The position numbers and the translations under genes were made by a program. From Planctomycetales bacterium (GTDB taxonomy: Bacteria > Planctomycetota > Planctomycetia > Isosphaerales > Isosphaeraceae), in the NCBI GenBank assembly GCA_027451885.1, contig DAIDHX010000311.1:1-64000 (forward strand): a DNA stretch of 64,000 nt. The letters run 5' to 3'. Position 1 is the first letter of the stretch. Each line of letters starts with the position of its first letter. Below, piece after piece: positions 1-64,000 of the stretch. A model generated the notes under the pieces. The model had not been told where the DNA came from and did not search any database. It was given only the letters and a program-made list of their open reading frames with translations.

Positions 1-1177
1 TCACGGTCGAGACCATGTCGCTTTTGAGCCGATCGACGAGTCTGAGCTTGGTGACGTCCACAAGCGCGACGGCCGCGCCAAGGAGCATGTCGGTTTCGTC
101 GCGGATTGCAACCACGCGGGGCAGGAAGTAGCGTTCCTGGCCGTCGCTCGGGAACGAGAGCACCTGCTCGAGCCCGACGGGGAGATAGTCGCCGCGGCCA
201 GCGAGGACATCGTCGATGAGCGACCTGAGCGGCTGTGGCGGCTGCCAGGAGACGGAAGGATCGATTGCGGGCGCAACGGCCAGAATGCGCCTGGCGGCTG
301 GATTCACCTGGGCCACCGAGCCGCTGGAATCGATCACAACCATTGGGTCGGGGAATGAGTCGATCGCTGCCTGTGCTGTGCGTTGCGCGCGAAGCAGCCG
401 GGCTGCGCCCGATTGCCGGAACTCGCGTACGTTCCTGGCCATCTCGTTGAAGGCATCCGCAAGCGCGCCGAGCTCATCCTGCGAATCCGACGCCACGAGC
501 TGATCCAGCCGCCCCCGCGCAAGCTCACGGGCGCCATGCGTCACGGCCTCGATCGGGCGCAGAATCGACCGGCTGAGAAGCACCGTCGCCGCGACCGCCA
601 GCACCGCCGCGGTCACAACCGCCAACCCCATCAAACGGATCGACGCACGCGCGCTTTGGCGCGCCCGGCGATCCATCTCCGTCATGTTCGACTGATTGAT
701 CTCGAGCACTGTGTCCGCGGTCGTGCGGATCTTATTGAAGATGGGCAAGAGCCGCTCGAAATAGAGCTCGGATCGCGCCGACCTTTGCTCCTGAGAGGGT
801 TGAAAAAACACCTCGGCCTCAGCCTGGTAGCGCTTGAATTCGCGATCGAGCGTGTCCGCAAGCTCTCCTTCGCCGGGGAGCGTGATGTTGCTCTGCTCGA
901 TCCGAAGCTGCTCGAGAAACCGGGGGCGATGCGCGTCGAACTGCGCACGCCCGCGCTCGAGCTCGCCGGCGATGGCGAAGAGAATGCCCGAATCCATGCG
1001 CTCGATGGCTTCCTTCATGCCCTCGGCCGCCAGCACGCTCCGATAATTCTCCCGCAGGATGACGTCGATGTTTCCACCCAGCCGATAGAACATGACAATG
1101 GCCCAGAGCCCGAGCGCAATCACGATCGCGATCGTGGGCGCAAGACCCGATAACAACTTGGCACGTAGCGTTTTCAC
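1..1177 (-). CDS. Sensor histidine kinase, C-terminus cut by window edge
   Basis: Reading the minus strand from a GTG at 1177 gives 392 uninterrupted codons to the window edge. The N-terminus has a hydrophobic helix (about residues 5-28), an extracytoplasmic segment of about 150 residues that looks helical, a second membrane helix (about 195-215), a HAMP-like stretch (LSRSILRPIEAVTHGARELA), then a PAS-like domain (AAIDSFPDPMVVIDSSG). The last visible residues, LVDRLKSDMVSTV, are the start of the HisKA dimerisation helix just before the phospho-acceptor His, so the catalytic part lies off-window. A GAGG precedes the GTG by about 10 bases. It lies downstream of the sigma-54 response regulator at 1376-2716 on the same strand, so the two probably form a two-component pair. 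The signal sensed is unknown. Confidence 0.85.
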   Translation of the reverse strand, partial: MKTLRAKLLSGLAPTIAIVIALGLWAIVMFYRLGGNIDVILRENYRSVLAAEGMKEAIERMDSGILFAIAGELERGRAQFDAHRPRFLEQLRIEQSNITLPGEGELADTLDREFKRYQAEAEVFFQPSQEQRSARSELYFERLLPIFNKIRTTADTVLEINQSNMTEMDRRARQSARASIRLMGLAVVTAAVLAVAATVLLSRSILRPIEAVTHGARELARGRLDQLVASDSQDELGALADAFNEMARNVREFRQSGAARLLRAQRTAQAAIDSFPDPMVVIDSSGSVAQVNPAARRILAVAPAIDPSVSWQPPQPLRSLIDDVLAGRGDYLPVGLEQVLSFPSDGQERYFLPRVVAIRDETDMLLGAAVALVDVTKLRLVDRLKSDMVSTV

Positions 1178-1352
1178 CAATCCAGAACCTCGACGGAGGA
1201 ATAAGCGAAGCGCATGCCCAGTCCCTGATCGCGATGGGCACTTTCACTTTAAGTCGAAATGCAGCAGGAAGAAACGATTTGCGTCAAGGATGCGGCGCGG
1301 AATTCTGAGCGCGGCGTTGGGTTGCATCCTGCACGGTCATGAGACGCCGATC

Positions 1353-1365
1353 GTGCAAGTTGCAC
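1353..1365. promoter_or_regulatory. Perfect 13-bp inverted repeat between regulator and kinase
   Basis: GTGCAAGTTGCAC is two 6-bp arms around one base. It sits 11 bases beyond the stop of the response-regulator gene and about 180 bases before the kinase start. It could be a protein-binding palindrome or chance; no -24/-12 sigma-54 element could be placed next to it. Confidence 0.3.
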
Positions 1366-1375
1366 GGCGGTTGGT

Positions 1376-2716
1376 TTAGAGGCCGAGTTGCCGCCGCTTG
1401 CGGTAGAGGGTGCTGGGGTCGACGCCCAGGATGGTTGCGGCGTGTTCGAGCGAAGGTGCGCTTGCGAGTACGCGGCGGATATGCTCCGACTCGAGCTCGT
1501 GGAGCGTGAAGGGGCCGCCGAGTTGCGCGGGTTCGTTTGGGGCGATTCCTGGCAAGGCGCGGGTGACTCGATCGGGGAGATCCTCGAGTCCCACCTGCTT
1601 GCCCGTGGCGAAGATCGCTGCGCGTTCGACGGCGTTGCGTAGTTCGCGGAGATTGCCCGGCCAGGAATAGGCGAGCACGGCCTGCGCGGCTTCGGAACTG
1701 AAGCCGGCGAGCGGCTTGGCGAGCTGGCGCGCGAAGAAGGCGAGTAACTGCTCGGCGATGGAGAGTCGATCGGAGCGTTCACGTAAGGGCGGTGGTGCGA
1801 GCTCGACGACGCTCACGCGGAAGAAGAGATCCTGGCGAAAGCGGCCGTGCGCGACCGCGGTCTCCAGATCCTGATTGGTCGCCGAAACGAGCCTGACATC
1901 CGCGGTGCGCACCCGGGTTTCGCCCAGCCGTTCGTACTGCCTGTCCTGGAGAAAGCGGAGGAGTTTCGGTTGGAGCTCGAGCGGCAGGTCGCCGATCTCG
2001 TCCAGAAACAGGGTTCCACCCTGGGCGGCTGCGACCTTGCCGTCCACATCGGCGATTGCGCCTGTGAATGCCCCCTTGACGTGGCCGAAGAGGGTGCTTT
2101 CGAGCAATTCGTGGCTGAGGCTAGGGCAGCTCACGGTGACGAACGGCCCGCTCGAGCGGCGGCTCCAGTCGTGAATCGCCCGAGCCAGGACGCCCTTGCC
2201 TGCCCCGCTTTCGCCGCGGATGAGCACGGCCGCGTCCGTTGCCGCCACACGTTTCGCCTGGGTTTCCACCCCACTCGCGCGCGGATCCTCTCCCTGTGCG
2301 ATCTCTGGGATCTCGCTGGCGAGCCGGTCCTCAAGATCGCTCACCCGCCTGGAGAGCCCGCGCATCCGCTCAACCCGGCCCAGCACAAGCCGCACGTCGT
2401 CGGGCTTGAAGGGCTTGGGTAAATAATCAAACGCGCCGGCACGCATCGCCGCCACCGCACCCTCGATCGTGGCGTAGGCCGTCATCATCACCACGGCCGT
2501 GTCAGGCCGAACGCCGTCGCTCGATTCCAAAAGCTCGAGCCCGCTTTCGTCCTTGAGCCGGGCGTCCACAAACGCGACCTCAAACGACTCTTTCTTGAGC
2601 AGATTCCGCGCAGGCGCAAGCGCCGCGGCCGCCGCCACCTGGCAACCTTCGGCCTCGAGCGCAACCTTTAGCATGCCGCGAATATTGGGCTCGTCGTCGA
2701 CGACCAGAATCTTCAT
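1376..2716 (-). CDS. NtrC-family sigma-54 response regulator
   Basis: 446 residues with the complete three-part NtrC layout. The receiver domain has acidic residues D7/D8, phospho-acceptor D51 and a conserved Lys in the LPKPF turn near 101. The AAA+ domain has Walker A GESGAGKG near 168-175, the sigma-54 contact loop GAFTGA at 215-220 and Walker B TLFLDE near 235-240. A Fis-type helix-turn-helix closes the protein (LGVDPSTLYRKRRQLGL). It should activate sigma-54 RNA polymerase after phosphorylation, most likely by the kinase encoded downstream on the same strand. An AGG lies 6 bases before the ATG. A sigma-54-type promoter at 10969 is one possible target in the window, but nothing links them directly. 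Confidence 0.93.
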   Translation of the reverse strand: MKILVVDDEPNIRGMLKVALEAEGCQVAAAAALAPARNLLKKESFEVAFVDARLKDESGLELLESSDGVRPDTAVVMMTAYATIEGAVAAMRAGAFDYLPKPFKPDDVRLVLGRVERMRGLSRRVSDLEDRLASEIPEIAQGEDPRASGVETQAKRVAATDAAVLIRGESGAGKGVLARAIHDWSRRSSGPFVTVSCPSLSHELLESTLFGHVKGAFTGAIADVDGKVAAAQGGTLFLDEIGDLPLELQPKLLRFLQDRQYERLGETRVRTADVRLVSATNQDLETAVAHGRFRQDLFFRVSVVELAPPPLRERSDRLSIAEQLLAFFARQLAKPLAGFSSEAAQAVLAYSWPGNLRELRNAVERAAIFATGKQVGLEDLPDRVTRALPGIAPNEPAQLGGPFTLHELESEHIRRVLASAPSLEHAATILGVDPSTLYRKRRQLGL

Positions 2717-2849
2717 GTCCGGCCTGACCTCGGGAACGTGTGGACACTCATGCCCTCCACGTCATCTTACACAATCAAGGTCAAGGCCGTTCGCGAATCC
2801 GTGCGCTTGGCGCTCCCATGAGCGATGGAATTCGTGAATGCAAACCGCT

Positions 2850-4256
2850 TCACGCCAACACTTCACGCACGACCTCGCCGTCGACGTCCGTGAGCCGAAA
2901 ATCCCTGCCGGCGTAGCGGTAGACGAGGCGTGTGTGGTCGATGCCCATGAGGTGCAGGATCGTGGCGTGGTAGTCGTGGATGTGCACGGGGTTGGCGACG
3001 ATCGATTCGCCGATGTCATCGGTCTGGCCGTGGGCGATTCCCCCCTTCACCCCCGCGCCGGCGAGGAGCGCTGTGAACGCCCGCGCGTGGTGGTTGCGGC
3101 CCTTGCCGCTTGGTCCGTCGGTCCAGGGAGTGCGCCCGAACTCGGTGCAGATCGCAACGAGGGTATCGTCCAGCAGGCCTCTGGCCTTGAGATCGCCAAG
3201 CAAGGCAGCGAGCGCACGATCGACCCGGAGCGCCTTGGGCACATGGTCGTGCATGTTGCCGTGCGCGTCCCAGTTGTCGCTCGAGCCGGTGTCGACGATC
3301 TCGACGGTGCGTACGCCGCGCTCGAGCAGGCGCCGCGCCATGAGACACTGGCTGGCGAACGAGGTGCGATCCCCCTCGGCCACGCCGTAGAGCGCGCGGA
3401 CCCGCGCTGGCTCACGCGCTGTGTCGAGCGCATCGGGGGCTTCGTGCATCATGCCGCGCGCCACCTCGAACGTCGCCCCCCGATCGCGCACTCTTGCCTG
3501 GCGGTGAGGCTCGGCCTGGTAACGATCCTCAATGTCGCGGAGCATCATCCGCTCGAGCTCGGCAAGCGCCAGCGGGCGTGGCGGCGGCTCGAGATCCGCA
3601 ATCGAGTGCGCGCCCGGGATCACGCGCACTCCTTCATGAATCGGCGGCAAAAAGCCGCTGCTAAACACCTGCACGCCGGCATACGGCAACCGCTCGCAGA
3701 GCACCACGTAGGAGGGCAGATTCGGGTTGAACGTGCCGAGGCCGTGGCTCAGCCACGAGCCCAGACTGGGCATCGGGACGGTCGCGGACCCGGTGTGCAT
3801 GGCCAGCACGGCCTGAAAGTGCTCGACGATGTCGGTGTGCATCGAGCGGATCACGCACAGGTCATCCGCGAACGCGCCCAGACGCGGAAAGAGCTCACTG
3901 ACCATGAGCCCCGACTGGCCGCGCGGCGTGAAGCGAAACGGCGAGCCCAGCAGCGGCCTGGCCGCGGCTTCCTCGGGCCGGAGCCCTGTCGAGGGCACCG
4001 GCTTGCCGTGCAGCCGTGTGAGCGTGGGCTTTGGGTCAAACGTATCAAGATGTGAGAAACCTCCAGTGAGGAAAACGACGAGCAAGCGCCTGGCCCTGGG
4101 GGCGTGATGTGTCGGCCTGGGCGCGCGCAGGCCGGCCCCCTGGTCGTGCGCGGCCTGAGCCAGGGCGGCGTGGAGCGGAACCCCGGCCGCGGTTGCGATA
4201 GCGCCCAGGAAACACCGGCGATCGAGCGTGCCGCGGATCTCTCGCGGGTGGTTCAT
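2850..4256 (-). CDS. DUF1501 family protein, Tat-type exported
   Basis: 468 residues from an ATG at 4256 preceded by GAGG with 5-base spacing; this start lies 7 bases after the upstream stop, whereas earlier in-frame starts would overlap the neighbour. The N-terminus carries twin arginines and a hydrophobic stretch (RRCFLGAIATAAG), typical of planctomycete Tat signals. The body has DUF1501 hallmarks: GGFSHLDTFDPKP, TEFGRTPW, GRNHHARAFT and a C-terminal HDYHATILHLMGIDH. DUF1501 proteins belong to the alkaline phosphatase/sulfatase-like superfamily and are almost always paired with DUF1549/DUF1553 proteins, as here. The substrate is not established. Confidence 0.9.
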   Translation of the reverse strand: MNHPREIRGTLDRRCFLGAIATAAGVPLHAALAQAAHDQGAGLRAPRPTHHAPRARRLLVVFLTGGFSHLDTFDPKPTLTRLHGKPVPSTGLRPEEAAARPLLGSPFRFTPRGQSGLMVSELFPRLGAFADDLCVIRSMHTDIVEHFQAVLAMHTGSATVPMPSLGSWLSHGLGTFNPNLPSYVVLCERLPYAGVQVFSSGFLPPIHEGVRVIPGAHSIADLEPPPRPLALAELERMMLRDIEDRYQAEPHRQARVRDRGATFEVARGMMHEAPDALDTAREPARVRALYGVAEGDRTSFASQCLMARRLLERGVRTVEIVDTGSSDNWDAHGNMHDHVPKALRVDRALAALLGDLKARGLLDDTLVAICTEFGRTPWTDGPSGKGRNHHARAFTALLAGAGVKGGIAHGQTDDIGESIVANPVHIHDYHATILHLMGIDHTRLVYRYAGRDFRLTDVDGEVVREVLA

Positions 4257-4263
4257 CGCAACC

Positions 4264-6504
4264 TCATTCAACATCGAGGAACTCGCTCGAGGAAAAGAGC
4301 ACGGCGGCCAGGCTGGCCCAGGCTTCGCGATCACTGCCGGGGCGGTTGCCGGCGGCGGCTTTGTAGTGCGCGATCATGCCCAGGAGACTGGCCGATTCGC
4401 CGGGCGTGGGGAGCCTGTCCCAGACGGCGAGCGTGGCGTGCTCGAGCCGCGCCTGGGGATTGGACGCCGCGGCCGCGAGCCGGTCGGCCAGGGCGCTTGC
4501 CTGTTCGCGGACGAACGGGTTGTTGAGAAAGTAGAGCGCCTGGGTGGGAGTGGTGGAGCGGGTGCGGGCGTCGGTTGAGACGTTCGTATCCGGGCCGTCG
4601 AAGACGGCGAGGAAGGGATGCTTCACGAGCCGCTGGGTCATCAGGTAGACCGAGCGGCGATCGGTTTGGTAAACGGCCTTGAACGGGGAGTGCTGTGTCC
4701 AGCGCCAATCCTTGATCGGTGGAAAGGGGTGGTGACCGTGCATGCGTCGGTCGAGTTTGCCGGAGACGAGCAGCATGGCGTCACGAATGGCCTCGGCGTC
4801 GAGCCGCGCGGGCGAGAAGCGTGCGTAAAGCCGGTTCTCGGGATCAGCGGCCAGGCTGGGCGCGGGGGCGTTGCTTGCCAGGCGATAGGCGCGCGACATC
4901 ACGATCTCGCGCTGAAGCGCCTTGATCGACCACCCCGATGCCACGAGCCGCGTTGCCAGCCAGTCGAGCAATTCTGGATGGGTCGGCGCAGCGCCGCTGC
5001 GGCCGAAGTTGGACGGTGTGGCAACCAGGCCGCGGCCAAAATGATGCTGCCAGATTCGGTTGGCGATCACCCGGGCTGTGAGCGGATGATCCGGGCGCAC
5101 CAGCCAGTTTGCAAGCGCGAGCCGCCCGCTTTCGCCCGCACCCGCGGAGCCTGCGGGGGGCATCTCCAGGCAGGCAAATCGCCCCGCTCCGCGCGGCACA
5201 ATCCCCCCCGGTTGACCAGGATCGCCCCGCCGCTGCACCGCAACATCAGCCGGTTTGCCCTCGGCCACTCCATAAGCCAGTGTTGATTCGTTGCCCCCGA
5301 CCGCGACGAACCCCTTACGAGGCGTCTTCCTGGTCCAGAATTCCTCCGAGCCCGCATACGGAAACGCCGTGCTCGCGAACGCTCCATAAAGCGCGTAATA
5401 GTCGCGCTGGGGGATCGGATCAAATTTGTGATCGTGGCACCGCGCACAGCGCAGGGTGAGGCCCATGAACGCCCGGCCGGTCGTATCGACCGTGTCCTCG
5501 AGCGTGAGATGCCAGAGCTCGTACGGCCCCGTTCCATATCGCCGCGAAAGCGCAAGGAAGCCGGTGGCGATCACAGCGCCCTGGGGATCGACGGTCTGTT
5601 TGAGCCGGGCGAGCACATCGCCGGCAAGCTGCGCGCGCACGAACTGGTCGTATGGCAGATCGCGATTGAAGGCGTTGATGATCCAATCGCGATAAAGCGC
5701 GGCCTCGGGAACCGGGTAATCGGCGTTGTCGCCCGCGGTGTCGGCATAGCGCGCGACATCCATCCAGTAGCGTCCCCAGCGCTCGCCGTAATGGGGCGAG
5801 GCGAGCAGCCGATCGACGAGCCTGGCATAGGCCAGCGGAGACTTATCCGCAAGAAATGCCGTGCGCTCATCCTCGGTGGGCGGCAGGCCGATCAGGTCGA
5901 AGGAGAGGCGTCTGAGCAGAGTCGCCCGGGGGGCGTCGCGTGCGGGGATGACGCCGCTCGCGCTCCACCGCGCGGCGAGAAACGCGTCGATCGCCGATTC
6001 CGCCCAGCCGGTTCGATCGACGGGGGGCGCCACCGGCCGGACACGCGCGAAGGCCCAGTGCGGTTTCCGATCCGCGGACCGGGCCGCCAGAGCCGGATCG
6101 TCGCTCGGCCACACCGCCCCCTCGTTCACCCAGCGCACGATGTCTGCCACCGCTTGCACAGGCAAGGCACGCGCAGGGGGCATCCGAAGATCCGGCTCGA
6201 CTCCGCGCACAGCCGCGACCAGCAAGCTCGATTCCGCCTTGCCCGGCACCACCGCCGGACCACGATCACCCCCCGCGATCAATCCCTCTCGCGACCTGAA
6301 CGAAAGCCCGCTCTCCGTCTTCTTGCCGCCATGACACGGCAAGCAGGAGCTCACAAGGACCGGACGGATCTTGCTCTCGAAGAAGTCGAGCCGGGCATCG
6401 CCCCCTTCGGCCCGGCACGCCGTCCAAATCAGCGCCAGCAGCAATAGACTCCCGCGTCCAGCCAACGCTCTCGACTCCCGCCGCGGCCTCCGGGCGTTGC
6501 GCAT
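4264..6504 (-). CDS. PSCyt1-DUF1549-DUF1553 cytochrome-type protein
   Basis: 746 residues. A hydrophobic leader (LLLLALIWTAC) is followed by a haem-binding CLPCH in a PSCyt1-like segment (about residues 40-120), a DUF1549/PSCyt2 domain (about 155-360, with GERWGRYWMDVARYADTAG and TGRAFMGLTLRCARCHDHKFDPI, which contains a second CxxCH), and a DUF1553/PSD1 domain to the end (NRIWQHHFGRGLV, ending in SSEFLDVE). It is shorter than many relatives because little separates the DUF1549 and DUF1553 parts. The DUF1501 gene follows 7 bases later, so the two are probably one operon encoding a periplasmic pair. The actual redox partner or substrate is unknown. Confidence 0.92.
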   Translation of the reverse strand: MRNARRPRRESRALAGRGSLLLLALIWTACRAEGGDARLDFFESKIRPVLVSSCLPCHGGKKTESGLSFRSREGLIAGGDRGPAVVPGKAESSLLVAAVRGVEPDLRMPPARALPVQAVADIVRWVNEGAVWPSDDPALAARSADRKPHWAFARVRPVAPPVDRTGWAESAIDAFLAARWSASGVIPARDAPRATLLRRLSFDLIGLPPTEDERTAFLADKSPLAYARLVDRLLASPHYGERWGRYWMDVARYADTAGDNADYPVPEAALYRDWIINAFNRDLPYDQFVRAQLAGDVLARLKQTVDPQGAVIATGFLALSRRYGTGPYELWHLTLEDTVDTTGRAFMGLTLRCARCHDHKFDPIPQRDYYALYGAFASTAFPYAGSEEFWTRKTPRKGFVAVGGNESTLAYGVAEGKPADVAVQRRGDPGQPGGIVPRGAGRFACLEMPPAGSAGAGESGRLALANWLVRPDHPLTARVIANRIWQHHFGRGLVATPSNFGRSGAAPTHPELLDWLATRLVASGWSIKALQREIVMSRAYRLASNAPAPSLAADPENRLYARFSPARLDAEAIRDAMLLVSGKLDRRMHGHHPFPPIKDWRWTQHSPFKAVYQTDRRSVYLMTQRLVKHPFLAVFDGPDTNVSTDARTRSTTPTQALYFLNNPFVREQASALADRLAAAASNPQARLEHATLAVWDRLPTPGESASLLGMIAHYKAAAGNRPGSDREAWASLAAVLFSSSEFLDVE

Positions 6505-6526
6505 TCGTACGACGATTGTTTAACGA

Positions 6527-6555
6527 ATGTTAGAGAGTCCGCTTTCTGGGGTCAA
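6527..6555 (-). promoter_or_regulatory. Candidate sigma-70 promoter for the DUF1549/DUF1501 operon
   Basis: On the minus strand TTGACC (6555-6550), a 17-base spacer and TAACAT (6532-6527) lie just before the ATG at 6504. The predicted transcript would start near 6520, giving a very short leader, which agrees with the lack of a clear ribosome-binding site. Confidence 0.5.
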
Positions 6556-6588
6556 GTTCTCCTGGTCCTGCGATTCGCGCGGGCTGGT

Positions 6589-6616
6589 TTGACAGTTCAC
6601 CGCCGCGACCTAGGCT
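6589..6616 (+). promoter_or_regulatory. Candidate sigma-70 promoter for the FHA-GGDEF gene
   Basis: TTGACA, a 16-base spacer and TAGGCT, reading toward the gene at 6760 with a leader of about 135 bases. The -35 is a perfect consensus. The -10 shares the TAGG core with other candidate promoters in the window (16238, 18174, 60745). Confidence 0.5.
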
Positions 6617-6759
6617 CTAACCAAGGAAGACCGCCGGATCGGGACGGGAGCGTGAAGTCGAACGCAGGCAGTCGTCCGTATCCCGGAACCGAATGGGGCT
6701 AGCCAGGGTACGCGGCTCGGGCTTGAGCCGCGGGTCAACATATTGACGCGAGGCCCTCG

Positions 6760-7776
6760 ATGGATGCCAAGGCAAATACGCAGATTTGCTTATCGCTCTC
6801 ACCCATGAGCGATGACGATACGGAAGTACCGTCATCCTCGGTGTTTTTGATCGTCGTGAATGGCGGGATTCCGGGGACGATGTTGCGTGTGGACTCGGTG
6901 GGGACGACGGTGGGCCGCTCGGCCGAGTCGTCGCACCAGATCCTTGATGCCACCGTCTCGCGCAGGCATGCGATGTTTCTGGTGGATGCCAAGGGGGGCG
7001 TGCACGTCACCGACCTGGGCAGTACCAACGGCACTTATGTGGAAGGGGATCGGCTGACGCCTGGCACGCCCAGGCGGCTTGCGGACGGCGAACGCGTCCA
7101 GCTCGGGCGCACGGTTGTGGTCAAGGTGGTGCACCTCGATCCCAACGACGAGAAATTCCATCGCGAGCTTTACGAGCGCACCGTTCGCGACCCACTCACA
7201 GCGCTTTATAACCGATCCTACTTCCTGGCGCAGCTCGCTTCCGTGGCCAATCGGGCCACGAGCGGCGGCATGGGCCTGGCGGTGATGATGCTTGACGTCG
7301 ACCACTTCAAGCAGGTGAATGACCAGTACGGGCATGTTTCGGGCGACCAGGTCCTCCGCGAGATCGCCGAGGTCCTGCGTGAATCCACCCGCGCTGAGGA
7401 CCTCGTTGCGCGTTACGGCGGTGAAGAATTCGTCGCCGCCTTGCCCGTGCGTGCGCCCGATATCGCCGCGGAACGCGCAGAGCGGATCCGCCAGAACATC
7501 GCGAATCGCCAGGTCGCGCTCGCCGACACCCTGCTCCACGTCACCGCCAGCCTGGGACTGGTTTATACCCCCCCAGGCGTGCGCAGAAGCGACTCGCAGC
7601 TCATCATGATGGCTGACCAGGCCCTTTATGAAGCCAAGAGCGAAGGCCGGGATCGCGTGGTCTTCGCACGCCAGACGAGCGAACGCGTCTCCAGCCGTAC
7701 CGAGACGGCCGAGATCGCCATCTACCTGAGCACGGGGCACGAGGCGCATGGTCCGACGGCGAAGGGTCGGATATAG
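6760..7776 (+). CDS. FHA-GGDEF diguanylate cyclase
   Basis: 338 residues; ATG at 6760 with GAGG six bases upstream. An N-terminal FHA domain (about 25-125) shows the phosphothreonine-binding core VGRSAESSHQILDATVSRRHAM written as GRSAE, SRRHA and DLGSTNGT. A GGDEF domain follows (about 140-310) with LYNRSYF, MMLDVDHFKQVND and active-site RYGGEEF. The inhibitory I-site RAED lies exactly five residues before GGEEF, so product feedback by cyclic-di-GMP is likely. No membrane segment or signal peptide is visible, so it should be cytoplasmic. FHA input suggests coupling of cyclic-di-GMP synthesis to Ser/Thr phosphorylation; no kinase gene is adjacent. Confidence 0.93.
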   Translation: MDAKANTQICLSLSPMSDDDTEVPSSSVFLIVVNGGIPGTMLRVDSVGTTVGRSAESSHQILDATVSRRHAMFLVDAKGGVHVTDLGSTNGTYVEGDRLTPGTPRRLADGERVQLGRTVVVKVVHLDPNDEKFHRELYERTVRDPLTALYNRSYFLAQLASVANRATSGGMGLAVMMLDVDHFKQVNDQYGHVSGDQVLREIAEVLRESTRAEDLVARYGGEEFVAALPVRAPDIAAERAERIRQNIANRQVALADTLLHVTASLGLVYTPPGVRRSDSQLIMMADQALYEAKSEGRDRVVFARQTSERVSSRTETAEIAIYLSTGHEAHGPTAKGRI

Positions 7777-7821
7777 TGGTTTTGCTCTGATCTTCGACCA
7801 CCACCGACCGCGATCGCGAGG

Positions 7822-8703
7822 ATGCCTCACGTGACAGGATCGACCCCGGCGGGTCAGCCCCCCCGCGTGCTTGCCGTTTGTAGCTGGAGCCTCCAGGTCA
7901 AAAGCGTGCCCGAGCTCGAGAACTTGCTCGGCAAGCTGGGGGTGAACGCCACGCAGATCGCGCTTGGGGACCCGCACCACGCAAGCTGGGACGAAGGCGA
8001 GGACATGCCCGCCGCCGCGCTCGCCGCCGGCTTCACGATGACAGGTGCGATGCTCGGCTTCCCCGGCGAAGATTACACTTCGCCCGCGACCATCAAGGAC
8101 AGCGGCGGCTTTGGCAACCCCGCGACCCGCGCGGAGCGGCTCGACCGGCTCGCCTGGGGCCTGAAGCGCACGCGGGCCCTCGGCCTTGCCGATCTCACGC
8201 TGCACGCGGGTTTTCTGCCCGAGCCCGGCGATCCCAGCCGCAAGGCGTTTCTCGACACCCTCCGCACCGCCGGAAAAATGGCGGCTGACGCCGGTGTCAC
8301 TCTCGCCTTCGAAACCGGCCAGGAAACCGCCACGCTCCTGGCGCAAACCCTGGCGGACCTCGACGCGGCAAACCTGACGGTGAACTTTGACCCTGCCAAC
8401 ATGCTGCTTTACGACATGGGCGACCCGATCGAGGCAGTGAAAACCCTGGGCGCGCGGATTCGCTCCGTCCATCTCAAGGACGCCTTCCGCCCGACCGTCC
8501 CCGGCCAGTGGGGCAGCGAGGTGCCGCTCGGCGAGGGTGAAGTGAACTTCCCCCAGTTTCTCGGCGCGCTCGACCAGATCGGCTTTCAAGGGCCGTTCGC
8601 CGTCGAGCGCGAGGTGGGAGATCAGCCAGGCCGCATTCGTGACATCGCCGCGGGGCTCGCGTTCGCACAGCGCCTGCTGGGCGACCAGGCCGCCTCGCGC
8701 TGA
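7822..8703 (+). CDS. Sugar phosphate isomerase/epimerase, TIM barrel
   Basis: 293 residues of the xylose-isomerase-like/AP endonuclease 2 barrel family. Features are GLADLTLHAGFLPEPG, LAFETGQETA (metal-site Glu), VNFDPANMLLYDMGDP and IRSVHLKDAF, with EVPLGEGEVNFPQFL and FAVEREVG near the end; these supply the usual Glu, Asp and His metal ligands. Cytoplasmic. The ATG at 7822 abuts GAGG directly, so the in-frame GTG at 7831 (spacing 9) is a credible alternative start. The substrate cannot be told from sequence. It ends 25 bases from the convergent ArsR gene. Confidence 0.82.
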   Translation: MPHVTGSTPAGQPPRVLAVCSWSLQVKSVPELENLLGKLGVNATQIALGDPHHASWDEGEDMPAAALAAGFTMTGAMLGFPGEDYTSPATIKDSGGFGNPATRAERLDRLAWGLKRTRALGLADLTLHAGFLPEPGDPSRKAFLDTLRTAGKMAADAGVTLAFETGQETATLLAQTLADLDAANLTVNFDPANMLLYDMGDPIEAVKTLGARIRSVHLKDAFRPTVPGQWGSEVPLGEGEVNFPQFLGALDQIGFQGPFAVEREVGDQPGRIRDIAAGLAFAQRLLGDQAASR

Positions 8704-8728
8704 ATCCAGAGGCGAGGCCGGCGCGGAC

Positions 8729-9067
8729 TCAGCCGACCACGGAGTTCACGACCGAGGCCAGCTTGCGCCCCGCGTCCGTGAGAGCATAATAGTTGTGCTT
8801 GCCCTCACGCCTGGGCTCGATCAGGCGGCCGTGGCGCAGGAGCGCAAGGTGGTGGCTCACCGCGGGCTGGCTTTGCGTGCCCAGGTCGTTGCAGAGCTCG
8901 GTTACATTGCGCTCGCACTCGTTCAAGAGCATGAGAACCTGCAAGCGCGTGGGGTCGGAAACCTGCTTGAGAAGCTCGGCGACACGGCGAATCTCGGCAA
9001 GAGAGCGGGCCTGCGCCGCCGCGGATCGGCTCATTCTCGGCTTGGCTGCGCTTGGTGCTGCGGGCAT
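8729..9067 (-). CDS. ArsR-family winged-helix repressor
   Basis: 112 residues from the ATG at 9067, chosen because GAGG lies five bases upstream; a longer in-frame start at 9151 has no such site and would include the upstream inverted repeat. The HTH_5 core is clear: LLKQVSDPTRLQVLMLL, NVTELCNDLG, QPAVSHHLALLRHGRLI, then the wing REGKHNYYALTDAG. One Cys (ELCNDL) sits in the helix where ArsR metal sensors carry a CVC pair, but only one is present, so a classic metal site is not supported. The effector is unknown. A promoter and an inverted repeat lie upstream, compatible with autoregulation. Confidence 0.85.
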   Translation of the reverse strand: MPAAPSAAKPRMSRSAAAQARSLAEIRRVAELLKQVSDPTRLQVLMLLNECERNVTELCNDLGTQSQPAVSHHLALLRHGRLIEPRREGKHNYYALTDAGRKLASVVNSVVG

Positions 9068-9115
9068 GGGGGCCTCGGCTAGGATGGAGAGACGAGGTGC
9101 TTGGTGAAGCTGGAT

Positions 9116-9134
9116 ATTCGCGCGGTTTGCGAAT
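9116..9134. promoter_or_regulatory. Inverted repeat, possible ArsR operator
   Basis: ATTCGC and GCGAAT are separated by 7 bases, placed between the predicted transcription start of the ArsR gene and its ATG at 9067. Position and symmetry fit an autoregulatory operator; binding is inferred only. Confidence 0.35.
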
Positions 9135-9163
9135 GCAAGATCCCGCAACATCCATAACGTCTC

Positions 9164-9192
9164 ATGATAGATTGATCCCTCGATTGCGTCAA
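9164..9192 (-). promoter_or_regulatory. Candidate sigma-70 promoter for the ArsR gene
   Basis: On the minus strand TTGACG (9192-9187), a 17-base spacer and TATCAT (9169-9164). Five of six bases match at both boxes, the best such pair found in the window. It predicts a leader of about 90 bases that contains the inverted repeat at 9116-9134. Confidence 0.6.
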
Positions 9193-9298
9193 GTCCGCTC
9201 GCACTTTCATTCGATGAAATTCCAAGATGTACGAGCCCTTGTGGGTCTGGTTGAACCGCGAAAGCTTTGTCGGCATGCGCTGGCGCTCCAGGCTGCGC

Positions 9299-9328
9299 TT
9301 GTCGAGGCTGGCGCGGGCGGGTTAGATT
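9299..9328 (+). promoter_or_regulatory. Candidate promoter for threonine synthase
   Basis: TTGTCG, an 18-base spacer and TAGATT. The implied start near 9335 leaves only about 10 bases before the ATG at 9346 but about 50 before the ATG at 9388, which favours the later start. Confidence 0.35.
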
Positions 9329-9387
9329 GAGAGCGCGGGCGAGGCATGGGCCCCGTGCCCGAGTTCAGCAAACTTCGAGACGCGCCG

Positions 9388-10836
9388 ATGGCTTCGATTG
9401 ATCACGCAACCGCGAGTGCCGTGCGCACCGCCTACCAGCGCTGCATTGCACCAGCGTGCGCGGCCGAGTTTGATCTCGGCGAGGTCCATTTTTCCTGCCC
9501 GCGCTGCGGCGATCTGATCGACATCGTCTACGACTGGGACCGGCTCCCCGTCCCGCGCTCGCTCGCCGACCTTGAACGCCGCTGGTCCTCCCGCCGCACT
9601 CCTGTCGATTTTTCCGGCGTCTGGCGCTTCCGCGAGCTCCTCCCGTTCGCCCCGGAAGATCGCATCGTCACCATCGGCGAGGGCCAGACCCTGCTCCAGA
9701 ATGCCCAGAAGGTTGCCGCGCACGTGGGGATCGACCCAGGCCGGCTCTGGCTGCAATACGAGGGCATGAACCCCTCAGGCAGCTTCAAGGATAACGGCAT
9801 GACCGCAGCGTTCACACACGCTCGCATGGTCGGTGCCAGGCGCGTGGCCTGCGCCAGCACGGGAAACACCTCGGCCGCGCTCGCCGTTTACTGCTCGGCC
9901 ACCGATTTCGGCTTCCGCGCGATCATTTTTGTCGGCTCGGGGAAGATCGCCTACGGCAAGCTCGCCCAGGCACTTGACCATGGTGCGCTTACGATCCAGA
10001 TCGTGGGGGACTTTGACGACGCCATGCAGCGGGTGCGGCAGGTTGCCGATCGGCTGGGCGTTTACCTGATGAACTCGTTCAACCCGTTCCGGCTCGAGGG
10101 TCAGAAGACGATCATCTACCGCATCCTGGAAGGGCTTGCCTGGCAGCCGCCAGACTGGATCGTCGTACCCGGCGGCAACCTGGGCAACTCAAGCGCGTTT
10201 GGCAAGGCGTTGATCGAGCTCGTCCATCTGGGGCTGATTGAGCGCCCGCCTCGGCTCGCCGTGGTCAATGCCGCGGGGGCTCGTACACTCGATGAACTCG
10301 TGGGCCATCAGTCGTTGTCATGGCTCAAGGGATTGCCAGAGATGGACAAGGTTGAGCGCTATTATGGCAAGCTCGACGCCGACCATGTGAAGGCCAACAC
10401 GATTGCCTCGGCGATTGAGATCAACCGCCCGGTCAATCTGAAGAAATGCCTGCGTGCGCTGGATTTTTGTGACGGTGTGGTCGCCTCGGTCTCGGACCAG
10501 GAGATCATGGACGCCAAGGCCTGGGTGGGCGCGGGGGGGCTGGGCTGCGAGCCCGCGAGCGCTGCCGCCGTGGCGGGAGCCAGGGCCCTTGTGAATGCCG
10601 GCGTGATCGCCCGTTCGGACCGGGTTGTCTGCGTGCTCACCGGGCACCAGCTCAAGGATCCAACCGCCACTGTGGCCTACCATAGCGCGGACCAGGATCA
10701 ATTCGACCAGGTACTGGGCCGCAGGGGCGTGAAGCGCGCGGGGTTTGCCAACCGCCCCGTCGTCGTTGCCAACGAGATCGACGACATCATCCGCGCCATC
10801 GCGCTTTACTCCGACGCGCACCTCGCGGGCACGTGA
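9388..10836 (+). CDS. thrC: Threonine synthase
   Basis: 482 residues from 9388; an in-frame ATG at 9346 would add 14 residues. The enzyme converts O-phosphohomoserine to threonine with PLP. An N-terminal four-Cys zinc-ribbon-like segment (CIAPAC and CPRC) precedes the fold-type II PLP domain. PLP lysine K134 lies in [11 protein letters not shown], the phosphate loop in [11 protein letters not shown], and a second phosphate-binding Gly-rich turn in [16 protein letters not shown]. The length is normal for the family. No other threonine-pathway gene is adjacent, so it appears to be a single-gene transcript closed by the hairpin at 10845-10880. Confidence 0.9.
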
Positions 10837-10844
10837 CCGCGGCT

Positions 10845-10880
10845 CGTGCGAATTGCAATCCGCCGTGGGCAATTCGCACG
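10845..10880 (+). terminator. Strong hairpin after thrC
   Basis: Two perfect 12-bp arms (CGTGCGAATTGC and its complement) enclose a 12-base loop, beginning 8 bases after the thrC stop. There is no T-tract, so it may be a Rho-independent-like or RNA-stabilising hairpin. Confidence 0.6.
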
Positions 10881-10968
10881 GCCAGACCAGCCGCAGCCGT
10901 CCTGGCTGAATTCGTCTCGCCGATTTAACGCGTTGCTGGAACAATACATCCGCAATCGTGCGTGGTTC

Positions 10969-10984
10969 TGGCACGGGACGTGCA
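10969..10984 (+). promoter_or_regulatory. Sigma-54 (-24/-12) promoter
   Basis: TGGCACGGGACGTGCA matches the consensus TGGCAC-N5-TTGCA with one mismatch and has the obligatory 12-base GG-to-GC spacing. It reads toward the lipoprotein at 11069 and the DUF1559 gene at 11612, with a leader of about 75 bases. An NtrC-type activator is encoded at 1376-2716, though no binding site for it was recognised here. Confidence 0.6.
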
Positions 10985-11068
10985 TTTCTTTCGCAGCCGA
11001 TTGGCCGTGCGCCGAGCGCCGGCGCGGTCGATTCCGGGCCTTGATGCGAAAGGAATGGTGCGGTTTCG

Positions 11069-11569
11069 ATGTGTAAGAGCTTCTGGGCCGTACTGCTCGC
11101 GGCCGTGGCCTCGGGATGCGGAAATCCCGAGGGGCTCGTGCCTGTTTCCGGCAAGCTGCTCTATCACGGTGAGCCCGCGCGGGGCGCGATTGTCTACTTC
11201 CACCGCGAAAGTGGCAAGGGGATGACCGACGGGCCTGTCCCCTTCGGCATCGTGGAGGACGATGGCAGCTTCAACCTGAATTCCGACAACCTGGGCGCGG
11301 GCGCACTGCCGGGCAAGTACGCCGTGCTCGTCGAGTGGCGTGAGGAACATGGCGACGGCGTGACCCCGGTCAGCCGCCGCGGAAGCCTCCAGCTTGTCAA
11401 ACGCAGCCGGGTGCGCGCAGGCGCGGATCGGCTCGCCGGCCGCTACCTCGACATCACCAAACCTCGGCTGCACGCCGAGGTCCTTGACCACGCCACACGC
11501 CTCGATCCATTCCAGATCGATGACGCGATTCTCCGCACTCCGGCCGGCGCAAACCGTGGCTCACTCTGA
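11069..11569 (+). CDS. Small planctomycete lipoprotein, regulatory-fold type
   Basis: 166 residues. A short signal peptide ends at a lipobox-like SGC (residues 15-17), predicting a lipid-anchored envelope protein. The rest resembles the transthyretin/carboxypeptidase-regulatory-like small proteins common next to DUF1559 genes in planctomycetes: VPVSGKLLYHGEPARGAIVYFHRE, then DGPVPFGIVEDDGSFNL and a Gly-rich LPGKYAVLVEW. This is a beta-sandwich type fold without catalytic residues that I can see. It is followed after 42 bases by the DUF1559 gene, probably in one transcript from the sigma-54 promoter. Function unknown. Confidence 0.75.
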   Translation: MCKSFWAVLLAAVASGCGNPEGLVPVSGKLLYHGEPARGAIVYFHRESGKGMTDGPVPFGIVEDDGSFNLNSDNLGAGALPGKYAVLVEWREEHGDGVTPVSRRGSLQLVKRSRVRAGADRLAGRYLDITKPRLHAEVLDHATRLDPFQIDDAILRTPAGANRGSL

Positions 11570-11611
11570 AAGTGGCTCTCAACTCGTATGTACACTCTGG
11601 GAGATGTTCGT

Positions 11612-12763
11612 ATGTCGTATGTGGCGCTTGCACGGCTGCGCTCGCGCGGCTTCACGCTGATCGAGCTCCTGGTGGTCATTTCGATCATCGCTGTGCTTGT
11701 TGCCTTGCTGTTGCCCGCGGTTCAGTCCGCGCGTGAGGCGGCCCGCCGCGCCCAGTGCGTGAACAATCTCAAGCAGATCGGACTGGCGACCCTGAATTTT
11801 GAAAGTACCTTCGGCACAATGCCGCCCAGGGGGCTGCGGCTCGCGGTCCCTGATCCCAATCCCGACGCCCAGGCCGCGATCCCCACGATCGCCGCGTCTT
11901 ACCTTACCCTGATCTTGCCTTACCTGGACCAGGCGGTCATCTACAACCAGATCAACCTCAAGGCCGCGGCCTCGGACACCATGAACATTCCCCTCTGCGT
12001 GGGTCCAGGGGCGCTCCATTCGGGGCTGAACTCGGTCTATTCGACGGCGATCAATTCGTTTCTTTGCCCGTCGTCTCCCGGGCCGGCCACGCTCAATTAC
12101 TACAATGCCTTCTGGGGACCTTACGGCGACGGCGGAGGCGACGTTTGCACTCCGGGCGCGGCTGCGCCGATCAACGGAGTGACAATCCTGAATCCTCCCC
12201 CAACCCAGATCTGGGGCCGCACCGACTACTTCCCCATCCCCGGCTTGCATAACACCTGTTTGCAGGCGGCTGGCATGAGTCCGGTGTACATCGCGACCGT
12301 GGGCGAAGGGAAGGACTCCGGCACGCTCACCGACCCCTTGATCACCGGCACGATCCGCATCGCGTCGATCACCGACGGCACCTCGAACACCATGATGGTC
12401 TCGGAATGCGGCTCAAAGCCCATCGGTTACAACGGCTTCCGCCAGATCTACATGTCGGAGGTCGACGGCCTGCCGGTCGACGGCGTGATCGAGCCCGTGA
12501 GCAGCGGCGGCGGCGCGTGGGCGGATACGTTCACGTACTCGAGCCTCGCCGGCGCCCAGGGGCGCCAGAACGGCCTTCGCGGCGGGACGTGCATGGTCAA
12601 CTGCACAAGTAATAACGAGATATATTCGTTTCATCCGGGAGGCGCAAATGCGCTCTTCGTCGATGGCTCGGTTCACTTCATCAAGGACATCGCTTCGGTC
12701 CAGCTCGTCGCGGCCCTGGTGACCCGGTCAGGCGGTGAGATCGTGAGCGCGGATCAGTACTAG
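11612..12763 (+). CDS. DUF1559 prepilin-like protein
   Basis: 383 residues; ATG at 11612 chosen because GGGAG lies 8 bases upstream, whereas 11588 has none. The type IV prepilin/pseudopilin motif [11 protein letters not shown] (cleavage after Gly) is followed by a hydrophobic helix and the family signature [15 protein letters not shown]. The C-terminus has the typical [22 protein letters not shown]1559 proteins are greatly expanded in planctomycetes, and individual roles are mostly unknown. It should be processed by a prepilin peptidase and placed in the envelope. A second copy lies at 46156-47193. Confidence 0.93.
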
Positions 12764-12780
12764 GAATCTCGGCAACCCTT

Positions 12781-12824
12781 CGCGCGGGAGGCTCGGCGCA
12801 GCGACTCGCCTTGCGTCCCGCGCG
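12781..12824 (+). terminator. Hairpin after DUF1559 gene
   Basis: CGCGCGGGA at 12781-12789 pairs perfectly with TCCCGCGCG at 12816-12824 around a 26-base loop, followed by GTTTGT. It separates the DUF1559 gene from the DUF1592-family gene. Confidence 0.5.
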
Positions 12825-12840
12825 GTTTGTGACTTCCTCG

Positions 12841-14850
12841 ATGAAAACTCGTTTCCTGTTCGGGCTATTGTGCGGCGCTCTCGGTGCTGCGGGTGCTGGC
12901 TGTGATTCGCAGCCCGGGCAGACTGGTCCTTGCGCTGGGATCTCATCCGAACTCGCGCCCGCGGCCGAGCTGCCCTCGATTGAGCCGCTCCACGCGGGCC
13001 AGGCCCACGCGGTTCTGGAGCGCTGCTGCCTGCCTTGCCATCGAGGTCCAGGCGGTGAGGGAGGGATCGACATCACCCTGAGCCGGGATCACGCGCTGGC
13101 GCCAGGGCTCAATCGCGCGATGCTCGGCGTGCTTCGCTCGGAGCTAATGCCGCCGGATTCGGCGCCCGCTCTCGGCGACGAGGAACGCGGCCGGCTCATC
13201 GCGTGGCTCGAGCAATCGGCCGAGCCCCCCGCGTCGCCGGCAAGGGATTCACGGCCGACCCTACGCCGGCTCTCGCGCGACGAATACGAGCGCACCATCC
13301 GCGACCTGCTCGGGCTCGGTATCCGCGTCACAGCCAACTTTCCCGCCGATGACGTGGGCTACGGCTTTGACCGCGTGGCTGACGTGCTCTCCACCTCGCC
13401 CCTGCTCGTTGAACAAGAGCACGCTGCGGCGGAGCAAGCCGTGCGCGCGCTCGCCGCGGATCACCACGCCTGGCTGCGCATCAACTCCCCTGCTCCCGAC
13501 CGTGCCCCGCTCTTCTACAGGCAGTATCGTGCTCCTGTGCGCTCGCCCCGCGAAAACAAGACCTTGCGCACCCATCCTGCCGCGGTGGACGCGGAGCTCG
13601 TGCGCCAGCAGCATATCTACGACATTCTCCGCGCGTTTGCTGACCGGGCGTTTCGCCGCCCGGCAACCCACGATGAGATCACCGCGCTGCTCAATCTTGT
13701 GCTCGCGGCCGAGAAGGATGGCGAAGCGCCCGCGCACGCGATCGAGATCGCTCTTGAAGCCGTGCTTGCCTCTCCGCGCTTCCTGTTTCGCCTTGAGGAT
13801 GTCTGCGACGAGTCGATCCGCGGCGACTTCGCGCTCGCCGCGCGACTCGCGTACTTCCTCTGGAGCAGCATGCCTGACGACGAGCTCTTTGCGCTTGCGG
13901 CCCAGGGCGTGCTCCACGTGCGCGGCGTGCTCCGCGCGCAGGTCGATCGCATGCTCGCCGATCCCCGCGCGAACGCACTCGCGGAAAACTTCTGCGCCCA
14001 GTGGCTCGAAACACGCAGGCTCGAGGAGCAGGCGGGCGGCAGCTCGTCCTTCCCGACTCTTGATCCTGACCTACGCCAGGCGATGCTCGAGGAAACGCGG
14101 CTCTTCTGCATCGCGATTCTGGCCGAGGATCGCAGAATCCTCGATTTTCTCGACGGCGATTTCACCTTCGTCAACGACCGACTGGCGCGGCATTATGAAA
14201 TCAAGGGCGACCATGATGCCCGGTTTCGCCGGGTCTCGCTTGCGGGAACCGTTCGCAGAGGGGTCTTGACGCAGGCGAGTGTCCTGGCCGTGACCTCGAG
14301 CCCTGCGCGTACGTCCCCTGTCAAACGGGGGAAATGGATCCTCACGAACATCCTGGGTGCGCCTCCGTTGCCTCCCCCATCGGGTGTCGAGGCATTCAAG
14401 GTGCAGCAACCGTCCAGCCGACCGTTGACCGTTCGGGAGCAGTTGGAAGCGCACCGTTCCCGCCCGGAATGTATATCGTGCCACGACTGGATGGATCCTT
14501 TGGGCTTCGCTCTTGAGAATTTCGACCGCCAGGGCGTATGGCGAGAGACGGACGCTGGCGCGCGGATCGACGCCTCGGCCTGGCTCCCTGGCGGCGAGGA
14601 ATTCTCGGGACCGCAGGGCCTCCGCGATCAGCTTCTCCGCAGACGGAGCGCGTTCATCCGGTGCCTGGCCGAGAAGCTGCTCGTGTATGCGCTCGGCCGC
14701 GGCCTTGATTGCAACGACCAGCGTGCGCTCGGGCCGATCGTCGCACGCGTGCGCAGCCAGGGTGGCCGCTTCCGAGCCCTCGTGCACGCGATCGTCGAAA
14801 GCGATTCGTTTCTTGATGACCGCGCTCCAGCCGCGCAGGAGCTCCCCTGA
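12841..14850 (+). CDS. DUF1587/1595/1592/1588/1585 cytochrome-type lipoprotein
   Basis: 669 residues from the ATG at 12841; an earlier TTG at 12811 would put extra residues before the signal peptide. A lipoprotein-type signal ends at GAGC. A haem motif CLPCH (about 65-70) is followed in order by DUF1587 (RLSRDEYERTIRDLLGL), DUF1595 (AFADRAFRRPAT), DUF1592 (LAARLAYFLWSSMPDDELF), DUF1588 (GVLTQASVLAVTSSPARTSP, GKWILTNILG, then ECISCHDWMDPLGFALENF with a second CxxCH) and DUF1585 (LAEKLLVYALGRGL, VESDSFL). All family parts are present. Its stop overlaps the next ATG by one base (TGATG), so it is translationally coupled to the DUF1552 gene. Confidence 0.92.
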   Translation: MKTRFLFGLLCGALGAAGAGCDSQPGQTGPCAGISSELAPAAELPSIEPLHAGQAHAVLERCCLPCHRGPGGEGGIDITLSRDHALAPGLNRAMLGVLRSELMPPDSAPALGDEERGRLIAWLEQSAEPPASPARDSRPTLRRLSRDEYERTIRDLLGLGIRVTANFPADDVGYGFDRVADVLSTSPLLVEQEHAAAEQAVRALAADHHAWLRINSPAPDRAPLFYRQYRAPVRSPRENKTLRTHPAAVDAELVRQQHIYDILRAFADRAFRRPATHDEITALLNLVLAAEKDGEAPAHAIEIALEAVLASPRFLFRLEDVCDESIRGDFALAARLAYFLWSSMPDDELFALAAQGVLHVRGVLRAQVDRMLADPRANALAENFCAQWLETRRLEEQAGGSSSFPTLDPDLRQAMLEETRLFCIAILAEDRRILDFLDGDFTFVNDRLARHYEIKGDHDARFRRVSLAGTVRRGVLTQASVLAVTSSPARTSPVKRGKWILTNILGAPPLPPPSGVEAFKVQQPSSRPLTVREQLEAHRSRPECISCHDWMDPLGFALENFDRQGVWRETDAGARIDASAWLPGGEEFSGPQGLRDQLLRRRSAFIRCLAEKLLVYALGRGLDCNDQRALGPIVARVRSQGGRFRALVHAIVESDSFLDDRAPAAQELP

Positions 14851-16157
14851 TGCAAGCCGCGCGACTGTCTCGCCGCGCAGTCCTGCGCGGCCTCGGTACC
14901 TCGATCGCCCTGCCCTGGCTCGAGGCCATGACTCCCCCCGGAGGCTGCGCTCCTGCTTCCGCGCCGCTGCGCATGGCGATTCTCTATGCGCCCAATGGCG
15001 CGCATATGGCTGACTGGACACCCGCGGATGATGGACTTAAGCTCTCGCCCATTCTCGAGCCGCTCGCTGGGATCGAAAGTGAGATTCTGGTCGTGACAGG
15101 GCTCGCGCTCGATCCCGCTCGCGCCCAGGGCGATGGCGGCGGCGATCACGCCCGCGCCATGGCGAGCTTTCTCACCGGGCGTCATCCCCGCAAGACCGAC
15201 GGCGCGGACCTGCGCGCGGGCATCTCGCTTGACCAGCTCGCCGCCCAGGCGATTGGCCAGACGACGCGCTTCCCCTCGCTCGAGCTCGGCTGCGAGGGTG
15301 GTCGCAGCGCAGGCGAATGTGACCACGGCTATAGCTGCGCGTATCAGTCGAATCTCTCCTGGCGGAGCGAGTCGACACCCGTTGCCAAGGAGATCAATCC
15401 TCGCCTTGTCTTCGACCGGCTCTTCGGGAGTCCCCAGGGCGATGACGACGCCCGCGCGACTCGGAGGCGCAAGAGCGTGCTCGACCACGTCCTGGCCGAG
15501 TCCACACGCCTCAGGCGCACGCTTTCAACCGCGGACCGCCGCAAGCTCGACGAGTATCTGACAGGCGTCCGCGAGCTCGAGCGCCGCATCGCCAGCACCC
15601 AGCCGGCCTTGCAAACAGGCAGCATGCCGCGCCCGCTCGGCATACCCGCTGATTACCAGGAACACCTGCGATTGCTCGCCGACCTGCTCGTCCTCGCGCT
15701 GCAGACCGACTCCACACGCATTGCAACCTTCGTCTTCGGCAACGACGGCAGCAACCGCACCTATCCCTCCCTCGGCGTCTCCGACGGCCATCACGACCTC
15801 TCACACCATGGCGGGGACCCAATCAAGCAGGCCAGGATCCGCACGATCAATCGCTTCCACGTGGCTCAGTTCGCGTATCTCCTCAGAAGGCTGCGCGAGG
15901 TCCGCGAGGGGCCGGGCACTCTGCTCGATCACTGCATGATCCTTTACGGCAGCGGAATCAGCGACGGCAACCGCCACACCCACGAGAACCTGCCCGTCCT
16001 GCTCGCCGGCAAGGCAAACGGCACCATCCGCACCGGCAGGCACCTCCGGCTCCGCACCGAGACGCCCATCACCAACCTCTACCTGGCCATGCTCGACCGA
16101 CTGGGCGTTGCCTGCGAGCGGTTCGGCGACAGCACTGGGTCGTTCGAGGGGCTTTGA
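14850..16157 (+). CDS. DUF1552 family protein, Tat-type exported
   Basis: 435 residues. A twin-arginine leader (LSRRAVLRGLGTSIALPWLE) opens the protein, followed by DUF1552 signatures: LYAPNGAHMADWTP, SFLTGRHPRKT, SLDQLAAQAIG, YSCAYQSNLSWRS, RKLDEYLTGVRELERRI, and a C-terminal MILYGSGISDGNRHTHENLP. DUF1552 proteins are related to DUF1501 and are routinely encoded with DUF1592-family cytochrome-type proteins, as here with overlapping stop and start. Expected in the periplasm or envelope; biochemical function not established. Confidence 0.92.
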   Translation: MQAARLSRRAVLRGLGTSIALPWLEAMTPPGGCAPASAPLRMAILYAPNGAHMADWTPADDGLKLSPILEPLAGIESEILVVTGLALDPARAQGDGGGDHARAMASFLTGRHPRKTDGADLRAGISLDQLAAQAIGQTTRFPSLELGCEGGRSAGECDHGYSCAYQSNLSWRSESTPVAKEINPRLVFDRLFGSPQGDDDARATRRRKSVLDHVLAESTRLRRTLSTADRRKLDEYLTGVRELERRIASTQPALQTGSMPRPLGIPADYQEHLRLLADLLVLALQTDSTRIATFVFGNDGSNRTYPSLGVSDGHHDLSHHGGDPIKQARIRTINRFHVAQFAYLLRRLREVREGPGTLLDHCMILYGSGISDGNRHTHENLPVLLAGKANGTIRTGRHLRLRTETPITNLYLAMLDRLGVACERFGDSTGSFEGL

Positions 16158-16174
16158 AGGCACATCGCACGGTT

Positions 16175-16199
16175 GTCCGCCGGCCCCTCCCGCGGACAC
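16175..16199 (+). terminator. Hairpin after DUF1552 gene
   Basis: TGTCCGC and GCGGACA, 7-bp perfect arms around an 11-base loop, begin 17 bases past the stop. No T-tract follows. Confidence 0.45.
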
Positions 16200-16214
16200 G
16201 CCGGCTGGGATGCG

Positions 16215-16243
16215 TTGGGTTCTCCTGCGCGTTCTGGTAGGAT
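16215..16243 (+). promoter_or_regulatory. Candidate promoter for dapB
   Basis: TTGGGT, a 17-base spacer and TAGGAT, about 100 bases before the chosen dapB start. The -10 is one of the repeated TAGGAT/TAGGCT boxes. Its location inside the longer upstream reading frame supports the shorter dapB start. Confidence 0.4.
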
Positions 16244-16349
16244 GACTCGTGCTAAAGACTTGCGCCGAGCTGTCGCCCATGAGGCGAGCCGGGCGATTCT
16301 CAGGGAGCGGTTGAGAGCATTTCAGGCATTCGGTCGAGGGCGATTCCTC

Positions 16350-17093
16350 GTGTCACAAGCGCGGTTGGCTGTGGGCGTTCATGGTTGCGGCGGCAGGATG
16401 GGGATTCGCATCATTCAGTTGATCGCGGCTGACGAGCGATTCGCGCTCGCGGCGGCAATCGACCGCGCTGGGCACCCCAAAATCGGCGAAGACGCCGGCG
16501 TCGCGGCGGGCGTCGATCGCCTGGGCGTTTCGATTTCAACCGAGCTGGGCAGCCAGCCGGTCGATGTGATGATCGACTTCTCGCTGCCGCCCGGCGCGCT
16601 CAGGATCGCCGACGTCTGCGCTGCACGCGGGATTCCGCTCGTGGTGGGGACGACCGGCTTCGAGCCCGCTGACAAAGCGCGTATCGAAGCCCACGCGAAT
16701 CGCATTGCGGTTCTGATCTCGCCGAACATGAGCAAGGCTGTCAATTTGCTCATGCGGCTGGTGCGTCAAGCGGCTCATGCGCTTGGGCCAGACGATTGCG
16801 AGGTCGCGATCGTCGAGCGCCATCACCGCACCAAGAAAGACGCCCCAAGCGGCACTGCACTCAAGCTGGCGGACCAGGTTGGCCGGCCGGTCGATGTGCA
16901 TGCGCTCCGCCAGGGTGATTGCCCGGGTGAACACACGGTGATTTTTGGCCTCATGGGCGAGACGCTCGAGCTTTCGCACCGGGCGGCGAATCGCGATGGA
17001 TTCGCGCGGGGTGCGCTCGACGCGGCTCGTTTTCTTGCGGGCAAGTCAGCGGGGTTGTACTCGGTCGACGACTGGCTGGGATCGCGTTCGTGA
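16350..17093 (+). CDS. dapB: 4-hydroxy-tetrahydrodipicolinate reductase
   Basis: 247 residues from a GTG at 16350 with GAGGG about 10 bases upstream. The frame is open to 16173, but the extra 59 residues do not resemble the family, and the nucleotide-binding beta strand begins right after this GTG (LAVGVHGCGGRMG, the GxxGxxG site). The catalytic signature VERHHRTKKDAPSGTA is intact, as are FSLPPGA and VVGTTGF in the expected order. It reduces hydroxy-tetrahydrodipicolinate with NAD(P)H in the lysine/diaminopimelate pathway, so it serves both peptidoglycan and lysine supply. No other dap gene is in the window. A cREC-like gene follows 63 bases later. Confidence 0.92.
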   Translation: MSQARLAVGVHGCGGRMGIRIIQLIAADERFALAAAIDRAGHPKIGEDAGVAAGVDRLGVSISTELGSQPVDVMIDFSLPPGALRIADVCAARGIPLVVGTTGFEPADKARIEAHANRIAVLISPNMSKAVNLLMRLVRQAAHALGPDDCEVAIVERHHRTKKDAPSGTALKLADQVGRPVDVHALRQGDCPGEHTVIFGLMGETLELSHRAANRDGFARGALDAARFLAGKSAGLYSVDDWLGSRS

Positions 17094-17156
17094 GAGTCTG
17101 GGTCTTGGGAACAGGTCGTCCTGGCAGGGCGTCGCCGCGTACAGCGAGCGTGTGTC

Positions 17157-17795
17157 ATGAATGGGGACAGGCCAGCACCGATCGAGGAGCCGCACACCGG
17201 CGCGGATGCCGCGGCCGTGGCGTTCTCGTCTGCGTCTGAGCCGCCGGCCGCCCCGCCCGCCGTCTGCTCACCGATCCCGATCGAGCGCAAGGCGCTCTTC
17301 CTGGACGACGACCCAGCCCGCGCCTCGGCCTTTTTGCGCGACCGGCCCTCCGCCGTCTGGGTGACCACCGTCGCCAATTGCCTGGCCCGGCTCGATGAGT
17401 CCTGGGACGAGGTGCACCTCGATCATGATCTTGGCGGCCGCACCGACGTCGAGATGCACGTCGCCGATTGCGGCATGGAAGTCGTCCGCTGGCTCTGCCG
17501 TGAGTCACGCACCCACCTGGCACACACCCAGTTCATCGTCCACACGCACAACTTCATGGCAGGGCTGTTCATGGTCTTGCGAATGCGCGAACGGGGATAC
17601 ATGGCCGAATTCCGCCCGTTCGGCGACGACCTCGCCAGGCTGCTCCGGCATGACGACCCCGAGCCTCCTGCGGCAATCGCACCCGAGCCCGAGCCTGAAC
17701 GCTCCACGCCCCAACCCACCGCCGGCAAGCGCGCCCGGCTACTCGGCGGCATCGTGCGCTGGTTTCAGCGGCTCAGGTCCAGACGGAATCGATGA
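17157..17795 (+). CDS. Cyclic-phosphate-processing receiver (cREC)-like protein
   Basis: 212 residues. After a Pro/Ala-rich N-terminus of about 40 residues comes a compact receiver-like domain: ALFLDDDPARA, WVTTVANCLARLD, WDEVHLDHDLGG, GMEVVRWL and a His-rich strand FIVHTHNFMAG. The LDHDLGG and HTHN pieces are what I recognise as the cREC family, a receiver-fold group proposed from comparative genomics to process cyclic phosphates; this is family inference, not shown function. It has no output domain. The C-terminal 60 residues are Pro- and Arg-rich and probably disordered. It may be cotranscribed with dapB, but a functional link is not evident. Confidence 0.65.
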   Translation: MNGDRPAPIEEPHTGADAAAVAFSSASEPPAAPPAVCSPIPIERKALFLDDDPARASAFLRDRPSAVWVTTVANCLARLDESWDEVHLDHDLGGRTDVEMHVADCGMEVVRWLCRESRTHLAHTQFIVHTHNFMAGLFMVLRMRERGYMAEFRPFGDDLARLLRHDDPEPPAAIAPEPEPERSTPQPTAGKRARLLGGIVRWFQRLRSRRNR

Positions 17796-17841
17796 TTCCT
17801 GAGTCCTCGGCCTGCAAGGTCCTGGCGAGAACTCCACGCGG

Positions 17842-18117
17842 TCACCTGGTCCGGGTGAGCTCGAGCGCCCGGCCGTCGACCTCGATGGCGTCGCGGTAAA
17901 ACGGGAACCGCAGCACGGACCGCACGACGACCTCATGCCTGGTCCTACCCTCATCAATCACCGCTCTGAGAACAACGCTGCGCGGCAACAGGCAAAACGC
18001 GCGGGCAGCCACGCTCCCGTCGATCACCAGCTTGAGCACCTTGGTCCATTCACTCCGCACAAGCTCGATCTCGTGGCCATTGAAAACGGCTTCGTATCGG
18101 TCTCCCATCAATCCCAT
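17842..18117 (-). CDS. Small hypothetical protein
   Basis: 91 residues from ATG 18117 (an ATG at 18108 is equally possible). I do not recognise a family. The sequence is a run of alternating hydrophobic and charged strands (YEAVFNGHEIELVRSEWTK, VLKLVIDGSVAA, RHEVVVRSVLR, AIEVDGRALELT), suggesting an all-beta domain with repeated hairpins; no signal peptide, Cys pair or catalytic motif is seen. The frame is open to 18438, but the added sequence is low quality and the candidate promoter at 18174-18202 would lie inside it. Convergent with the cREC gene, 46 bases away. Confidence 0.55.
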   Translation of the reverse strand: MGLMGDRYEAVFNGHEIELVRSEWTKVLKLVIDGSVAARAFCLLPRSVVLRAVIDEGRTRHEVVVRSVLRFPFYRDAIEVDGRALELTRTR

Positions 18118-18500
18118 TGAATGATCTTCATCCGTTGGTATCGCCAGTGGATCGCACCAAAAGCCCTGGGCCAATCCTACAAGAGCAAGCCGCTTTGGTC
18201 GACGGTTTCTCGCGGCCCGGCCGGCTTTCATGAAATACACGTGGAGACGTAATTGTGATCGAAATGCCCTGGTCGTGCACGACAGGCGGCTTCCGCTCCA
18301 GGTGTTGCTGCTCATCGGCGCTCGGGGAGATTCGTCCAGCGCCGTGGGGATCCCTCCGGCCGCGGCAACGCACGATCCGAGGGAGTTCACAAGTTCCAGT
18401 GCCCTGACTGGGCGAGTCGAGATCGGCCATTCACTCATCCCCCCTGCGCGGACGCGGGTCGCTGCCCGGTCCTTACCGCCTCGTGGGGATCGCGAGAAAC
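18118..18500. other. Intergenic stretch with no convincing gene
   Basis: 383 bases between the small hypothetical gene and the methyltransferase stop. Besides the candidate promoter at 18174-18202 I see no credible coding frame, strong hairpin or RNA gene. Confidence 0.5.
18174..18202 (-). promoter_or_regulatory. Candidate promoter for the small hypothetical gene
   Basis: On the minus strand TCGACC (18202-18197), a 17-base spacer and TAGGAT (18179-18174), giving a leader of about 50 bases to ATG 18117. Confidence 0.4.
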
Positions 18501-19322
18501 CTACTCGGACGCTTTCTGGAACACGAACAGGTTGTGATAGGCAAGTCGTGGCAGGCCCACGCGGCGGATCCAGAACTGGTTGAACCCGTGGATCAGGTTC
18601 CGTGAAAACTCTGGGCGGGCATAGATGTGCAAGTCAGAAAATACACCGGCCTTGCGTGCAATCATTTTGCAAGAGCGAGCCTCCATCTGATTGCGGAGCC
18701 ACGCTGGGTCGCAATGCCTCCAGAAGAGCTGCTCGCCCGCGAAGGGGCTGGTGTGTTCGATGCCCGCTGGCTTCACCGTCGCCGTGATCCTGCCCTTCCT
18801 TAATGTGCGCCAGGCCAGGCGCATGAGGTAAGCCTCGGGAGAATAGCGATTGATCTCCTCGAAGACCACGTAGCCCCCTGGTTTGGCCACCCGGACCAGT
18901 TCATCAAGGGCCTGCTCCGCCGCCGGAATATGCATGAGGACGCCGAAGCAAAGCACCAGGTCGAACTCGTCGGCGGGAAAGCTCAACGCCAGGATATCCT
19001 CGCGCTGGACGCTGATTTGATCGCTCAATCCCTGATGGGCCACATTTTGCCGCGCCGGCTCTAGAATCGCTTCGGAGTAGTCTGCCCCGGTTACGTTGTA
19101 GCCTCTCCGCGCCAGCCGAACCGAATTGGCGCAGATCCCGCACCCAATGTCGAGCGCCCGCGAACCCGCGGGCTGTTTCAGAACCGAAACGATCTCGTCG
19201 AAACAGCATTCGAAACTACGCTCACTGCCCGCACCACGGTACGTGTTCTCCCAGGAGTCGTGGATCGGCTTCTGGTTGACCTGACGCTTCATCTTCTCCG
19301 AAAGCTCGTTATCGAGACTCAT
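18501..19322 (-). CDS. Class I SAM-dependent methyltransferase
   Basis: 273 residues. A Rossmann-type methyltransferase core covers roughly residues 40-165: motif I ALDIGCGICANSVRLA, the acidic residue after strand 2 in VTGADYSEA, DILALSFPADEFDLVLCFGVLMHI, and KPGGYVVFEEINR. The C-terminal ~100 residues are not diagnostic. The acceptor substrate cannot be predicted; Ubi/biotin-type small-molecule or lipid substrates are usual for this layout. No operon partner is evident, as flanking gaps on both sides exceed 350 bases. The sequence has several rarer codons and a lower-GC upstream region, which may hint at transfer but is weak evidence. Confidence 0.82.
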   Translation of the reverse strand: MSLDNELSEKMKRQVNQKPIHDSWENTYRGAGSERSFECCFDEIVSVLKQPAGSRALDIGCGICANSVRLARRGYNVTGADYSEAILEPARQNVAHQGLSDQISVQREDILALSFPADEFDLVLCFGVLMHIPAAEQALDELVRVAKPGGYVVFEEINRYSPEAYLMRLAWRTLRKGRITATVKPAGIEHTSPFAGEQLFWRHCDPAWLRNQMEARSCKMIARKAGVFSDLHIYARPEFSRNLIHGFNQFWIRRVGLPRLAYHNLFVFQKASE

Positions 19323-19796
19323 GAATCAGTTCTCACTTACCGAGGAATCGGGGAGACCGCTGGGTGCAACGGAGAGGCAGTGCGATTGTGCACGCGTGAA
19401 CGCCCAGCTCTCCGAATTGGCCATGATAATCAGTCTAGCACGAGGATCGCGAGACGGAGTGGCCGCGTTCATATTTCGAAACAAACGGCTTGCTCACGTA
19501 CGAGAAACGGCCACGGACGGCATCATCTACGTCTGAACGCGGGATGGAATGGCAGCGACTTCCAGGCCGTTATTTTGGAACCGTCGTTTATTGCGCAATC
19601 GCTCCGGACAGGGATCTGAGGGATGCGGAAGGTTGCCAGGCCAGCTTTGCCTGCCGACGCGCAGATGACGGAGTGCCGGGTCGAAGCGCGGGGGGCCGCT
19701 TGCCGGCCCTGGTCGTCCGCGGGAGTGCCCATGGCCTGGGCCTGGTCTGATCGATCGCGAGAGGACTGTTTTGAACTCGCGCTCGACGGTCCGTTG
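19323..19796. other. 474-base intergenic stretch, nothing recognised
   Basis: Lies between the methyltransferase start and the acyltransferase stop, both on the minus strand. Short open frames on the plus strand have no family resemblance or ribosome-binding site. A TATCAT-like box on the minus strand near 19422 lacks a matching -35. It is slightly lower in GC than its surroundings. Confidence 0.4.
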
Positions 19797-21455
19797 TCAG
19801 GGAACGGAGGGTGCGGGGTGCGTCCGCTCTGGCCGCGTCCGTGGGCCGTTCAGGAGCTTTCCGAGCCAGGTATAGCGCACCATGGTCTGGTAGTTCCAGA
19901 GCAGGAACCCGGTTACGCTCGCGGTGATCAGGGCGAACTTCAGCAGAGCGGGGAGCGGCCAGTCGCGCACCAGGTACTGCGCGGCGATGATGAGCGGCAC
20001 ATGGGCAAGGTAGAGCCAGTATGCCGAGTCAGAAAGATAACGCATGGCCGGGCTCTCGACCGGGCAGAGGCGATGGAACAATCCCATGCAGCCGAAGGTC
20101 ATGAGCCAGGGGTAAGCTGCCTGCAAGCCAATGGAAAGGAATCGGTGGATGCGTGGATCGAGCGGGATTCCCGCGATCAGGAGCGTATCCGAGGCTGGGG
20201 CGGCAAGGATCAACGTGAGCGGAAACACAAGCAAAAGTGCCAGGGCCAAAGGCGCCCACCAGCGCTTGCCGACCTGTGCTTCGCGATCGTTGAACTGGTA
20301 ATAGAGTGCGCCGAAGCCGAAGAATATGGAGTAATATGCGAGCACGTGAGGGATGGGTAAGATCCCTGTTGATGTATCTGGGCCGATCAGCCCCGCGCCA
20401 TCGGTGTCCATGCAGGCCTGCGGCAACATTGTGAGTGGAACCAGCCAGAGGTAGCGTGCGGGAGAGATTACAGGCCATGCGGGCAGCCGGATCACGGGCA
20501 GGATTGATGCGAGGGCTGAAACCGCGGCCAGGCCGAGTACGAGCCACCACAGGAACCAGAGAAACCAGAGGTGGCTGAAGAGCGGGATCTGCATCAGGAG
20601 GTCCGTGACGCCGGCCTTCTTACCTTCGATTGCGCCGTTCTGGCTGAGCAGATCGACGATCGCGGCCTTACGTGCGGCAAGGCCGTCCTCGGTCACGGGC
20701 AATTTGAGGTACCGAGCGAAGTAGACGGTTGTGCCGGGGTCGATCTTTGCATTTGTGAGCGGTGTTTCGCCGCGATGGTTTGGTGCGTTGAGGTTGGCGC
20801 CATGTTCGATCAGAGCGGTCACGACTTCGGTGTTGCCGAGAAAAGTGGCGGCGTGGAGCGGCGTGCCGCCGTCGCTGGCGGCCGCATTGACGTTCGCGCC
20901 GCGCTCGATGAGCAACCGGGCCGCCGCGGCCTGATTGCCAATCGCGGCGTGATGCAGCGGCGTGAGGGTAAGCGCTCCGCCGGCTCCGTTCACCGCCGCG
21001 CCAAGGCCCAGGTGCCGTTCGATGGCGGCGACGTCCCCCGCTTGCGACGCGCTCCAGATGGTCGCGGAGGGGTCGGATTCAGAAGCCGCGTTCCTGGCCG
21101 CGGATTCGATCGCGAGGCTGGAGACGCCGTTCGTCAACGGAATGATCGTGAACAGGCCCAGCAGCAGCGGCACCAACACCCTCTTGAAGCGGTGCCCGAC
21201 GAGCGCGCGACGCCCGCGACGCGCGAGGAGCATCGCGCTAAAAAAACCGCTCATCACAAAGAAAAGAGGCATTCGAAAGCCATGGATCGCCGAGAACAGC
21301 ACCCCAAATCCCGGGCTCTGCCGGGAGTCTGAGACCACCCAGAACGCGGGAAAAAAGGAGAGTGCGGCATGGAGGGCGATCCCCAGCAGCATGGCAGACG
21401 CACGCAGGGCGTCGAGGTCGGAACGGCGGGGAACGGGCGTGCTTTCAGTGCTCAT
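19797..21455 (-). CDS. Acyltransferase-3 membrane protein with inserted ankyrin repeats
   Basis: 552 residues. Residues 1-115 are the start of an acyltransferase-3/MdoC-like membrane protein: LDALRASAMLLGIALHAAL with the conserved His near 29, and FRMPLFFVMSGFF. Residues about 132-278 are ankyrin repeats (TPLHHAAIGNQAAAARLLI, GGTPLHAATFLGNTEVVTAL, RGETPLTNA). From about 285 the membrane domain resumes with LFSHLWFLWFLWWL and further helices to the end, including AYWLYLAHVPLIIAAQYLV. The ankyrin block thus sits in a loop between predicted helices 3 and 4 of one continuous frame. The family transfers acyl or succinyl groups to envelope glycans or lipids. If the N-terminus is cytoplasmic, the loop faces the periplasm. 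The function of the insert is unknown. Confidence 0.82.
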   Translation of the reverse strand: MSTESTPVPRRSDLDALRASAMLLGIALHAALSFFPAFWVVSDSRQSPGFGVLFSAIHGFRMPLFFVMSGFFSAMLLARRGRRALVGHRFKRVLVPLLLGLFTIIPLTNGVSSLAIESAARNAASESDPSATIWSASQAGDVAAIERHLGLGAAVNGAGGALTLTPLHHAAIGNQAAAARLLIERGANVNAAASDGGTPLHAATFLGNTEVVTALIEHGANLNAPNHRGETPLTNAKIDPGTTVYFARYLKLPVTEDGLAARKAAIVDLLSQNGAIEGKKAGVTDLLMQIPLFSHLWFLWFLWWLVLGLAAVSALASILPVIRLPAWPVISPARYLWLVPLTMLPQACMDTDGAGLIGPDTSTGILPIPHVLAYYSIFFGFGALYYQFNDREAQVGKRWWAPLALALLLVFPLTLILAAPASDTLLIAGIPLDPRIHRFLSIGLQAAYPWLMTFGCMGLFHRLCPVESPAMRYLSDSAYWLYLAHVPLIIAAQYLVRDWPLPALLKFALITASVTGFLLWNYQTMVRYTWLGKLLNGPRTRPERTHPAPSVP

Positions 21456-21588
21456 GCGAAGAGTTTCGCTCGGTCGTGCGGGTTATTGAACAGGCTGCCC
21501 TGGAATCGCGACAAGTTTGTTTAATCTTTCTCCGCTGTTGTGTAGGCTGAGAGCCTTCTTCGGAACCGGTCGTTGCAGAGGACGAACC

Positions 21589-23751
21589 ATGTTTGAGATT
21601 CAACACATGACGCAATTTGGGTGTGTCAGGCAACCGCGCTTTCCTGGGATCGGAATTCTGGCGGCGGCTCTCCTTGTTGCTTCGGCTGTTTCAGCCAGGG
21701 CGGACGAGGAACCTGCGCGTGACTCGGCGACGGACAAGACGCTGGTCGCGTGGGTTGCGCCCGCGAACCTGGCGCAGCGGGGCGGCAGTGTGCTTACGAT
21801 CCAGAGCGGCGACCGATTCGACGCGATCGTGTTCGGCGAGCGGGCGCGCGGCAAGTGGATGGCCGGCAGCGAATTCTTCCGTCGCACGCAGGAGAACCAG
21901 GACGAGAATCCCGCGGAGACGGCGGGGCCAGGGGAGCTCGTGCAGGTGGCGATCGTCCACGCGAAGGACGAGGTTCGCATTTACCGCAACGGATCGCTTT
22001 ATGCGTCGTATCGAACCAACCCGATGGACCTCACGAGCGAAGCACACGCGATTGTGGTCTTCGGTCTGCGCCACGTGGGTGCGGGCGATGGTGCGTACTT
22101 TGCGGGCTCGATCGACGACGCGCGGATCTACCGCCAGGCGCTCACGCAGGATCAGTTGCGCGCGCTTCAGCCGAACCAGCCTTCGGAGATCTTGCCGCTC
22201 GCGTGGTGGGATTTCGAGCACGGCTCGGCGGCGGACCGCACGGGATATTTCGCCCATCGCGCAACGGGTGGTAAGGCGAAGGTGGCGAACGGCCGACTCC
22301 AGCTCGACGGCCAGGGATATTTGATCGCCGCGCGAACGGAGACCGAGCTTGAACGTGTGAAGGTCGCTGCGCCCCTGTATCGCCCTGACGGGCCGTATGT
22401 TCCCGACCAGCCGCGCTGGCCCGCCCCCGCGCCAGGAAACTGGGTGACCTATCACCTTGCCCATCCGGGGCCTGGGATCGCCGTGCCAGGTGATCCCAAC
22501 TGCATCTTCGATCACAAGGGGAAGGTGCACCTGCACTATATCTACCGCAACGCGTGGGGCTTCGCGTTCGCACACGTCTCAAGCGACGACATGGTCCACT
22601 GGCGCTGGCACAAGACAGCGCTTTCGCCGGCGACCACCGGCCACGGCATGTTCAGCGGCACAGGGTTTTACACAAAGGACGGCCGGCCCGCGATCATCTA
22701 TCACGGCCAGGGCCTGGGCCGAAACGTGATCCAGTACGCGGCCGATGACGCCTTCGAGTCATGGACAAAGCCCGAGCAGGTCGTGCCCCGGAACCCCGAC
22801 GGCACCGAGCCTCAGATCCGCCACTGGGACCCCGATTGCTGGATCCGGGACGGCGTCTATTACGCGCTCAGCGGCGGGCAAAATCCCCAGCTCATGAAGT
22901 CCGCGGATCTCAAGAACTGGAGCTACCTGGGGGATCTCTTGCATCCCGCGTACCCGGCGAACCTGGGGATTCGAAAGGATGAAGATATCTCATGTGCGAA
23001 CATGTTCCCAATTGGGAACGAGTGGATGCTCCTGTGTATCAGCCATCCCCGGGGCGCACGCTATTATCTGGGCGGCTTCAAGGATGAGAAGTTTCTGCCG
23101 CGTATGCATGCGATGCTGAGTTTTGGCGGCAACCAGTTCTTCGCTCCCGAGTCGGTGCTCACGCGGGATGGCCGGCGGGTGATGTGGGCGTGGCTCCTGA
23201 ACATGCCGATCGAGCCCTCGGGCGTGCAATCGCTTCCGCGCGAGCTCGAGCTTCCCAGGGATGGTGTGTTGCGCATCCGCCCGCTGCGTGAACTTGCCAA
23301 TCTGCGGTCTGACGGCAATTGGCGCGAGGGCCTGGTGGTCAAGGAAGGCACGCGTCTGGAGGTGCCCGAGGCCGAGGGGGACGCCTTCGAGCTCGAGATT
23401 ACGGTCGCTGGCCCCGTGCCGCCCGAGTTCGGCGTGTCGCTGCTCGGCGATGCGCGCGGCCAGGGGGGCATGAACATCATTGCGGGCACGGGCCGAAACT
23501 CGCTTGTGGTCGGTACGACCGAGGCGCCCTTCACGCTTGAAGCGGGCGAGGAGTTGAGGCTGCGCATCTTTGTCGACAAGAACCTGGTGGAAGTGTTTGC
23601 CAATGACCGCCAGGCCGCCGTCTTCGCGGTGAAGTCCGCGCGGCCCACGCCCCGGGTTGCATTCCATGCAAAGGCGGGTGATGCGCGGGTAAAAGCGCTC
23701 AAGACCTGGCGGCTCAGATCGATCTATCGGGACGATCGAGCGGGGGAATGA
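21589..23751 (+). CDS. Exported GH32-like glycosidase with LamG-type N-terminus
   Basis: 720 residues from ATG 21589, chosen for AGAGGA six bases upstream. A signal peptide (GILAAALLVASAVSARA) is followed by a concanavalin/LamG-like domain (about 45-230, ending GSIDDARIYRQALTQDQL) and a five-bladed GH32-type domain (about 285-560) plus a beta-sandwich C-terminus (LRIFVDKNLVEVFANDRQ, typical of GH32). The nucleophile region is GDPNCIFDHKG (D302) and the transition-state Asp lies in HWDPDCW (D414). The usual acid/base Glu-Cys is replaced by S468-C469 in EDISCANMF. It probably acts on fructan- or arabinan-like sugars outside the cytoplasm, but activity is uncertain. It is divergent from the acyltransferase gene. 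Confidence 0.8.
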   Translation: MFEIQHMTQFGCVRQPRFPGIGILAAALLVASAVSARADEEPARDSATDKTLVAWVAPANLAQRGGSVLTIQSGDRFDAIVFGERARGKWMAGSEFFRRTQENQDENPAETAGPGELVQVAIVHAKDEVRIYRNGSLYASYRTNPMDLTSEAHAIVVFGLRHVGAGDGAYFAGSIDDARIYRQALTQDQLRALQPNQPSEILPLAWWDFEHGSAADRTGYFAHRATGGKAKVANGRLQLDGQGYLIAARTETELERVKVAAPLYRPDGPYVPDQPRWPAPAPGNWVTYHLAHPGPGIAVPGDPNCIFDHKGKVHLHYIYRNAWGFAFAHVSSDDMVHWRWHKTALSPATTGHGMFSGTGFYTKDGRPAIIYHGQGLGRNVIQYAADDAFESWTKPEQVVPRNPDGTEPQIRHWDPDCWIRDGVYYALSGGQNPQLMKSADLKNWSYLGDLLHPAYPANLGIRKDEDISCANMFPIGNEWMLLCISHPRGARYYLGGFKDEKFLPRMHAMLSFGGNQFFAPESVLTRDGRRVMWAWLLNMPIEPSGVQSLPRELELPRDGVLRIRPLRELANLRSDGNWREGLVVKEGTRLEVPEAEGDAFELEITVAGPVPPEFGVSLLGDARGQGGMNIIAGTGRNSLVVGTTEAPFTLEAGEELRLRIFVDKNLVEVFANDRQAAVFAVKSARPTPRVAFHAKAGDARVKALKTWRLRSIYRDDRAGE

Positions 23752-23824
23752 ACTCGCGGGGTCCCGCACGAGCCGGGCTGCGCGAGCGGCTCGATCGGGA
23801 TCGTACCAACTCGAGAGGTGCATC

Positions 23825-24802
23825 ATGGCGGCCGGCACGGAGACGGGCTCGGACGATACGCGGATCTCGCGTCTTGCTCCCGAGCCGTCCCGGCTGACGC
23901 TCGCGGATCTCTGTGTGATTGTCGCCGGCTTCGCGGTGGCGTTTGCGATTCCCCAGCGGGTGAGCCTGTTTCCGTATCTGGTCTCGTCAGGGAAATCCCC
24001 GGTGGTTTATCTCGCCCCTGGCGCCATGATCCTCCTGCTGCGGATCCTTCCCAGTCTTGGCATCGTGCTGACCGTGGCGGTGGCTTACAGAAAGGCGAGG
24101 TACGGCGGCCTGGTGCGCCCCGCGGAGCTCGTTGCGTTCACATTCGCGGCGTCCTGCCTGCTCGATGCGATTCCGAACCTGGACGAGGGGGTCAACGCCT
24201 ACTACCAGGCGAGAGTCGGTCCCGTTCTCGACTTCGGTCTTGCGCGGTGGCTCGTCTCCGCGCCTGCCTGGTTGGGGATTGGCGTTCTGATCGCCGCGCT
24301 TTTGTGGCTCTATCCGCGAACCCTGGCTGGTTCGAGGCCATGCGCCCTCGGCACAGTCGTTGTAATCCTGGCCGGGCTGATCCTGTGGTTCTGGGGGCCG
24401 ATCGCGGTCACTCAGCTTGAGCTCCCCTGGCTGCTGATTCCCAGCCCCGCGGGCGATCCGCGAACCTGGGGATGGCTGGGAACCGTGGTGGATGTGCTTC
24501 GATTCACGGTGAGGTACGGCCCGTGGTTGTTGACCTGGTGCTTGCCCTTCGCGGCGGTGGCGAGATCCTGGCTTGCCTGGCGACGGAGCGCACGCAAGAA
24601 GCCTGTCTGGACCGAGCGGGCCTGCGTCCTGCTTGCGATGGCGGCTCTTCCGACCGCCGTCGCCGCTGTCGCCGCCGGGGGTACATCGTCTTTCGGAGGA
24701 GCGATCGCCGTCGCGGGGGCGTTTCTGCTGGCGTGGTCGATCACTGGCAAGGTGGGCGTGGGCCCCACGCCCGCGCCTGCCGCCAACGCGCGGGAATCGT
24801 GA
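23825..24802 (+). CDS. Hypothetical multi-pass membrane protein
   Basis: 325 residues; ATG at 23825 with GAGAGG six bases upstream. I do not recognise a family. Around seven hydrophobic helices are visible, for example LADLCVIVAGFAVAFAI, PGAMILLLRILPSLGIVLTV, WLGIGVLIAALLWLY, VVVILAGLILWFW and a last pair near the C-terminus (CVLLAMAALPTAVAAVAAGG). No catalytic motif is apparent. It follows the GH32-like gene by 73 bases and ends 27 bases from the convergent next gene. Confidence 0.7.
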   Translation: MAAGTETGSDDTRISRLAPEPSRLTLADLCVIVAGFAVAFAIPQRVSLFPYLVSSGKSPVVYLAPGAMILLLRILPSLGIVLTVAVAYRKARYGGLVRPAELVAFTFAASCLLDAIPNLDEGVNAYYQARVGPVLDFGLARWLVSAPAWLGIGVLIAALLWLYPRTLAGSRPCALGTVVVILAGLILWFWGPIAVTQLELPWLLIPSPAGDPRTWGWLGTVVDVLRFTVRYGPWLLTWCLPFAAVARSWLAWRRSARKKPVWTERACVLLAMAALPTAVAAVAAGGTSSFGGAIAVAGAFLLAWSITGKVGVGPTPAPAANARES

Positions 24803-24804
24803 AG

Positions 24805-24818
24805 CACGCCGCGGCGTG
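24805..24818. other. 14-bp perfect palindrome between convergent genes
   Basis: CACGCCGCGGCGTG lies between the stops of the two membrane-protein genes. It could form a tight hairpin or simply be a palindromic site; a terminator role is only a guess. Confidence 0.3.
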
Positions 24819-24829
24819 ATCGCATGCCG

Positions 24830-25570
24830 TTACGCCGTTTCGATGCGAATCGCCTCGGCCTTGGCAAAAAGCCGCCCCTCAACGCCGTTGGCCAGCATCA
24901 CCACGTCGAACGCCGCACGCCAAACGGCATCGTCCAGGCTGGAGCGGGTGTAGAGCGATGTCAGGTTGCTGATTAGTGCCAGCATCTCAGTGCACAGTAA
25001 GAGGTAAGTGTAATCGAGCCGTGCGGGGGATTCGGCCGAGCTCTGGTCAGCACGGTAGAGCTCAGGGGTGTAATAGAGCTGTGTAATGTCGACGAGCCGT
25101 ACGTACTCCAGGAGCTCGCCAATGCATGTGAGCGCGCGCTTGCGCTTGACTCTCGCCTCGAAGGTGACAAGCGAATAGAGAGCGCCTGTGACCACAATGA
25201 GCACGTTGACGCCGGCGTCCGCGGTTTCGAAGACCTCTCCGATCGTGCCGAACACCCAGCGGGCACGGATGTGAAACGCCAGAAAGAGCAGCCCGGCCAC
25301 GGCGATCCCGACCACCGCGAAGCAGGCGACGCGTATGGTGTAGATCGGCATCCGCGAGCGCTGGGCACGCTCGTCGGTTACGTGGGCGATCGCCGCCAGT
25401 TTCGCCGCGATCCCGGCGAGGTTGGTCCCAGGGAACTTCTCGCCGATCCTGCGCGAGAGGTTTTCCGCGGTTTCGATGATGCGCGACGGATCGAGTGGGT
25501 AGTTCCGGGCCGGAGCCGGGCCCGCCGCCAGGCCGGAGGCGCCAGCGCCTGCTTCTGTCACGTCGGTCAT
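24830..25570 (-). CDS. Hypothetical membrane protein with two helices
   Basis: 246 residues; AAGG lies five bases before the ATG. Not recognised. A soluble N-terminus of about 75 residues leads to two hydrophobic helices, roughly 78-98 (YTIRVACFAVVGIAVAGLLF) and 112-135 (VNVLIVVTGALYSLVTF), separated by a short loop, then a helical C-terminal half of about 100 residues with many acidic and aromatic residues. The arrangement resembles small bacterial membrane proteins with a large cytoplasmic tail. No enzymatic motif is seen. Confidence 0.65.
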   Translation of the reverse strand: MTDVTEAGAGASGLAAGPAPARNYPLDPSRIIETAENLSRRIGEKFPGTNLAGIAAKLAAIAHVTDERAQRSRMPIYTIRVACFAVVGIAVAGLLFLAFHIRARWVFGTIGEVFETADAGVNVLIVVTGALYSLVTFEARVKRKRALTCIGELLEYVRLVDITQLYYTPELYRADQSSAESPARLDYTYLLLCTEMLALISNLTSLYTRSSLDDAVWRAAFDVVMLANGVEGRLFAKAEAIRIETA

Positions 25571-25746
25571 CGCGGCCTTCGCTCCCCTCGTTCCTTGTAC
25601 CCGAATGTCACCCAGTCCCTCGTGCGTGTGTTATGTATTCTTGCAGCGGCCTCGAACTTGCCTCAAGCTGGGGATTCCTTGCCCAGCGTTTGTTCTACAT
25701 TGGAGCGGCCGGGATTCTGCCTGATCGACCTGGAGAGAAGCGGCAC

Positions 25747-26817
25747 ATGATTCGCAACCGGAAGCGAGGCGTTCGTCAAATCCAGCCCAGCGGCGAGATG
25801 CTCGAGGATCGCCGTCTCCCCTCAGGCCTTTACCCTGCGCTTGCGCCTCCCCCCGCGCCCGGGCTGTTCATTGAGCCAACCGCCGGCCGGGCGCCCATTA
25901 TTCATGCCATCGATTCGGCACGATCCCAGATCCGGCTCGGAATCTGCAATATCAGCGACCCCGGAATTGGCTCGGCCCTGATCGCCGCGGCGGGACGAGG
26001 GGTCCATGTGCAAGTCATCGTCGACCAGGCGGACTATCACGCCAAGACGGCTGAACAGGCTCTGGTCGCCCATCTCATCGCGGGCGGCGTCTCGGTGCAT
26101 CTCAGCAATTCCATGTTTCCCCAAAGCTTTGAGAAGGATCTGATCATCGACCAGCGCAGGGTGTTGATCATGACCATGTGCTTGATCCCGCAGACCTTCA
26201 CCGACACCCGCGATTACGGCGTCGTGCTGGCGAATCCGGCGGTCATCCGTGAGACGACGGCCGTCTTCAACAAGGACTGGGCCTACTCCGCCCCTCCAGG
26301 GCAGCCCACGCCGGCGTTCAATCCCACCCCCGCGCTCCACGTACCCTACCTGATCTGGGGACCGACGAACGCCAACGCCCAGCTCTCCCGGCTCATCCAG
26401 AGCGCACGCAGCTCCTTGCTCATCACCACCGAGCTGCTCGACGATCTCTATCTGGAATCTCAGATCATCGCGGCCGCCCAGCGCGGGGTGAGGGTGCGCA
26501 TCATCACACCGCTCACCACCCGTGAAGGAACGGATAACTCCCAGGCCATCCACCTGCTTGAAGCCAACGGCGTGCAGGTGCGGATCACACCCACGCTGTA
26601 CCCCATGGGAAGTGAGCCTCCATACATGCACGCCAAGTCGATCATCGTCGACGGCAAGGTCGCCTACCTGGGATCGATCGATATTCAAACCACCGAAGCC
26701 ACTCAGGATCGCGAGCTGGGCGTCATTCTCAGCCAGCATTTGGTAGTCAGCCGCATGACCATGCAGTTCCAGAGAGACTGGAAGACGGCTCTTGAGCCGC
26801 CCCCAGCCGTGTCGTAA
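25747..26817 (+). CDS. Exported phospholipase D-like protein, one HKD site degenerate
   Basis: 356 residues from ATG 25747 (GGAGAG about 9 bases upstream); earlier in-frame starts add no recognisable sequence. Near the N-terminus is MLEDRRLPSG, the LEDR-type sequence common at the start of exported planctomycete proteins. Two PLD-like repeats follow. The second has an intact H295-x-K297-x4-D302 in MHAKSIIVDGKVAYLGSID. The first keeps K130 and D135 but has Phe128 in place of His (SFEKDLIID). A two-HKD enzyme normally needs both His residues, so this one may be inactive, work as a dimer, or bind lipids or nucleic acids. No gene partner is obvious. Confidence 0.75.
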   Translation: MIRNRKRGVRQIQPSGEMLEDRRLPSGLYPALAPPPAPGLFIEPTAGRAPIIHAIDSARSQIRLGICNISDPGIGSALIAAAGRGVHVQVIVDQADYHAKTAEQALVAHLIAGGVSVHLSNSMFPQSFEKDLIIDQRRVLIMTMCLIPQTFTDTRDYGVVLANPAVIRETTAVFNKDWAYSAPPGQPTPAFNPTPALHVPYLIWGPTNANAQLSRLIQSARSSLLITTELLDDLYLESQIIAAAQRGVRVRIITPLTTREGTDNSQAIHLLEANGVQVRITPTLYPMGSEPPYMHAKSIIVDGKVAYLGSIDIQTTEATQDRELGVILSQHLVVSRMTMQFQRDWKTALEPPPAVS

Positions 26818-26898
26818 GTCCAAATCTGTCGCAACGTTACCTGCATAATCCCCCCAGACCGCAAAGTCCGGCTTGACCATCTCTCGAGCCGGATCTAA

Positions 26899-26918
26899 TA
26901 TACCTACCGTTCGGTATA
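26899..26918. promoter_or_regulatory. TetR-type operator upstream of the efflux operon
   Basis: TATACC and GGTATA are perfect 6-bp arms around 8 bases, and the inner TACCG/CGGTA arms (26905-26909, 26912-26916) make a nested repeat. It is the usual size for a TetR dimer and lies about 54 bases before the proposed TetR start, so autoregulation of the whole operon is likely. Confidence 0.65.
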
Positions 26919-26971
26919 CAGTCGCACGTCGATCCGATTGCCGGCTGACTCCAGCGCAGGCGGACACGTTC

Positions 26972-27595
26972 ATGACGATGCTCACGCTCCAGGCTAATCC
27001 CGCGGCCCGGGAGATTGCGCGAACCGCCGCGAGGCTGTTTGCAACCAAGGGTTATGACGCGACCTCGGTGCGTGAGATCGTGGAGGCTGCGGGCGTTGCA
27101 AAGCCAACGCTCTATTACTACTTCGGCAGCAAGGAGGGGGTGGCGCAGGCGCTTTTGACGCTGCCGCTGGAGCGGCTGGTCGCCGAGCTCAAGCGGATAG
27201 TCGCCACGGTTCCGGACCCGGTTGAGGCCTTGATCCAGTCGCTCGAGCTTCAGTTCGGCCTCTGCCGCGAGGATCCGGACTGGGCTCGCTTCATGTACTC
27301 GGTGATGTTTGGGCCGCTCTCGAATGAGATTTGCGGCGAGTTCTGCGAGCACAAGGGAGACATGATGGCGCTCATCGATTCCTCGATCCGGCGGCTGGCC
27401 GAGACGGGGGTGATCGCGAGCGACCAGGTCGATGCGTTCTCCACGATGTGCCGGGGGCTCCTGCTCGTGGGAACGCTCGACTTTCTCTATCACGAACGTC
27501 CGCTGCCTCTGGACTTTGCCAGGTGCAACATCGAGCGGTTACTGCTCGGTTTCGCCGCGCCCGGCCGGCGCGACATTTCGAAAGAGACCTTATGA
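26972..27595 (+). CDS. TetR-family repressor of the efflux operon
   Basis: 207 residues from ATG 26972; the next ATG at 26978 is also possible. A longer frame starting at 26873 would contain the operator itself. The N-terminal HTH is textbook: IARTAARLFATKGYDATSVREIVEAAGVAKPTLYYYFGSKEGV. The C-terminal ligand domain is variable, as expected. The last codons overlap the membrane-fusion gene by four bases (ATGA), so the repressor and pump are one operon. The nested inverted repeat at 26899-26918 is its probable binding site. Expected effect: pump expression rises when a ligand releases the repressor. Confidence 0.88.
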   Translation: MTMLTLQANPAAREIARTAARLFATKGYDATSVREIVEAAGVAKPTLYYYFGSKEGVAQALLTLPLERLVAELKRIVATVPDPVEALIQSLELQFGLCREDPDWARFMYSVMFGPLSNEICGEFCEHKGDMMALIDSSIRRLAETGVIASDQVDAFSTMCRGLLLVGTLDFLYHERPLPLDFARCNIERLLLGFAAPGRRDISKETL

Positions 27596-28977
27596 AACCA
27601 AAATTCCTGGGAATTGTGCTGTGCGCGGGATTGGCGTTGGCCCTGGCGGGCTGCGGTCAACACGCTGTCAAGGAAGACGTCAAAAAGGGCGATTACTCGG
27701 TCGCCGTGACGGTTGCTCCCCTCGAGCGGCGGGTGGTGGAACGCACCGTTGAGATTCTTGGCACCTTGCGCGGCTGGGAGCAGGTGACCGTTGGCGCCAA
27801 GCATCCGGGGCGTGTGGTGAAGGTTCTGCACGACATCGGCGATCGAGTGAAGCCGGGCGAGCCCCTGGTGGAGCTCGATCCGGTCGATGCCCGGCTGGGC
27901 GTTGAGCAGGCGGAATCGAAATACCTGGGCGAGCTTGTGAAGCTTGGTATTACACGCAAGCAAGCACAAGAATATGTGCAAAAATATGGGATTAGTGAGG
28001 AGCTGCTCTCGGGCCATGTGGCCGACGACGCGATTGTCAAGGTGCCGTCCGTGGTACAGAAGCGTGTGGCGCGTGAGAAGGCCAAGTACAACCTGGATCG
28101 CCAGCGGGCGCTTAGCCAGCGCGGGGCTGGCACGGTCCAGGAGCTTGACGACGCCGAGAACGAGCTTCGCTCTGCCGAGGCGAATTACGACGACGCCGTG
28201 CACACGGCCCGCACGGTGATCGCAAGTGCGGTGGCGGCCAAGGTGGCGCTTGAGCAGGCGAAGCAAACGCTGCTCGACACGGTGATCCGGGCTCCGATGC
28301 CGACGCTCTTGCCGCCTGGAATGAAGGACGCGGGCGCGCTTCGGTACGCAGTCTCGAGACGGAGTATCTCCGAGGGGCAGATGATCAAGGAGGGGGAGGC
28401 GGTCTGCGAGCTGGTGATCGAGGACCCTGTGCGGCTCTGGTGCCAGGCGCCTGAGCAGTATGTCGGCGAGGTCAAGCTGGGGCAGAAGGTGCGGCTCTTG
28501 ACGCGTGCCCAATCGGCCCAACCCTTCGAGGGATTGGTCTCGCGCATCAACCCGGCTGTTGATCCGGCCAGCCGAACCTTCCAGGTTGAGACCGTGGTGC
28601 CCAATGGCTCAGGCTTGCTCCGTCCCGGCGGCTTCGCGCGGGCGTCGATCGTGGTCGACGCCGAGGCGAGCGCAGCCGTTGTGCCCGTCGAGGCGCTCGT
28701 GCGCTTCGCTGGCGTGACCAAGATCTTTGTCGCCGAGAACGGCGTCTCACGCGTGATCGACGGACTCACCACCGGCCGCGAAGGCCCAGGCTGGATCGAA
28801 ATCGCGGGGAAGCTCCCCCAGGCGGCGGACGTGATCACCTCCGGCCAGACCCGGCTTGCCAACGGCACGCGCGTGACCATTCGCCAGCCCCTGGCCGACG
28901 AAAAGCCGCGCCCCCCCGCCGCCGCTCAGTCCGCACAGACCCCGGCGGCCCCGGTTCGCGAGGCCAGCAGCCAATAA
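27592..28977 (+). CDS. RND efflux periplasmic adaptor (HlyD/MFP) lipoprotein
   Basis: 461 residues; ATG overlaps the TetR stop by four bases. A signal peptide ends at lipobox LAGC, so the adaptor is a lipid-anchored periplasmic protein. The barrel-sandwich biotinyl-like halves flank a helical hairpin: TVGAKHPGRVVKVLHDIGDRVKPGEPLVELD, a long coiled-coil region (about 105-230), and LCQ-type return near 265-290 (SEGQMIKEGEAVCELV). Further downstream are the beta-barrel (FEGLVSRINPAVDPASRTFQV) and membrane-proximal domains. It links the inner-membrane pump to an outer-membrane channel. No outer-membrane factor gene is in the window, so the channel must come from elsewhere. Confidence 0.9.
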   Translation: MKPKFLGIVLCAGLALALAGCGQHAVKEDVKKGDYSVAVTVAPLERRVVERTVEILGTLRGWEQVTVGAKHPGRVVKVLHDIGDRVKPGEPLVELDPVDARLGVEQAESKYLGELVKLGITRKQAQEYVQKYGISEELLSGHVADDAIVKVPSVVQKRVAREKAKYNLDRQRALSQRGAGTVQELDDAENELRSAEANYDDAVHTARTVIASAVAAKVALEQAKQTLLDTVIRAPMPTLLPPGMKDAGALRYAVSRRSISEGQMIKEGEAVCELVIEDPVRLWCQAPEQYVGEVKLGQKVRLLTRAQSAQPFEGLVSRINPAVDPASRTFQVETVVPNGSGLLRPGGFARASIVVDAEASAAVVPVEALVRFAGVTKIFVAENGVSRVIDGLTTGREGPGWIEIAGKLPQAADVITSGQTRLANGTRVTIRQPLADEKPRPPAAAQSAQTPAAPVREASSQ

Positions 28978-29037
28978 CGCTGCCCAAACCGCTCGGTATC
29001 CAGACTCATTTCCATTCCATTTCCAATCGAGACGCCC

Positions 29038-32000
29038 ATGACCATCTCGGACGTCTGTATCAATCGGCCTGTCTTCACCTGGGTGCTCGTCCTGATCCCG
29101 GTCGTGCTCGGGCTCGTCTCCTACGGCGACCTGGGCGTGGACCTGTTTCCCGACGTCGATTTCCCCGTTTGCACCGTGACCACGGTGCTCAAGGGGGCGA
29201 GCGTCGAGGAAATGGAGACCACCGTCACCAAGCCGATCGAGGACATCATCAACACCGTCTCGGGCATCGATGAGTTGCGCTCGGTCACCACCGAGGGCGT
29301 GTCGACGCTCACTGTGCAGTTCGTCCTCTCGAAAAATGGCGACGTGGGAACCCAGGAAGTCCGCGACAAGATCAATACGATCCTGGCCGACCTGCCGGAT
29401 GGTACCGACCCCCCCGTCGTCGACAAGTTCGATACCGGCTCGGTGCCCGTGATGACGATCGCCGTTTCCGGCGAGCGTGACTTTCGCGAGACCACCGAGA
29501 TCGCCCGCAGGCAAATCAAGGAACGGCTCGAAACGGTCAGCGGCGTGGGCGCGATCAACCTGGTCGGCGGCCGATCCCGCGCCATGAACGTGATCGTCGA
29601 TGTCGAGCTGCTCTCGGCCTACAATCTTTCAGTTGAAGATGTGCGAATGGCGCTGATGCGCCAGAACCTGGAGGTTCCTGGCGGGCGCATCGACCAGGGG
29701 CCGCGCGAGCTTGTGCTGCGCACGCTGGGGCGGTTGCGCGACGAGCGCGAGTTCTCGAACCTGATCATCGCCAACCGCAACGGCTACCCCGTGCGGGTGC
29801 GGGACGTCGGCCGCGCGGAGGATTCCTACGAGGAGCCGCGCTCTTTCACCCGGCTCGATGGCGCGACGGCCGTTGGGCTCGTTGTCCAGAAGCAGTCGGG
29901 CGTCAATACCGTGAAGGTCGTCGACGACGTCCGCGCGCGGCTCCGCCAGCTCATGCCCGCCCTGCCCCCCGACATCAAAATCGAGATCATCCGCGACCAG
30001 TCCCGCTTCATCAAGAAATCGATCGAGGAAGTCAAATTCCACCTCATCCTGGCCGCGATCCTGGTCTCTGTCACCATCCTGCTCTTCATCCGCGACTGGC
30101 GCACCACCCTGATCGCCACGCTCGCCATCCCGACCTCGATCGTGCCGACGTTCCTCTTCATGCGCTACATGGGCTTCACGCTCAACAACATCACCATGCT
30201 GGGCCTCATTCTGGCGATCGGCATCGTGATCGACGACGCGGTGGTGGTACATGAAAATATCTTCCGCCACATGGAAGAGGACGGCATGGACGGTATGTCG
30301 GCCTCGCGGCAAGGCACGCGTGAAATCGCACTCGCGGTGCTTGCCACCAGCCTGTCGCTCGTCGTGATCTTCCTGCCGATCGCCTTCATGGGCGGGATCG
30401 TCGGCCGGTTCTTCTCGAGCTTCGGGCTCACGGTGGCCTTCGCCGTGCTCATGAGCCTGTTCGTGTCGTTCACACTCACGCCCATGCTGTGCAGCCGGTT
30501 TCTCAAGCTCGAACATGCGGAAGGCGGAAGCGCCCACTCCAAGTCGGGCTTCATCTATCGCTTGATCGATGGGTCCTATGGCGCACTCTTGCGGCTTTCG
30601 CTCAGGGCCAAGACCGTGGTCGTGCTGGCCACGATCGCGGTGATCGCGGCCACGGTGCCGATCGGCAGGGTGATGGGCATCACGCTCATCCCACGCGACG
30701 ATCAGAGCGAATACGAGGTCACCATCAATACGCCGGAAGGTTACAGCCTCGAGCGAACGTCGACGCTGTTTTCGGAGCTCGAGGGCCGGCTCCGCAAGCT
30801 CACGGGGACCGAGCACGTCTTCACCACGATCGGGCAGACCGGCGGCGGCCGCGTGGTCAAGGGTGAGGGGAACGTCACCCGCGGCTCGATTTACGTGCGC
30901 ATGACCGACCTCGAGGAACGCGGCAGCGCGATCCCCGTCGCCGGCTGGTGGGATCTGCCAGGCCATGTGAAGCGCTTCTTCTCGGGCGCGGAGTACACCC
31001 AGTTCGAGGTTCAGCGCGAGGCGCGGGCATTCCTGGAAGAATATCCCGACCTGCGAGTCTCGGTGGATGATGTCTCCTCCTTCCGCGTGGGCAACCGCGC
31101 CCAGACCTTCCAGGTCAGCCTCTCCGGCCCGGAACTCACCACACTCGAAGGCTACGCCGACCGTTTGATCGAGGGGCTGCGCAAGGAGCCAGGGCTTGTC
31201 GATCTCGACACCACGCTGTCGCTGCGCAAGCCCGAAGTGCAGGTCGACGTCGATCGCGAGGCCGCCAGCGACCTCGGCGTGCCCGTGGGCGTCGTGGCTG
31301 ACACCCTGCGGATCCTGATCGGCGGCATGCCCGTTTCCAAGTTCCGCGAAGGTGATGAACAGTACGACGTCTGGCTGCGGGCCGATTCCCGGGAGCGCGG
31401 CTCAAGCCACGACCTCTATCAGATCACCTTCCCGTCGACCTCCGTGGGGCTCGTCAAGCTTGCCAGCCTGGCGAAGCTGCGCGAAGACCGCGGCCCAACC
31501 GAAATCGAACGCCTCTCACGCGAACGCATCGTCACCGTCGTCGGCAATCCCGAGGGAATCGGCCTGGGCGAGGCAGTCAACCGCGCGGATCGCATCCTCA
31601 AGGAAATGAAGCTGCCGCCCCAGTATACCTACGTCTTCACCGGCCAGGCCAAGACCCTGGGCGAGACCGGGTACTACTTCATGATCGCCTTCGTGCTCTC
31701 GATTCTTTTTATGTACATGATTCTTGCCGCACAGTTCGAAAGCTGGCTGCAGCCGGTCGCGATTTTGATGTCGCTGCCCGTCACCGTTCCCTTCGGCATG
31801 CTGTCGCTTGTACTGTTCAAGACACCAATGGATCTTTATGCGATGTTCGGGCTTTTCATGCTTGTGGGCATCGTGAAGAAGAACGGCATCTTGCAGGTGG
31901 ACGCGACGAACCAGCTCCGCAAGGAGGGGATGCCGCGGCACGAGGCGATTCTGACGGCGAATCGCACGCGGTTGCGGCCGATTCTGATGACCACCGTGAT

Positions 32001-32268
32001 GCTGGTGGCGGCGATGATCCCGATCGCCCTGGGCAAGGGGCCAGGCGCAGGCGCGCGTGCCAGCATGGCCAAGGTGATCATCGGCGGCCAGATGTTTTCG
32101 CTGGTGCTCGCGCTGCTCGTTACCCCGGTGTTTTACGTGCTGCTCGACATGGTGAAGAACCTGGCGAGCCGGCTGGGCATCCGCTTCAGTGTGGCGCAGA
32201 GCCCCGCGCACGGACACGAAGCCAGCCGGCCGCATCAGCGCCCGGCAACCACCTCCGCCGCGCCTTGA
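29038..32268 (+). CDS. RND efflux transporter, AcrB/HAE1-like
   Basis: 1076 residues, the normal length for the hydrophobe/amphiphile efflux family. Visible marks are the N-terminal VFTWVLVLIPVVLGLVSYGDL helix, the porter-domain stretch GVGAINLVGGRSRAM, the large repeat with GFTLNNITMLGLILAIGIVIDDAVVVHENI (the two Asp of the proton relay), and the second-half equivalent MYMILAAQFESWLQPVAIL. Both repeats and periplasmic loops appear complete. Transport of drugs, solvents or lipids by proton antiport is the family role. Starts 60 bases after the adaptor. The convergent hairpin at 32340-32379 closes the operon. Confidence 0.92.
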   Translation: MTISDVCINRPVFTWVLVLIPVVLGLVSYGDLGVDLFPDVDFPVCTVTTVLKGASVEEMETTVTKPIEDIINTVSGIDELRSVTTEGVSTLTVQFVLSKNGDVGTQEVRDKINTILADLPDGTDPPVVDKFDTGSVPVMTIAVSGERDFRETTEIARRQIKERLETVSGVGAINLVGGRSRAMNVIVDVELLSAYNLSVEDVRMALMRQNLEVPGGRIDQGPRELVLRTLGRLRDEREFSNLIIANRNGYPVRVRDVGRAEDSYEEPRSFTRLDGATAVGLVVQKQSGVNTVKVVDDVRARLRQLMPALPPDIKIEIIRDQSRFIKKSIEEVKFHLILAAILVSVTILLFIRDWRTTLIATLAIPTSIVPTFLFMRYMGFTLNNITMLGLILAIGIVIDDAVVVHENIFRHMEEDGMDGMSASRQGTREIALAVLATSLSLVVIFLPIAFMGGIVGRFFSSFGLTVAFAVLMSLFVSFTLTPMLCSRFLKLEHAEGGSAHSKSGFIYRLIDGSYGALLRLSLRAKTVVVLATIAVIAATVPIGRVMGITLIPRDDQSEYEVTINTPEGYSLERTSTLFSELEGRLRKLTGTEHVFTTIGQTGGGRVVKGEGNVTRGSIYVRMTDLEERGSAIPVAGWWDLPGHVKRFFSGAEYTQFEVQREARAFLEEYPDLRVSVDDVSSFRVGNRAQTFQVSLSGPELTTLEGYADRLIEGLRKEPGLVDLDTTLSLRKPEVQVDVDREAASDLGVPVGVVADTLRILIGGMPVSKFREGDEQYDVWLRADSRERGSSHDLYQITFPSTSVGLVKLASLAKLREDRGPTEIERLSRERIVTVVGNPEGIGLGEAVNRADRILKEMKLPPQYTYVFTGQAKTLGETGYYFMIAFVLSILFMYMILAAQFESWLQPVAILMSLPVTVPFGMLSLVLFKTPMDLYAMFGLFMLVGIVKKNGILQVDATNQLRKEGMPRHEAILTANRTRLRPILMTTVMLVAAMIPIALGKGPGAGARASMAKVIIGGQMFSLVLALLVTPVFYVLLDMVKNLASRLGIRFSVAQSPAHGHEASRPHQRPATTSAAP

Positions 32269-32339
32269 TTCGCGGCAAAAGAGGTTGAATCTCCAATGAG
32301 TTCGCCAACGAAGACGTTATCGTATTGCCATGCATAAGA

Positions 32340-32379
32340 CCCCAGAACAAAGCATGTGTTGACATGCTTGGTTCTGGGG
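32340..32379. terminator. Long bidirectional hairpin between convergent genes
   Basis: CCCCAGAAC pairs with GTTCTGGGG and an inner AGCATG pairs with CATGCT, with a 2-base internal loop on each side and a 6-base apical loop: 15 paired bases in all. It sits between the RND stop (32268) and the Tat-protein stop (32410). There is no T-run on either strand. Confidence 0.65.
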
Positions 32380-32409
32380 TGCTGAGCGACCGGGCTTGAA
32401 GCGGGCTCG

Positions 32410-33258
32410 TCAGCGTGTGGGCAGGTTCGAAGCCTGCGCGTCGCGCAGAACCACGGGGCGGCCGTTCGACGCCCCCGGCTTGCTGTTGGCGATGACCATT
32501 TGCTGGAATCGCTTGCGCGTGGCGGGGTCGATCTCGTGATGGGATTCGACCACATCGATCGCCCACTTGGGATAGGTGACCACCAGCTTCGACATCAGCG
32601 AGACGAAGTAACCCGCCTCGCGCACCTGATCTTCCAGCACACGTTCGATGACTGGGCGGACGGTGCGAGCCAGAGTTTTCCAGCCCCTGGAGTCGACCTT
32701 CACGAAGGCCTCGACGTCATGCCGCACCACAGGCTCGCCGTTCGACGCGCGTTCAAAGTTGGCATGCACAAGCAGCACAATGCGGGCGTCGATTCGCGCG
32801 TTGCCGCGTGGGCTCACGTAATTGAAGTAGGCAAGCAAGACGTGGAGCTGGGCCGAGCGATAGGCGAATTCCCAGGTTGCGGTCGAGCCTGAGCCGTCGC
32901 GTCCCTGGTAGCGGCTGGGCGAGATCTTGGCGAGTTCGACGGGCGAGTCTGCCAGGTCCTTCCAGAGCGAGAGGGGTAAGAGCGGCTCGTTGACGAGATT
33001 GAGGTAGAGATTGCCGTCGCAGGGGAAGGTGTCTGCCTCACCCTGGCGGTGAAAGGTGTATTCGCGGATGACCTCGGCAACCTGGTCGCGAGCCTCAGGC
33101 TTGAGCCGGTCGAGCGGGACGATCTGGGCTGGATCGATGCGCCGGCCTCCTAGACCGGCTGCATGCACCCCCGCGAACGGCAGCGCCGCTGCACAGCTCA
33201 CGAGGCCGCCCACAAACTCCCTGCGTCCCAGCAAAACCCGCCGGATGCGTGCGTCCAT
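32410..33258 (-). CDS. Tat-exported protein of unknown function
   Basis: 282 residues from ATG 33258, selected for GGAG six bases upstream. The N-terminus has a twin-arginine signal (GRREFVGGLVSCAAALPFAG). The mature part has conserved-looking blocks (EYTFHRQGEADTFPCDGNLYLNLVNEPLLPLSLWKDLA and FAYRSAQLHVLLAYFNYVSPRGNARIDARIV, written here as pieces), but I cannot assign a family or active site. It probably acts in the periplasm. On the same strand as the TlpA-like gene, 328 bases downstream of it. Confidence 0.65.
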   Translation of the reverse strand: MDARIRRVLLGRREFVGGLVSCAAALPFAGVHAAGLGGRRIDPAQIVPLDRLKPEARDQVAEVIREYTFHRQGEADTFPCDGNLYLNLVNEPLLPLSLWKDLADSPVELAKISPSRYQGRDGSGSTATWEFAYRSAQLHVLLAYFNYVSPRGNARIDARIVLLVHANFERASNGEPVVRHDVEAFVKVDSRGWKTLARTVRPVIERVLEDQVREAGYFVSLMSKLVVTYPKWAIDVVESHHEIDPATRKRFQQMVIANSKPGASNGRPVVLRDAQASNLPTR

Positions 33259-33586
33259 CGGGAACTCCATCCTGTTCGCCGAATCTCTCACTCTCGACCG
33301 AGCCTGACTTCCTGTTCCCGGTCACCCTTTCTTGATCGGCCGAGAGCAGCCGATTCGTGATCACCACAAGCACAATCCGTTCCACCATGCCTTGCCTTAA
33401 GTGTGTTCCCTGGCGCGAGTCGCAAAATCCCCAAAGTTTGCCAGGTCAACGAGGTACGAATGGGACACGGGGAGATGACGATTAAGCACGCTCGTGAGAG
33501 GCCCCTGGCCGACTCTGTGCGCGTGGAAAAAGTTACAAGGAGCCAGGCCTGGGCTCTCCTGGTTCCGTCCACGCTGCCGGGCGAGG
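33259..33586. other. 328-base intergenic stretch
   Basis: Between the TlpA-like gene stop and the Tat-protein start. It contains a modest hairpin at 33540-33556 (GAGCC and GGCTC around 7 bases, extendable through AGG/CCT), a plausible terminator for the TlpA-like gene. I see no convincing gene or promoter. Confidence 0.45.
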
Positions 33587-35503
33587 TTAGCGCGCGGCGG
33601 AGGTGCGTGCGTTCGATCGCAGGTGATCGGCGATGGCGCGGTCGATGCGTCCGAGCGTCGTCTCGGTGGCGCCATGCTCCCGGGCGAGGATGTGCCCTTC
33701 GCGGTCGAGCAAGATCATGGTGGGATAGAAATGGACCTGGAGGACGTTCTGGACGGGGCACTTGCCGTCCATGCTGGAGAGTAGCACGGGGTAGTTGATG
33801 CCGAATTGCTTGACAGCGCGAGCGGCTGCGGCGGCACGCTCGGCGGGGTTGGAGCTGCGCTCGCATGCAATGCCAACGACCTGGACATATTTTGGTCCGA
33901 GCTTGGTCTGGATCTCGATCAAGTGTGGGATCGAGACCTTGCAGGGCTGGCACCAGCTTCCCCAGAAGTCGAGCAGGATGAGGTCGGCGTCGATTGACTT
34001 GAGGGCCACGTTTTTGCCGTCGATTCCTGGGAGTTCGAGTTCGATGAGCTTGCGTTCCGCGGGGTCGTAGCGGCAGATGCCGGGCGTGGGGCTGTCGCTG
34101 GGCTGGGCGGGGCGTGGGCGAGCGAAGAGCGATCCCAGCAGTCCGGGCGAGGTGGGCCGGGTTGGGGTCGCGATTGCGGCAGTGCTCGCGGGGGCCAGGC
34201 GTTCAGCCGATCTGGTGGCGAGGGAGGGATCGGCTGCACGGGTGGCCAGCGCCGCCTTGCGCACGCCCTCATCGAGCGGCACCTCGCGCGACTGAAGGGC
34301 GACTTCACCCCAGGTTGGGCGGTCGAGCGTGCGGGGGGCGTTTTGCCTGGCGACAGGTTTCCTGGCGATGGGGTCGTCCTGGGGTGCATCGGCCGTGTTG
34401 CCGCGGTCGCCTGCACGCGCGAGCGCCCCGGGCTTGCGGCGGGCGGCAACCCGCGCGGGTGCCGGCTCATCTCCAATAATAATCGCGTCGTCACGCTTGG
34501 GACTCTTCCGCGGCGCAGCCGCGTCGTCCGTGCGGGGAACCAGATCTTCCGGGATCAGGCGTGAGGGCTCTTGCCACGAATCATCGGCCCGGGCCTGCTT
34601 CACATTGCCGTCAACAACCCCGCGCCGCGCGGCGACCCGCTCCTCGGCCGGAATGACCGCCGGCGCGAGCGCTTGCGGCTCAACCTCAAGCGCCGGCGGC
34701 AGCGGGTTCGGTCCCTCGTCATCGAGCGCGTCACCCGAGACAGGGCGCTGGCTGGGCGCCGTGGACACTGGCTCTTCCGCTCCCGCGCGGGCGGTTCGCC
34801 TGGTGTTCGTGGCCTCCTCGTGCCGGCTCCAGCTCGCGTGCCGCGCGCTTTCGCTCCGTTGCACACGCGATACCCGCGGCTCTTCGTCCGCCTCGGGGGC
34901 AACATCCTCCTCATTCACAACAGATCCGCGCCGGGCCGCCGGAACCTCGTCCCCCGATTCATCCTCAATCCGGGAGATCGGATCCACCTTGGTCCGTGCC
35001 GGCTTGATCGCGGCCTTGCCGGACTCTTCGCTTTCCGGTGCAAGATCGATTCGCGCACCCGTCCGAGGCGCCTCCGTGCGGATTCGCCCGGATAGCAGGA
35101 CGTCCTGGTCCTCGAATTCGGCGATCAGGGTATAGGACGAGCCAGGATGCAGGTCCCGGATCGTGAACCCGCCAGATTCATCCGTGGTCGTCGCCCGGAT
35201 TCGTCCGCCAGGCGCACCATTGACTGCGAGCCGAACCTTCGCACCTGCCGCCGGCTGCCCGCGGTCGTCATAAACCCGGCCCGAAATCCTTGCTCCCGAA
35301 CGTGATGGAGTCTCCGGCGGTTCGATCATCTGACGCGTGGAGGCGCCCGATTCACCGGCGGCGACCGATATGGGCCGATCACCCACCGACACGTCCGTGC
35401 GTACGTTCGCCGGACCCTGGGCACGGTAACCCTGCATTTGCGAGCAGCCAGAGAGCAGCGCCGCGATCGCAAGGAGGCCAGAACTCAGTGTTGTTGCTCG
35501 CAT
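33587..35503 (-). CDS. TlpA-like thioredoxin lipoprotein with regulatory domain and long disordered middle
   Basis: 638 residues from ATG 35503. A signal peptide ends at lipobox LLSGC. Next comes a carboxypeptidase-regulatory-like beta domain (about 65-150; ISGRVYDDRGQPAAGAKVRL, SGGFTIRDLHPGSSYTLIAEF), a region of more than 300 residues rich in Arg, Glu, Pro, Ala with few hydrophobics (about 150-460), and a C-terminal thioredoxin fold with WGSWCQPC (active-site C518 and C521) and GIACERSSNPAERAAA. It should be anchored on the periplasmic side and handle thiol-disulfide exchange; the middle may act as a spacer. No cytochrome-maturation gene is adjacent, so a specific partner is not known. Confidence 0.85.
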   Translation of the reverse strand: MRATTLSSGLLAIAALLSGCSQMQGYRAQGPANVRTDVSVGDRPISVAAGESGASTRQMIEPPETPSRSGARISGRVYDDRGQPAAGAKVRLAVNGAPGGRIRATTTDESGGFTIRDLHPGSSYTLIAEFEDQDVLLSGRIRTEAPRTGARIDLAPESEESGKAAIKPARTKVDPISRIEDESGDEVPAARRGSVVNEEDVAPEADEEPRVSRVQRSESARHASWSRHEEATNTRRTARAGAEEPVSTAPSQRPVSGDALDDEGPNPLPPALEVEPQALAPAVIPAEERVAARRGVVDGNVKQARADDSWQEPSRLIPEDLVPRTDDAAAPRKSPKRDDAIIIGDEPAPARVAARRKPGALARAGDRGNTADAPQDDPIARKPVARQNAPRTLDRPTWGEVALQSREVPLDEGVRKAALATRAADPSLATRSAERLAPASTAAIATPTRPTSPGLLGSLFARPRPAQPSDSPTPGICRYDPAERKLIELELPGIDGKNVALKSIDADLILLDFWGSWCQPCKVSIPHLIEIQTKLGPKYVQVVGIACERSSNPAERAAAAARAVKQFGINYPVLLSSMDGKCPVQNVLQVHFYPTMILLDREGHILAREHGATETTLGRIDRAIADHLRSNARTSAAR

Positions 35504-35764
35504 GACGCGACGACCTCCTCCACGTTCGATTTTGCCGGCGCAGGCAGCAGGGGCTCGCTTGAGCCCAGCATCGATCATCCTGATCGACTGCCTTCGTCAC
35601 TCGTTGCGGCACATGTTGCTTATCACCGCCGGCGCGAACTCTTCGCGAATGACGCGTCATCATTCATCGACAGATCCGGTACCTCCACTTGACTCAACTT
35701 GATCAAAAGAGATAGACCACCTAACGCATTTTTCCCGAAGCCCCCATTTGCACGGAGCTTGTGC

Positions 35765-36601
35765 CTAATTGAGCCTTGCCAGTTCCTTAAGAACGAGTGA
35801 CCTTGCCGTCTCCAGCTCTCGCCTCTGGTCTGGAGAGTGTGTGTGCATGATGGCGTCGTGGAACGCGTCTGCTGCTTCGCCTAATTTGCCTAATTTTACA
35901 CACGTGATTGCCAGATCACGGAGTTCATCGGGCGCGTCGGGTGTGAGCGCCGCGAGCCTGCGCTGGATGGGCAGCAACGAGGGCAGGTCTTGTTCGGCGT
36001 GATGGATGATCTTCAAGTTCCGCAGCATGCGGCTGATCAGGGTCCGCGGCGGGCAAGGCTCGCACAGGTGCGGGGCGAGTGAGATTGGTTTTTCGGTGAG
36101 CTGGGTTAAGCGTTCCCGGCAGCGTTCCTCGTCGAGCAGGCTGCCGGCATGGAAGGCGTCGACGAAGAGAATTTCCCCTTCGTCCTCGACCCGGAGCATG
36201 AAGTGATGAGGAAGGTTGACCCCCTCGAGATCGAGGCCGACTCTGCGCCCGATCTCGCGATAGATGACGGCCAGGCTGATGGGGATGCCGAGCTTACGGT
36301 CGAGGACCTCATTCAGAAAGCTATTGCGGGGGTCGTAGTATTCGGCGGTGTTGCCCCGCAGTTCCTCTTCGACGTAGAGAATCCAGTTGATTTGCAGGAG
36401 GACTTCGCGAACCGATGCGTCGGGCCGGCGGCGGTCGAGCACGCGCTCGGCGAGCTTGTCGATGCGGTCGAGATAATGCTCGATATCGAGATGGGGATTG
36501 TGATCTTTTGCGATCTCGAGAGCGACGCGGGCGAGTGAGATGTCAGGCTCGCCCGCTCGGAGCCGGTCGAATTCGGGGCTTGGTCCTAGGCGGGAACGCA
36601 C
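35765..36601 (-). CDS. SirB1-like transglutaminase-fold protein with TPR-like tail
   Basis: 278 residues; GTG start at 36601 with GGAGG nine bases upstream. The N-terminal part matches SirB1/UPF0162: SLARVALEIAKDHNPHLDIEHYLDRID, NSFLNEVLDRKLGIPISLAVIYREIGRRVGL, GVNLPHHFMLRVED, written as the core LGIPISLAVIYREIGRR and LPHHFMLRV. The transglutaminase-like Cys is Ser in this family-type PISLA position, which is common. The C-terminal third (LISRMLRNLKIIHHAEQDL to KELARLN) looks like two TPR-like helix pairs. The role is unclear; in proteobacteria the family is a regulator-like relative of unknown activity. Divergent from the M14-S9 gene. Confidence 0.8.
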   Translation of the reverse strand: MRSRLGPSPEFDRLRAGEPDISLARVALEIAKDHNPHLDIEHYLDRIDKLAERVLDRRRPDASVREVLLQINWILYVEEELRGNTAEYYDPRNSFLNEVLDRKLGIPISLAVIYREIGRRVGLDLEGVNLPHHFMLRVEDEGEILFVDAFHAGSLLDEERCRERLTQLTEKPISLAPHLCEPCPPRTLISRMLRNLKIIHHAEQDLPSLLPIQRRLAALTPDAPDELRDLAITCVKLGKLGEAADAFHDAIMHTHSPDQRRELETARSLVLKELARLN

Positions 36602-36760
36602 GTTTTCTTGCCTCCATGATCAACAGTAAACGGGCGCGGAGCGTGGGATTGATGCTCGATTTTGGATTCGCACCGATGTAGCCTGAAAGGCACGGACCGG
36701 GATTGATCCGTCACAGGGAACGCGAGACCTCACATCCGAGGGCGATTCAAGGAGCAACTT

Positions 36761-39700
36761 GTGCCGCGACAGCTTATCACGTTCATTGTACTTTGCGCGG
36801 GCGCGGTGTCGGTTGGAGCGGCCGCGGCTGGCGACGAGCTCCTGACCGTCGGGGAAAAGAGCAATTTCAAGGCAACCGCGCGCTACGACGAGGTCATGGC
36901 CTGGTGCAAGGCTTACGCGAGCGCTGCACCTTGCGCGCGCTTGTCCGAGCTTGGCGTCTCCACGGAAGGCCGCTCGATTCCCCTGTTGCTCGTGGCGGAT
37001 CCTCCCGTCAAATCCGCCGACGAGGCGAAGCGCTCGGGCAAGCTCCTTTGCCTTGTCATCGCCAATATCCACGCTGGCGAGGTTTGCGGCAAGGAAGCTC
37101 TGCCGATCCTCCTGCGCGAGGAATTCCTGGCGGCTCATCCCCCCCTGCTCAAGGATCTCATTCTGGCCGTCGTGCCGATTTATAACACCGACGGCAACGA
37201 ACGCGTTTCGAAAAACAATCGCCCGGGCCAGGTTGGTCCCGACGAAGGCATGGGCCAGCGCGGCAACGCGCGCGGGCTCGATCTCAACCGCGATTTCATC
37301 AAGCTCGAGGCGGCGGAAACACGCGGGCTCGTCCGCTTTCTGAACCAGTGGAATCCGCATCTGTTCATTGATACCCACACCACCAACGGCTCGCATCACC
37401 GCTACACCATCACCTATGAGGGGCCCAAGAGCCCGGCGGGCGATCCTCGCATCGTCGAATTCATGCGCAAGTCTTTTTTTCCGGGTGTGACTGCGTCGTT
37501 CGAGAAGAAGACGGGGCTCAAGGCGTTCTATTACGGCAACTTCAACCGCGACCATACCGCCTGGACGACCTATCCGGCGGAAGCGCGCTACGGCACAACG
37601 TATTTCGGCCTGCGGAATCGGCTTTCGGTGCTTTCGGAGGCGTATTCTTACGCCCCGTACAAGACGCGTGTGCGCGCGACCCGCGACTTCGTGAAGGAAT
37701 GCTTGCAGTTCGCGGTCGATCACAAGGCCGAGATCATGAGCCTGCTTGCGAAGGCGGGTTCGGCGCAGGCGCGAACGGGGCCTGTTCCGGTCGCGCTGCG
37801 GTCGAGGCTCAAGGCCGCGCCTGGGAAAGCGACGGTGCTGGGTTATGTGGAGCGGATGGAAAACGGCCGCCGCGTCCGCGGTGAGGAGCCGAAGGATTAC
37901 GAGCTTGCGCTTGTGAACAGCTTTGAGACCACGCTGTCTCGGCCGCGCCCGCAGGCGTATCTGGTGCCTGCGGAGTATTCGCGGGCGATTGAGACACTCA
38001 AACGGCACGGCCTGAGCGTGGAGGAGCTGCGGGAGGATGTGGTGCTCGAAGTCGAGGTTGATCGCATTGACTCGCTCGAGCATCCCCGGCAGGAGCGGCT
38101 GCCGACCACGGTGGTCAAGACGACTGCGCGGACCGAGTCGCGGATGATCAAGGCGGGCACCCTGGTGGTGGCCGCCGCGCAGGGGACCGGCTCGCTCGCT
38201 GCGTACCTGCTTGAGGCGGAATCGGAAGACGGGCTGCTGACATGGGGCTTCTTTGACCAGGGGCTCAAGGTCGAAGGCGATTATCCTGTGGTGCGGTTGG
38301 TTGGAACTGGCACACTCTTCACGGCCGCTTCCGAGCCGTTGCCTGAGGATCAGTTGGCGCCTCGCCCGATCACGTTTGAGACGATGCCCGGTGGGATGCG
38401 CGGCGGTCGCGGATTCCGCGCGGGCACGAACTGGTACGACGGCAAGCACTGGCTCACGGTGGGCCGCGGCGGGCTTGCCGTGGTCGACGCCCGCACTGGC
38501 GCGTCCCGGCCGCTTTTTGATCGCCGCGCCCTCTCCGCCGCGCTCGCCAGGGAGCCCGCGCTTGGCACCCGAGGCGCCAGCTCAGTTCTGGGCGCAGGCG
38601 AGTTCCGCATGGATCCAGCCAAAAAGGGCTTTCTGTTCACGCACGAGGACGACCTCTTCTACGCACGCTTCGATGGCAGCAAGGTCGTGCGGCTCACAAA
38701 CCACAAAGGCCCCGAGGAGTTCGCACAGTTCAGCCCCGACGGCAAGAAAGTCGCATTCGTCCGCGAATTCGACCTCTACACCGTCGCGATCGACAACCCC
38801 GCGGAACACAGGCTGACGACCGGCGGCCGTGACGATCTGCGCAACGGCCAGGCCGTGTGGGTTTATTTCGAGGAGATCTTCAACCGCCGCTGGCCTGCCT
38901 TCTGGTGGAGCCCTGACGGCACGCATGTTGCATTTATGCAGTTTGATGCCTCGATGGTTCCCTATCACACCGTGCTTGACGATACGGCCAGCCCGCGCAG
39001 GGTTGAGCAGACGCGATATCCTCGCTCGGGCGAGCCGAATCCCACCGTGCGGTTGGGCATCGCTCCGGCGGCCGGCGGCACGATCACCTGGGCCGATCTC
39101 TCGAGCTATCCGCCCGCCGACTTCCTGATCAGCGAGGTCGGTTGGACGCCTGATTCGAAGGCCGCTTATTGCTACGCCCAGAATCGCATCCAGAGCTGGC
39201 TTGATCTTGTGCTTTTCGAGCCCGGCGGCGCCAGGGCCGCGCCCCGGAAGCTCTTCCGCGACGCCACGAAAGCCTGGATCGAGAGCATGGGACCGATCCA
39301 TGCCTATACCCGGGACGAGTTTCTCTGGCTCTCCGAGCGCGACGGCTACAAGCATATCTACCGCTACGATTACTCAGGGGCCGAAAAGCCGCGGCTGACC
39401 CAGGGCGATTGGGAAGTACGCTCGATCGAGCATGTTGATCCCAGCACGGGCTGGGTTTACTTCACCGCGACGAAGGACGAGCCCACGGGAGCGAATCTCT
39501 ACCGTGTAAAGCCCGGCAGCCCGATCGAACGGCTGACGCCCGAGCCGGGCGTGCACCAGGTTTCGATGAGTCCGGACGGGTCGCTCTTCCTGGACTCGAG
39601 CTCAACGACCGACGCGCCCCCCCGATCGCGGCTGCGAGACGGCTCGGGCGTTCAGGTGCGCGTGACGGATTCGAATCCGTCGCACGATCTCAAGCAGTGG

Positions 39701-40543
39701 AGATTTGGGTCGCGGTCGCACTTCCAGATTCCCGCCCGCGACGGCTTCCCGCTCGAGGCGGAGCTGATCCTGCCCCCCGATCTCGACCCGAATCACCGGT
39801 ACCCTGTCTGGTTTACCACCTACGCGGGCCCGCACACGCCCACGGTCTCGAATTCCTGGGGCGGGGGCCGGATGCGGGATCACGCGCTCGCGCACGAGGG
39901 GTTCATCGTGTTCCACATGGATCCGCGGGGCGCGAGCGGCAAGGGGGCGAAATCCGCCTGGGTGGGCTACAGGACGCTCGGTGTGCGTGAGCTCGAGGAC
40001 ATCACCGACGCCATCGAGTGGCTCAAGCAAAAGTCGTATGTCGACGGCGACCGAATCGGCATGGCCGGCCACAGCTACGGCGGCTACATCACGTCCTATG
40101 CGCTTACGCATTCCAGGCTTTTTGCCGCGGGAATCGCCGGCGCACCCGTGACCGACTGGCGCGATTACGACTCGATCTATACCGAGCGCTACATGGGCCT
40201 GCCCCGCGACAACGCCGAAGGCTACAACGCTTCGTCGGTCGTGCGCGCTGCCGAGAACCTGCACGGCCGGCTGCTGATCCTGCATGGGGCGATCGACGAT
40301 AACGTATCGCTGCGCAACACGATGCGGCTCGTCAAGGCGCTCGAGGACGCCGACAAGGACTTCGAGCTCATGATCTACCCCGGCTCGCGGCATGGGATCT
40401 TTGGCGCCCACTACAACCGGCTCCAGCTTGATTTCATCCGCCGCACGCTGGGGGACAAACCCGGTGCGAAGTCGAGCTCCGCCGGGCAAACCGCGGCGGG
40501 CCCGAGCGCTCCGCGGCAGCACGCGACCGCATCCGCACCATGA
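36761..40543 (+). CDS. M14 carboxypeptidase-S9 prolyl-oligopeptidase fusion, exported
   Basis: 1260 residues from a GTG at 36761 with AAGGAG six bases upstream. A signal peptide (LCAGAVSVGAAAAG) is followed by an M14 zinc carboxypeptidase domain (about 40-330): zinc ligands H104 and E107 (ANIHAGE), H206 in FIDTHTTNG, the substrate-binding Arg in GLDLNRDF, and a likely catalytic Glu in LSEAYSYAP. The rest is a DPP4-type S9 peptidase: a beta-propeller (about 500-980) and an alpha/beta-hydrolase domain with GHSYGG (nucleophile S1105), D1179 in GAIDDNV and H1211 in GSRHG. Both active sites look intact. Two exopeptidases in one chain suggest sequential trimming of extracellular peptides. It is followed by a zinc-ribbon gene after 34 bases. 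Confidence 0.88.
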   Translation: MPRQLITFIVLCAGAVSVGAAAAGDELLTVGEKSNFKATARYDEVMAWCKAYASAAPCARLSELGVSTEGRSIPLLLVADPPVKSADEAKRSGKLLCLVIANIHAGEVCGKEALPILLREEFLAAHPPLLKDLILAVVPIYNTDGNERVSKNNRPGQVGPDEGMGQRGNARGLDLNRDFIKLEAAETRGLVRFLNQWNPHLFIDTHTTNGSHHRYTITYEGPKSPAGDPRIVEFMRKSFFPGVTASFEKKTGLKAFYYGNFNRDHTAWTTYPAEARYGTTYFGLRNRLSVLSEAYSYAPYKTRVRATRDFVKECLQFAVDHKAEIMSLLAKAGSAQARTGPVPVALRSRLKAAPGKATVLGYVERMENGRRVRGEEPKDYELALVNSFETTLSRPRPQAYLVPAEYSRAIETLKRHGLSVEELREDVVLEVEVDRIDSLEHPRQERLPTTVVKTTARTESRMIKAGTLVVAAAQGTGSLAAYLLEAESEDGLLTWGFFDQGLKVEGDYPVVRLVGTGTLFTAASEPLPEDQLAPRPITFETMPGGMRGGRGFRAGTNWYDGKHWLTVGRGGLAVVDARTGASRPLFDRRALSAALAREPALGTRGASSVLGAGEFRMDPAKKGFLFTHEDDLFYARFDGSKVVRLTNHKGPEEFAQFSPDGKKVAFVREFDLYTVAIDNPAEHRLTTGGRDDLRNGQAVWVYFEEIFNRRWPAFWWSPDGTHVAFMQFDASMVPYHTVLDDTASPRRVEQTRYPRSGEPNPTVRLGIAPAAGGTITWADLSSYPPADFLISEVGWTPDSKAAYCYAQNRIQSWLDLVLFEPGGARAAPRKLFRDATKAWIESMGPIHAYTRDEFLWLSERDGYKHIYRYDYSGAEKPRLTQGDWEVRSIEHVDPSTGWVYFTATKDEPTGANLYRVKPGSPIERLTPEPGVHQVSMSPDGSLFLDSSSTTDAPPRSRLRDGSGVQVRVTDSNPSHDLKQWRFGSRSHFQIPARDGFPLEAELILPPDLDPNHRYPVWFTTYAGPHTPTVSNSWGGGRMRDHALAHEGFIVFHMDPRGASGKGAKSAWVGYRTLGVRELEDITDAIEWLKQKSYVDGDRIGMAGHSYGGYITSYALTHSRLFAAGIAGAPVTDWRDYDSIYTERYMGLPRDNAEGYNASSVVRAAENLHGRLLILHGAIDDNVSLRNTMRLVKALEDADKDFELMIYPGSRHGIFGAHYNRLQLDFIRRTLGDKPGAKSSSAGQTAAGPSAPRQHATASAP

Positions 40544-40577
40544 GCAAATCCATGACGAATCCAGGAGGAATTGCGCG

Positions 40578-40835
40578 ATGAAAGCAGGCCCCTGTCCCAG
40601 ATGCGGCGGCAAGGAGATCCTGGAGAATGTGCGGATGGCGGTCTCGGTGGATCGCATCTCCTCCGCGCCGCTTGTGGCCGTCGGCTACAAGCGGCCGGAC
40701 GCCCTGCTCCTCAAGGGTTCCGTGCAGCACGAAACCACGGCGACTATTTGCGCCAGTTGCGGCTATACGGAACTTTACACCGCAAATCCAGGCGAGCTGG
40801 CAAGGCTGCTGGCGGAGCCGCCATCGCTTGAATAA
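40578..40835 (+). CDS. Small zinc-ribbon protein
   Basis: 85 residues; AGGAGG precedes the ATG by 9 bases. Two CxxC pairs, CPRCGG at the N-terminus and CASCGYTE near residue 63, form a zinc ribbon split by a 45-residue loop. The short C-terminus ends in LARLLAEPP. No DNA-binding or enzymatic motif was recognised. It follows the M14-S9 gene by 34 bases, so cotranscription is likely, but a functional tie is unproven. Confidence 0.72.
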   Translation: MKAGPCPRCGGKEILENVRMAVSVDRISSAPLVAVGYKRPDALLLKGSVQHETTATICASCGYTELYTANPGELARLLAEPPSLE

Positions 40836-40875
40836 GTAAACGAGCGTGCGTATAACGCTATGTCGATCTCTTGAA

Positions 40876-41523
40876 CTAAAGGCCGATCGCCTCGAGCACA
40901 GGCGCGAGCGGTTCGAGCGCGGGGAGGTAGGTTGCGTCTTGCGTCCAGTCTCCGGGCGGCCGGCGGTGGCCGACGGCAAGAACCTTGAGCCCCGCCGCGC
41001 GCGCGGCAGCAACGCCCGAGGGAGAGTCCTCGATCGCCATGGCCGCCGTTCTGAGCCGCAGCCGCGCGAGCGCCAGTTTGTAGCCTTCCGGATCCGGCTT
41101 CGGCGCCCGGACGTCCTCCCGGGCGACGATGACCTCGAAGGCGGCATCCAGCCCGCGCGCGGCAAGCGCGGCGGCCACGTTCTCACGCCAGGTTGTGGTG
41201 ACGATCCCCAGCTTGATTCGGCCCGCGAGGTGTTTGACCAGCTCAACCGTGCCGGCATAAAACCTGGGCGCATCACGGAAAAGCTCAACCGCGATCGCCT
41301 GCTTGCGCGCCATCCAGGGCTCCGAGCAATAATCGCTCACGCCCCGCGACCCGAAATACTCCGCCAGAAACGCACCGTCGTCGAGCTCCGCCGCGCGCGC
41401 GGCCGGAGGCTCGGCAATCGCCCAGCCCAATGGCGCAAGCGCACGCTGCCAGGCCGCGATGTGATAATTCTCGCCATCGACGAGCACGCCGTCGAAATCG
41501 AATAAGACCGCCTTCAGCACCAT
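40876..41523 (-). CDS. HAD-superfamily phosphatase/phosphoglucomutase-like
   Basis: 215 residues from ATG 41523; a start at 41550 adds 9 unsupported residues. Motif I is FDFDGVLVDGE (nucleophile Asp plus general acid Asp), motif II lies in LGIVTTTW, motif III Lys is near APKPDPEGYK, and motif IV is MAIEDSPSGVAAARAAG. The cap is a helical C1 type between motifs I and II. Together these place it in the beta-phosphoglucomutase/phosphoglycolate phosphatase group of HADs. The substrate is not determined. Divergent from the TIM-barrel gene at 41752; convergent with the zinc-ribbon gene. Confidence 0.85.
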   Translation of the reverse strand: MVLKAVLFDFDGVLVDGENYHIAAWQRALAPLGWAIAEPPAARAAELDDGAFLAEYFGSRGVSDYCSEPWMARKQAIAVELFRDAPRFYAGTVELVKHLAGRIKLGIVTTTWRENVAAALAARGLDAAFEVIVAREDVRAPKPDPEGYKLALARLRLRTAAMAIEDSPSGVAAARAAGLKVLAVGHRRPPGDWTQDATYLPALEPLAPVLEAIGL

Positions 41524-41751
41524 CCCAAGCCTGCTCGCACGGGAATCCAATCAATTCAGGAACCTAGGCAGTATGGCTCCCAGGAGCCCGATCGGTCAAA
41601 TCATTGACAACGTCATCCACGGGCGCTATGTTGCGCTGGGCGATCGCACCCGCGAGGCATCGTCGCTTAACCCCAAGTTCAACCACCGCCAGGCGCAGCG
41701 CCCAAATAGGACGCCCTACCGCCCGCGACAGCGTATACCGGAGAATGTTCC

Positions 41752-42759
41752 ATGTCCCGACCCGCAACCCTGTTCACGGGCCAGTGGGCCGACCTGACGC
41801 TCGAAGTGATCTGCGAAAAAGCCAGCAAGTGGGGTTACGACGGCATCGAACTGCCCTGCTGGGGCGACCACTTCAACGTCCAGAAGGCGCTCCACGACCC
41901 AGGCTACTGCAAGGGCCGGCATGATCTGCTCGCGAAGTATGGGCTCAAGACGTGGGCGATCTCGAATCACCTGGTCGGGCAGCTCGTGCTCGACCTCAAC
42001 GACTCTCGCACCGACGACTGGGTGCCCGCCGAAATTCGCGGGAACTCCGGGAAGAAGACCGAGTGGGCGATCGCGGAGATGAAAGACACCGCCCGCGCGG
42101 CCAGGAAGCTGGGCGTACCGGTGGTCAACGGCTTCACCGGCTCCTCGATCTGGCACCTGCTTTACTCGTTCCCGCCCGTTTCCGATGCCACCATCGAGGA
42201 CGGCTTCAAGCTCTTCGCCGAGCGCTGGAATCCTATCCTTGACGTCTTCAAGGAGTGCGGCGTCAAGTTCGCGCTCGAGGTTCACCCCACCGAGATCGCG
42301 TTCGATATCTACACCGCCGAGCGGGCGCTCAAGGCCGTGGATTATCGCCCGGAATTCGGCTTCAATTTCGACCCTAGCCACCTGCATTGGCAAATGGTCG
42401 ACCCTGTGCAATTCATCCGCGCGTTCCCGGACCGAATCTACCACGTGCATGTGAAGGACGCCGCGCGGACGCTCGACGGCCGCTCGGGGATTCTGGCGTC
42501 ACATCTCAACTTCGGCGATCCGCGCCGCGGCTGGGATTTCCGTTCCCCGGGGCGCGGCCAGGTGAACTTCGAGGAAATCGCCCGCGCCCTGAACGACATC
42601 GGCTACACCGGCCCGCTCTCCGTGGAGTGGGAAGATTGCGGCATGGACCGCGAATACGGCGCGGCCGAGGCAGCGCGTTTCGTCAAGGAACGCATGGGCT
42701 TCAAATCGTCCGGGCGTGTCTTTGACTCAGCCTTTGCCGACGCGCAGGCCAAGGCGTAG
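41752..42759 (+). CDS. Sugar phosphate isomerase/epimerase, TIM barrel
   Basis: 335 residues of the AP-endonuclease-2-like barrel family. Motifs in order: ASKWGYDGIELPCWGDHF, WAISNHLVGQLV, KFALEVHPTEIAFDI (Glu ligand), FNFDPSHLHWQ (Asp/His ligands), IYHVHVKDAAR, and GPLSVEWEDCGMD. Its length and layout resemble planctomycete xylose-isomerase-like paralogues, and it is distinct in sequence from the barrel protein at 7822. The substrate is unknown; redox or isomerisation of sugars is the family theme. A strong terminator follows at 42771-42800. Confidence 0.83.
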   Translation: MSRPATLFTGQWADLTLEVICEKASKWGYDGIELPCWGDHFNVQKALHDPGYCKGRHDLLAKYGLKTWAISNHLVGQLVLDLNDSRTDDWVPAEIRGNSGKKTEWAIAEMKDTARAARKLGVPVVNGFTGSSIWHLLYSFPPVSDATIEDGFKLFAERWNPILDVFKECGVKFALEVHPTEIAFDIYTAERALKAVDYRPEFGFNFDPSHLHWQMVDPVQFIRAFPDRIYHVHVKDAARTLDGRSGILASHLNFGDPRRGWDFRSPGRGQVNFEEIARALNDIGYTGPLSVEWEDCGMDREYGAAEAARFVKERMGFKSSGRVFDSAFADAQAKA

Positions 42760-42770
42760 TTGCGGCTCGC

Positions 42771-42800
42771 GGGGCCCGCGGCAATCATGCGGGCCCCTTT
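42771..42800 (+). terminator. Rho-independent-type terminator after isomerase gene
   Basis: GGGGCCCGC and GCGGGCCCC are perfect 9-bp arms around a 10-base loop, followed by TTT. It starts 11 bases after the stop of the isomerase gene. Confidence 0.75.
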
Positions 42801-42829
42801 CGACTCGTGAAAACCCAGGATTGATACCC

Positions 42830-43039
42830 ATGAGCGGCCCGATCGTTCGCAAGTACGGCTTTCCCAATTTCGAGAAGATCTTCGGCGAGCGCCCGGTCGA
42901 ACACGGCGTGGAGGAGCCGGGCGAGAAAACCGAGGGTGAGACGTCAACCGCGGAGCCGAAGCAGAAAACGAAATCGAAATCGAAATCGAGCACCGCGAAA
43001 TCGAGCACCGCGAAATCGAAGAAGACCGACTCCAGGTGA
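42830..43039 (+). CDS. Small basic planctomycete protein with repetitive tail
   Basis: 69 residues; AGGA lies nine bases before the ATG. The N-terminus MSGPIVRKYGFPNFEKIFGE resembles a small protein seen across planctomycetes. The tail is strongly basic and low complexity: Lys/Ser repeats from about residue 46, then (STAK)2 repeats. It has no signal peptide, so it should be cytoplasmic, and the Lys-rich tail suggests nucleic-acid association, an inference from composition only. Confidence 0.68.
   Translation: MSGPIVRKYGFPNFEKIFGERPVEHGVEEPGEKTEGETSTAEPKQKTKSKSKSSTAKSSTAKSKKTDSR
42971..43018 (+). repeat. Simple DNA repeat in the small basic gene
   Basis: Three adjacent AAATCG units are followed by two AGCACCGCG-AAATCG units of 15 bp each, all in frame and encoding the Lys/Ser tail. 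Slippage here could change tail length. Confidence 0.7.
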
Positions 43040-43183
43040 CCTGAGAGCGGGCTCGATCGTCGCGCTGGGAACCCACTTGCCCGCGGCGCGGATGACGAAA
43101 CGCAATCGCTCGCAGTAAGCTAGGACGCGAACGGGCGATCCCCGGCGTCTCCGAGCCTGCTGACTGAGCGAGAGGAACCGACG

Positions 43184-43636
43184 ATGGACGTGCTCAAGCG
43201 TGTGACCCAGGAGATTTTGATCGGCGACCAGCCGAGCGAGTCCGACCTCGCGCAGCTCAAGGCGGCGGGCGTGGTTGCGGTGGTGAACCTTCGGAACGAG
43301 GGCGAGCCGGAGCAGCCGCTTTCTCCGAGTGAGGAAGGCGAGGTTGCGAGGCGGATTGGGCTCGAGTATCTCCATCACGGCGTCGGGGGCGCACCGCTGA
43401 CGTCGGAGGGGGTGCAGTCTGTGTGCGAGTTTCTTTGCAAGCACACGGAGGGCTCGAAGCAGGTGCTCGTGCATTGCAGGCGCGGGGGACGCGCAGTGGC
43501 ACTCGTTCTGCTGCACCTGGCGAGGACCCACGGCTGGACCGCGGATGAAGTAGCGCACAAGGGGCGCGAACACGGGCTCGAGGTCGATGGCGGCCTGCGG
43601 CAAATGGTCGAGGGCTTTCTCCGCTCCTGTTCCTGA
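43184..43636 (+). CDS. DUF442/beta-lactamase-hydrolase-like tyrosine phosphatase
   Basis: 150 residues. The catalytic P-loop VLVHCRRGGRAVAL has the HCxxGxR spacing of the DUF442-type phosphatases (Cys then Arg five residues later), with preceding strand VVAVVNLRNEGE giving the N/R segment that replaces the WPD loop. The rest is helical. The family is a cysteine-phosphatase relative with unproven substrates. No signal peptide is evident. It ends 8 bases before the convergent OYE-TPR gene. Confidence 0.78.
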   Translation: MDVLKRVTQEILIGDQPSESDLAQLKAAGVVAVVNLRNEGEPEQPLSPSEEGEVARRIGLEYLHHGVGGAPLTSEGVQSVCEFLCKHTEGSKQVLVHCRRGGRAVALVLLHLARTHGWTADEVAHKGREHGLEVDGGLRQMVEGFLRSCS

Positions 43637-43644
43637 CGCGTGCA

Positions 43645-45993
43645 TTACTCCCGCGCGGGCTTGCGGACCTTGTAAAGCGCGAGCCGCGTGTCGAACTCCC
43701 TGGCCTTCTTGGTTCGCCCCATGTGCGAATCCAGGAGCATCTTGAGCGCCTGGGCCTGCGATTCCACCGCAGCGTTGAAGTCGCCGGCCTCGGCGTAGGC
43801 CGCGGCCAGCGTATCCAGGCAGTCCACATTGCGGAAATGCGTGAGCTCGCAGGCGATTTTGGCCTCGGTCACTGCCCGATTGGCGTTGCGGATGGACTTT
43901 TCAAAGCAGGTGGCGAGCAGCCGCGCCAGCGCCCGGTGCCCCTCGGGATCCGCGGGATCGGCCCTGAGCAGGCGCTCGTATTCCTGGATCGCTGACTCGT
44001 AGTCTTTCCTGTGCCTCATGATTTCGCCACGCGCGGCATAGGCGCGGCCAAGCCCCGGATCGAGCGCGATTGCCTGTTCAAAATCCGCAAGCGCCAGCGC
44101 GTGCTTCAGATCCTTGCGCCATTCGATCCCGCGATCGAGCCAGATCTCCGCGTTCCGGGGGGCAAGCGCAATCGCCCGGTTGAAGTCCGTGATCGCCGCA
44201 TTGTGCCGCCCCTGCTCGGAATACGATCGCCCTCGCGCATCGAAATAGCTCGCATTCGAGGGAGCGATCGCGATCAATCGCGAATAGTCCTCGCTCTCGC
44301 GCTCGCGATCCTCGTGTGCGGCCCATGCCTCGGCACGAAACACGAGCGCTGTCTCGTTGCTGGGATCGAGCTCGATCGCGTGGGTGTAGGCGTCGATCGC
44401 CCTGCGATGTTCCCCCATTCCCAGCCAGATATTGCCCCAGGTGACCCATTCGCAAGGCGTGGCGGGCATCCTGACCACACTGCGCTGATCGCGGCCGGCC
44501 GTATCGGGGGAATCTCCCGCCCGGACGCGTGCGCTGGTAAAGAAAAATCCGATCGCGAGCAGGATCATGCTCAGGGTGTTTGAGATCCTGGCAGCCTCCC
44601 AGATGGGGCCATACACCTGCTTGTCGAACGGAGGACAGCCAGCGGGGAACTGGCCTTCGGCGTTATTCTTGGATCGCATGAGCGCTGTGCAGAGGCTGAA
44701 GGTGCGGCAGATGCGTTTGCGGTCGAGCCCTTCCCCACTCGCGAGCCTGCGCGCGAAATCGGGCTGAGAAAGAGACGCTCGACCCATGCCCATGAAGGCG
44801 ACCCGGCCGGCCGAGACGTTGGCGGCGCCCGCTTCGAAGGCATATTGCTGGAGCCAGGTATAACCTGCGCCCACGGTGATTGCCTGGGGCTCTGATTGTG
44901 CCAGTGTCGCGGTCAGGTGAAGGTGCCGCGCGACGCCGGTGAGCGGATGCTCGGGGGGGGCGTAAGCATCTGGAGGAGCGGCTTCGAACGGGCGCAGAAG
45001 ATGGGCGCTCGCGTAGGGATTGCCCACCGTGGCCGCGATCAGGCTGACTCCGCGCGAGGTCAGCGCGTGAGCAAGCGCCAGCGGCTCAGTCAAATCGATG
45101 GCGAGCGGATCATCTTCACGCGCGCCCCAAACATTGTGTGTCGCGGGGCGGAGCGCGCTTGGGACGCCCACGCGATCCTCCCCCTTTGCAAAAGGAAGGC
45201 CATCGTAAAGATTTAGCCGCGTTGCCACCGCGAGATCCGGCAGCTCGCCGCGGAGCCGGTCGACCAGCTCGAGGATAAAGCGCGTGCGATTTTCAAACGC
45301 ACCGCCGTAGCGGCCTGGGCGTGTCCGCGCCCCCAGCAGTTCGTTCAGCAGATAACGATGGCACTGCTTGAGATCAATAAACTCAAACCCTGCATGATGC
45401 GCAAGGCGGGCCGACTCGAGATAGCGATCTTGCAGCCGCGCGAGCTCGTCGTCAGTGATCAGCGGCACTGACGCGTTCGCAACCTGGCCGCTCGCCCTGT
45501 CCACGATCGTGCGCGGGTCCAGATGGGGATCATGCGCGGCCAGCACCGGCCTGCCGCAGCTATATCGCCCCGAGTGCGTGAGCTGAAGGCCGAGCAAGAG
45601 ATCGTCGTCTCGTCCATTGGCCGCGTGGTGGGCTGCCCGGGTCGCGTCCACAAGCTGAGCAAAGCGTGAAACGTTCGCGGGTGTGATGACAAGCTGGCGG
45701 GGATTGGCGCGGCCTTCCGGCACCACGGCGCAGGCCTCACCCCAGATGAGCTTGGCGCCGCCGTCGCCAAAACGCTCGAATCGGCGCACGGTGAGCTCGC
45801 CGGGGCTGCCGTCCGCCAGGGCGTCGCAACCTTCCATCGGCAGGATCGCCAGGCGATTGCCAACCGTCTTGCCCGCAACCGCGATCGGGGCAAACAACGC
45901 GGCCAGGTCGCTCTGAAACGCGATGTCCAGCCCCAACGCTTCAGCATGCGACTCAAGCTGCTGCCGGGTCTTGTAATGAAACGTGCGCGACAC
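43645..45993 (-). CDS. Old Yellow Enzyme-type oxidoreductase fused in frame to TPR domain
   Basis: 782 residues from a GTG at 45993 with GCGAGG six bases upstream. Residues 1-470 are an FMN-dependent NADH:flavin oxidoreductase (OYE/2,4-dienoyl-CoA reductase-like barrel): NRLAILPMEGCDA, LGLQLTHSGRYS, GFEFIDLKQCHRYLLNELLG, NRTRFILELVDRLR, and the family C-terminus GCPPFDKQVYGPIW. Then comes an apparent signal-peptide-like helix at about 476-492 (MILLAIGFFFTSARV) and TPR repeats to the end (GNIWLGMGEHRRAIDAYTHAIELDP and others). An internal ATG at 44568 starts exactly before that helix. It may be a true fusion, or two genes (an OYE and an exported TPR protein) whose separating stop was lost; see findings. 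Confidence 0.75.
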   Translation of the reverse strand: MSRTFHYKTRQQLESHAEALGLDIAFQSDLAALFAPIAVAGKTVGNRLAILPMEGCDALADGSPGELTVRRFERFGDGGAKLIWGEACAVVPEGRANPRQLVITPANVSRFAQLVDATRAAHHAANGRDDDLLLGLQLTHSGRYSCGRPVLAAHDPHLDPRTIVDRASGQVANASVPLITDDELARLQDRYLESARLAHHAGFEFIDLKQCHRYLLNELLGARTRPGRYGGAFENRTRFILELVDRLRGELPDLAVATRLNLYDGLPFAKGEDRVGVPSALRPATHNVWGAREDDPLAIDLTEPLALAHALTSRGVSLIAATVGNPYASAHLLRPFEAAPPDAYAPPEHPLTGVARHLHLTATLAQSEPQAITVGAGYTWLQQYAFEAGAANVSAGRVAFMGMGRASLSQPDFARRLASGEGLDRKRICRTFSLCTALMRSKNNAEGQFPAGCPPFDKQVYGPIWEAARISNTLSMILLAIGFFFTSARVRAGDSPDTAGRDQRSVVRMPATPCEWVTWGNIWLGMGEHRRAIDAYTHAIELDPSNETALVFRAEAWAAHEDRERESEDYSRLIAIAPSNASYFDARGRSYSEQGRHNAAITDFNRAIALAPRNAEIWLDRGIEWRKDLKHALALADFEQAIALDPGLGRAYAARGEIMRHRKDYESAIQEYERLLRADPADPEGHRALARLLATCFEKSIRNANRAVTEAKIACELTHFRNVDCLDTLAAAYAEAGDFNAAVESQAQALKMLLDSHMGRTKKAREFDTRLALYKVRKPARE

Positions 45994-46095
45994 GACGAAC
46001 CTCGCCGGAAAAGGAACTCCTGACAGTTCATTATCCTGGCAGGAGGCACTTCATGCGGCAAGGTGAAACCGAATCAACGCGCAAAGCTCGCACCG

Positions 46096-46125
46096 GGCAA
46101 GGCGGCGAGGGAAATCGCCGCTGCC
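46096..46125 (-). terminator. Hairpin after the second DUF1559 gene
   Basis: GCGGCGA and TCGCCGC are perfect 7-bp arms around GGGAAA, with an outer GGCA/TGCC pair. It lies 31 bases past the DUF1559 stop in the transcript direction. Confidence 0.6.
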
Positions 46126-46155
46126 AGATGCGAGCCTGGTTACAGGAGAGCCGGC

Positions 46156-47193
46156 TCAATACTGGTCGGAGGAGACGACCTCGTTGCCATTCGTTGAGCC
46201 GAGCGACATCCACGTGAGCTGGTTGACCGTGCTCTTCACGAAGCGGACCGAGCCGTCAGAGAAGAGCACATTGACGCCGCCGGGGTGCACGCTGCTGGGA
46301 ACGTGCAGGTGGCCGAAGTCAACACCGCAACCCGCCGCGCAATCCCAGCGGCAGCCGGAGAACTGGTACTGCGGTGAATTCGGCGTGATGATGATGTTCG
46401 TCAGGCTGAGGCCCGGCGAGCCGGTCTGCCAGCGCATGCCGCGGTCGTTGTTCGAGCCGGCCTGGCCAGACTGGATCATCGACATGCACTGCTGCCCAAC
46501 GGCCATCACCGCCTGCAAGTTGGTGCGGGCGTCATAAAGCAACAGGCTGCAAGGCACGGAGCCCAGCACGCCCGAAATATACTGCCGCCAGGGAATCGTG
46601 CGGTTGTTGAAGCAGCCGACGATCCCTTCCACGAAGGCGATCGTGTTTGACGTGCCATCGGGGATTTGCGCGATGCTGTAGGAGATGTTCTCAGGCGCGA
46701 ACACGCCGTTGGTGTCGCTCGCCCACGGATTGGTGCCCGTGCCAAACGAACCATAATAGTTGTTGATATGGTCAACACCGGTCTTGTTGTCCGAAGGGCA
46801 AAGAAATCCCGTGACCTTCGTGTTCCAGACCGTGGCGTTGATCGATGCGCCCGTGCCGTACCAGATGTCCCAGCTAAAGTTGCAGGACGCATAAAGCGCA
46901 GACTGCTCAAGATAGGGCAGCATGAGCGCGTGGGCGCTGAACGTGCCCCACGACGTTTGCGTGCCCACGTACGAGTAACCGATGGTGTTGCCCATCGGGA
47001 ACGTGCCGACGGCCTGGTGATAGTTATGCATCGCCAGTCCGATTTGCTTCATATTGTTAATGCACTGAGACCGCCGCGCTGCCTCGCGTGCTGACTGCAC
47101 CGCGGGAAGCAAAAGCGCGATCAAAACCGCAATAATGGCGATCACGACCAGAAGCTCAATCAGCGTAAAACCGCGCTGACGAATTCGAGACAT
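46156..47193 (-). CDS. DUF1559 prepilin-like protein
   Basis: 345 residues from ATG 47193, supported by GGGAGG five bases upstream. The prepilin motif [11 protein letters not shown] is followed by the family block [15 protein letters not shown]. The C-terminus has [20 protein letters not shown], the usual DUF1559 ending. It is shorter than the copy at 11612 and lies on the opposite strand with its small lipoprotein partner encoded upstream rather than downstream. No sigma-54 site was recognised here, unlike the first copy. Confidence 0.93.
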
Positions 47194-47394
47194 GGTTTCC
47201 TCCCTCGCTACCAGGGCATGAAGAAAAGAAAATGAGTTGCGATCGGGAAGGCAAGACCCCATCCCTGGAACGCACGACCGCAGGCTTGAGCGAACGATGA
47301 GAGCCCCGCGCGACGAAGCCTGCGACGCCGCGCGGACCAGGCAAAACCGACGATTGCAAACCGCAAACGCTCAGACGCTGCTTTGCCGCCAGGG

Positions 47395-47592
47395 TCACTT
47401 CTTCTTGGCCTGGCCCTTGCCCTGCATAAATTCCTGCATGTTTTTCTGGAGATCCTGATCGGCCTTCTTGGCCTCGGGCGAAGGCTTGACCTCGCCGCCG
47501 CCCTCGCCGCCACAACCGCTCAAGAGCGTCATCAAACCGAAGGAAGTGAGGAGAGACAGCGTGAGCAAAACGCTCGTCTTGCGAGGCATCAT
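47395..47592 (-). CDS. Small lipoprotein with Lys-rich tail
   Basis: 65 residues; start at 47592 preceded by GGAGG with 9-base spacing (ATG 47589 is also possible). A signal peptide (SVLLTLSLLTSFGLMT) ends at lipobox LSGC, after which the mature part is short, Gly/Glu/Lys rich (GGEGGGEV, KADQDLQKNMQEF) and likely helical or disordered. It has no recognised family. It is encoded about 200 bases upstream of the DUF1559 gene on the same strand, so they may be cotranscribed. Confidence 0.7.
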   Translation of the reverse strand: MMPRKTSVLLTLSLLTSFGLMTLLSGCGGEGGGEVKPSPEAKKADQDLQKNMQEFMQGKGQAKKK

Positions 47593-47704
47593 AAACTTCA
47601 ACCTCCACGGAAACCGCACAGACCCAGACGCACCGGGACCAGGCAAGCGGCAAGTCGCCCTTGTTGCTGGAGGAAACGTCTTTTGATTAACAGATCGTTC
47701 CAAC

Positions 47705-47732
47705 TTTATCTTGGACTCGCCTCAGGTCGCAA
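47705..47732 (-). promoter_or_regulatory. Candidate promoter for the lipoprotein/DUF1559 transcript
   Basis: On the minus strand TTGCGA (47732-47727), a 16-base spacer and GATAAA (47710-47705), about 110 bases before the lipoprotein start. Each box matches consensus at four of six positions, so support is modest. Confidence 0.3.
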
Positions 47733-47840
47733 TCGAAAATCCTCCCATTGTTGAGTTTTTTTTGTGATTTGAGGTAGATGCTGATCACGCGAAGTGGGGG
47801 GAGATCCAAAAGAACAGGCTTCCTTGGCAAAGATGCGAGA

Positions 47841-49751
47841 CTATTGCGCCGGAGGCGAGGATTTCACAATCTGGTTTCGGAAACGTTCCAGGGTTGGCTG
47901 GAATTCCGCCTGATTGGCCCGATTGGTGAGCTCACGGGGATCTTCGCGTTCGTCGAACAGTTCTTCCTTCCCGTCACCCGCGTTCCTTATGTAAACGAAA
48001 TTTCCTTCCACGAGCGACACGAGTGGTCCACGGTAGGCTGGCGATCGCCCCTGGTTGGGGTTGCGGGGGTTGGGTGATTCGAGCTCGGAGCGTACGGGTG
48101 TTGTTGAGGGTTCTGGCAAGGCTGGGATGCCGGCCGCGTTCTTCAGGATGAGCGGTTGTCCCGGGAACGGATTCTTGGCGCCCGGGTTGATCCAGTGGGC
48201 GATGGTCGCCGGTAAATCGCGCAGGCTCACGACCGCGGACGTGACGGCCGGGCCTGAGCCCCTGCCGCCGGGAGGAACGACCACGAGCGGCACGTGGATT
48301 TCGGGGCGATAGAGGCTTTCGCCATGGTCGAAGAGATCATGCTCGCCCAGTCCCTCGCCGTGGTCGGCGGTGACGATCATGAGCGTTTGCTCGAACAGTC
48401 CTTGCTGCTTGAGCTGCTGGACCAGTTTGCCCAGCTCCTCGTCGACGAAAGCGAGGCAGTCGTCATACGCATCCTGGGCGAGCGCGCGGAACCTGGGTGG
48501 GATCCGGGTTTTGTCGATCTGGGGCCAGGCGTCGACCAGGAACGAGAGCGCGTCCTGGTCGAGGGGCGTGGGGGAGAATCGCGGCGCGGCGCCGGGGGGC
48601 AGTACATAGGGCTCGTGGGCGTCGACGTAATTGACGAACGCGAAAAACGGCCGCGACGGATCGCGCCCGGATCGCAGCCAGCGCACCAGTTCGTGATTCA
48701 CGCGGTGCGCTCCCTTGCGTTCGCCGTGCGCGAGCTTGAGCACGCCCTGTCCTCCGCCTAATACCATCGGGGCGAAGCCAGCGGCGGTTTTGAGCGTGAG
48801 ATCGACCAGAATGGCCGAGCGGGCGGCGGAGACCGGCTCGAGCTCGTGATCCTCATAATGAGTGAAGCCGCGATCGAGCCCGCTGTCATAGGAGCAATAG
48901 AAGGTGTTTCCGACGAAGCCGGCGGTTGCGTAGCCCTGTTGAGTGAGGGCCTGGGCAATGGTGAGCGCCTGGGGGCCGAGCGGGTGCATCCAGCGCACGC
49001 CGAGCTCATGCGGCCAGCGGCCGGTGAACAGGGTGGCGTGCGAGGCGAGCGTCCAGGGCGCGGCGGCTCTGGCCTCGCGAAAGACGACACCGGAGTCGGC
49101 GAGGGCGTCAAGATTCGGCGTGGTCTTGCGGTGATAGCCGTAAAGACTCAGGTGATCGGCCCTCACCGTGTCGAGGACGACGAGCAGCACATTGCAAGCG
49201 CCCGCCGGCGAATGCGGTGCGGCGGACTCCTGACGCAGGCGCTGCCATTGCTCGAGGACGATCGATCCGCCGCTGGCCGCGACCAGGAGCGTAAGCACGG
49301 CCACGGCGATCCCCAGCCCGCGCCTGACGCGCGGGAGTTTGCGCTCAAGCCGCTGGGCGATGGCCACCCCTGCTCCCAGGGCCAGGATGAGCCAGGCCTC
49401 GGGATAAATCCCCGCGCCGATCGTCAGCAACGCGGGAAAGAGAGCGAGAGCCGCAACCAGCCGGACGCCCAGCTTCCCGCCCCAGCGCGGCCAGGCCCAG
49501 CTCAGCCCAGCCGCGAGGATTCCCACGCCGAGCACGATCAGGAGATCCACCAGTGGAACAATCCAAACGAAATGCCGGGTGGTCAGATACAGTTGGTTGG
49601 TCGGGCTGAGATGGCGGCGGGCGACCCTGGCCAGAACCTCGAGCTCACCCCCCGCGAGCCCGCAGCCCGCCGCGAACAGGAGCAGGTCGAGCCGCGACCA
49701 GACAGGGGCCGCGACCGGCGGTTTCTCGAGCTCGGATCCTTCTGTTTGCAT
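47841..49751 (-). CDS. Membrane-anchored sulfatase/phosphoethanolamine-transferase-like protein
   Basis: 636 residues from ATG 49751 (AGG six bases upstream). The N-terminal ~200 residues contain about four or five membrane helices. A periplasmic catalytic domain of the sulfatase/alkaline phosphatase superfamily follows: metal site NVLLVVLDTVRADHLSLYGY, nucleophile region APWTLASHATLFTG, and metal ligands in TADHGEGLGEH. The usual C/S-x-P-x-R formylglycine motif is absent; a Thr in PWTLASH is the likely nucleophile, as in phosphoethanolamine and lipoteichoic-acid-type relatives. So it may transfer a phospho-group rather than cleave sulfate. It is divergent from the multihaem gene. Confidence 0.82.
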   Translation of the reverse strand: MQTEGSELEKPPVAAPVWSRLDLLLFAAGCGLAGGELEVLARVARRHLSPTNQLYLTTRHFVWIVPLVDLLIVLGVGILAAGLSWAWPRWGGKLGVRLVAALALFPALLTIGAGIYPEAWLILALGAGVAIAQRLERKLPRVRRGLGIAVAVLTLLVAASGGSIVLEQWQRLRQESAAPHSPAGACNVLLVVLDTVRADHLSLYGYHRKTTPNLDALADSGVVFREARAAAPWTLASHATLFTGRWPHELGVRWMHPLGPQALTIAQALTQQGYATAGFVGNTFYCSYDSGLDRGFTHYEDHELEPVSAARSAILVDLTLKTAAGFAPMVLGGGQGVLKLAHGERKGAHRVNHELVRWLRSGRDPSRPFFAFVNYVDAHEPYVLPPGAAPRFSPTPLDQDALSFLVDAWPQIDKTRIPPRFRALAQDAYDDCLAFVDEELGKLVQQLKQQGLFEQTLMIVTADHGEGLGEHDLFDHGESLYRPEIHVPLVVVPPGGRGSGPAVTSAVVSLRDLPATIAHWINPGAKNPFPGQPLILKNAAGIPALPEPSTTPVRSELESPNPRNPNQGRSPAYRGPLVSLVEGNFVYIRNAGDGKEELFDEREDPRELTNRANQAEFQPTLERFRNQIVKSSPPAQ

Positions 49752-49920
49752 GGCGAGCCTGGCGCCTGGGCGGAGCGGCGTCGTCGCGACCGGCTTTCGA
49801 TCGCGGGGGATCGTGCGAACAACAATCAACAGGACCCGACCTGGGAGCCGCGATCCGCGGAAGCTATCATCGGATGTTGGGCTTTCTCGCCACAATCGGA
49901 AACCGGCAAAGAGGAATGGC

Positions 49921-51840
49921 ATGGCGCGGTCGGTGATGATTCCGCGTCCGGTGGTCGTGTTCGCGCTCGGACTGCTCGCGGTGGCGATCGCGGCGCTGGC
50001 GGCTTACACCTGGACGCGATCCCGGCAGCCGGGCTTGCTCGAGCAGGCCAGGGCGGCTTACGCACGCGGCGACTGGCGCGAAACGGCAGTACTCGCCGAC
50101 CGCAGGCTCAAGGAAACGCCCGATGATCTCGAGGCCCTGCGCTGGGTGGCGCGCGGGACCGCGCGGCAGGATCACGATCAGGCCGCGCTTCAAATGTTCT
50201 CACGCGCGGGTAAAGCGCTTGATCCTGATGACCGTTACCTCTGCGCCCGGGCGATGGCGCGGCTAGGCGACAGGCCCGCCGCCATCCGCGTGCTCGAATC
50301 CGCACTCGAGCGCGAACCGGAGCACGCGGACAGCCTCGACCTGCTCTGCCGCCTCTATTACCAGGCGGATCGGTATTACGCCTCGGCCGCGATGGCCGAG
50401 CGGCTTGCCCGCCATCCCGATCGCGAAGCCAAGGCCATGCTCATGCTGGCGATCGCTCGGAACGAGCTTGAGGATCCCGCGGGCGTGGCTCAGGCCCTTG
50501 AACGCTGGCGCACGCTCGATCCTGATGGGCGTGAAGCGCTCCCCGACCCTCCGCGCAAGTCTCGGCTCATGCTCGTGCGGGCCTGGCTCGAAACCGGACG
50601 CGCGAAGGACGCCGTTACACTGCTCGAGTCGCTGCCAGCGTTCCAATCCGATGCGGAAATCTCCTGGCTGCTCTCCCGCGCCTGGCTCCAGCAAAGAGAT
50701 CTGCCCCGGGCCACGGAGGCGCTCAAGACGGGCAAGGCGTTTCGCGAGCAATCGCTCGAGCCCGAGCCGGCTCCGCGCGTCGGTCAGGCCCGGTGCACAC
50801 CTTGCCATCGCGAGCAAGCCCAGGCCGTTCTCGCCAGCCGCCACGCGCGCACCTTCCGCCGCGGCCGCGACCTCAAAGGCCCAGCCATTCCCACCACGCC
50901 GATCACCGACCCCGGCGATCCCAGGGTCAGCCACCAGTTCGAACGCGACGGCGATACGCTCCGGCTCACCACAACTGTCGGGACTCAAGCGCTCCGCGCC
51001 GTGATCGATTACGCCTTCGGATCCGCGGACCATTTTTCCACGCTCGTCGGCCGCGACGATCACGGCCATGACCGGATGATCCGGATCTCGGTCTACGGCA
51101 AAAAGGAGGGGTATGGCTGGGATCTTGCGACCGCCGTGCCGCCGCATCCCGAGAATCCGGAGGATTTTCTCGGCACCTCGATCGACGATCGCGACGGTCC
51201 CCGCCGTTGCCTGTTCTGCCATACCACCAGCTTCCGCGCGATCCAGGACGAAACGGGTCCCGCCGCGCTCGATCAATCGATCGGCTGCGAGAAGTGCCAC
51301 GGACCAGGCGGCAATCATTTGCTCGCGGTCGAGGCGGGCTTCCCGGACATGGCGATTCTGAATCCCCGGCCGGAAACCCCCGCCGCGGCCAACGCCTCAT
51401 GCGCGCAATGCCACGCGTTCCCCTCCGCCGAGCTCCAGGCCACGCCGCGCACCGATCCTGGGCTGTACCGCTTCCAATCGGTCGCGCTCACCTGGAGCCG
51501 CTGCTACACCGAGACTGCAGGCGCGCTTTCCTGCGTGACCTGCCATGATCCGCATCGCGACGTCGAGACCTCAACCGCGGCCAACGAGGCGAAATGCCTG
51601 GCCTGTCATGGGCAAACGGCGGCGGCTGCGCCCGGCAAGCCGCGGGCGCAGGCCTCTGCCGCTGGCCGCGGCAGCGTTTGCCGGGTGAACCCCCGCAGCG
51701 GCTGCCTGAGCTGCCACATGCCCACAACCTGGCAACAGGATTCGCATACGATGAAGACAGACCACTACATTCGGGTGCGTGAGCCGGAGCCGGCGGCGAA
51801 GCCTGCCGCGTCTGACCGGGTGAAACGGTCGGGCGCTTGA
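49921..51840 (+). CDS. Seven-haem cytochrome c with N-terminal TPR domain
   Basis: 639 residues from ATG 49921 (GAGG six bases upstream). An N-terminal membrane anchor (VVVFALGLLAVAIAALAAY) is followed by TPR-like repeats (about 40-280: ARAAYARGDWRETAVLADRRL, RYLCARAMARLGDRPAAIRV) and a multihaem domain with seven CxxCH motifs starting at C292, C430, C456, C494, C538, C559 and C595. The domain resembles cytochrome c554/NrfA-like multihaem proteins. It would be held at the membrane with the haems in the periplasm. It is followed 113 bases later by two exported TPR proteins on the same strand. An electron-transfer role is inferred; partners are unknown. Confidence 0.88.
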   Translation: MARSVMIPRPVVVFALGLLAVAIAALAAYTWTRSRQPGLLEQARAAYARGDWRETAVLADRRLKETPDDLEALRWVARGTARQDHDQAALQMFSRAGKALDPDDRYLCARAMARLGDRPAAIRVLESALEREPEHADSLDLLCRLYYQADRYYASAAMAERLARHPDREAKAMLMLAIARNELEDPAGVAQALERWRTLDPDGREALPDPPRKSRLMLVRAWLETGRAKDAVTLLESLPAFQSDAEISWLLSRAWLQQRDLPRATEALKTGKAFREQSLEPEPAPRVGQARCTPCHREQAQAVLASRHARTFRRGRDLKGPAIPTTPITDPGDPRVSHQFERDGDTLRLTTTVGTQALRAVIDYAFGSADHFSTLVGRDDHGHDRMIRISVYGKKEGYGWDLATAVPPHPENPEDFLGTSIDDRDGPRRCLFCHTTSFRAIQDETGPAALDQSIGCEKCHGPGGNHLLAVEAGFPDMAILNPRPETPAAANASCAQCHAFPSAELQATPRTDPGLYRFQSVALTWSRCYTETAGALSCVTCHDPHRDVETSTAANEAKCLACHGQTAAAAPGKPRAQASAAGRGSVCRVNPRSGCLSCHMPTTWQQDSHTMKTDHYIRVREPEPAAKPAASDRVKRSGA

Positions 51841-51953
51841 CGTCCCCGCGCATCGATTCTTAAATAGGATAAGCTTCATGCAACATTGGGGCCGGCTGCG
51901 CGGTGATCTCCAGCCCGCGCGCGGCAAGAGGCGTGACAACAAGGGAGTCGCTC

Positions 51954-54716
51954 ATGGCGCTCGGACGGCTCGTGAGGCGTCTATTGCCTGTTTTGGCCCT
52001 GCTGGCAACCGCGGGCGCGCAGGCGGGCGAGGATCCGCGAACGGCCTGGCGGTTCCTGAGCGGCCTCCGCGAACGCGGGCTGTTTGAGCAGGCGAACGAT
52101 TTTCTCAAGGCCCTCCGAGCGGATCCCGCCCTCCCCGCGCGTGATCGGGCCCTGCTCGATTACGAAGATGGCCGAACCCTGATTGACGAGGCGTCGCGCT
52201 CCAACGATCTTGTGCTCCGCCGCGAGCTGCTCGAGGACGCGCACAACAAGCTTGGCGCCTTCGCAAAGGCCCACGGCGACCTCGACGAAGCACGCGAGGC
52301 CCTGGTGCAGATGGCCCGGCTCCTGGTCGAGCGCGGGCACCTCGCCTTGCTCTTCAGCGAGGAAGCCAAGGACCCTGCCAAGAAGGAAGCCAAGCTCGCC
52401 GAGGCGCGGGCCTCTTTCACCGAGGCGCGAGACGCCTATGCCAAGGCGATCGACCCCCTGAACGCGGCCTACAAGAAATTCCCCGGCTTCATTCCTGAAT
52501 CCGATCCTCGCCGCGCCCTCCGCGACCAGACTCACGCCACCCTGCTCGATGCCATGCTCCAGAAAGGCGTGTCGGTCTACGAGCTGGCCCAGACCTTCCC
52601 TCCAGGCTCCGCCGATCGCAAGAACACCATCAAGTCCGCGCTCGACCTGTTCGTCGACCTCTACAAGAATTACCGCACCCAGAATGTCGGCCTCGCCGCC
52701 CAGATGTGGCAGGCCAAATGCTTCGAGGAGCAAGGCGACGAAGGCGCCGCGATCGGCATCTACAAGGCTCTGCTCGAACACGGCGATCCCCGGCTGCATG
52801 CGCTTCAGCGGATTGTGCGTTATTTCTATATCGTGGCCCTGGCCAAGCGCAAGGAATACGCCCTGGCGGCGGACCAGGCCGCGGCCTGGCTGCGGATCTA
52901 CGCACGGCCCGAGGAAAGGCGCTCAAAGGAAGGGCTTGGCGTGCTCTACGAGCTGGCAAGCAACATCGACAAGCAGATGCCAGGCATCTCCTCCGCGGAC
53001 CGTCCCAAGGCCGTGAAGCAGATCGTCGATTCGCTCGCGCTCGTGGTGCGATATGCCTCGCCGTACAAAAACGACGCCCTGGCCTTGCTCAAAAAGTACA
53101 AGCCCACCGCCGCGCTGCGGGCCGAGGAAGTGAGCCGGCTCAGCTTCGCCGACGCCGTCGGCCAGGCCGACGAGGCCATCGCCGAGCATAACTGGGATCG
53201 CGCCATCGTTTTGCTCACCGCCGCGCTCGGCAAAGCGCTCGCACTGCACGATGTCGACAAGCTCAATCTCGCCCGCTACAACCTCTCGTTCTGTTACTAC
53301 ATGACGAAGAACTACTACGAGGCCGCGGTTCTGGCTGAGCATCTGGCCCGTTCGTATCCCCGGGGTGGGCTCTCGCCCAAGGCCACGTCGATCGCCATGC
53401 AGGCGTATGCCGACGCCTATAACACCTACAAGGACTTCGACCGCGCAAGCGATATCACCCGCCTGGTCGACCTGGCCCGCTACACCGCCGAGACCTGGCC
53501 CGATCGCGAAGAAGGGGACGATGCGCGGATCAACCTGGCCCAGATTTACGTCGGACGCGGCGAATACGACCTGGCGATCAAGGCGCTCGAGGGGGTCCGC
53601 AAGCGGTCCTCGCGCTGGATCGAGTCGCGCAACCGGCTTGGCTCCGCGCACTGGGGCAGGAGCCGGGTGGCAGATCGCAACGGAGACAAGACCCTGGCCG
53701 CGACCGAGGCCGACGCCGCCGTGGCGCTGCTCAAGGAATCGCTCAAGGATCGCACCGACGCCAAGGCCGCGCCCACCGATCCCGGCTACATGGCCAACGT
53801 GGGCGACCTGGCGATCGTTTACACCGAGCTTGGCAAACCGGCCGACGCGCTCGCCCTGCTCAACCCCGTGATCAAGGCCCAGGGGAATGTCGCCGCCGGG
53901 CCGGCTTACGCCCGCTTGCTCGAGGCGTCGCTTTCGGCCTATATCGCGGCCAACCAGGTCGATCAGGCCATCGCCTCCATGAAAACCCTTGAAAAAGCCG
54001 GCGGCGCGACCGGCAAGGCCCAGCTCTATTACAAGCTCGGCAGGCTGCTGGAGCGCGACCTGGCCAATCTCCAGGCCAAGGGAGACATGGCGGGCCTGGC
54101 GCGGACCCGTACTTCTTACAAGGCGTTTCTGACCACACTGGTCGGCAGCAAGGAAGGCCAGTCGTATGAATCGCTCCAGTGGGCTGGCGATCAGCTCCTG
54201 AGCCTGGGCGACGCCGAATCGGCGGAGAAGGTCTACCACCGCGTGCTCGAGCAATTTACGAGTGCTCCTGACTTTTTGCAGCAGCAAAACGGGGCGCGCA
54301 AGCTGCTGCACACGCGGCTCAAGCTGGCCGCCGCCCTGCGCCTGAATGGCAAGCTTGATGAGGCCGACTCGCTGGTTGAGGAGCTCATCGCGCAGAACAA
54401 GCGCTTCATCGAGCCGCTGATGGAGCGCGGGCTGATTCTCGAGGCCCGCGCGGAGAAGGCCGGCGGCGGCAAAACCGCCTGGAACAAGACGCTTGCGCAC
54501 TGGGAGCGGCTGTCTCGCCAGGTTGAGGGGATTCGCCCGCGACCGGCGTTCTATTACGAGGTCTGGTACCACCTGGCCTGGGTGCACTACAAACGCAACG
54601 ATCCGCAGAAGGCCAGGCAGACCTTGATGGGTGTGATGCGGCTCTCGCCGTCGCTTGGCGGCGCGGAGATGAAGGCCAAATACCAGGATCTGCTCGGCCG
54701 GCTCAAGACAGGCTGA
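51954..54716 (+). CDS. Large exported TPR-repeat protein
   Basis: 920 residues from ATG 51954, with GGGAG six bases upstream. A signal peptide (LVRRLLPVLALLATAGAQAG) precedes many TPR-like helical repeats through the whole length, for example YDLAIKALEGVRKRSSRW, PADALALLNPVIKAQGN and a last unit KARQTLMGVMRLSPSLGG. No catalytic domain, haem motif or membrane anchor is seen. It is likely a periplasmic scaffold or outer-membrane-associated protein and shares a strand with the seven-haem protein and the next TPR protein. A possible promoter overlaps the previous stop (TTGACG, 18 bases, TAAATA near 51838-51867), so the gene might also be expressed alone. Confidence 0.82.
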   Translation: MALGRLVRRLLPVLALLATAGAQAGEDPRTAWRFLSGLRERGLFEQANDFLKALRADPALPARDRALLDYEDGRTLIDEASRSNDLVLRRELLEDAHNKLGAFAKAHGDLDEAREALVQMARLLVERGHLALLFSEEAKDPAKKEAKLAEARASFTEARDAYAKAIDPLNAAYKKFPGFIPESDPRRALRDQTHATLLDAMLQKGVSVYELAQTFPPGSADRKNTIKSALDLFVDLYKNYRTQNVGLAAQMWQAKCFEEQGDEGAAIGIYKALLEHGDPRLHALQRIVRYFYIVALAKRKEYALAADQAAAWLRIYARPEERRSKEGLGVLYELASNIDKQMPGISSADRPKAVKQIVDSLALVVRYASPYKNDALALLKKYKPTAALRAEEVSRLSFADAVGQADEAIAEHNWDRAIVLLTAALGKALALHDVDKLNLARYNLSFCYYMTKNYYEAAVLAEHLARSYPRGGLSPKATSIAMQAYADAYNTYKDFDRASDITRLVDLARYTAETWPDREEGDDARINLAQIYVGRGEYDLAIKALEGVRKRSSRWIESRNRLGSAHWGRSRVADRNGDKTLAATEADAAVALLKESLKDRTDAKAAPTDPGYMANVGDLAIVYTELGKPADALALLNPVIKAQGNVAAGPAYARLLEASLSAYIAANQVDQAIASMKTLEKAGGATGKAQLYYKLGRLLERDLANLQAKGDMAGLARTRTSYKAFLTTLVGSKEGQSYESLQWAGDQLLSLGDAESAEKVYHRVLEQFTSAPDFLQQQNGARKLLHTRLKLAAALRLNGKLDEADSLVEELIAQNKRFIEPLMERGLILEARAEKAGGGKTAWNKTLAHWERLSRQVEGIRPRPAFYYEVWYHLAWVHYKRNDPQKARQTLMGVMRLSPSLGGAEMKAKYQDLLGRLKTG

Positions 54717-54726
54717 CCTCTCTCGC

Positions 54727-55800
54727 ATGAAAGTGACGTCCATGACGATGCGCTCGAGATTGCGGCGGGTGATTCCGGGGGTTGCGGCGGTGCTGGCGTT
54801 GGCCGGCGGCGTGCGCGGCGATGAGGTCGCGCTTGCACCCGGGGCGGTGGTCAAGCAGGCGATCGGCGGCCGAGTTCGCGGCCAGATCGAGTCGGAATCG
54901 CCGACCGAGGTCGTGATCGCCGTCGCGGGAGCGCAGGTGAAGATTCCGATCGAGCAAATCGCGAGCGTGCGTTACGACGGCCAGTCAGCCTCGTTCCAGC
55001 TTGCCGAATCACGCGAGACCGGCGGCCAGCTTGCTGAAGCGGCCGACCTCTATCGCAAGGCCGCAACCGAGTCGGCCGAGAAGCCCTTGCCGCTCCGCGC
55101 TGCACTCGCCAGGGAGGCGCTCGTGCTGACCGACCTGGCCCTGATCGAGCCCGAGCGCATGAAGGACGCCCAGGACAGGCTCAAGGCTTTCATTCAGAAG
55201 TATCCCTCGAGCCGCCAGATCACCCTGGCGCGCGACGCGCTTGTGCGGCTTCAGCTCCACGCGGGAGATACAGCCGCCGCCGCGGCCACCATCGCGGAGC
55301 TCGCCAGGAACCCCCAGTCCGCCGAACGTGCCGCCGTGCTGAAAACCAAGCTCCTCGTACGCCAGGAGAAATACACCGAGGCCTCCGCCGAACTCGATCG
55401 CCTGATCGCCGCCGCACCCAAGAACTCAGCCAGGCGCAGGGCCGCACTTCTGGCCAAGGCCGAATGCCTGGCCGGCATGAAGGATTTCAAGAAGGCCGAG
55501 CAAGTAGCGCGCGAGGTGATCGCGGAAACTCCGGCCGAGGACGCCGAGGCGCAGGCCCCCGCCTATAACACGCTCGGGGATTGCCTCCGCGCGGCCAATC
55601 GACCCAAGGACGCGCTCCTGGCATACCTGCATACTGATCTGCTCTACAGTAAGGATCGCGAGGAACACCCCCGGGCGCTTTTTCAGATCGCCTCGTTGTT
55701 CCGTTTTCTGAAGCAAGATGCCCACGCGGACGAATTTCTTCAGCGCCTGAAGCGAGAATATCCCAAGAGCCCGTGGCTGAACGCAAAGCCCTCGCAGTGA
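54727..55800 (+). CDS. Exported TPR protein with N-terminal beta domain
   Basis: 357 residues. A signal peptide (VIPGVAAVLALAGGVRG) leads to a small beta-rich domain (about 33-85: VVKQAIGGRVRGQIES, TEVVIAVAGAQVKIPIEQIASVRYD) and TPR-like repeats to the end (EAADLYRKAATE, SAELDRLIAAAPKNS). It lies 10 bases after the large TPR gene, so the two are cotranscribed. Its stop codon directly abuts the convergent ybeY stop, sharing TGATCA. Function unknown; presumably part of the same envelope system. Confidence 0.75.
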   Translation: MKVTSMTMRSRLRRVIPGVAAVLALAGGVRGDEVALAPGAVVKQAIGGRVRGQIESESPTEVVIAVAGAQVKIPIEQIASVRYDGQSASFQLAESRETGGQLAEAADLYRKAATESAEKPLPLRAALAREALVLTDLALIEPERMKDAQDRLKAFIQKYPSSRQITLARDALVRLQLHAGDTAAAAATIAELARNPQSAERAAVLKTKLLVRQEKYTEASAELDRLIAAAPKNSARRRAALLAKAECLAGMKDFKKAEQVAREVIAETPAEDAEAQAPAYNTLGDCLRAANRPKDALLAYLHTDLLYSKDREEHPRALFQIASLFRFLKQDAHADEFLQRLKREYPKSPWLNAKPSQ

Positions 55801-56310
55801 TCAGCCACCCTGGGGCGGGTGCGGGTTGCGCACCAGCGCACGGATTCGATCCGGCCCCAGTGATTCCATGATCTCCGCCTCCTTGCGTCTCATTTCCAGG
55901 CGATCGGCCGCGGCATGATCGTCATGGCCAAGCAGGTGCAAAATGCCGTGCGCGAGGTAGAGACCAATCTCGTAAGCGGCCTCGTGCCCATGCTCCACTG
56001 CCTGGCGGATCGCGGTCTCGGCCGAGACCACGATCTCGCCCGCGAGCGTGGGGTCTTCTGCCGCCGACAGCGGAAACGTGATCACGTCGGTTTCCCAGTC
56101 GTGGCCCAGGTGCCTGCGGTTGAGTGCGTGAATCGCGGGGTCGTCCATGATCACGATCGAAAGCGCGGCCGCCGCAACCTTTTCGTGCTCCAGGACCGAT
56201 CGCACCCAGTCGGCAATGCCGGCGGGAACCACCGCAAGGCAGGTCTGGGCCGAGCTCACATCCACTTCGTATCGGGGCGTGGGCCGGGGTGTGCCCTGCG
56301 CGTGGCTCAT
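55801..56310 (-). CDS. ybeY: Endoribonuclease YbeY
   Basis: 169 residues from ATG 56310, whose ATGA overlaps the pgpH stop by four bases; longer in-frame starts lack this coupling. The zinc-binding signature HGILHLLGHDDH is complete, preceded by VITFPLS and GEIVVSAETA, both typical. YbeY is a metal-dependent endoribonuclease in 16S rRNA 3'-end maturation and ribosome quality control. The 40-residue N-terminus before the core is longer than in E. coli. Here it closes the phoH-pgpH-ybeY operon, an arrangement found in many bacteria. Confidence 0.93.
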   Translation of the reverse strand: MSHAQGTPRPTPRYEVDVSSAQTCLAVVPAGIADWVRSVLEHEKVAAAALSIVIMDDPAIHALNRRHLGHDWETDVITFPLSAAEDPTLAGEIVVSAETAIRQAVEHGHEAAYEIGLYLAHGILHLLGHDDHAAADRLEMRRKEAEIMESLGPDRIRALVRNPHPPQGG

Positions 56311-58547
56311 GCGGTTCGGTGCTCGGGATATTTCACGCGGCCGTGATAGATGCCGATCAGTGACTTGATCAGGCTCTCGCGGATTTCGGCGATTTCCTTG
56401 AGCGTGAGGCCGCATTCATCGAACTGGCCATCGCGGAGCCGCTTGTCGACGAGCCCTGTCACCAGGCCCTCGAGCCGCGCGGGGGTGGGCTCGGACTGAG
56501 CCCGGCTCGCGCTTTCGACGGCGTCGGCCACCATCAAAATCGCGGCTTCCTTGGTCTGCGGCCGGGGACCGGGATAACGGAACGAGCTCTCGAGCACGGG
56601 GCTCGCCAGGGGATCATCGCTGCCTCGGCGATTCGCCTCGTGGTAGAAATACTCGACGAGCGTGGTGCCGTGGTGCTGCTCGATCAGGTCGATAATCGGC
56701 TCGGGCAAGTGATGCTGACGCCCGAGATCCACGCCGTCCTTCACGTGGCCAATGATGATCAGCGTGCTCATGGCCGGGGCGAGCTTGGCATGCCGGTTCG
56801 TGGAGCCGACCTGGTTCTCGATGAAGTAGTGGGGCTTGAGCATCTTGCCAATGTCGTGGTAGTAAGCCCCGATCCGCACCAGCAACGAATCCGCGCCGAT
56901 ACGCTCTGCCGCAGCCTCCGCGATCGCACCCACGGTGATCGAGTGATTGTGTGTGCCGGGCGCCCTGCGCACCAGCTCCTGGAGCAACGGATGTGTGTTG
57001 TCGCCCAGCTCAAGCAAGCTAATCCCGGTGACAATCCCAAGCGCATTCTCGATAAACGGCAAACTGCCTCCCAGGAAGAAGCCCGCCATCAGGCCCCAAC
57101 CCCCGCGCCAGAGACTGTCATCCCGGATCGATGCGATCGGCAGTCCCTGCCATAAGCCCGCCGCCCACGTCATCAAGAAGTACGCCACAGCGGCCGTGGC
57201 GCCGACCTTGATGAGCTTGGTGCGCGTGCGAACCTCTGATAGCGAAAGCACGCCGGCGGACGTTCCCCCCATGATCACCAAAAAGTAAGGCAGCTCGCCT
57301 CCAAGCGCAATGCACGTCATGAGCGACAAACTGAAGGTGATCATCATGGCGAAGCCGGGATTGTAGGCAATCGCAACGATCATCGCCGCCACCGCGACGG
57401 GCACAAGCTCCGCGTTCCACGTCTGGTTGGCCAGCAGGCGCACCACGGCGAGCGCAAGGATCATCAGCCCGCAGATCATCGCCACGCGGAACGGCTCGCG
57501 GGCGAATCCGCGCTCGTGCCGCCAGGCGTGAAGCGCGAGCAAGAAGAAAAGCGCCACCGAAAGCGCCAGCACCCCCGCGCCCCGGCCCAGTTTGCGGCCC
57601 AGGCTAAGCATCTGGGTCTGCGCATCGTGCTCGAGCTTGAGCAGAATCAGTTGTTCCTCGGTGATCGTCTGCCCCTGCTCCACAAGGACCTCGCCGCGAG
57701 AATAGGTGTCGAAATGGTCGGGCACACGGCCGCGGGCGAGCTCGCGGAGCCGGGTGGTGGCATCCTCCTGGTAGGTCAGCGACTGCGTCTTGTCGAGCTG
57801 GACGGCCACGAGCGCAAAGATGGTTTCGCCGAGCGCCTTGTCGGTAAACGCGCCCAGGAATTCCTGGTGCGCGGGGCTATCGGGTTTGACGATGCGCTCG
57901 GGAACCACCCGCTCGCGGGCCACGATGCGCGTGGCCGACGGCGGCTCGCTCACTCCCCGGATCGCGAGCGTTCGGCTCTGCTCCTCCGACGAGGGCAACG
58001 TGTCGGCGCCCAGAATGCCGTCTCGCGCCAGCGGCTCAAAGGCCGCTCGCAAACGGGCGTGCAGCCCATCCCTCCGCTCCGGCGTATCGGTCGCGGTCTT
58101 CAGGTCGAGAAACTGCTCGGCGGTCAGTTTCCAGGAAATCCGCAGATTCTCCGGGAGCTCCTCGAACTTCCTGGTCTTGCCGATCGTGGTGATCAGGTCC
58201 TCGAGCCGTGTCTTGAGGTCGAGGATCGAGCCAGGATCATTTTGGAGCTGGGGCGGCACCTGGTCGGCGGCGGCCTGGCGCTCGTTGCTCGTTTTGGTTT
58301 GATTGCGGATTTTGAACTCGGGCACGTTCACGCGGATTTCGCGCGCAGGCCGCTGGCCGAGTCTGTAAGTGAACGGCGGTCCTGGCCCGTGCACGATCGC
58401 CGCACAGATCGCCACGGTGAGGAGCAGGATCGCGAGCAGGATGGCTCGCTCTCTGCGCTCGGCACGGCGGCTTCCGGAATGATTGACCGGCAAGGTCGGC
58501 CGCAACTGGACTCGAGTGGTGCGAGATCGGCGCCAGCCGTTGCTCAT
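56307..58547 (-). CDS. pgpH: 7TM-HD cyclic-di-AMP phosphodiesterase-like protein
   Basis: 746 residues. An N-terminal helix and a large extracytoplasmic 7TMR-HDED-type domain (about 55-300) are followed by about seven membrane helices (ALSVALFFLLALHAW, VRLLANQTWNAELVPVAVAAMIV and others) and a cytoplasmic HD domain (about 500-720) with metal-binding HNHSI and AYYHDIGKMLKPHYF, then a second signature IDLIEQHHGTTLVEYF. This is the PgpH layout, which degrades cyclic-di-AMP in Firmicutes. Overlaps phoH upstream and ybeY downstream by ATGA at both ends, so the three are translationally coupled. Confidence 0.9.
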   Translation of the reverse strand: MSNGWRRSRTTRVQLRPTLPVNHSGSRRAERRERAILLAILLLTVAICAAIVHGPGPPFTYRLGQRPAREIRVNVPEFKIRNQTKTSNERQAAADQVPPQLQNDPGSILDLKTRLEDLITTIGKTRKFEELPENLRISWKLTAEQFLDLKTATDTPERRDGLHARLRAAFEPLARDGILGADTLPSSEEQSRTLAIRGVSEPPSATRIVARERVVPERIVKPDSPAHQEFLGAFTDKALGETIFALVAVQLDKTQSLTYQEDATTRLRELARGRVPDHFDTYSRGEVLVEQGQTITEEQLILLKLEHDAQTQMLSLGRKLGRGAGVLALSVALFFLLALHAWRHERGFAREPFRVAMICGLMILALAVVRLLANQTWNAELVPVAVAAMIVAIAYNPGFAMMITFSLSLMTCIALGGELPYFLVIMGGTSAGVLSLSEVRTRTKLIKVGATAAVAYFLMTWAAGLWQGLPIASIRDDSLWRGGWGLMAGFFLGGSLPFIENALGIVTGISLLELGDNTHPLLQELVRRAPGTHNHSITVGAIAEAAAERIGADSLLVRIGAYYHDIGKMLKPHYFIENQVGSTNRHAKLAPAMSTLIIIGHVKDGVDLGRQHHLPEPIIDLIEQHHGTTLVEYFYHEANRRGSDDPLASPVLESSFRYPGPRPQTKEAAILMVADAVESASRAQSEPTPARLEGLVTGLVDKRLRDGQFDECGLTLKEIAEIRESLIKSLIGIYHGRVKYPEHRTA

Positions 58548-59557
58548 GGGGTGGTCTCGGGACCCTTGTCGTCGCGCCCGGCTCTGGATTCGCCGGGGTC
58601 GAGCGGGAAATCGAGCGCAACGTCGCGCTCGGCCGCTTCATACGCGTCCACGATCGATTGCACGAGCGGATGCCGCACAATGTCCGACCGATCCAGGAAC
58701 ACGGTGGCCACGCCCGCAATGCCGCGAAGCCGGTCGATGGCGTCGGCCAGCCCGCTTTGCGTGCCGCGCGGCAGATCCACCTGCGTAATGTCGCCCGTCA
58801 CCACGATCCGCGCGTTCTGGCCCATGCGGGTCAAAAACATTTTCATCTGTGGAACCGTGGTGTTCTGCCCCTCGTCCAGAATGATCGCGGCGTCATTGAG
58901 CGTCCGCCCACGCATGTAGGCGAGCGGGGCGATCTCGATCAGGTCGCCGTCCATGTAGCGGCGAATCTGGTCGTAATCCATCAGGTCATGGAGGGCGTCG
59001 AGCAAGGGGCGCAGGTATGGGTTGATCTTCTCCTCGAGATTACCGGGGAGAAATCCGAGGTGCTCGCCCGCCTCGACCGCGGGACGCACGAGCACGATCC
59101 GCTTGATGCGATTCTTGCGCAGGAGCGAAACCGCGAGCGCAACCGCAAGGTACGTTTTGCCCGTGCCGGCCGGGCCGACGCAGAAGACGAGCTCATTCTT
59201 GAAGAGCGCCTCGAGATACCGGGATTGACCAGGCGAGCGGGGACGAACGGATTTGCCCCCCTCGCGAATCTCGTAGGATTCCAGGCCAGCACCTTCGGCT
59301 GCGAGCTCGAGATCGATCAGCTCGGAGACGTCAGTTACGGTGATCGGTTTGCGCCCGCGGTGGATCGAGCGCAGACCCTCGAAGATCCGCCGGGCCTGCT
59401 CGACCCGGTCGGGATCGCCTTCGATCTTGAGCTCGCCGTGGCGTGCCAGCACGCGCACGCCCAGGGCGTCGCGAATGCGCCTGAGATTCTGGTCTCGACT
59501 GCCGTAGACGGCCAGCTCCTCGCTGTGCCCGTCCAAGCTGATCACGACCTCGGGCAT
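58544..59557 (-). CDS. PhoH-family ATPase
   Basis: 337 residues from ATG 59557 with GGGAG four bases upstream; a TTG at 59572 is a weaker option. A KH-like N-terminal part (about 1-95) precedes the P-loop ATPase with Walker A GPAGTGKTYLAVA and Walker B AIILDEGQNTT, and the sensor-like RIVVTGDITQVDLP. PhoH-like proteins commonly sit next to ybeY and are proposed RNA-associated ATPases. Its stop overlaps the pgpH start (ATGA). It is 141 bases downstream of cdsA, with a modest gap for a separate promoter. Confidence 0.92.
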   Translation of the reverse strand: MPEVVISLDGHSEELAVYGSRDQNLRRIRDALGVRVLARHGELKIEGDPDRVEQARRIFEGLRSIHRGRKPITVTDVSELIDLELAAEGAGLESYEIREGGKSVRPRSPGQSRYLEALFKNELVFCVGPAGTGKTYLAVALAVSLLRKNRIKRIVLVRPAVEAGEHLGFLPGNLEEKINPYLRPLLDALHDLMDYDQIRRYMDGDLIEIAPLAYMRGRTLNDAAIILDEGQNTTVPQMKMFLTRMGQNARIVVTGDITQVDLPRGTQSGLADAIDRLRGIAGVATVFLDRSDIVRHPLVQSIVDAYEAAERDVALDFPLDPGESRAGRDDKGPETTP

Positions 59558-59698
59558 GCTGCTCCCTTCCAATCCAGCCGCGGACCGAACGAAACGGACC
59601 GAGCCTGGCGCGGATCTCGCGGCCCGTGCCAGTCCAGGCGGGGCCGCTCATTCAATTATGGAATTTCTCCCGGCCGATTTGCAACTCGAGCTTGCCGC

Positions 59699-60739
59699 TC
59701 ATGGTCCCAGGACCATCCAAACAAGATAGGCCACGGGTCCCGCGAAGAGGATCGAGTCCAGCACGTCGAGCACGCCGCCGAACCCCGGGACCGAGCTGGA
59801 CGCATCCTTGCGCTGGCAGTCGCGCTTGATGAGCGATTCCATGAGGTCGCCCACCTGTGCTGCGGCGCTGACCACGACGCCGTAGACCACCGCGGCCGTG
59901 TAAGACAGAGCCGGCACCCGCACGACGTTCCGCGCCACCGCAACCACCAGGAGCGTGGCAACAACGCCGAAGACCATGCCGCCGACCGCGCCTTCGATGG
60001 TCTTGCTCGGCGAGAGTGCGGGCCAGAGCTTGCGGCGGCCAAAGAGCCGGCCGCAGGTATACGCCCCGGTATCCGACCCCTTGGCCGTGGCGAAGAGGCA
60101 GGCAAGCGCGATCAGGCCCTGATACTGGCCGGCGAACCACCGCATCTGGAGGGTGAAGCAGGAAAAGAGCCCCAGATATGCCACCGCCAGCACGCTGCCA
60201 GCGATCTTGGCCATGGTTCGACCCGGGCGATCGTACTGCACTCCCTGGATCAGGAAGGTGAGCATCACGATCGCGTTGAATGTGAGAAACGGCCAGGAGA
60301 ACACATTCAGCGGGCTCGAGGGGTCGTACTCGATGCCCGACATGGGCGCAGTGGGTCCGCGGTCGCCGGCCAGGTGAGGCGCCCAGTTGGCGATCACAAT
60401 GGCCAGGACGCCGCCAATGACGGAGTTCGTCGAGGGTGCGGCGGGCGTTTCGGAAAGCAGCGAGGAGATTTCCCGAGCCGCCAGCAGAAGTGCGCTGCCG
60501 GCCAGGAGAAGCCACGCCGGATAAAGCGGCGCCAGCGACTCATCCACCACGAGCGCAACCGCAAGACCCACGACCATCAGGACGCCGAAGACGAGACGAG
60601 TGCCGAGCATGACCGCCCCGATGCTCCCTACCAGAAACCGTGACTGATCCAGCACCTTGATTCTGACCGCGCGCGGGGATGGTTGGGAAGGGGCGGCTCG
60701 AAGCGATTTCGTGCCCACGGCTTGTGACCCCGCGCGCAC
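59699..60739 (-). CDS. cdsA: Phosphatidate cytidylyltransferase
   Basis: 346 residues; the GTG at 60739 is uncertain because no clear Shine-Dalgarno sequence is near, and a GTG at 60718 is an alternative. At least seven membrane helices fill the N-terminal two thirds. The CdsA signature is complete: SLIKRDCQRKDASSSVPGFGGVLDVLDS written as the core SLIKRDCQRKD and GGVLDVLDS, and a KTIEGAVGG turn before it. The enzyme makes CDP-diacylglycerol from phosphatidate and CTP in the membrane, the entry to phospholipid synthesis. It lies upstream of phoH-pgpH-ybeY on the same strand. Its start region overlaps the promoter of the divergent esterase gene. Confidence 0.9.
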   Translation of the reverse strand: MRAGSQAVGTKSLRAAPSQPSPRAVRIKVLDQSRFLVGSIGAVMLGTRLVFGVLMVVGLAVALVVDESLAPLYPAWLLLAGSALLLAAREISSLLSETPAAPSTNSVIGGVLAIVIANWAPHLAGDRGPTAPMSGIEYDPSSPLNVFSWPFLTFNAIVMLTFLIQGVQYDRPGRTMAKIAGSVLAVAYLGLFSCFTLQMRWFAGQYQGLIALACLFATAKGSDTGAYTCGRLFGRRKLWPALSPSKTIEGAVGGMVFGVVATLLVVAVARNVVRVPALSYTAAVVYGVVVSAAAQVGDLMESLIKRDCQRKDASSSVPGFGGVLDVLDSILFAGPVAYLVWMVLGP

Positions 60740-60750
60740 CGGCCTAGGAT
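60722..60750 (+). promoter_or_regulatory. Candidate promoter for the exported esterase
   Basis: TTGTGA, a 17-base spacer and TAGGAT lie about 50 bases before the ATG at 60801. The -10 is one of the window's repeated TAGGAT boxes. It overlaps the 5' end of cdsA, so the two transcripts would be divergent and close. Confidence 0.45.
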
Positions 60751-60800
60751 GACATCTCCAGGAGGCGCGTCAGTTCAATCCCGGATGAGGAGCTCTTGCA

Positions 60801-61709
60801 ATGAATGGGCGTTTGTTCGCGGCCGCGCTTGGGGTTTTGTGCCTGACCAGTCTCGCGAGGGCCGACGAGCCAGCGATTCGATCCGAGAACAACATCGTCT
60901 ACCGCAAGGTCGGCGAGCGCGAGCTCAAGCTGGATCTCGTGGTCCCGGCGGATGGCGAGAAGAAGCCAGATTCGGGCGCCTCCGAGTCTCGAATTCGACC
61001 CGCCGTTCTCGTGATCCACGGGGGCGCCTGGCGCGGGGGCAACAAGGCCGACGTGCACCCGGTTCTCGAAATGCTCGCGCGGCATGGTTATGTGGCCGTC
61101 TCGCCCCAGTACCGCTTCTGCCCGCAAGACCCCTACCCAGCTCAGATTCACGATGTCAAAGCCGCCGTGCGCTGGATGCGTGCGAATTCCGGGAAGTATC
61201 GCCTCTCCAGGGACTCCATCGGCGCCATGGGCTTTTCCGCCGGCGGCCACCTTGCGCTGATGCTGGGCGTCACCGGTCCCGCGGACGGTCTGGAGGGCGA
61301 AAACGCGCACGACTCCAGCTCGCGGGTGCAGGCCGTGGTGAATTACTTCGGCCCCACCGACCTGAAAGCAACCGACATTCCCGACGTTTGCAAACCCTGG
61401 GTGCGCGACTTTCTGGGAGCAGAGCCCAGCGAAAAGCCGGACGCCGCCGCCAAGGCATCGCCCATGACCTTTCTGAGCAAGGACGACGCGCCCATCCTCA
61501 CGTTTCAGGGAACCAGGGATCCGCTCGTGCCGTTCAATCAGGCGATCAAGCTCGCCGAGGGGATGACGACGGCGGGGATCGGCGGCCGGGTGGAACTGAT
61601 GGCGGGCGCAGGGCACGGCTGGGGCGGCAAGGAATTCGAGCGGACCATGGCCGAGACGCTCGCATTCCTCGATCACTATTTGCACGGCACGCGTGAGCCG
61701 ATCAAGTAA
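60801..61709 (+). CDS. Exported alpha/beta-hydrolase (esterase/BD-FAE-like)
   Basis: 302 residues; GAGGAG eight bases upstream of the ATG. A signal peptide (LFAAALGVLCLTSLARA) is followed by an alpha/beta-hydrolase domain with oxyanion-hole HGGAW, nucleophile elbow GFSAGG, acid near GTRDPLVP and His in GAGHGW. This is the layout of the bifunctional BD-FAE/acetyl xylan esterase-like proteins frequent in planctomycetes, which act on carbohydrate-linked esters outside the cell. The exact substrate is not determined. It is convergent with the M48-like gene. Confidence 0.88.
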   Translation: MNGRLFAAALGVLCLTSLARADEPAIRSENNIVYRKVGERELKLDLVVPADGEKKPDSGASESRIRPAVLVIHGGAWRGGNKADVHPVLEMLARHGYVAVSPQYRFCPQDPYPAQIHDVKAAVRWMRANSGKYRLSRDSIGAMGFSAGGHLALMLGVTGPADGLEGENAHDSSSRVQAVVNYFGPTDLKATDIPDVCKPWVRDFLGAEPSEKPDAAAKASPMTFLSKDDAPILTFQGTRDPLVPFNQAIKLAEGMTTAGIGGRVELMAGAGHGWGGKEFERTMAETLAFLDHYLHGTREPIK

Positions 61710-61710
61710 C

Positions 61711-61726
61711 CCCGCGAGCTTGCGGG
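61711..61726. terminator. Short hairpin between convergent genes
   Basis: CCCGC and GCGGG around GAGCTT, in the 21-base gap between the esterase and M48-like stops. It could stop transcription from both sides. The T-content after it is low. Confidence 0.4.
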
Positions 61727-61730
61727 CGTT

Positions 61731-62945
61731 TCACGTCCCGTTGCGATGGAAGATGCTCGGCTCGATCTCGACCAGCGAGAAGAGCCGGTTGTGGAGCATG
61801 TGCTCGAAGATCTCGAGATCGCCCAGGAACGTCGAGGCGGACTGGGCGTCGCCATTCGAATTTGGCGGATCGGGATAGGACTGGAGCACCGAGATCCGGG
61901 ATGACAACGGGGGATGCGCGGGGTCGTGGACGTGCGGCGTGGTGAGCATCGTCAGCCGCATCGCGCTATGCACGTCCGGGGGCAGGCGATACCAGAAGCC
62001 GCGAAACAGGGCGTAGAGGTTTTGCCCGGGCGTTTCGATGGGATCGAAGGCGTCGAGAAGCTCCTTGAAGAGGGGCTGGACGAGCGCGACCTTGACGAGG
62101 GCAGAGGCGGCGGTTGGTCCGCCCGCGATGGCGGCCGCGCTGCGATCCGCGCGGGTTTCTTGCCCCCAGGCCACGGGTTCGATCAAGGCCGCGGCCTGGC
62201 CGTAGAGAAACCTGGCCCAGAAGCCGAGCGGTCCGTGAACGGCCTTCGACCGCTCGAGCTCGAGTCCAAGCGTCTCGACGAAGCGCGCGGAGCGGGCCGC
62301 GCGAGTCGCGTCCCCCCGCGCCAGGTGCGCTAGCTCGTGCGCCACGACTGCGCGCAGCTCACGCTGGGAGAGCACGCGAAAGAGCGGCAGGCCAATCAAA
62401 AGCGCCCGTGAGCGCCGCCAGGCCACCACTCCGCAGCACGGCAGATAGGTCAGCCGGATCTGGCCAGGCGGCTGAACCCCCAGCCGGCGGCCGACCGCGT
62501 CCACCGTGGCAAAAAGCATGGGCGCGTCCACCCGCGCCAGCACAGGCCCCAGGTCGCTATCCGGATCGATCGCGCTGACCCGAAACCAGATCCCGCCCAG
62601 GCTCGAGACCACGTCCGCCCAGCTTGAAAGCTCGTTGCGCAGCCAGGCTCGCGCCACCGGCACAAAGCCGCCGCACACCAGCATGGCAACCGCGCCGGCG
62701 AACGTTCCAGTCCAGAAAACCAGCTCGATGAGCCGCAGGATCCAGCCACGCCAGATGAGCCCCAGATGTCCGATGGAAGGGCTGCCTGCACGCTCGCTGG
62801 AATACGCGTGCGGGTCGTCCAGCTCCGCGCCGCAGCGGTCGCAAAGGGACCCGCCGTCGCCTCGAAGCGCGGACTCAAGCCCGAGCGCGTGGGCGCACTC
62901 GAGGCAAAGCACGCTCGTCGAGGTCCAGGCAGCGGCTCTTCCCAT
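61731..62945 (-). CDS. M48-like membrane metalloprotease with N-terminal zinc ribbon
   Basis: 404 residues; GGAG five bases before the ATG. The N-terminus has two CxxC pairs (CLEC, CDRC) forming a probable zinc ribbon, then one or two membrane helices (about 72-95), and a cytoplasm- or lumen-facing peptidase domain with HELAH (H203, E204, H207) and a downstream third ligand in QETRADRSAA. The layout resembles M48/HtpX-type membrane proteases, but with the unusual zinc ribbon in front. The C-terminal part (SSRISVLQSYPDPP) follows family ends. The substrate is not known. Confidence 0.8.
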   Translation of the reverse strand: MGRAAAWTSTSVLCLECAHALGLESALRGDGGSLCDRCGAELDDPHAYSSERAGSPSIGHLGLIWRGWILRLIELVFWTGTFAGAVAMLVCGGFVPVARAWLRNELSSWADVVSSLGGIWFRVSAIDPDSDLGPVLARVDAPMLFATVDAVGRRLGVQPPGQIRLTYLPCCGVVAWRRSRALLIGLPLFRVLSQRELRAVVAHELAHLARGDATRAARSARFVETLGLELERSKAVHGPLGFWARFLYGQAAALIEPVAWGQETRADRSAAAIAGGPTAASALVKVALVQPLFKELLDAFDPIETPGQNLYALFRGFWYRLPPDVHSAMRLTMLTTPHVHDPAHPPLSSRISVLQSYPDPPNSNGDAQSASTFLGDLEIFEHMLHNRLFSLVEIEPSIFHRNGT

Positions 62946-63064
62946 CGTGGCTCCCTGGCTCGTTTCTGCAATTCATCACGCCGGAGCGAAGCGCCTTTGC
63001 GCACCCTCTACTCTGAATTAGCGTCGATTACGCAGCTCACGAGCCCTCAATGCCTTTCTCAGTC

Positions 63065-63100
63065 AGCCCGCCAACCGCCCCAGCGGTGCGGCGGCGGGCT
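63065..63100 (-). terminator. Compound hairpin after the LEA-like lipoprotein gene
   Basis: AGCCCGCC and GGCGGGCT are perfect 8-bp arms enclosing a second stem ACCGC/GCGGT with a CCCA loop. It lies 16 bases past the stop of the gene at 63117 in the transcript direction. Confidence 0.65.
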
Positions 63101-63116
63101 TGCCTCATCGACCAAA

Positions 63117-63596
63117 TCAATCCTTCTTCAGAAGGTTTTCCGCCTTCTGCTCAAGGCTCTTGAGCTCGCCAGCCGCCTTCTCCTTGACGTCCTTCAGCTT
63201 CTCGCCCGCCTTCGATTCCACCTCCTTCAGCTTCTCGCCCGCCTTCGATTCCATCTCCTTCAGCTTCGTGCCCGCCTTGTCCACCGCCTGGCCCACGCTC
63301 TTGCCGGCTTCCTTCACCTTCTCGCCCGTCTTATCGAGCACTTCCTTCGTCTTCTCACCCCCCTTTTCAACGACCGCACCCGTGGTCTCCGCGGCCTTTT
63401 CAAGCTTCGTATCCTTGCCGGCTTCCTTGATCTTCTCACCCGCCGCCTTGCCCGCCGATTCCGCCGCCGCGCCCGCCTTCTTCAGACCCGTGGCAGTCGC
63501 CTCGGCCCCTGATTCAACCTGCCCGCTGTCGCATCCCCACGCCGCAACCGCAAGGGATGAGGCCGCTGCCAGGGCCAGAACTCGCTGATTCCACAC
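63117..63596 (-). CDS. Lipoprotein with LEA-like 11-residue helical repeats
   Basis: 159 residues from a GTG at 63596 (GAGGAG eight bases upstream). A signal peptide ends at AWGC, giving a lipid-anchored protein. The mature part is highly charged Lys/Glu/Ala with repeated KAGEKLKE-type units, e.g. ESKAGEKLKE and ESKAGEKLKD, and earlier KTGEKVKEA, KAAGEKIKEA. The 11-residue phase matches group-3 LEA proteins and apolipoprotein-like amphipathic helices. It may protect or coat a membrane surface, or be a periplasmic spacer. A protective role under drying or salt stress is by analogy only. Confidence 0.75.
   Translation of the reverse strand: MWNQRVLALAAASSLAVAAWGCDSGQVESGAEATATGLKKAGAAAESAGKAAGEKIKEAGKDTKLEKAAETTGAVVEKGGEKTKEVLDKTGEKVKEAGKSVGQAVDKAGTKLKEMESKAGEKLKEVESKAGEKLKDVKEKAAGELKSLEQKAENLLKKD
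63190..63288 (-). repeat. 33-bp tandem repeat coding for 11-residue units
   Basis: Three adjacent units begin near 63190, 63223 and 63256, each 33 bp, near-identical in the first two and diverged in the third. They lie inside the lipoprotein frame and code for the KAGEKLKE units, so they are a coding repeat rather than an array. Confidence 0.75.
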
Positions 63597-63847
63597 GGTG
63601 TCGACTCCTCGTTAGATAGGAATTCGGGTCAGGGACGTCTCGAACGTACCCTCGAACGAATGTGATACGGAGAACCCGCGGACGCCCGCTTGGGAATTCG
63701 AGCGTCCCCTCGTGATTATTAGCATGGAGTCCCAGGAGCCGGCCGATTTCAGCCAGCAACGCACGTGCCGCTTACAACCGTCACACACGAGGCTAGCAAA
63801 CCCCGATCCGACTTGCCTAGGGGAAGACCGGTATTGCCCGAACGGAT

Positions 63848-64000
63848 TCAGGGCTTACGCGCTAGCAGGGCATCCAGGGGAGCCGCGACCGTACGCTGCT
63901 CGATATTCCGGAACCCCGCTTGCTCCAGGAGCTTGCGGTATTCCTCGAAGGTGCGTTCCCGGCCTTCGGTATAGAGCAGCATTCCCAGGTCCTGCATCGA
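63848..64000 (-). CDS. C-terminus of an O-methyltransferase, cut by the window edge
   Basis: The last 50 residues plus stop read SMQDLGMLLYTEGRERTFEE, then EYRKLLEQAGF and end in LLARKP. This is the ending of plant-type/acetylserotonin-like O-methyltransferases (a Met-Leu-x3-Gly-x-Glu-Arg-Thr-x-x-Glu-Tyr motif followed by a LLxxAGF helix). The start lies off-window. It is on the minus strand, 251 bases upstream of the LEA-like lipoprotein gene. Confidence 0.75.
   Translation of the reverse strand, partial: SMQDLGMLLYTEGRERTFEEYRKLLEQAGFRNIEQRTVAAPLDALLARKP

Follow-up and report, generated by a model that had tools for sequence, protein, structure and literature searches.

An ankyrin insert splits an AT3 (AT3/TmAT) core between its third and fourth transmembrane helices in the protein encoded at 19797-21455 on the minus strand of the 64-kb window, the window being the whole stretch of DNA that was analysed. 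The gene is a single uninterrupted ORF with an ATG start, 552 aa long. Pfam places Acyl_transf_3 (PF01757; E=2.3e-27, 96.3 bits against a cut-off of 31) in two stretches that represent both halves of the profile, and these sandwich a match to Ank_2 at residues 136-225 (E=6e-14), all of them above curated cut-offs. An AlphaFold model that drew on 48 homologues is confident along the whole chain (mean pLDDT 92.2; pTM 0.89, the one measure on which the relative placement of module and core rests), and its secondary structure puts the insert between core helices 3 and 4, before HLWFLWFLWW. The sequence-only reading had described two intact AT3 halves with ankyrin repeats between these helices and had proposed modelling the insert together with the membrane core; the description holds. 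The parts of the gene are as follows.

19797..21455, minus strand: AT3-Ank-AT3 membrane acyltransferase ORF, 552 aa (ORF, Pfam, conservation in 53 homologues, AlphaFold model)
21354..21422, minus strand: TM1, residues 12-34, with the DxxRx10H motif D15-R18-H29 (helix in the model; residues invariant in 53 homologues)
21216..21275, minus strand: TM2, residues 61-80, FRMPLFFVMSGFF (homologue alignment and model)
21123..21191, minus strand: R89xxR92 and TM3, residues 89-111 (R89 and R92 invariant)
20601..21122, minus strand: entire predicted periplasmic insert, loop 3-4, residues 112-285 (length against Ank-less sisters; Cys-poor, acidic)
20628..21065, minus strand: residues 131-276, the ankyrin module, in which a modified last repeat follows three canonical ones (Pfam Ank_2, alignment, model, dN/dS)
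20682..20747, minus strand: residues 237-258, an additional helical stretch (helix 240-249) that interrupts the last repeat (model and alignment; also in exported non-AT3 proteins)
20508..20576, minus strand: TM4, residues 294-316, HLWFLWFLWWL (L296-W300 and L302 invariant; helix in the model)
19878..20456, minus strand: rest of the AT3 core, TM5-TM10, residues 334-526 (Pfam, homologues, model)

It might be suspected that such an arrangement arose by chance, as an assembly chimera, or from a separate ankyrin gene wrongly annotated as part of the enzyme. These explanations can be ruled out, because 53 homologues, gathered by searches of relatives and of genome contigs, have 150 or more inserted residues at the identical place, and all 48 that were scanned with Pfam match both PF01757 and an ankyrin family. 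The homologue alignment has an effective number of sequences of about 26. The same insertion had been worth seeking in other planctomycetes; it was found there and beyond them, in five phyla as assigned by record titles (Planctomycetota, Verrucomicrobiota, Acidobacteriota, Poribacteria and Omnitrophota). Paludisphaera soli and Thalassoglobus neptunius are among the carriers that have been cultured. One close homologue (L007 / L048, contig C132 of G005) matches residues 185-551 only, the N-terminal half being missing from its open frame.

The core itself has the marks of its family. Ten transmembrane helices are predicted from the AlphaFold model and the charge pattern, and D15, R18 and H29 (DxxRx10H) as well as R89 and R92 (RxxR) are invariant across the 53 homologues. 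The former is the named AT3/TmAT motif (PMC12423673), and the equivalent of the latter is essential in OafA (PMC7448272). Its family and motif predict a membrane enzyme that acylates sugars on the outside of the cell membrane. For the ankyrin-free sister L074 the model is confident as well (pLDDT 91.6, pTM 0.91). Human HGSNAT makes up most of the named entries among its top fold matches to solved structures, at E-values no better than 0.3; weak as they are, these matches would be consistent with the TmAT superfamily (PMC12423673). Foldseek with the full model returned ankyrin proteins only among the 50 best matches listed.

The insert replaces a short loop. Residues 113-285 amount to 173 residues, against 23 and 41 in L068 and L074, the two closest ankyrin-free relatives, and TM3 runs on in the model as a helix to about residue 125 (helix 104-125) that leads into the module. 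Both the Pfam Ank families and the model show canonical tandem repeats with the helix-loop-helix fold, and in Foldseek the module matches DARPins, several of them at about 2 A over ~145 columns. A plain Ank block would be a little smaller than this ankyrin part, whose last repeat carries an extra helical insertion of ~22 residues, with the signature D-x3-T-x3-A-x2-L-x-L followed by a G/R-R/K element. Inserts across the family are acidic and poor in cysteine (26 Cys in 11003 residues, against 192 in 19974 elsewhere). Duplication of the whole module inside the loop is clear in L062/L063/L065, L105 and L143, and L072/L075 hold a partial second copy. An ankyrin-free AT3 relative (L027, contig C126 of G003) has a Pro/Gly-rich stretch of ~75 residues in the same loop.

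The insert is predicted to face the periplasm, as the sequence-only reading had supposed on the condition of a cytoplasmic N-terminus. In a loop tally that itself assumes the N-terminus to be inside, the family-mean K+R is ~14 over six presumed cytoplasmic loops (N, 2-3, 4-5, 6-7, 8-9 and C) and ~2.4 over the four other outside loops, the insert loop not being counted among these four. In published AT3 models and experiments, too, loop 3-4 is periplasmic and lies over the acyl-CoA pore, which it caps in models of OafB (PMC9833829), and the module recurs in exported proteins, as set out below.

The AT3-Ank fusion is widespread but patchy. It occurs in ~15 of 392 genomes drawn evenly across the phylum, and in 11 of the 37 genomes searched from the family of the source organism. 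In a tree of the core only, the carriers and two non-carriers (L068 and L074) form one group with support of 100/99, outside which the ankyrin-free AT3 proteins fall. This topology suggests one gain of the module and two losses, although a tree with all ankyrin carriers constrained together is not rejected (AU p=0.058) and the losses are not significant. The tree of the module leaves the order of its capture by different hosts unresolved. Several AT3-Ank paralogues can share one genome, as on contigs C115, C41 and C167 of G013, where two lie adjacent on C115.

The module is a distinctive unit that also occurs outside AT3 proteins. A search with a module-only profile gave near full-length matches in four sulfatases with signal-peptide-like N-termini (L110, L169, L170, L171) and in four large beta-propeller proteins of planctomycetes that end in the module (L167, L168, L174, L175), CxxCH motifs having been read directly in L168 only, the N-terminus of which is cut by a contig end. 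On the sulfatases the module stands at the C-terminus in one or two copies (L110:961-3441, minus strand, and the other three). Smaller hosts are L172, a module protein of 184 aa anchored by an N-terminal hydrophobic segment; L173 (3985-5289, minus strand, contig C135 of G013), which has two modules and one TM segment besides a short N-terminal domain and which we take to resemble an anti-sigma factor, an identity that Pfam did not confirm; and L049 (3929-4477, plus strand), a lipoprotein of 182 aa that consists of the module only and lies directly upstream of an Omnitrophota AT3-Ank gene. The divergent gene beyond L049 is presumably an alpha-L-fucosidase. With signal peptides judged by eye and hydropathy, every non-AT3 protein that has a near full-length module and an intact N-terminus looks exported or membrane-anchored. 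Partial matches that lack the modified last repeat include signal-less proteins (e.g. L140 and L147), as would be expected of ankyrins in general. These observations point to a defined periplasmic ankyrin variant common to several exported enzymes. A broader and frankly tentative idea is that the helix-bearing module may serve planctomycetes and their relatives as an all-purpose docking domain in the periplasm. It would have passed among acyltransferases, sulfatases, propeller proteins of the haem type, lipoproteins and a regulator-like protein anchored in the membrane, and these hosts would gather on one shared periplasmic partner or scaffold; the module might then supply the partner docking that AT3-only enzymes are suspected to need.

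For the enzyme itself, we consider it somewhat favored, with a probability of roughly 0.55, that the insert is a built-in docking platform on the periplasmic side, placed where the acyl-transfer pore opens, and brings in either a partner or the acceptor. In this view cytoplasmic acyl-CoA would donate the acyl group, which an inner-membrane AT3/TmAT O-acyltransferase would pass through its 10-helix core to an extracytoplasmic acceptor; the ankyrin module, standing over the periplasmic pore mouth where a short loop 3-4 is usual, would hold a periplasmic partner protein or the acceptor beside the catalytic histidine. A partner-docking element fits in loop 3-4 because that loop caps the pore and, in enzymes of the OafA/OafB type, shows co-variation with the SGNH domain (PMC9833829, PMC7448272). 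The low dN/dS of the module and its duplication as a whole inside the loop speak for functional constraint. The module is probably a periplasmic docking part because the same block recurs both across several phyla of relatives and in exported proteins of other kinds; it would not be required for AT3 activity in general, because L068 and L074 have an intact core without it. Recruitment of a partner or glycan substrate, as proposed from the sequence, stands as the best available inference; among close relatives no ligand, partner gene or conserved neighbourhood was found, and the flanks examined show no neighbour family that is widely shared. Whether AT3-only enzymes need a partner, and how the acceptor meets the acyl group, are stated to be open questions (PMC9833829, PMC9558356), and an AT3 family that carries a repeat module in precisely that loop offers a handle for finding a partner.

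Other functions can be imagined for a domain so placed. The module could be a gate or lid that moves over loop 3-4 and controls whether acyl-CoA or acceptor can reach the pore, with no separate partner, given that it replaces a loop that moves in OafB simulations (PMC9833829) and that TM3 continues as a helix into it. Its presence at the ends of unrelated exported proteins and in a stand-alone lipoprotein, where there is no pore, favors a binding role, and we regard gating as rather unlikely. Acceptors of AT3 enzymes are extracytoplasmic glycans, and the sulfatases among the other carriers often act on sulfated glycans, so that the module might itself be a carbohydrate-binding ankyrin that holds the acceptor directly; against this somewhat less likely proposal, the CxxCH propeller and the stand-alone module proteins have no evident glycan link, and ankyrin repeats generally bind proteins. 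That the insert is a tolerated structural decoration of no specific function would accord with its absence from two close relatives with intact cores and with a sequence less conserved than that of the AT3 core, but dN/dS of 0.05-0.25 in twelve close homologue pairs shows that the module evolves under purifying selection, and neither its fixed position in five phyla nor its conserved residues beyond the general ankyrin consensus (e.g. F205 and the extra helix) would be expected of an ornament; this explanation seems decidedly improbable.

Two further readings have little to recommend them. An inverted topology, with the ankyrins facing the cytoplasm, draws on the general expectation that most bacterial ankyrins are cytoplasmic, and is made very improbable by the charge distribution, the published AT3 topology and the exported relatives of the module. 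Least credible of all is that the protein is simply an OpgC/MdoC glucan succinyltransferase of the usual sort to which an ornament has been added. The best NCBIfam model is indeed MdoC (PRK03854), which matches both halves of the core, but at 135 bits the score is far below the curated cut-off of 338, and MdoG (PF04349) was absent from this genome and from the 36 other genomes searched in its family, under a search that found it in the E. coli control. The canonical glucan succinylation pathway is thus not supported, because the MdoC cut-off is missed and MdoG is lacking from the genome and the searched family; the ankyrin insert sets the protein apart from MdoC/OpgC as well.

Comparison with better known systems locates the protein as a new form of a known kind of enzyme. 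With AT3-only enzymes (PF01757/TmAT) it shares the ten-helix core, DxxRx10H in TM1, RxxR before TM3 and an N-in topology, whereas the ~150-residue ankyrin module in loop 3-4 sets it apart from them, the AT3-only and AT3-SGNH architectures of PMC9558356 and PMC7448272 having no such module. Like the AT3-SGNH enzymes OafA, OafB and OatA it has an extra extracytoplasmic domain on the acceptor side of the core; theirs is a C-terminal hydrolase-fold domain after TM11, whereas here a repeat domain sits inside loop 3-4, and neither Pfam nor the model gives an SGNH domain or a TM11 in this protein, which ends shortly after TM10. HGSNAT, the top though weak fold match of the ankyrin-free sister core, also has an extra domain on the acceptor side, but its luminal domain is unrelated to ankyrin. 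Reviews and structure papers on AT3 cover the AT3-only and AT3-SGNH forms and do not mention ankyrins (PMC9833829, PMC9558356, PMC12423673, PMC7448272), and literature searches, in which subscription papers were thinly covered, returned no description of an AT3-Ank-AT3 architecture. Ankyrin repeats at work in the periplasm do have precedent in the AnkB type of Pseudomonas aeruginosa, which promotes enzyme activity there (cited in PMC10294975); AnkB is a separate protein acting on catalase, whereas the present module is inside the enzyme. The first description of the place as unusual for ankyrins needs adjusting to that extent. Because the AT3 literature searched contains no ankyrin form, while periplasmic ankyrin proteins are already known, it is the AT3 enzyme with an ankyrin module in its loop that is new, as far as these sources extend.

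Some features of the neighbourhood may be recorded. The divergent neighbour in the window (21517-23751, plus strand) encodes a glycoside hydrolase of family 32 that also carries a Laminin_G_3 domain. Ten loci, mostly of the Pirellula group, have two recurring neighbour clusters, typed in L053 as a histidine kinase and a response regulator. This pair recurs upstream of AT3-Ank in L053, L054, L056, L057, L058, L060, L061, L069, L070 and others.
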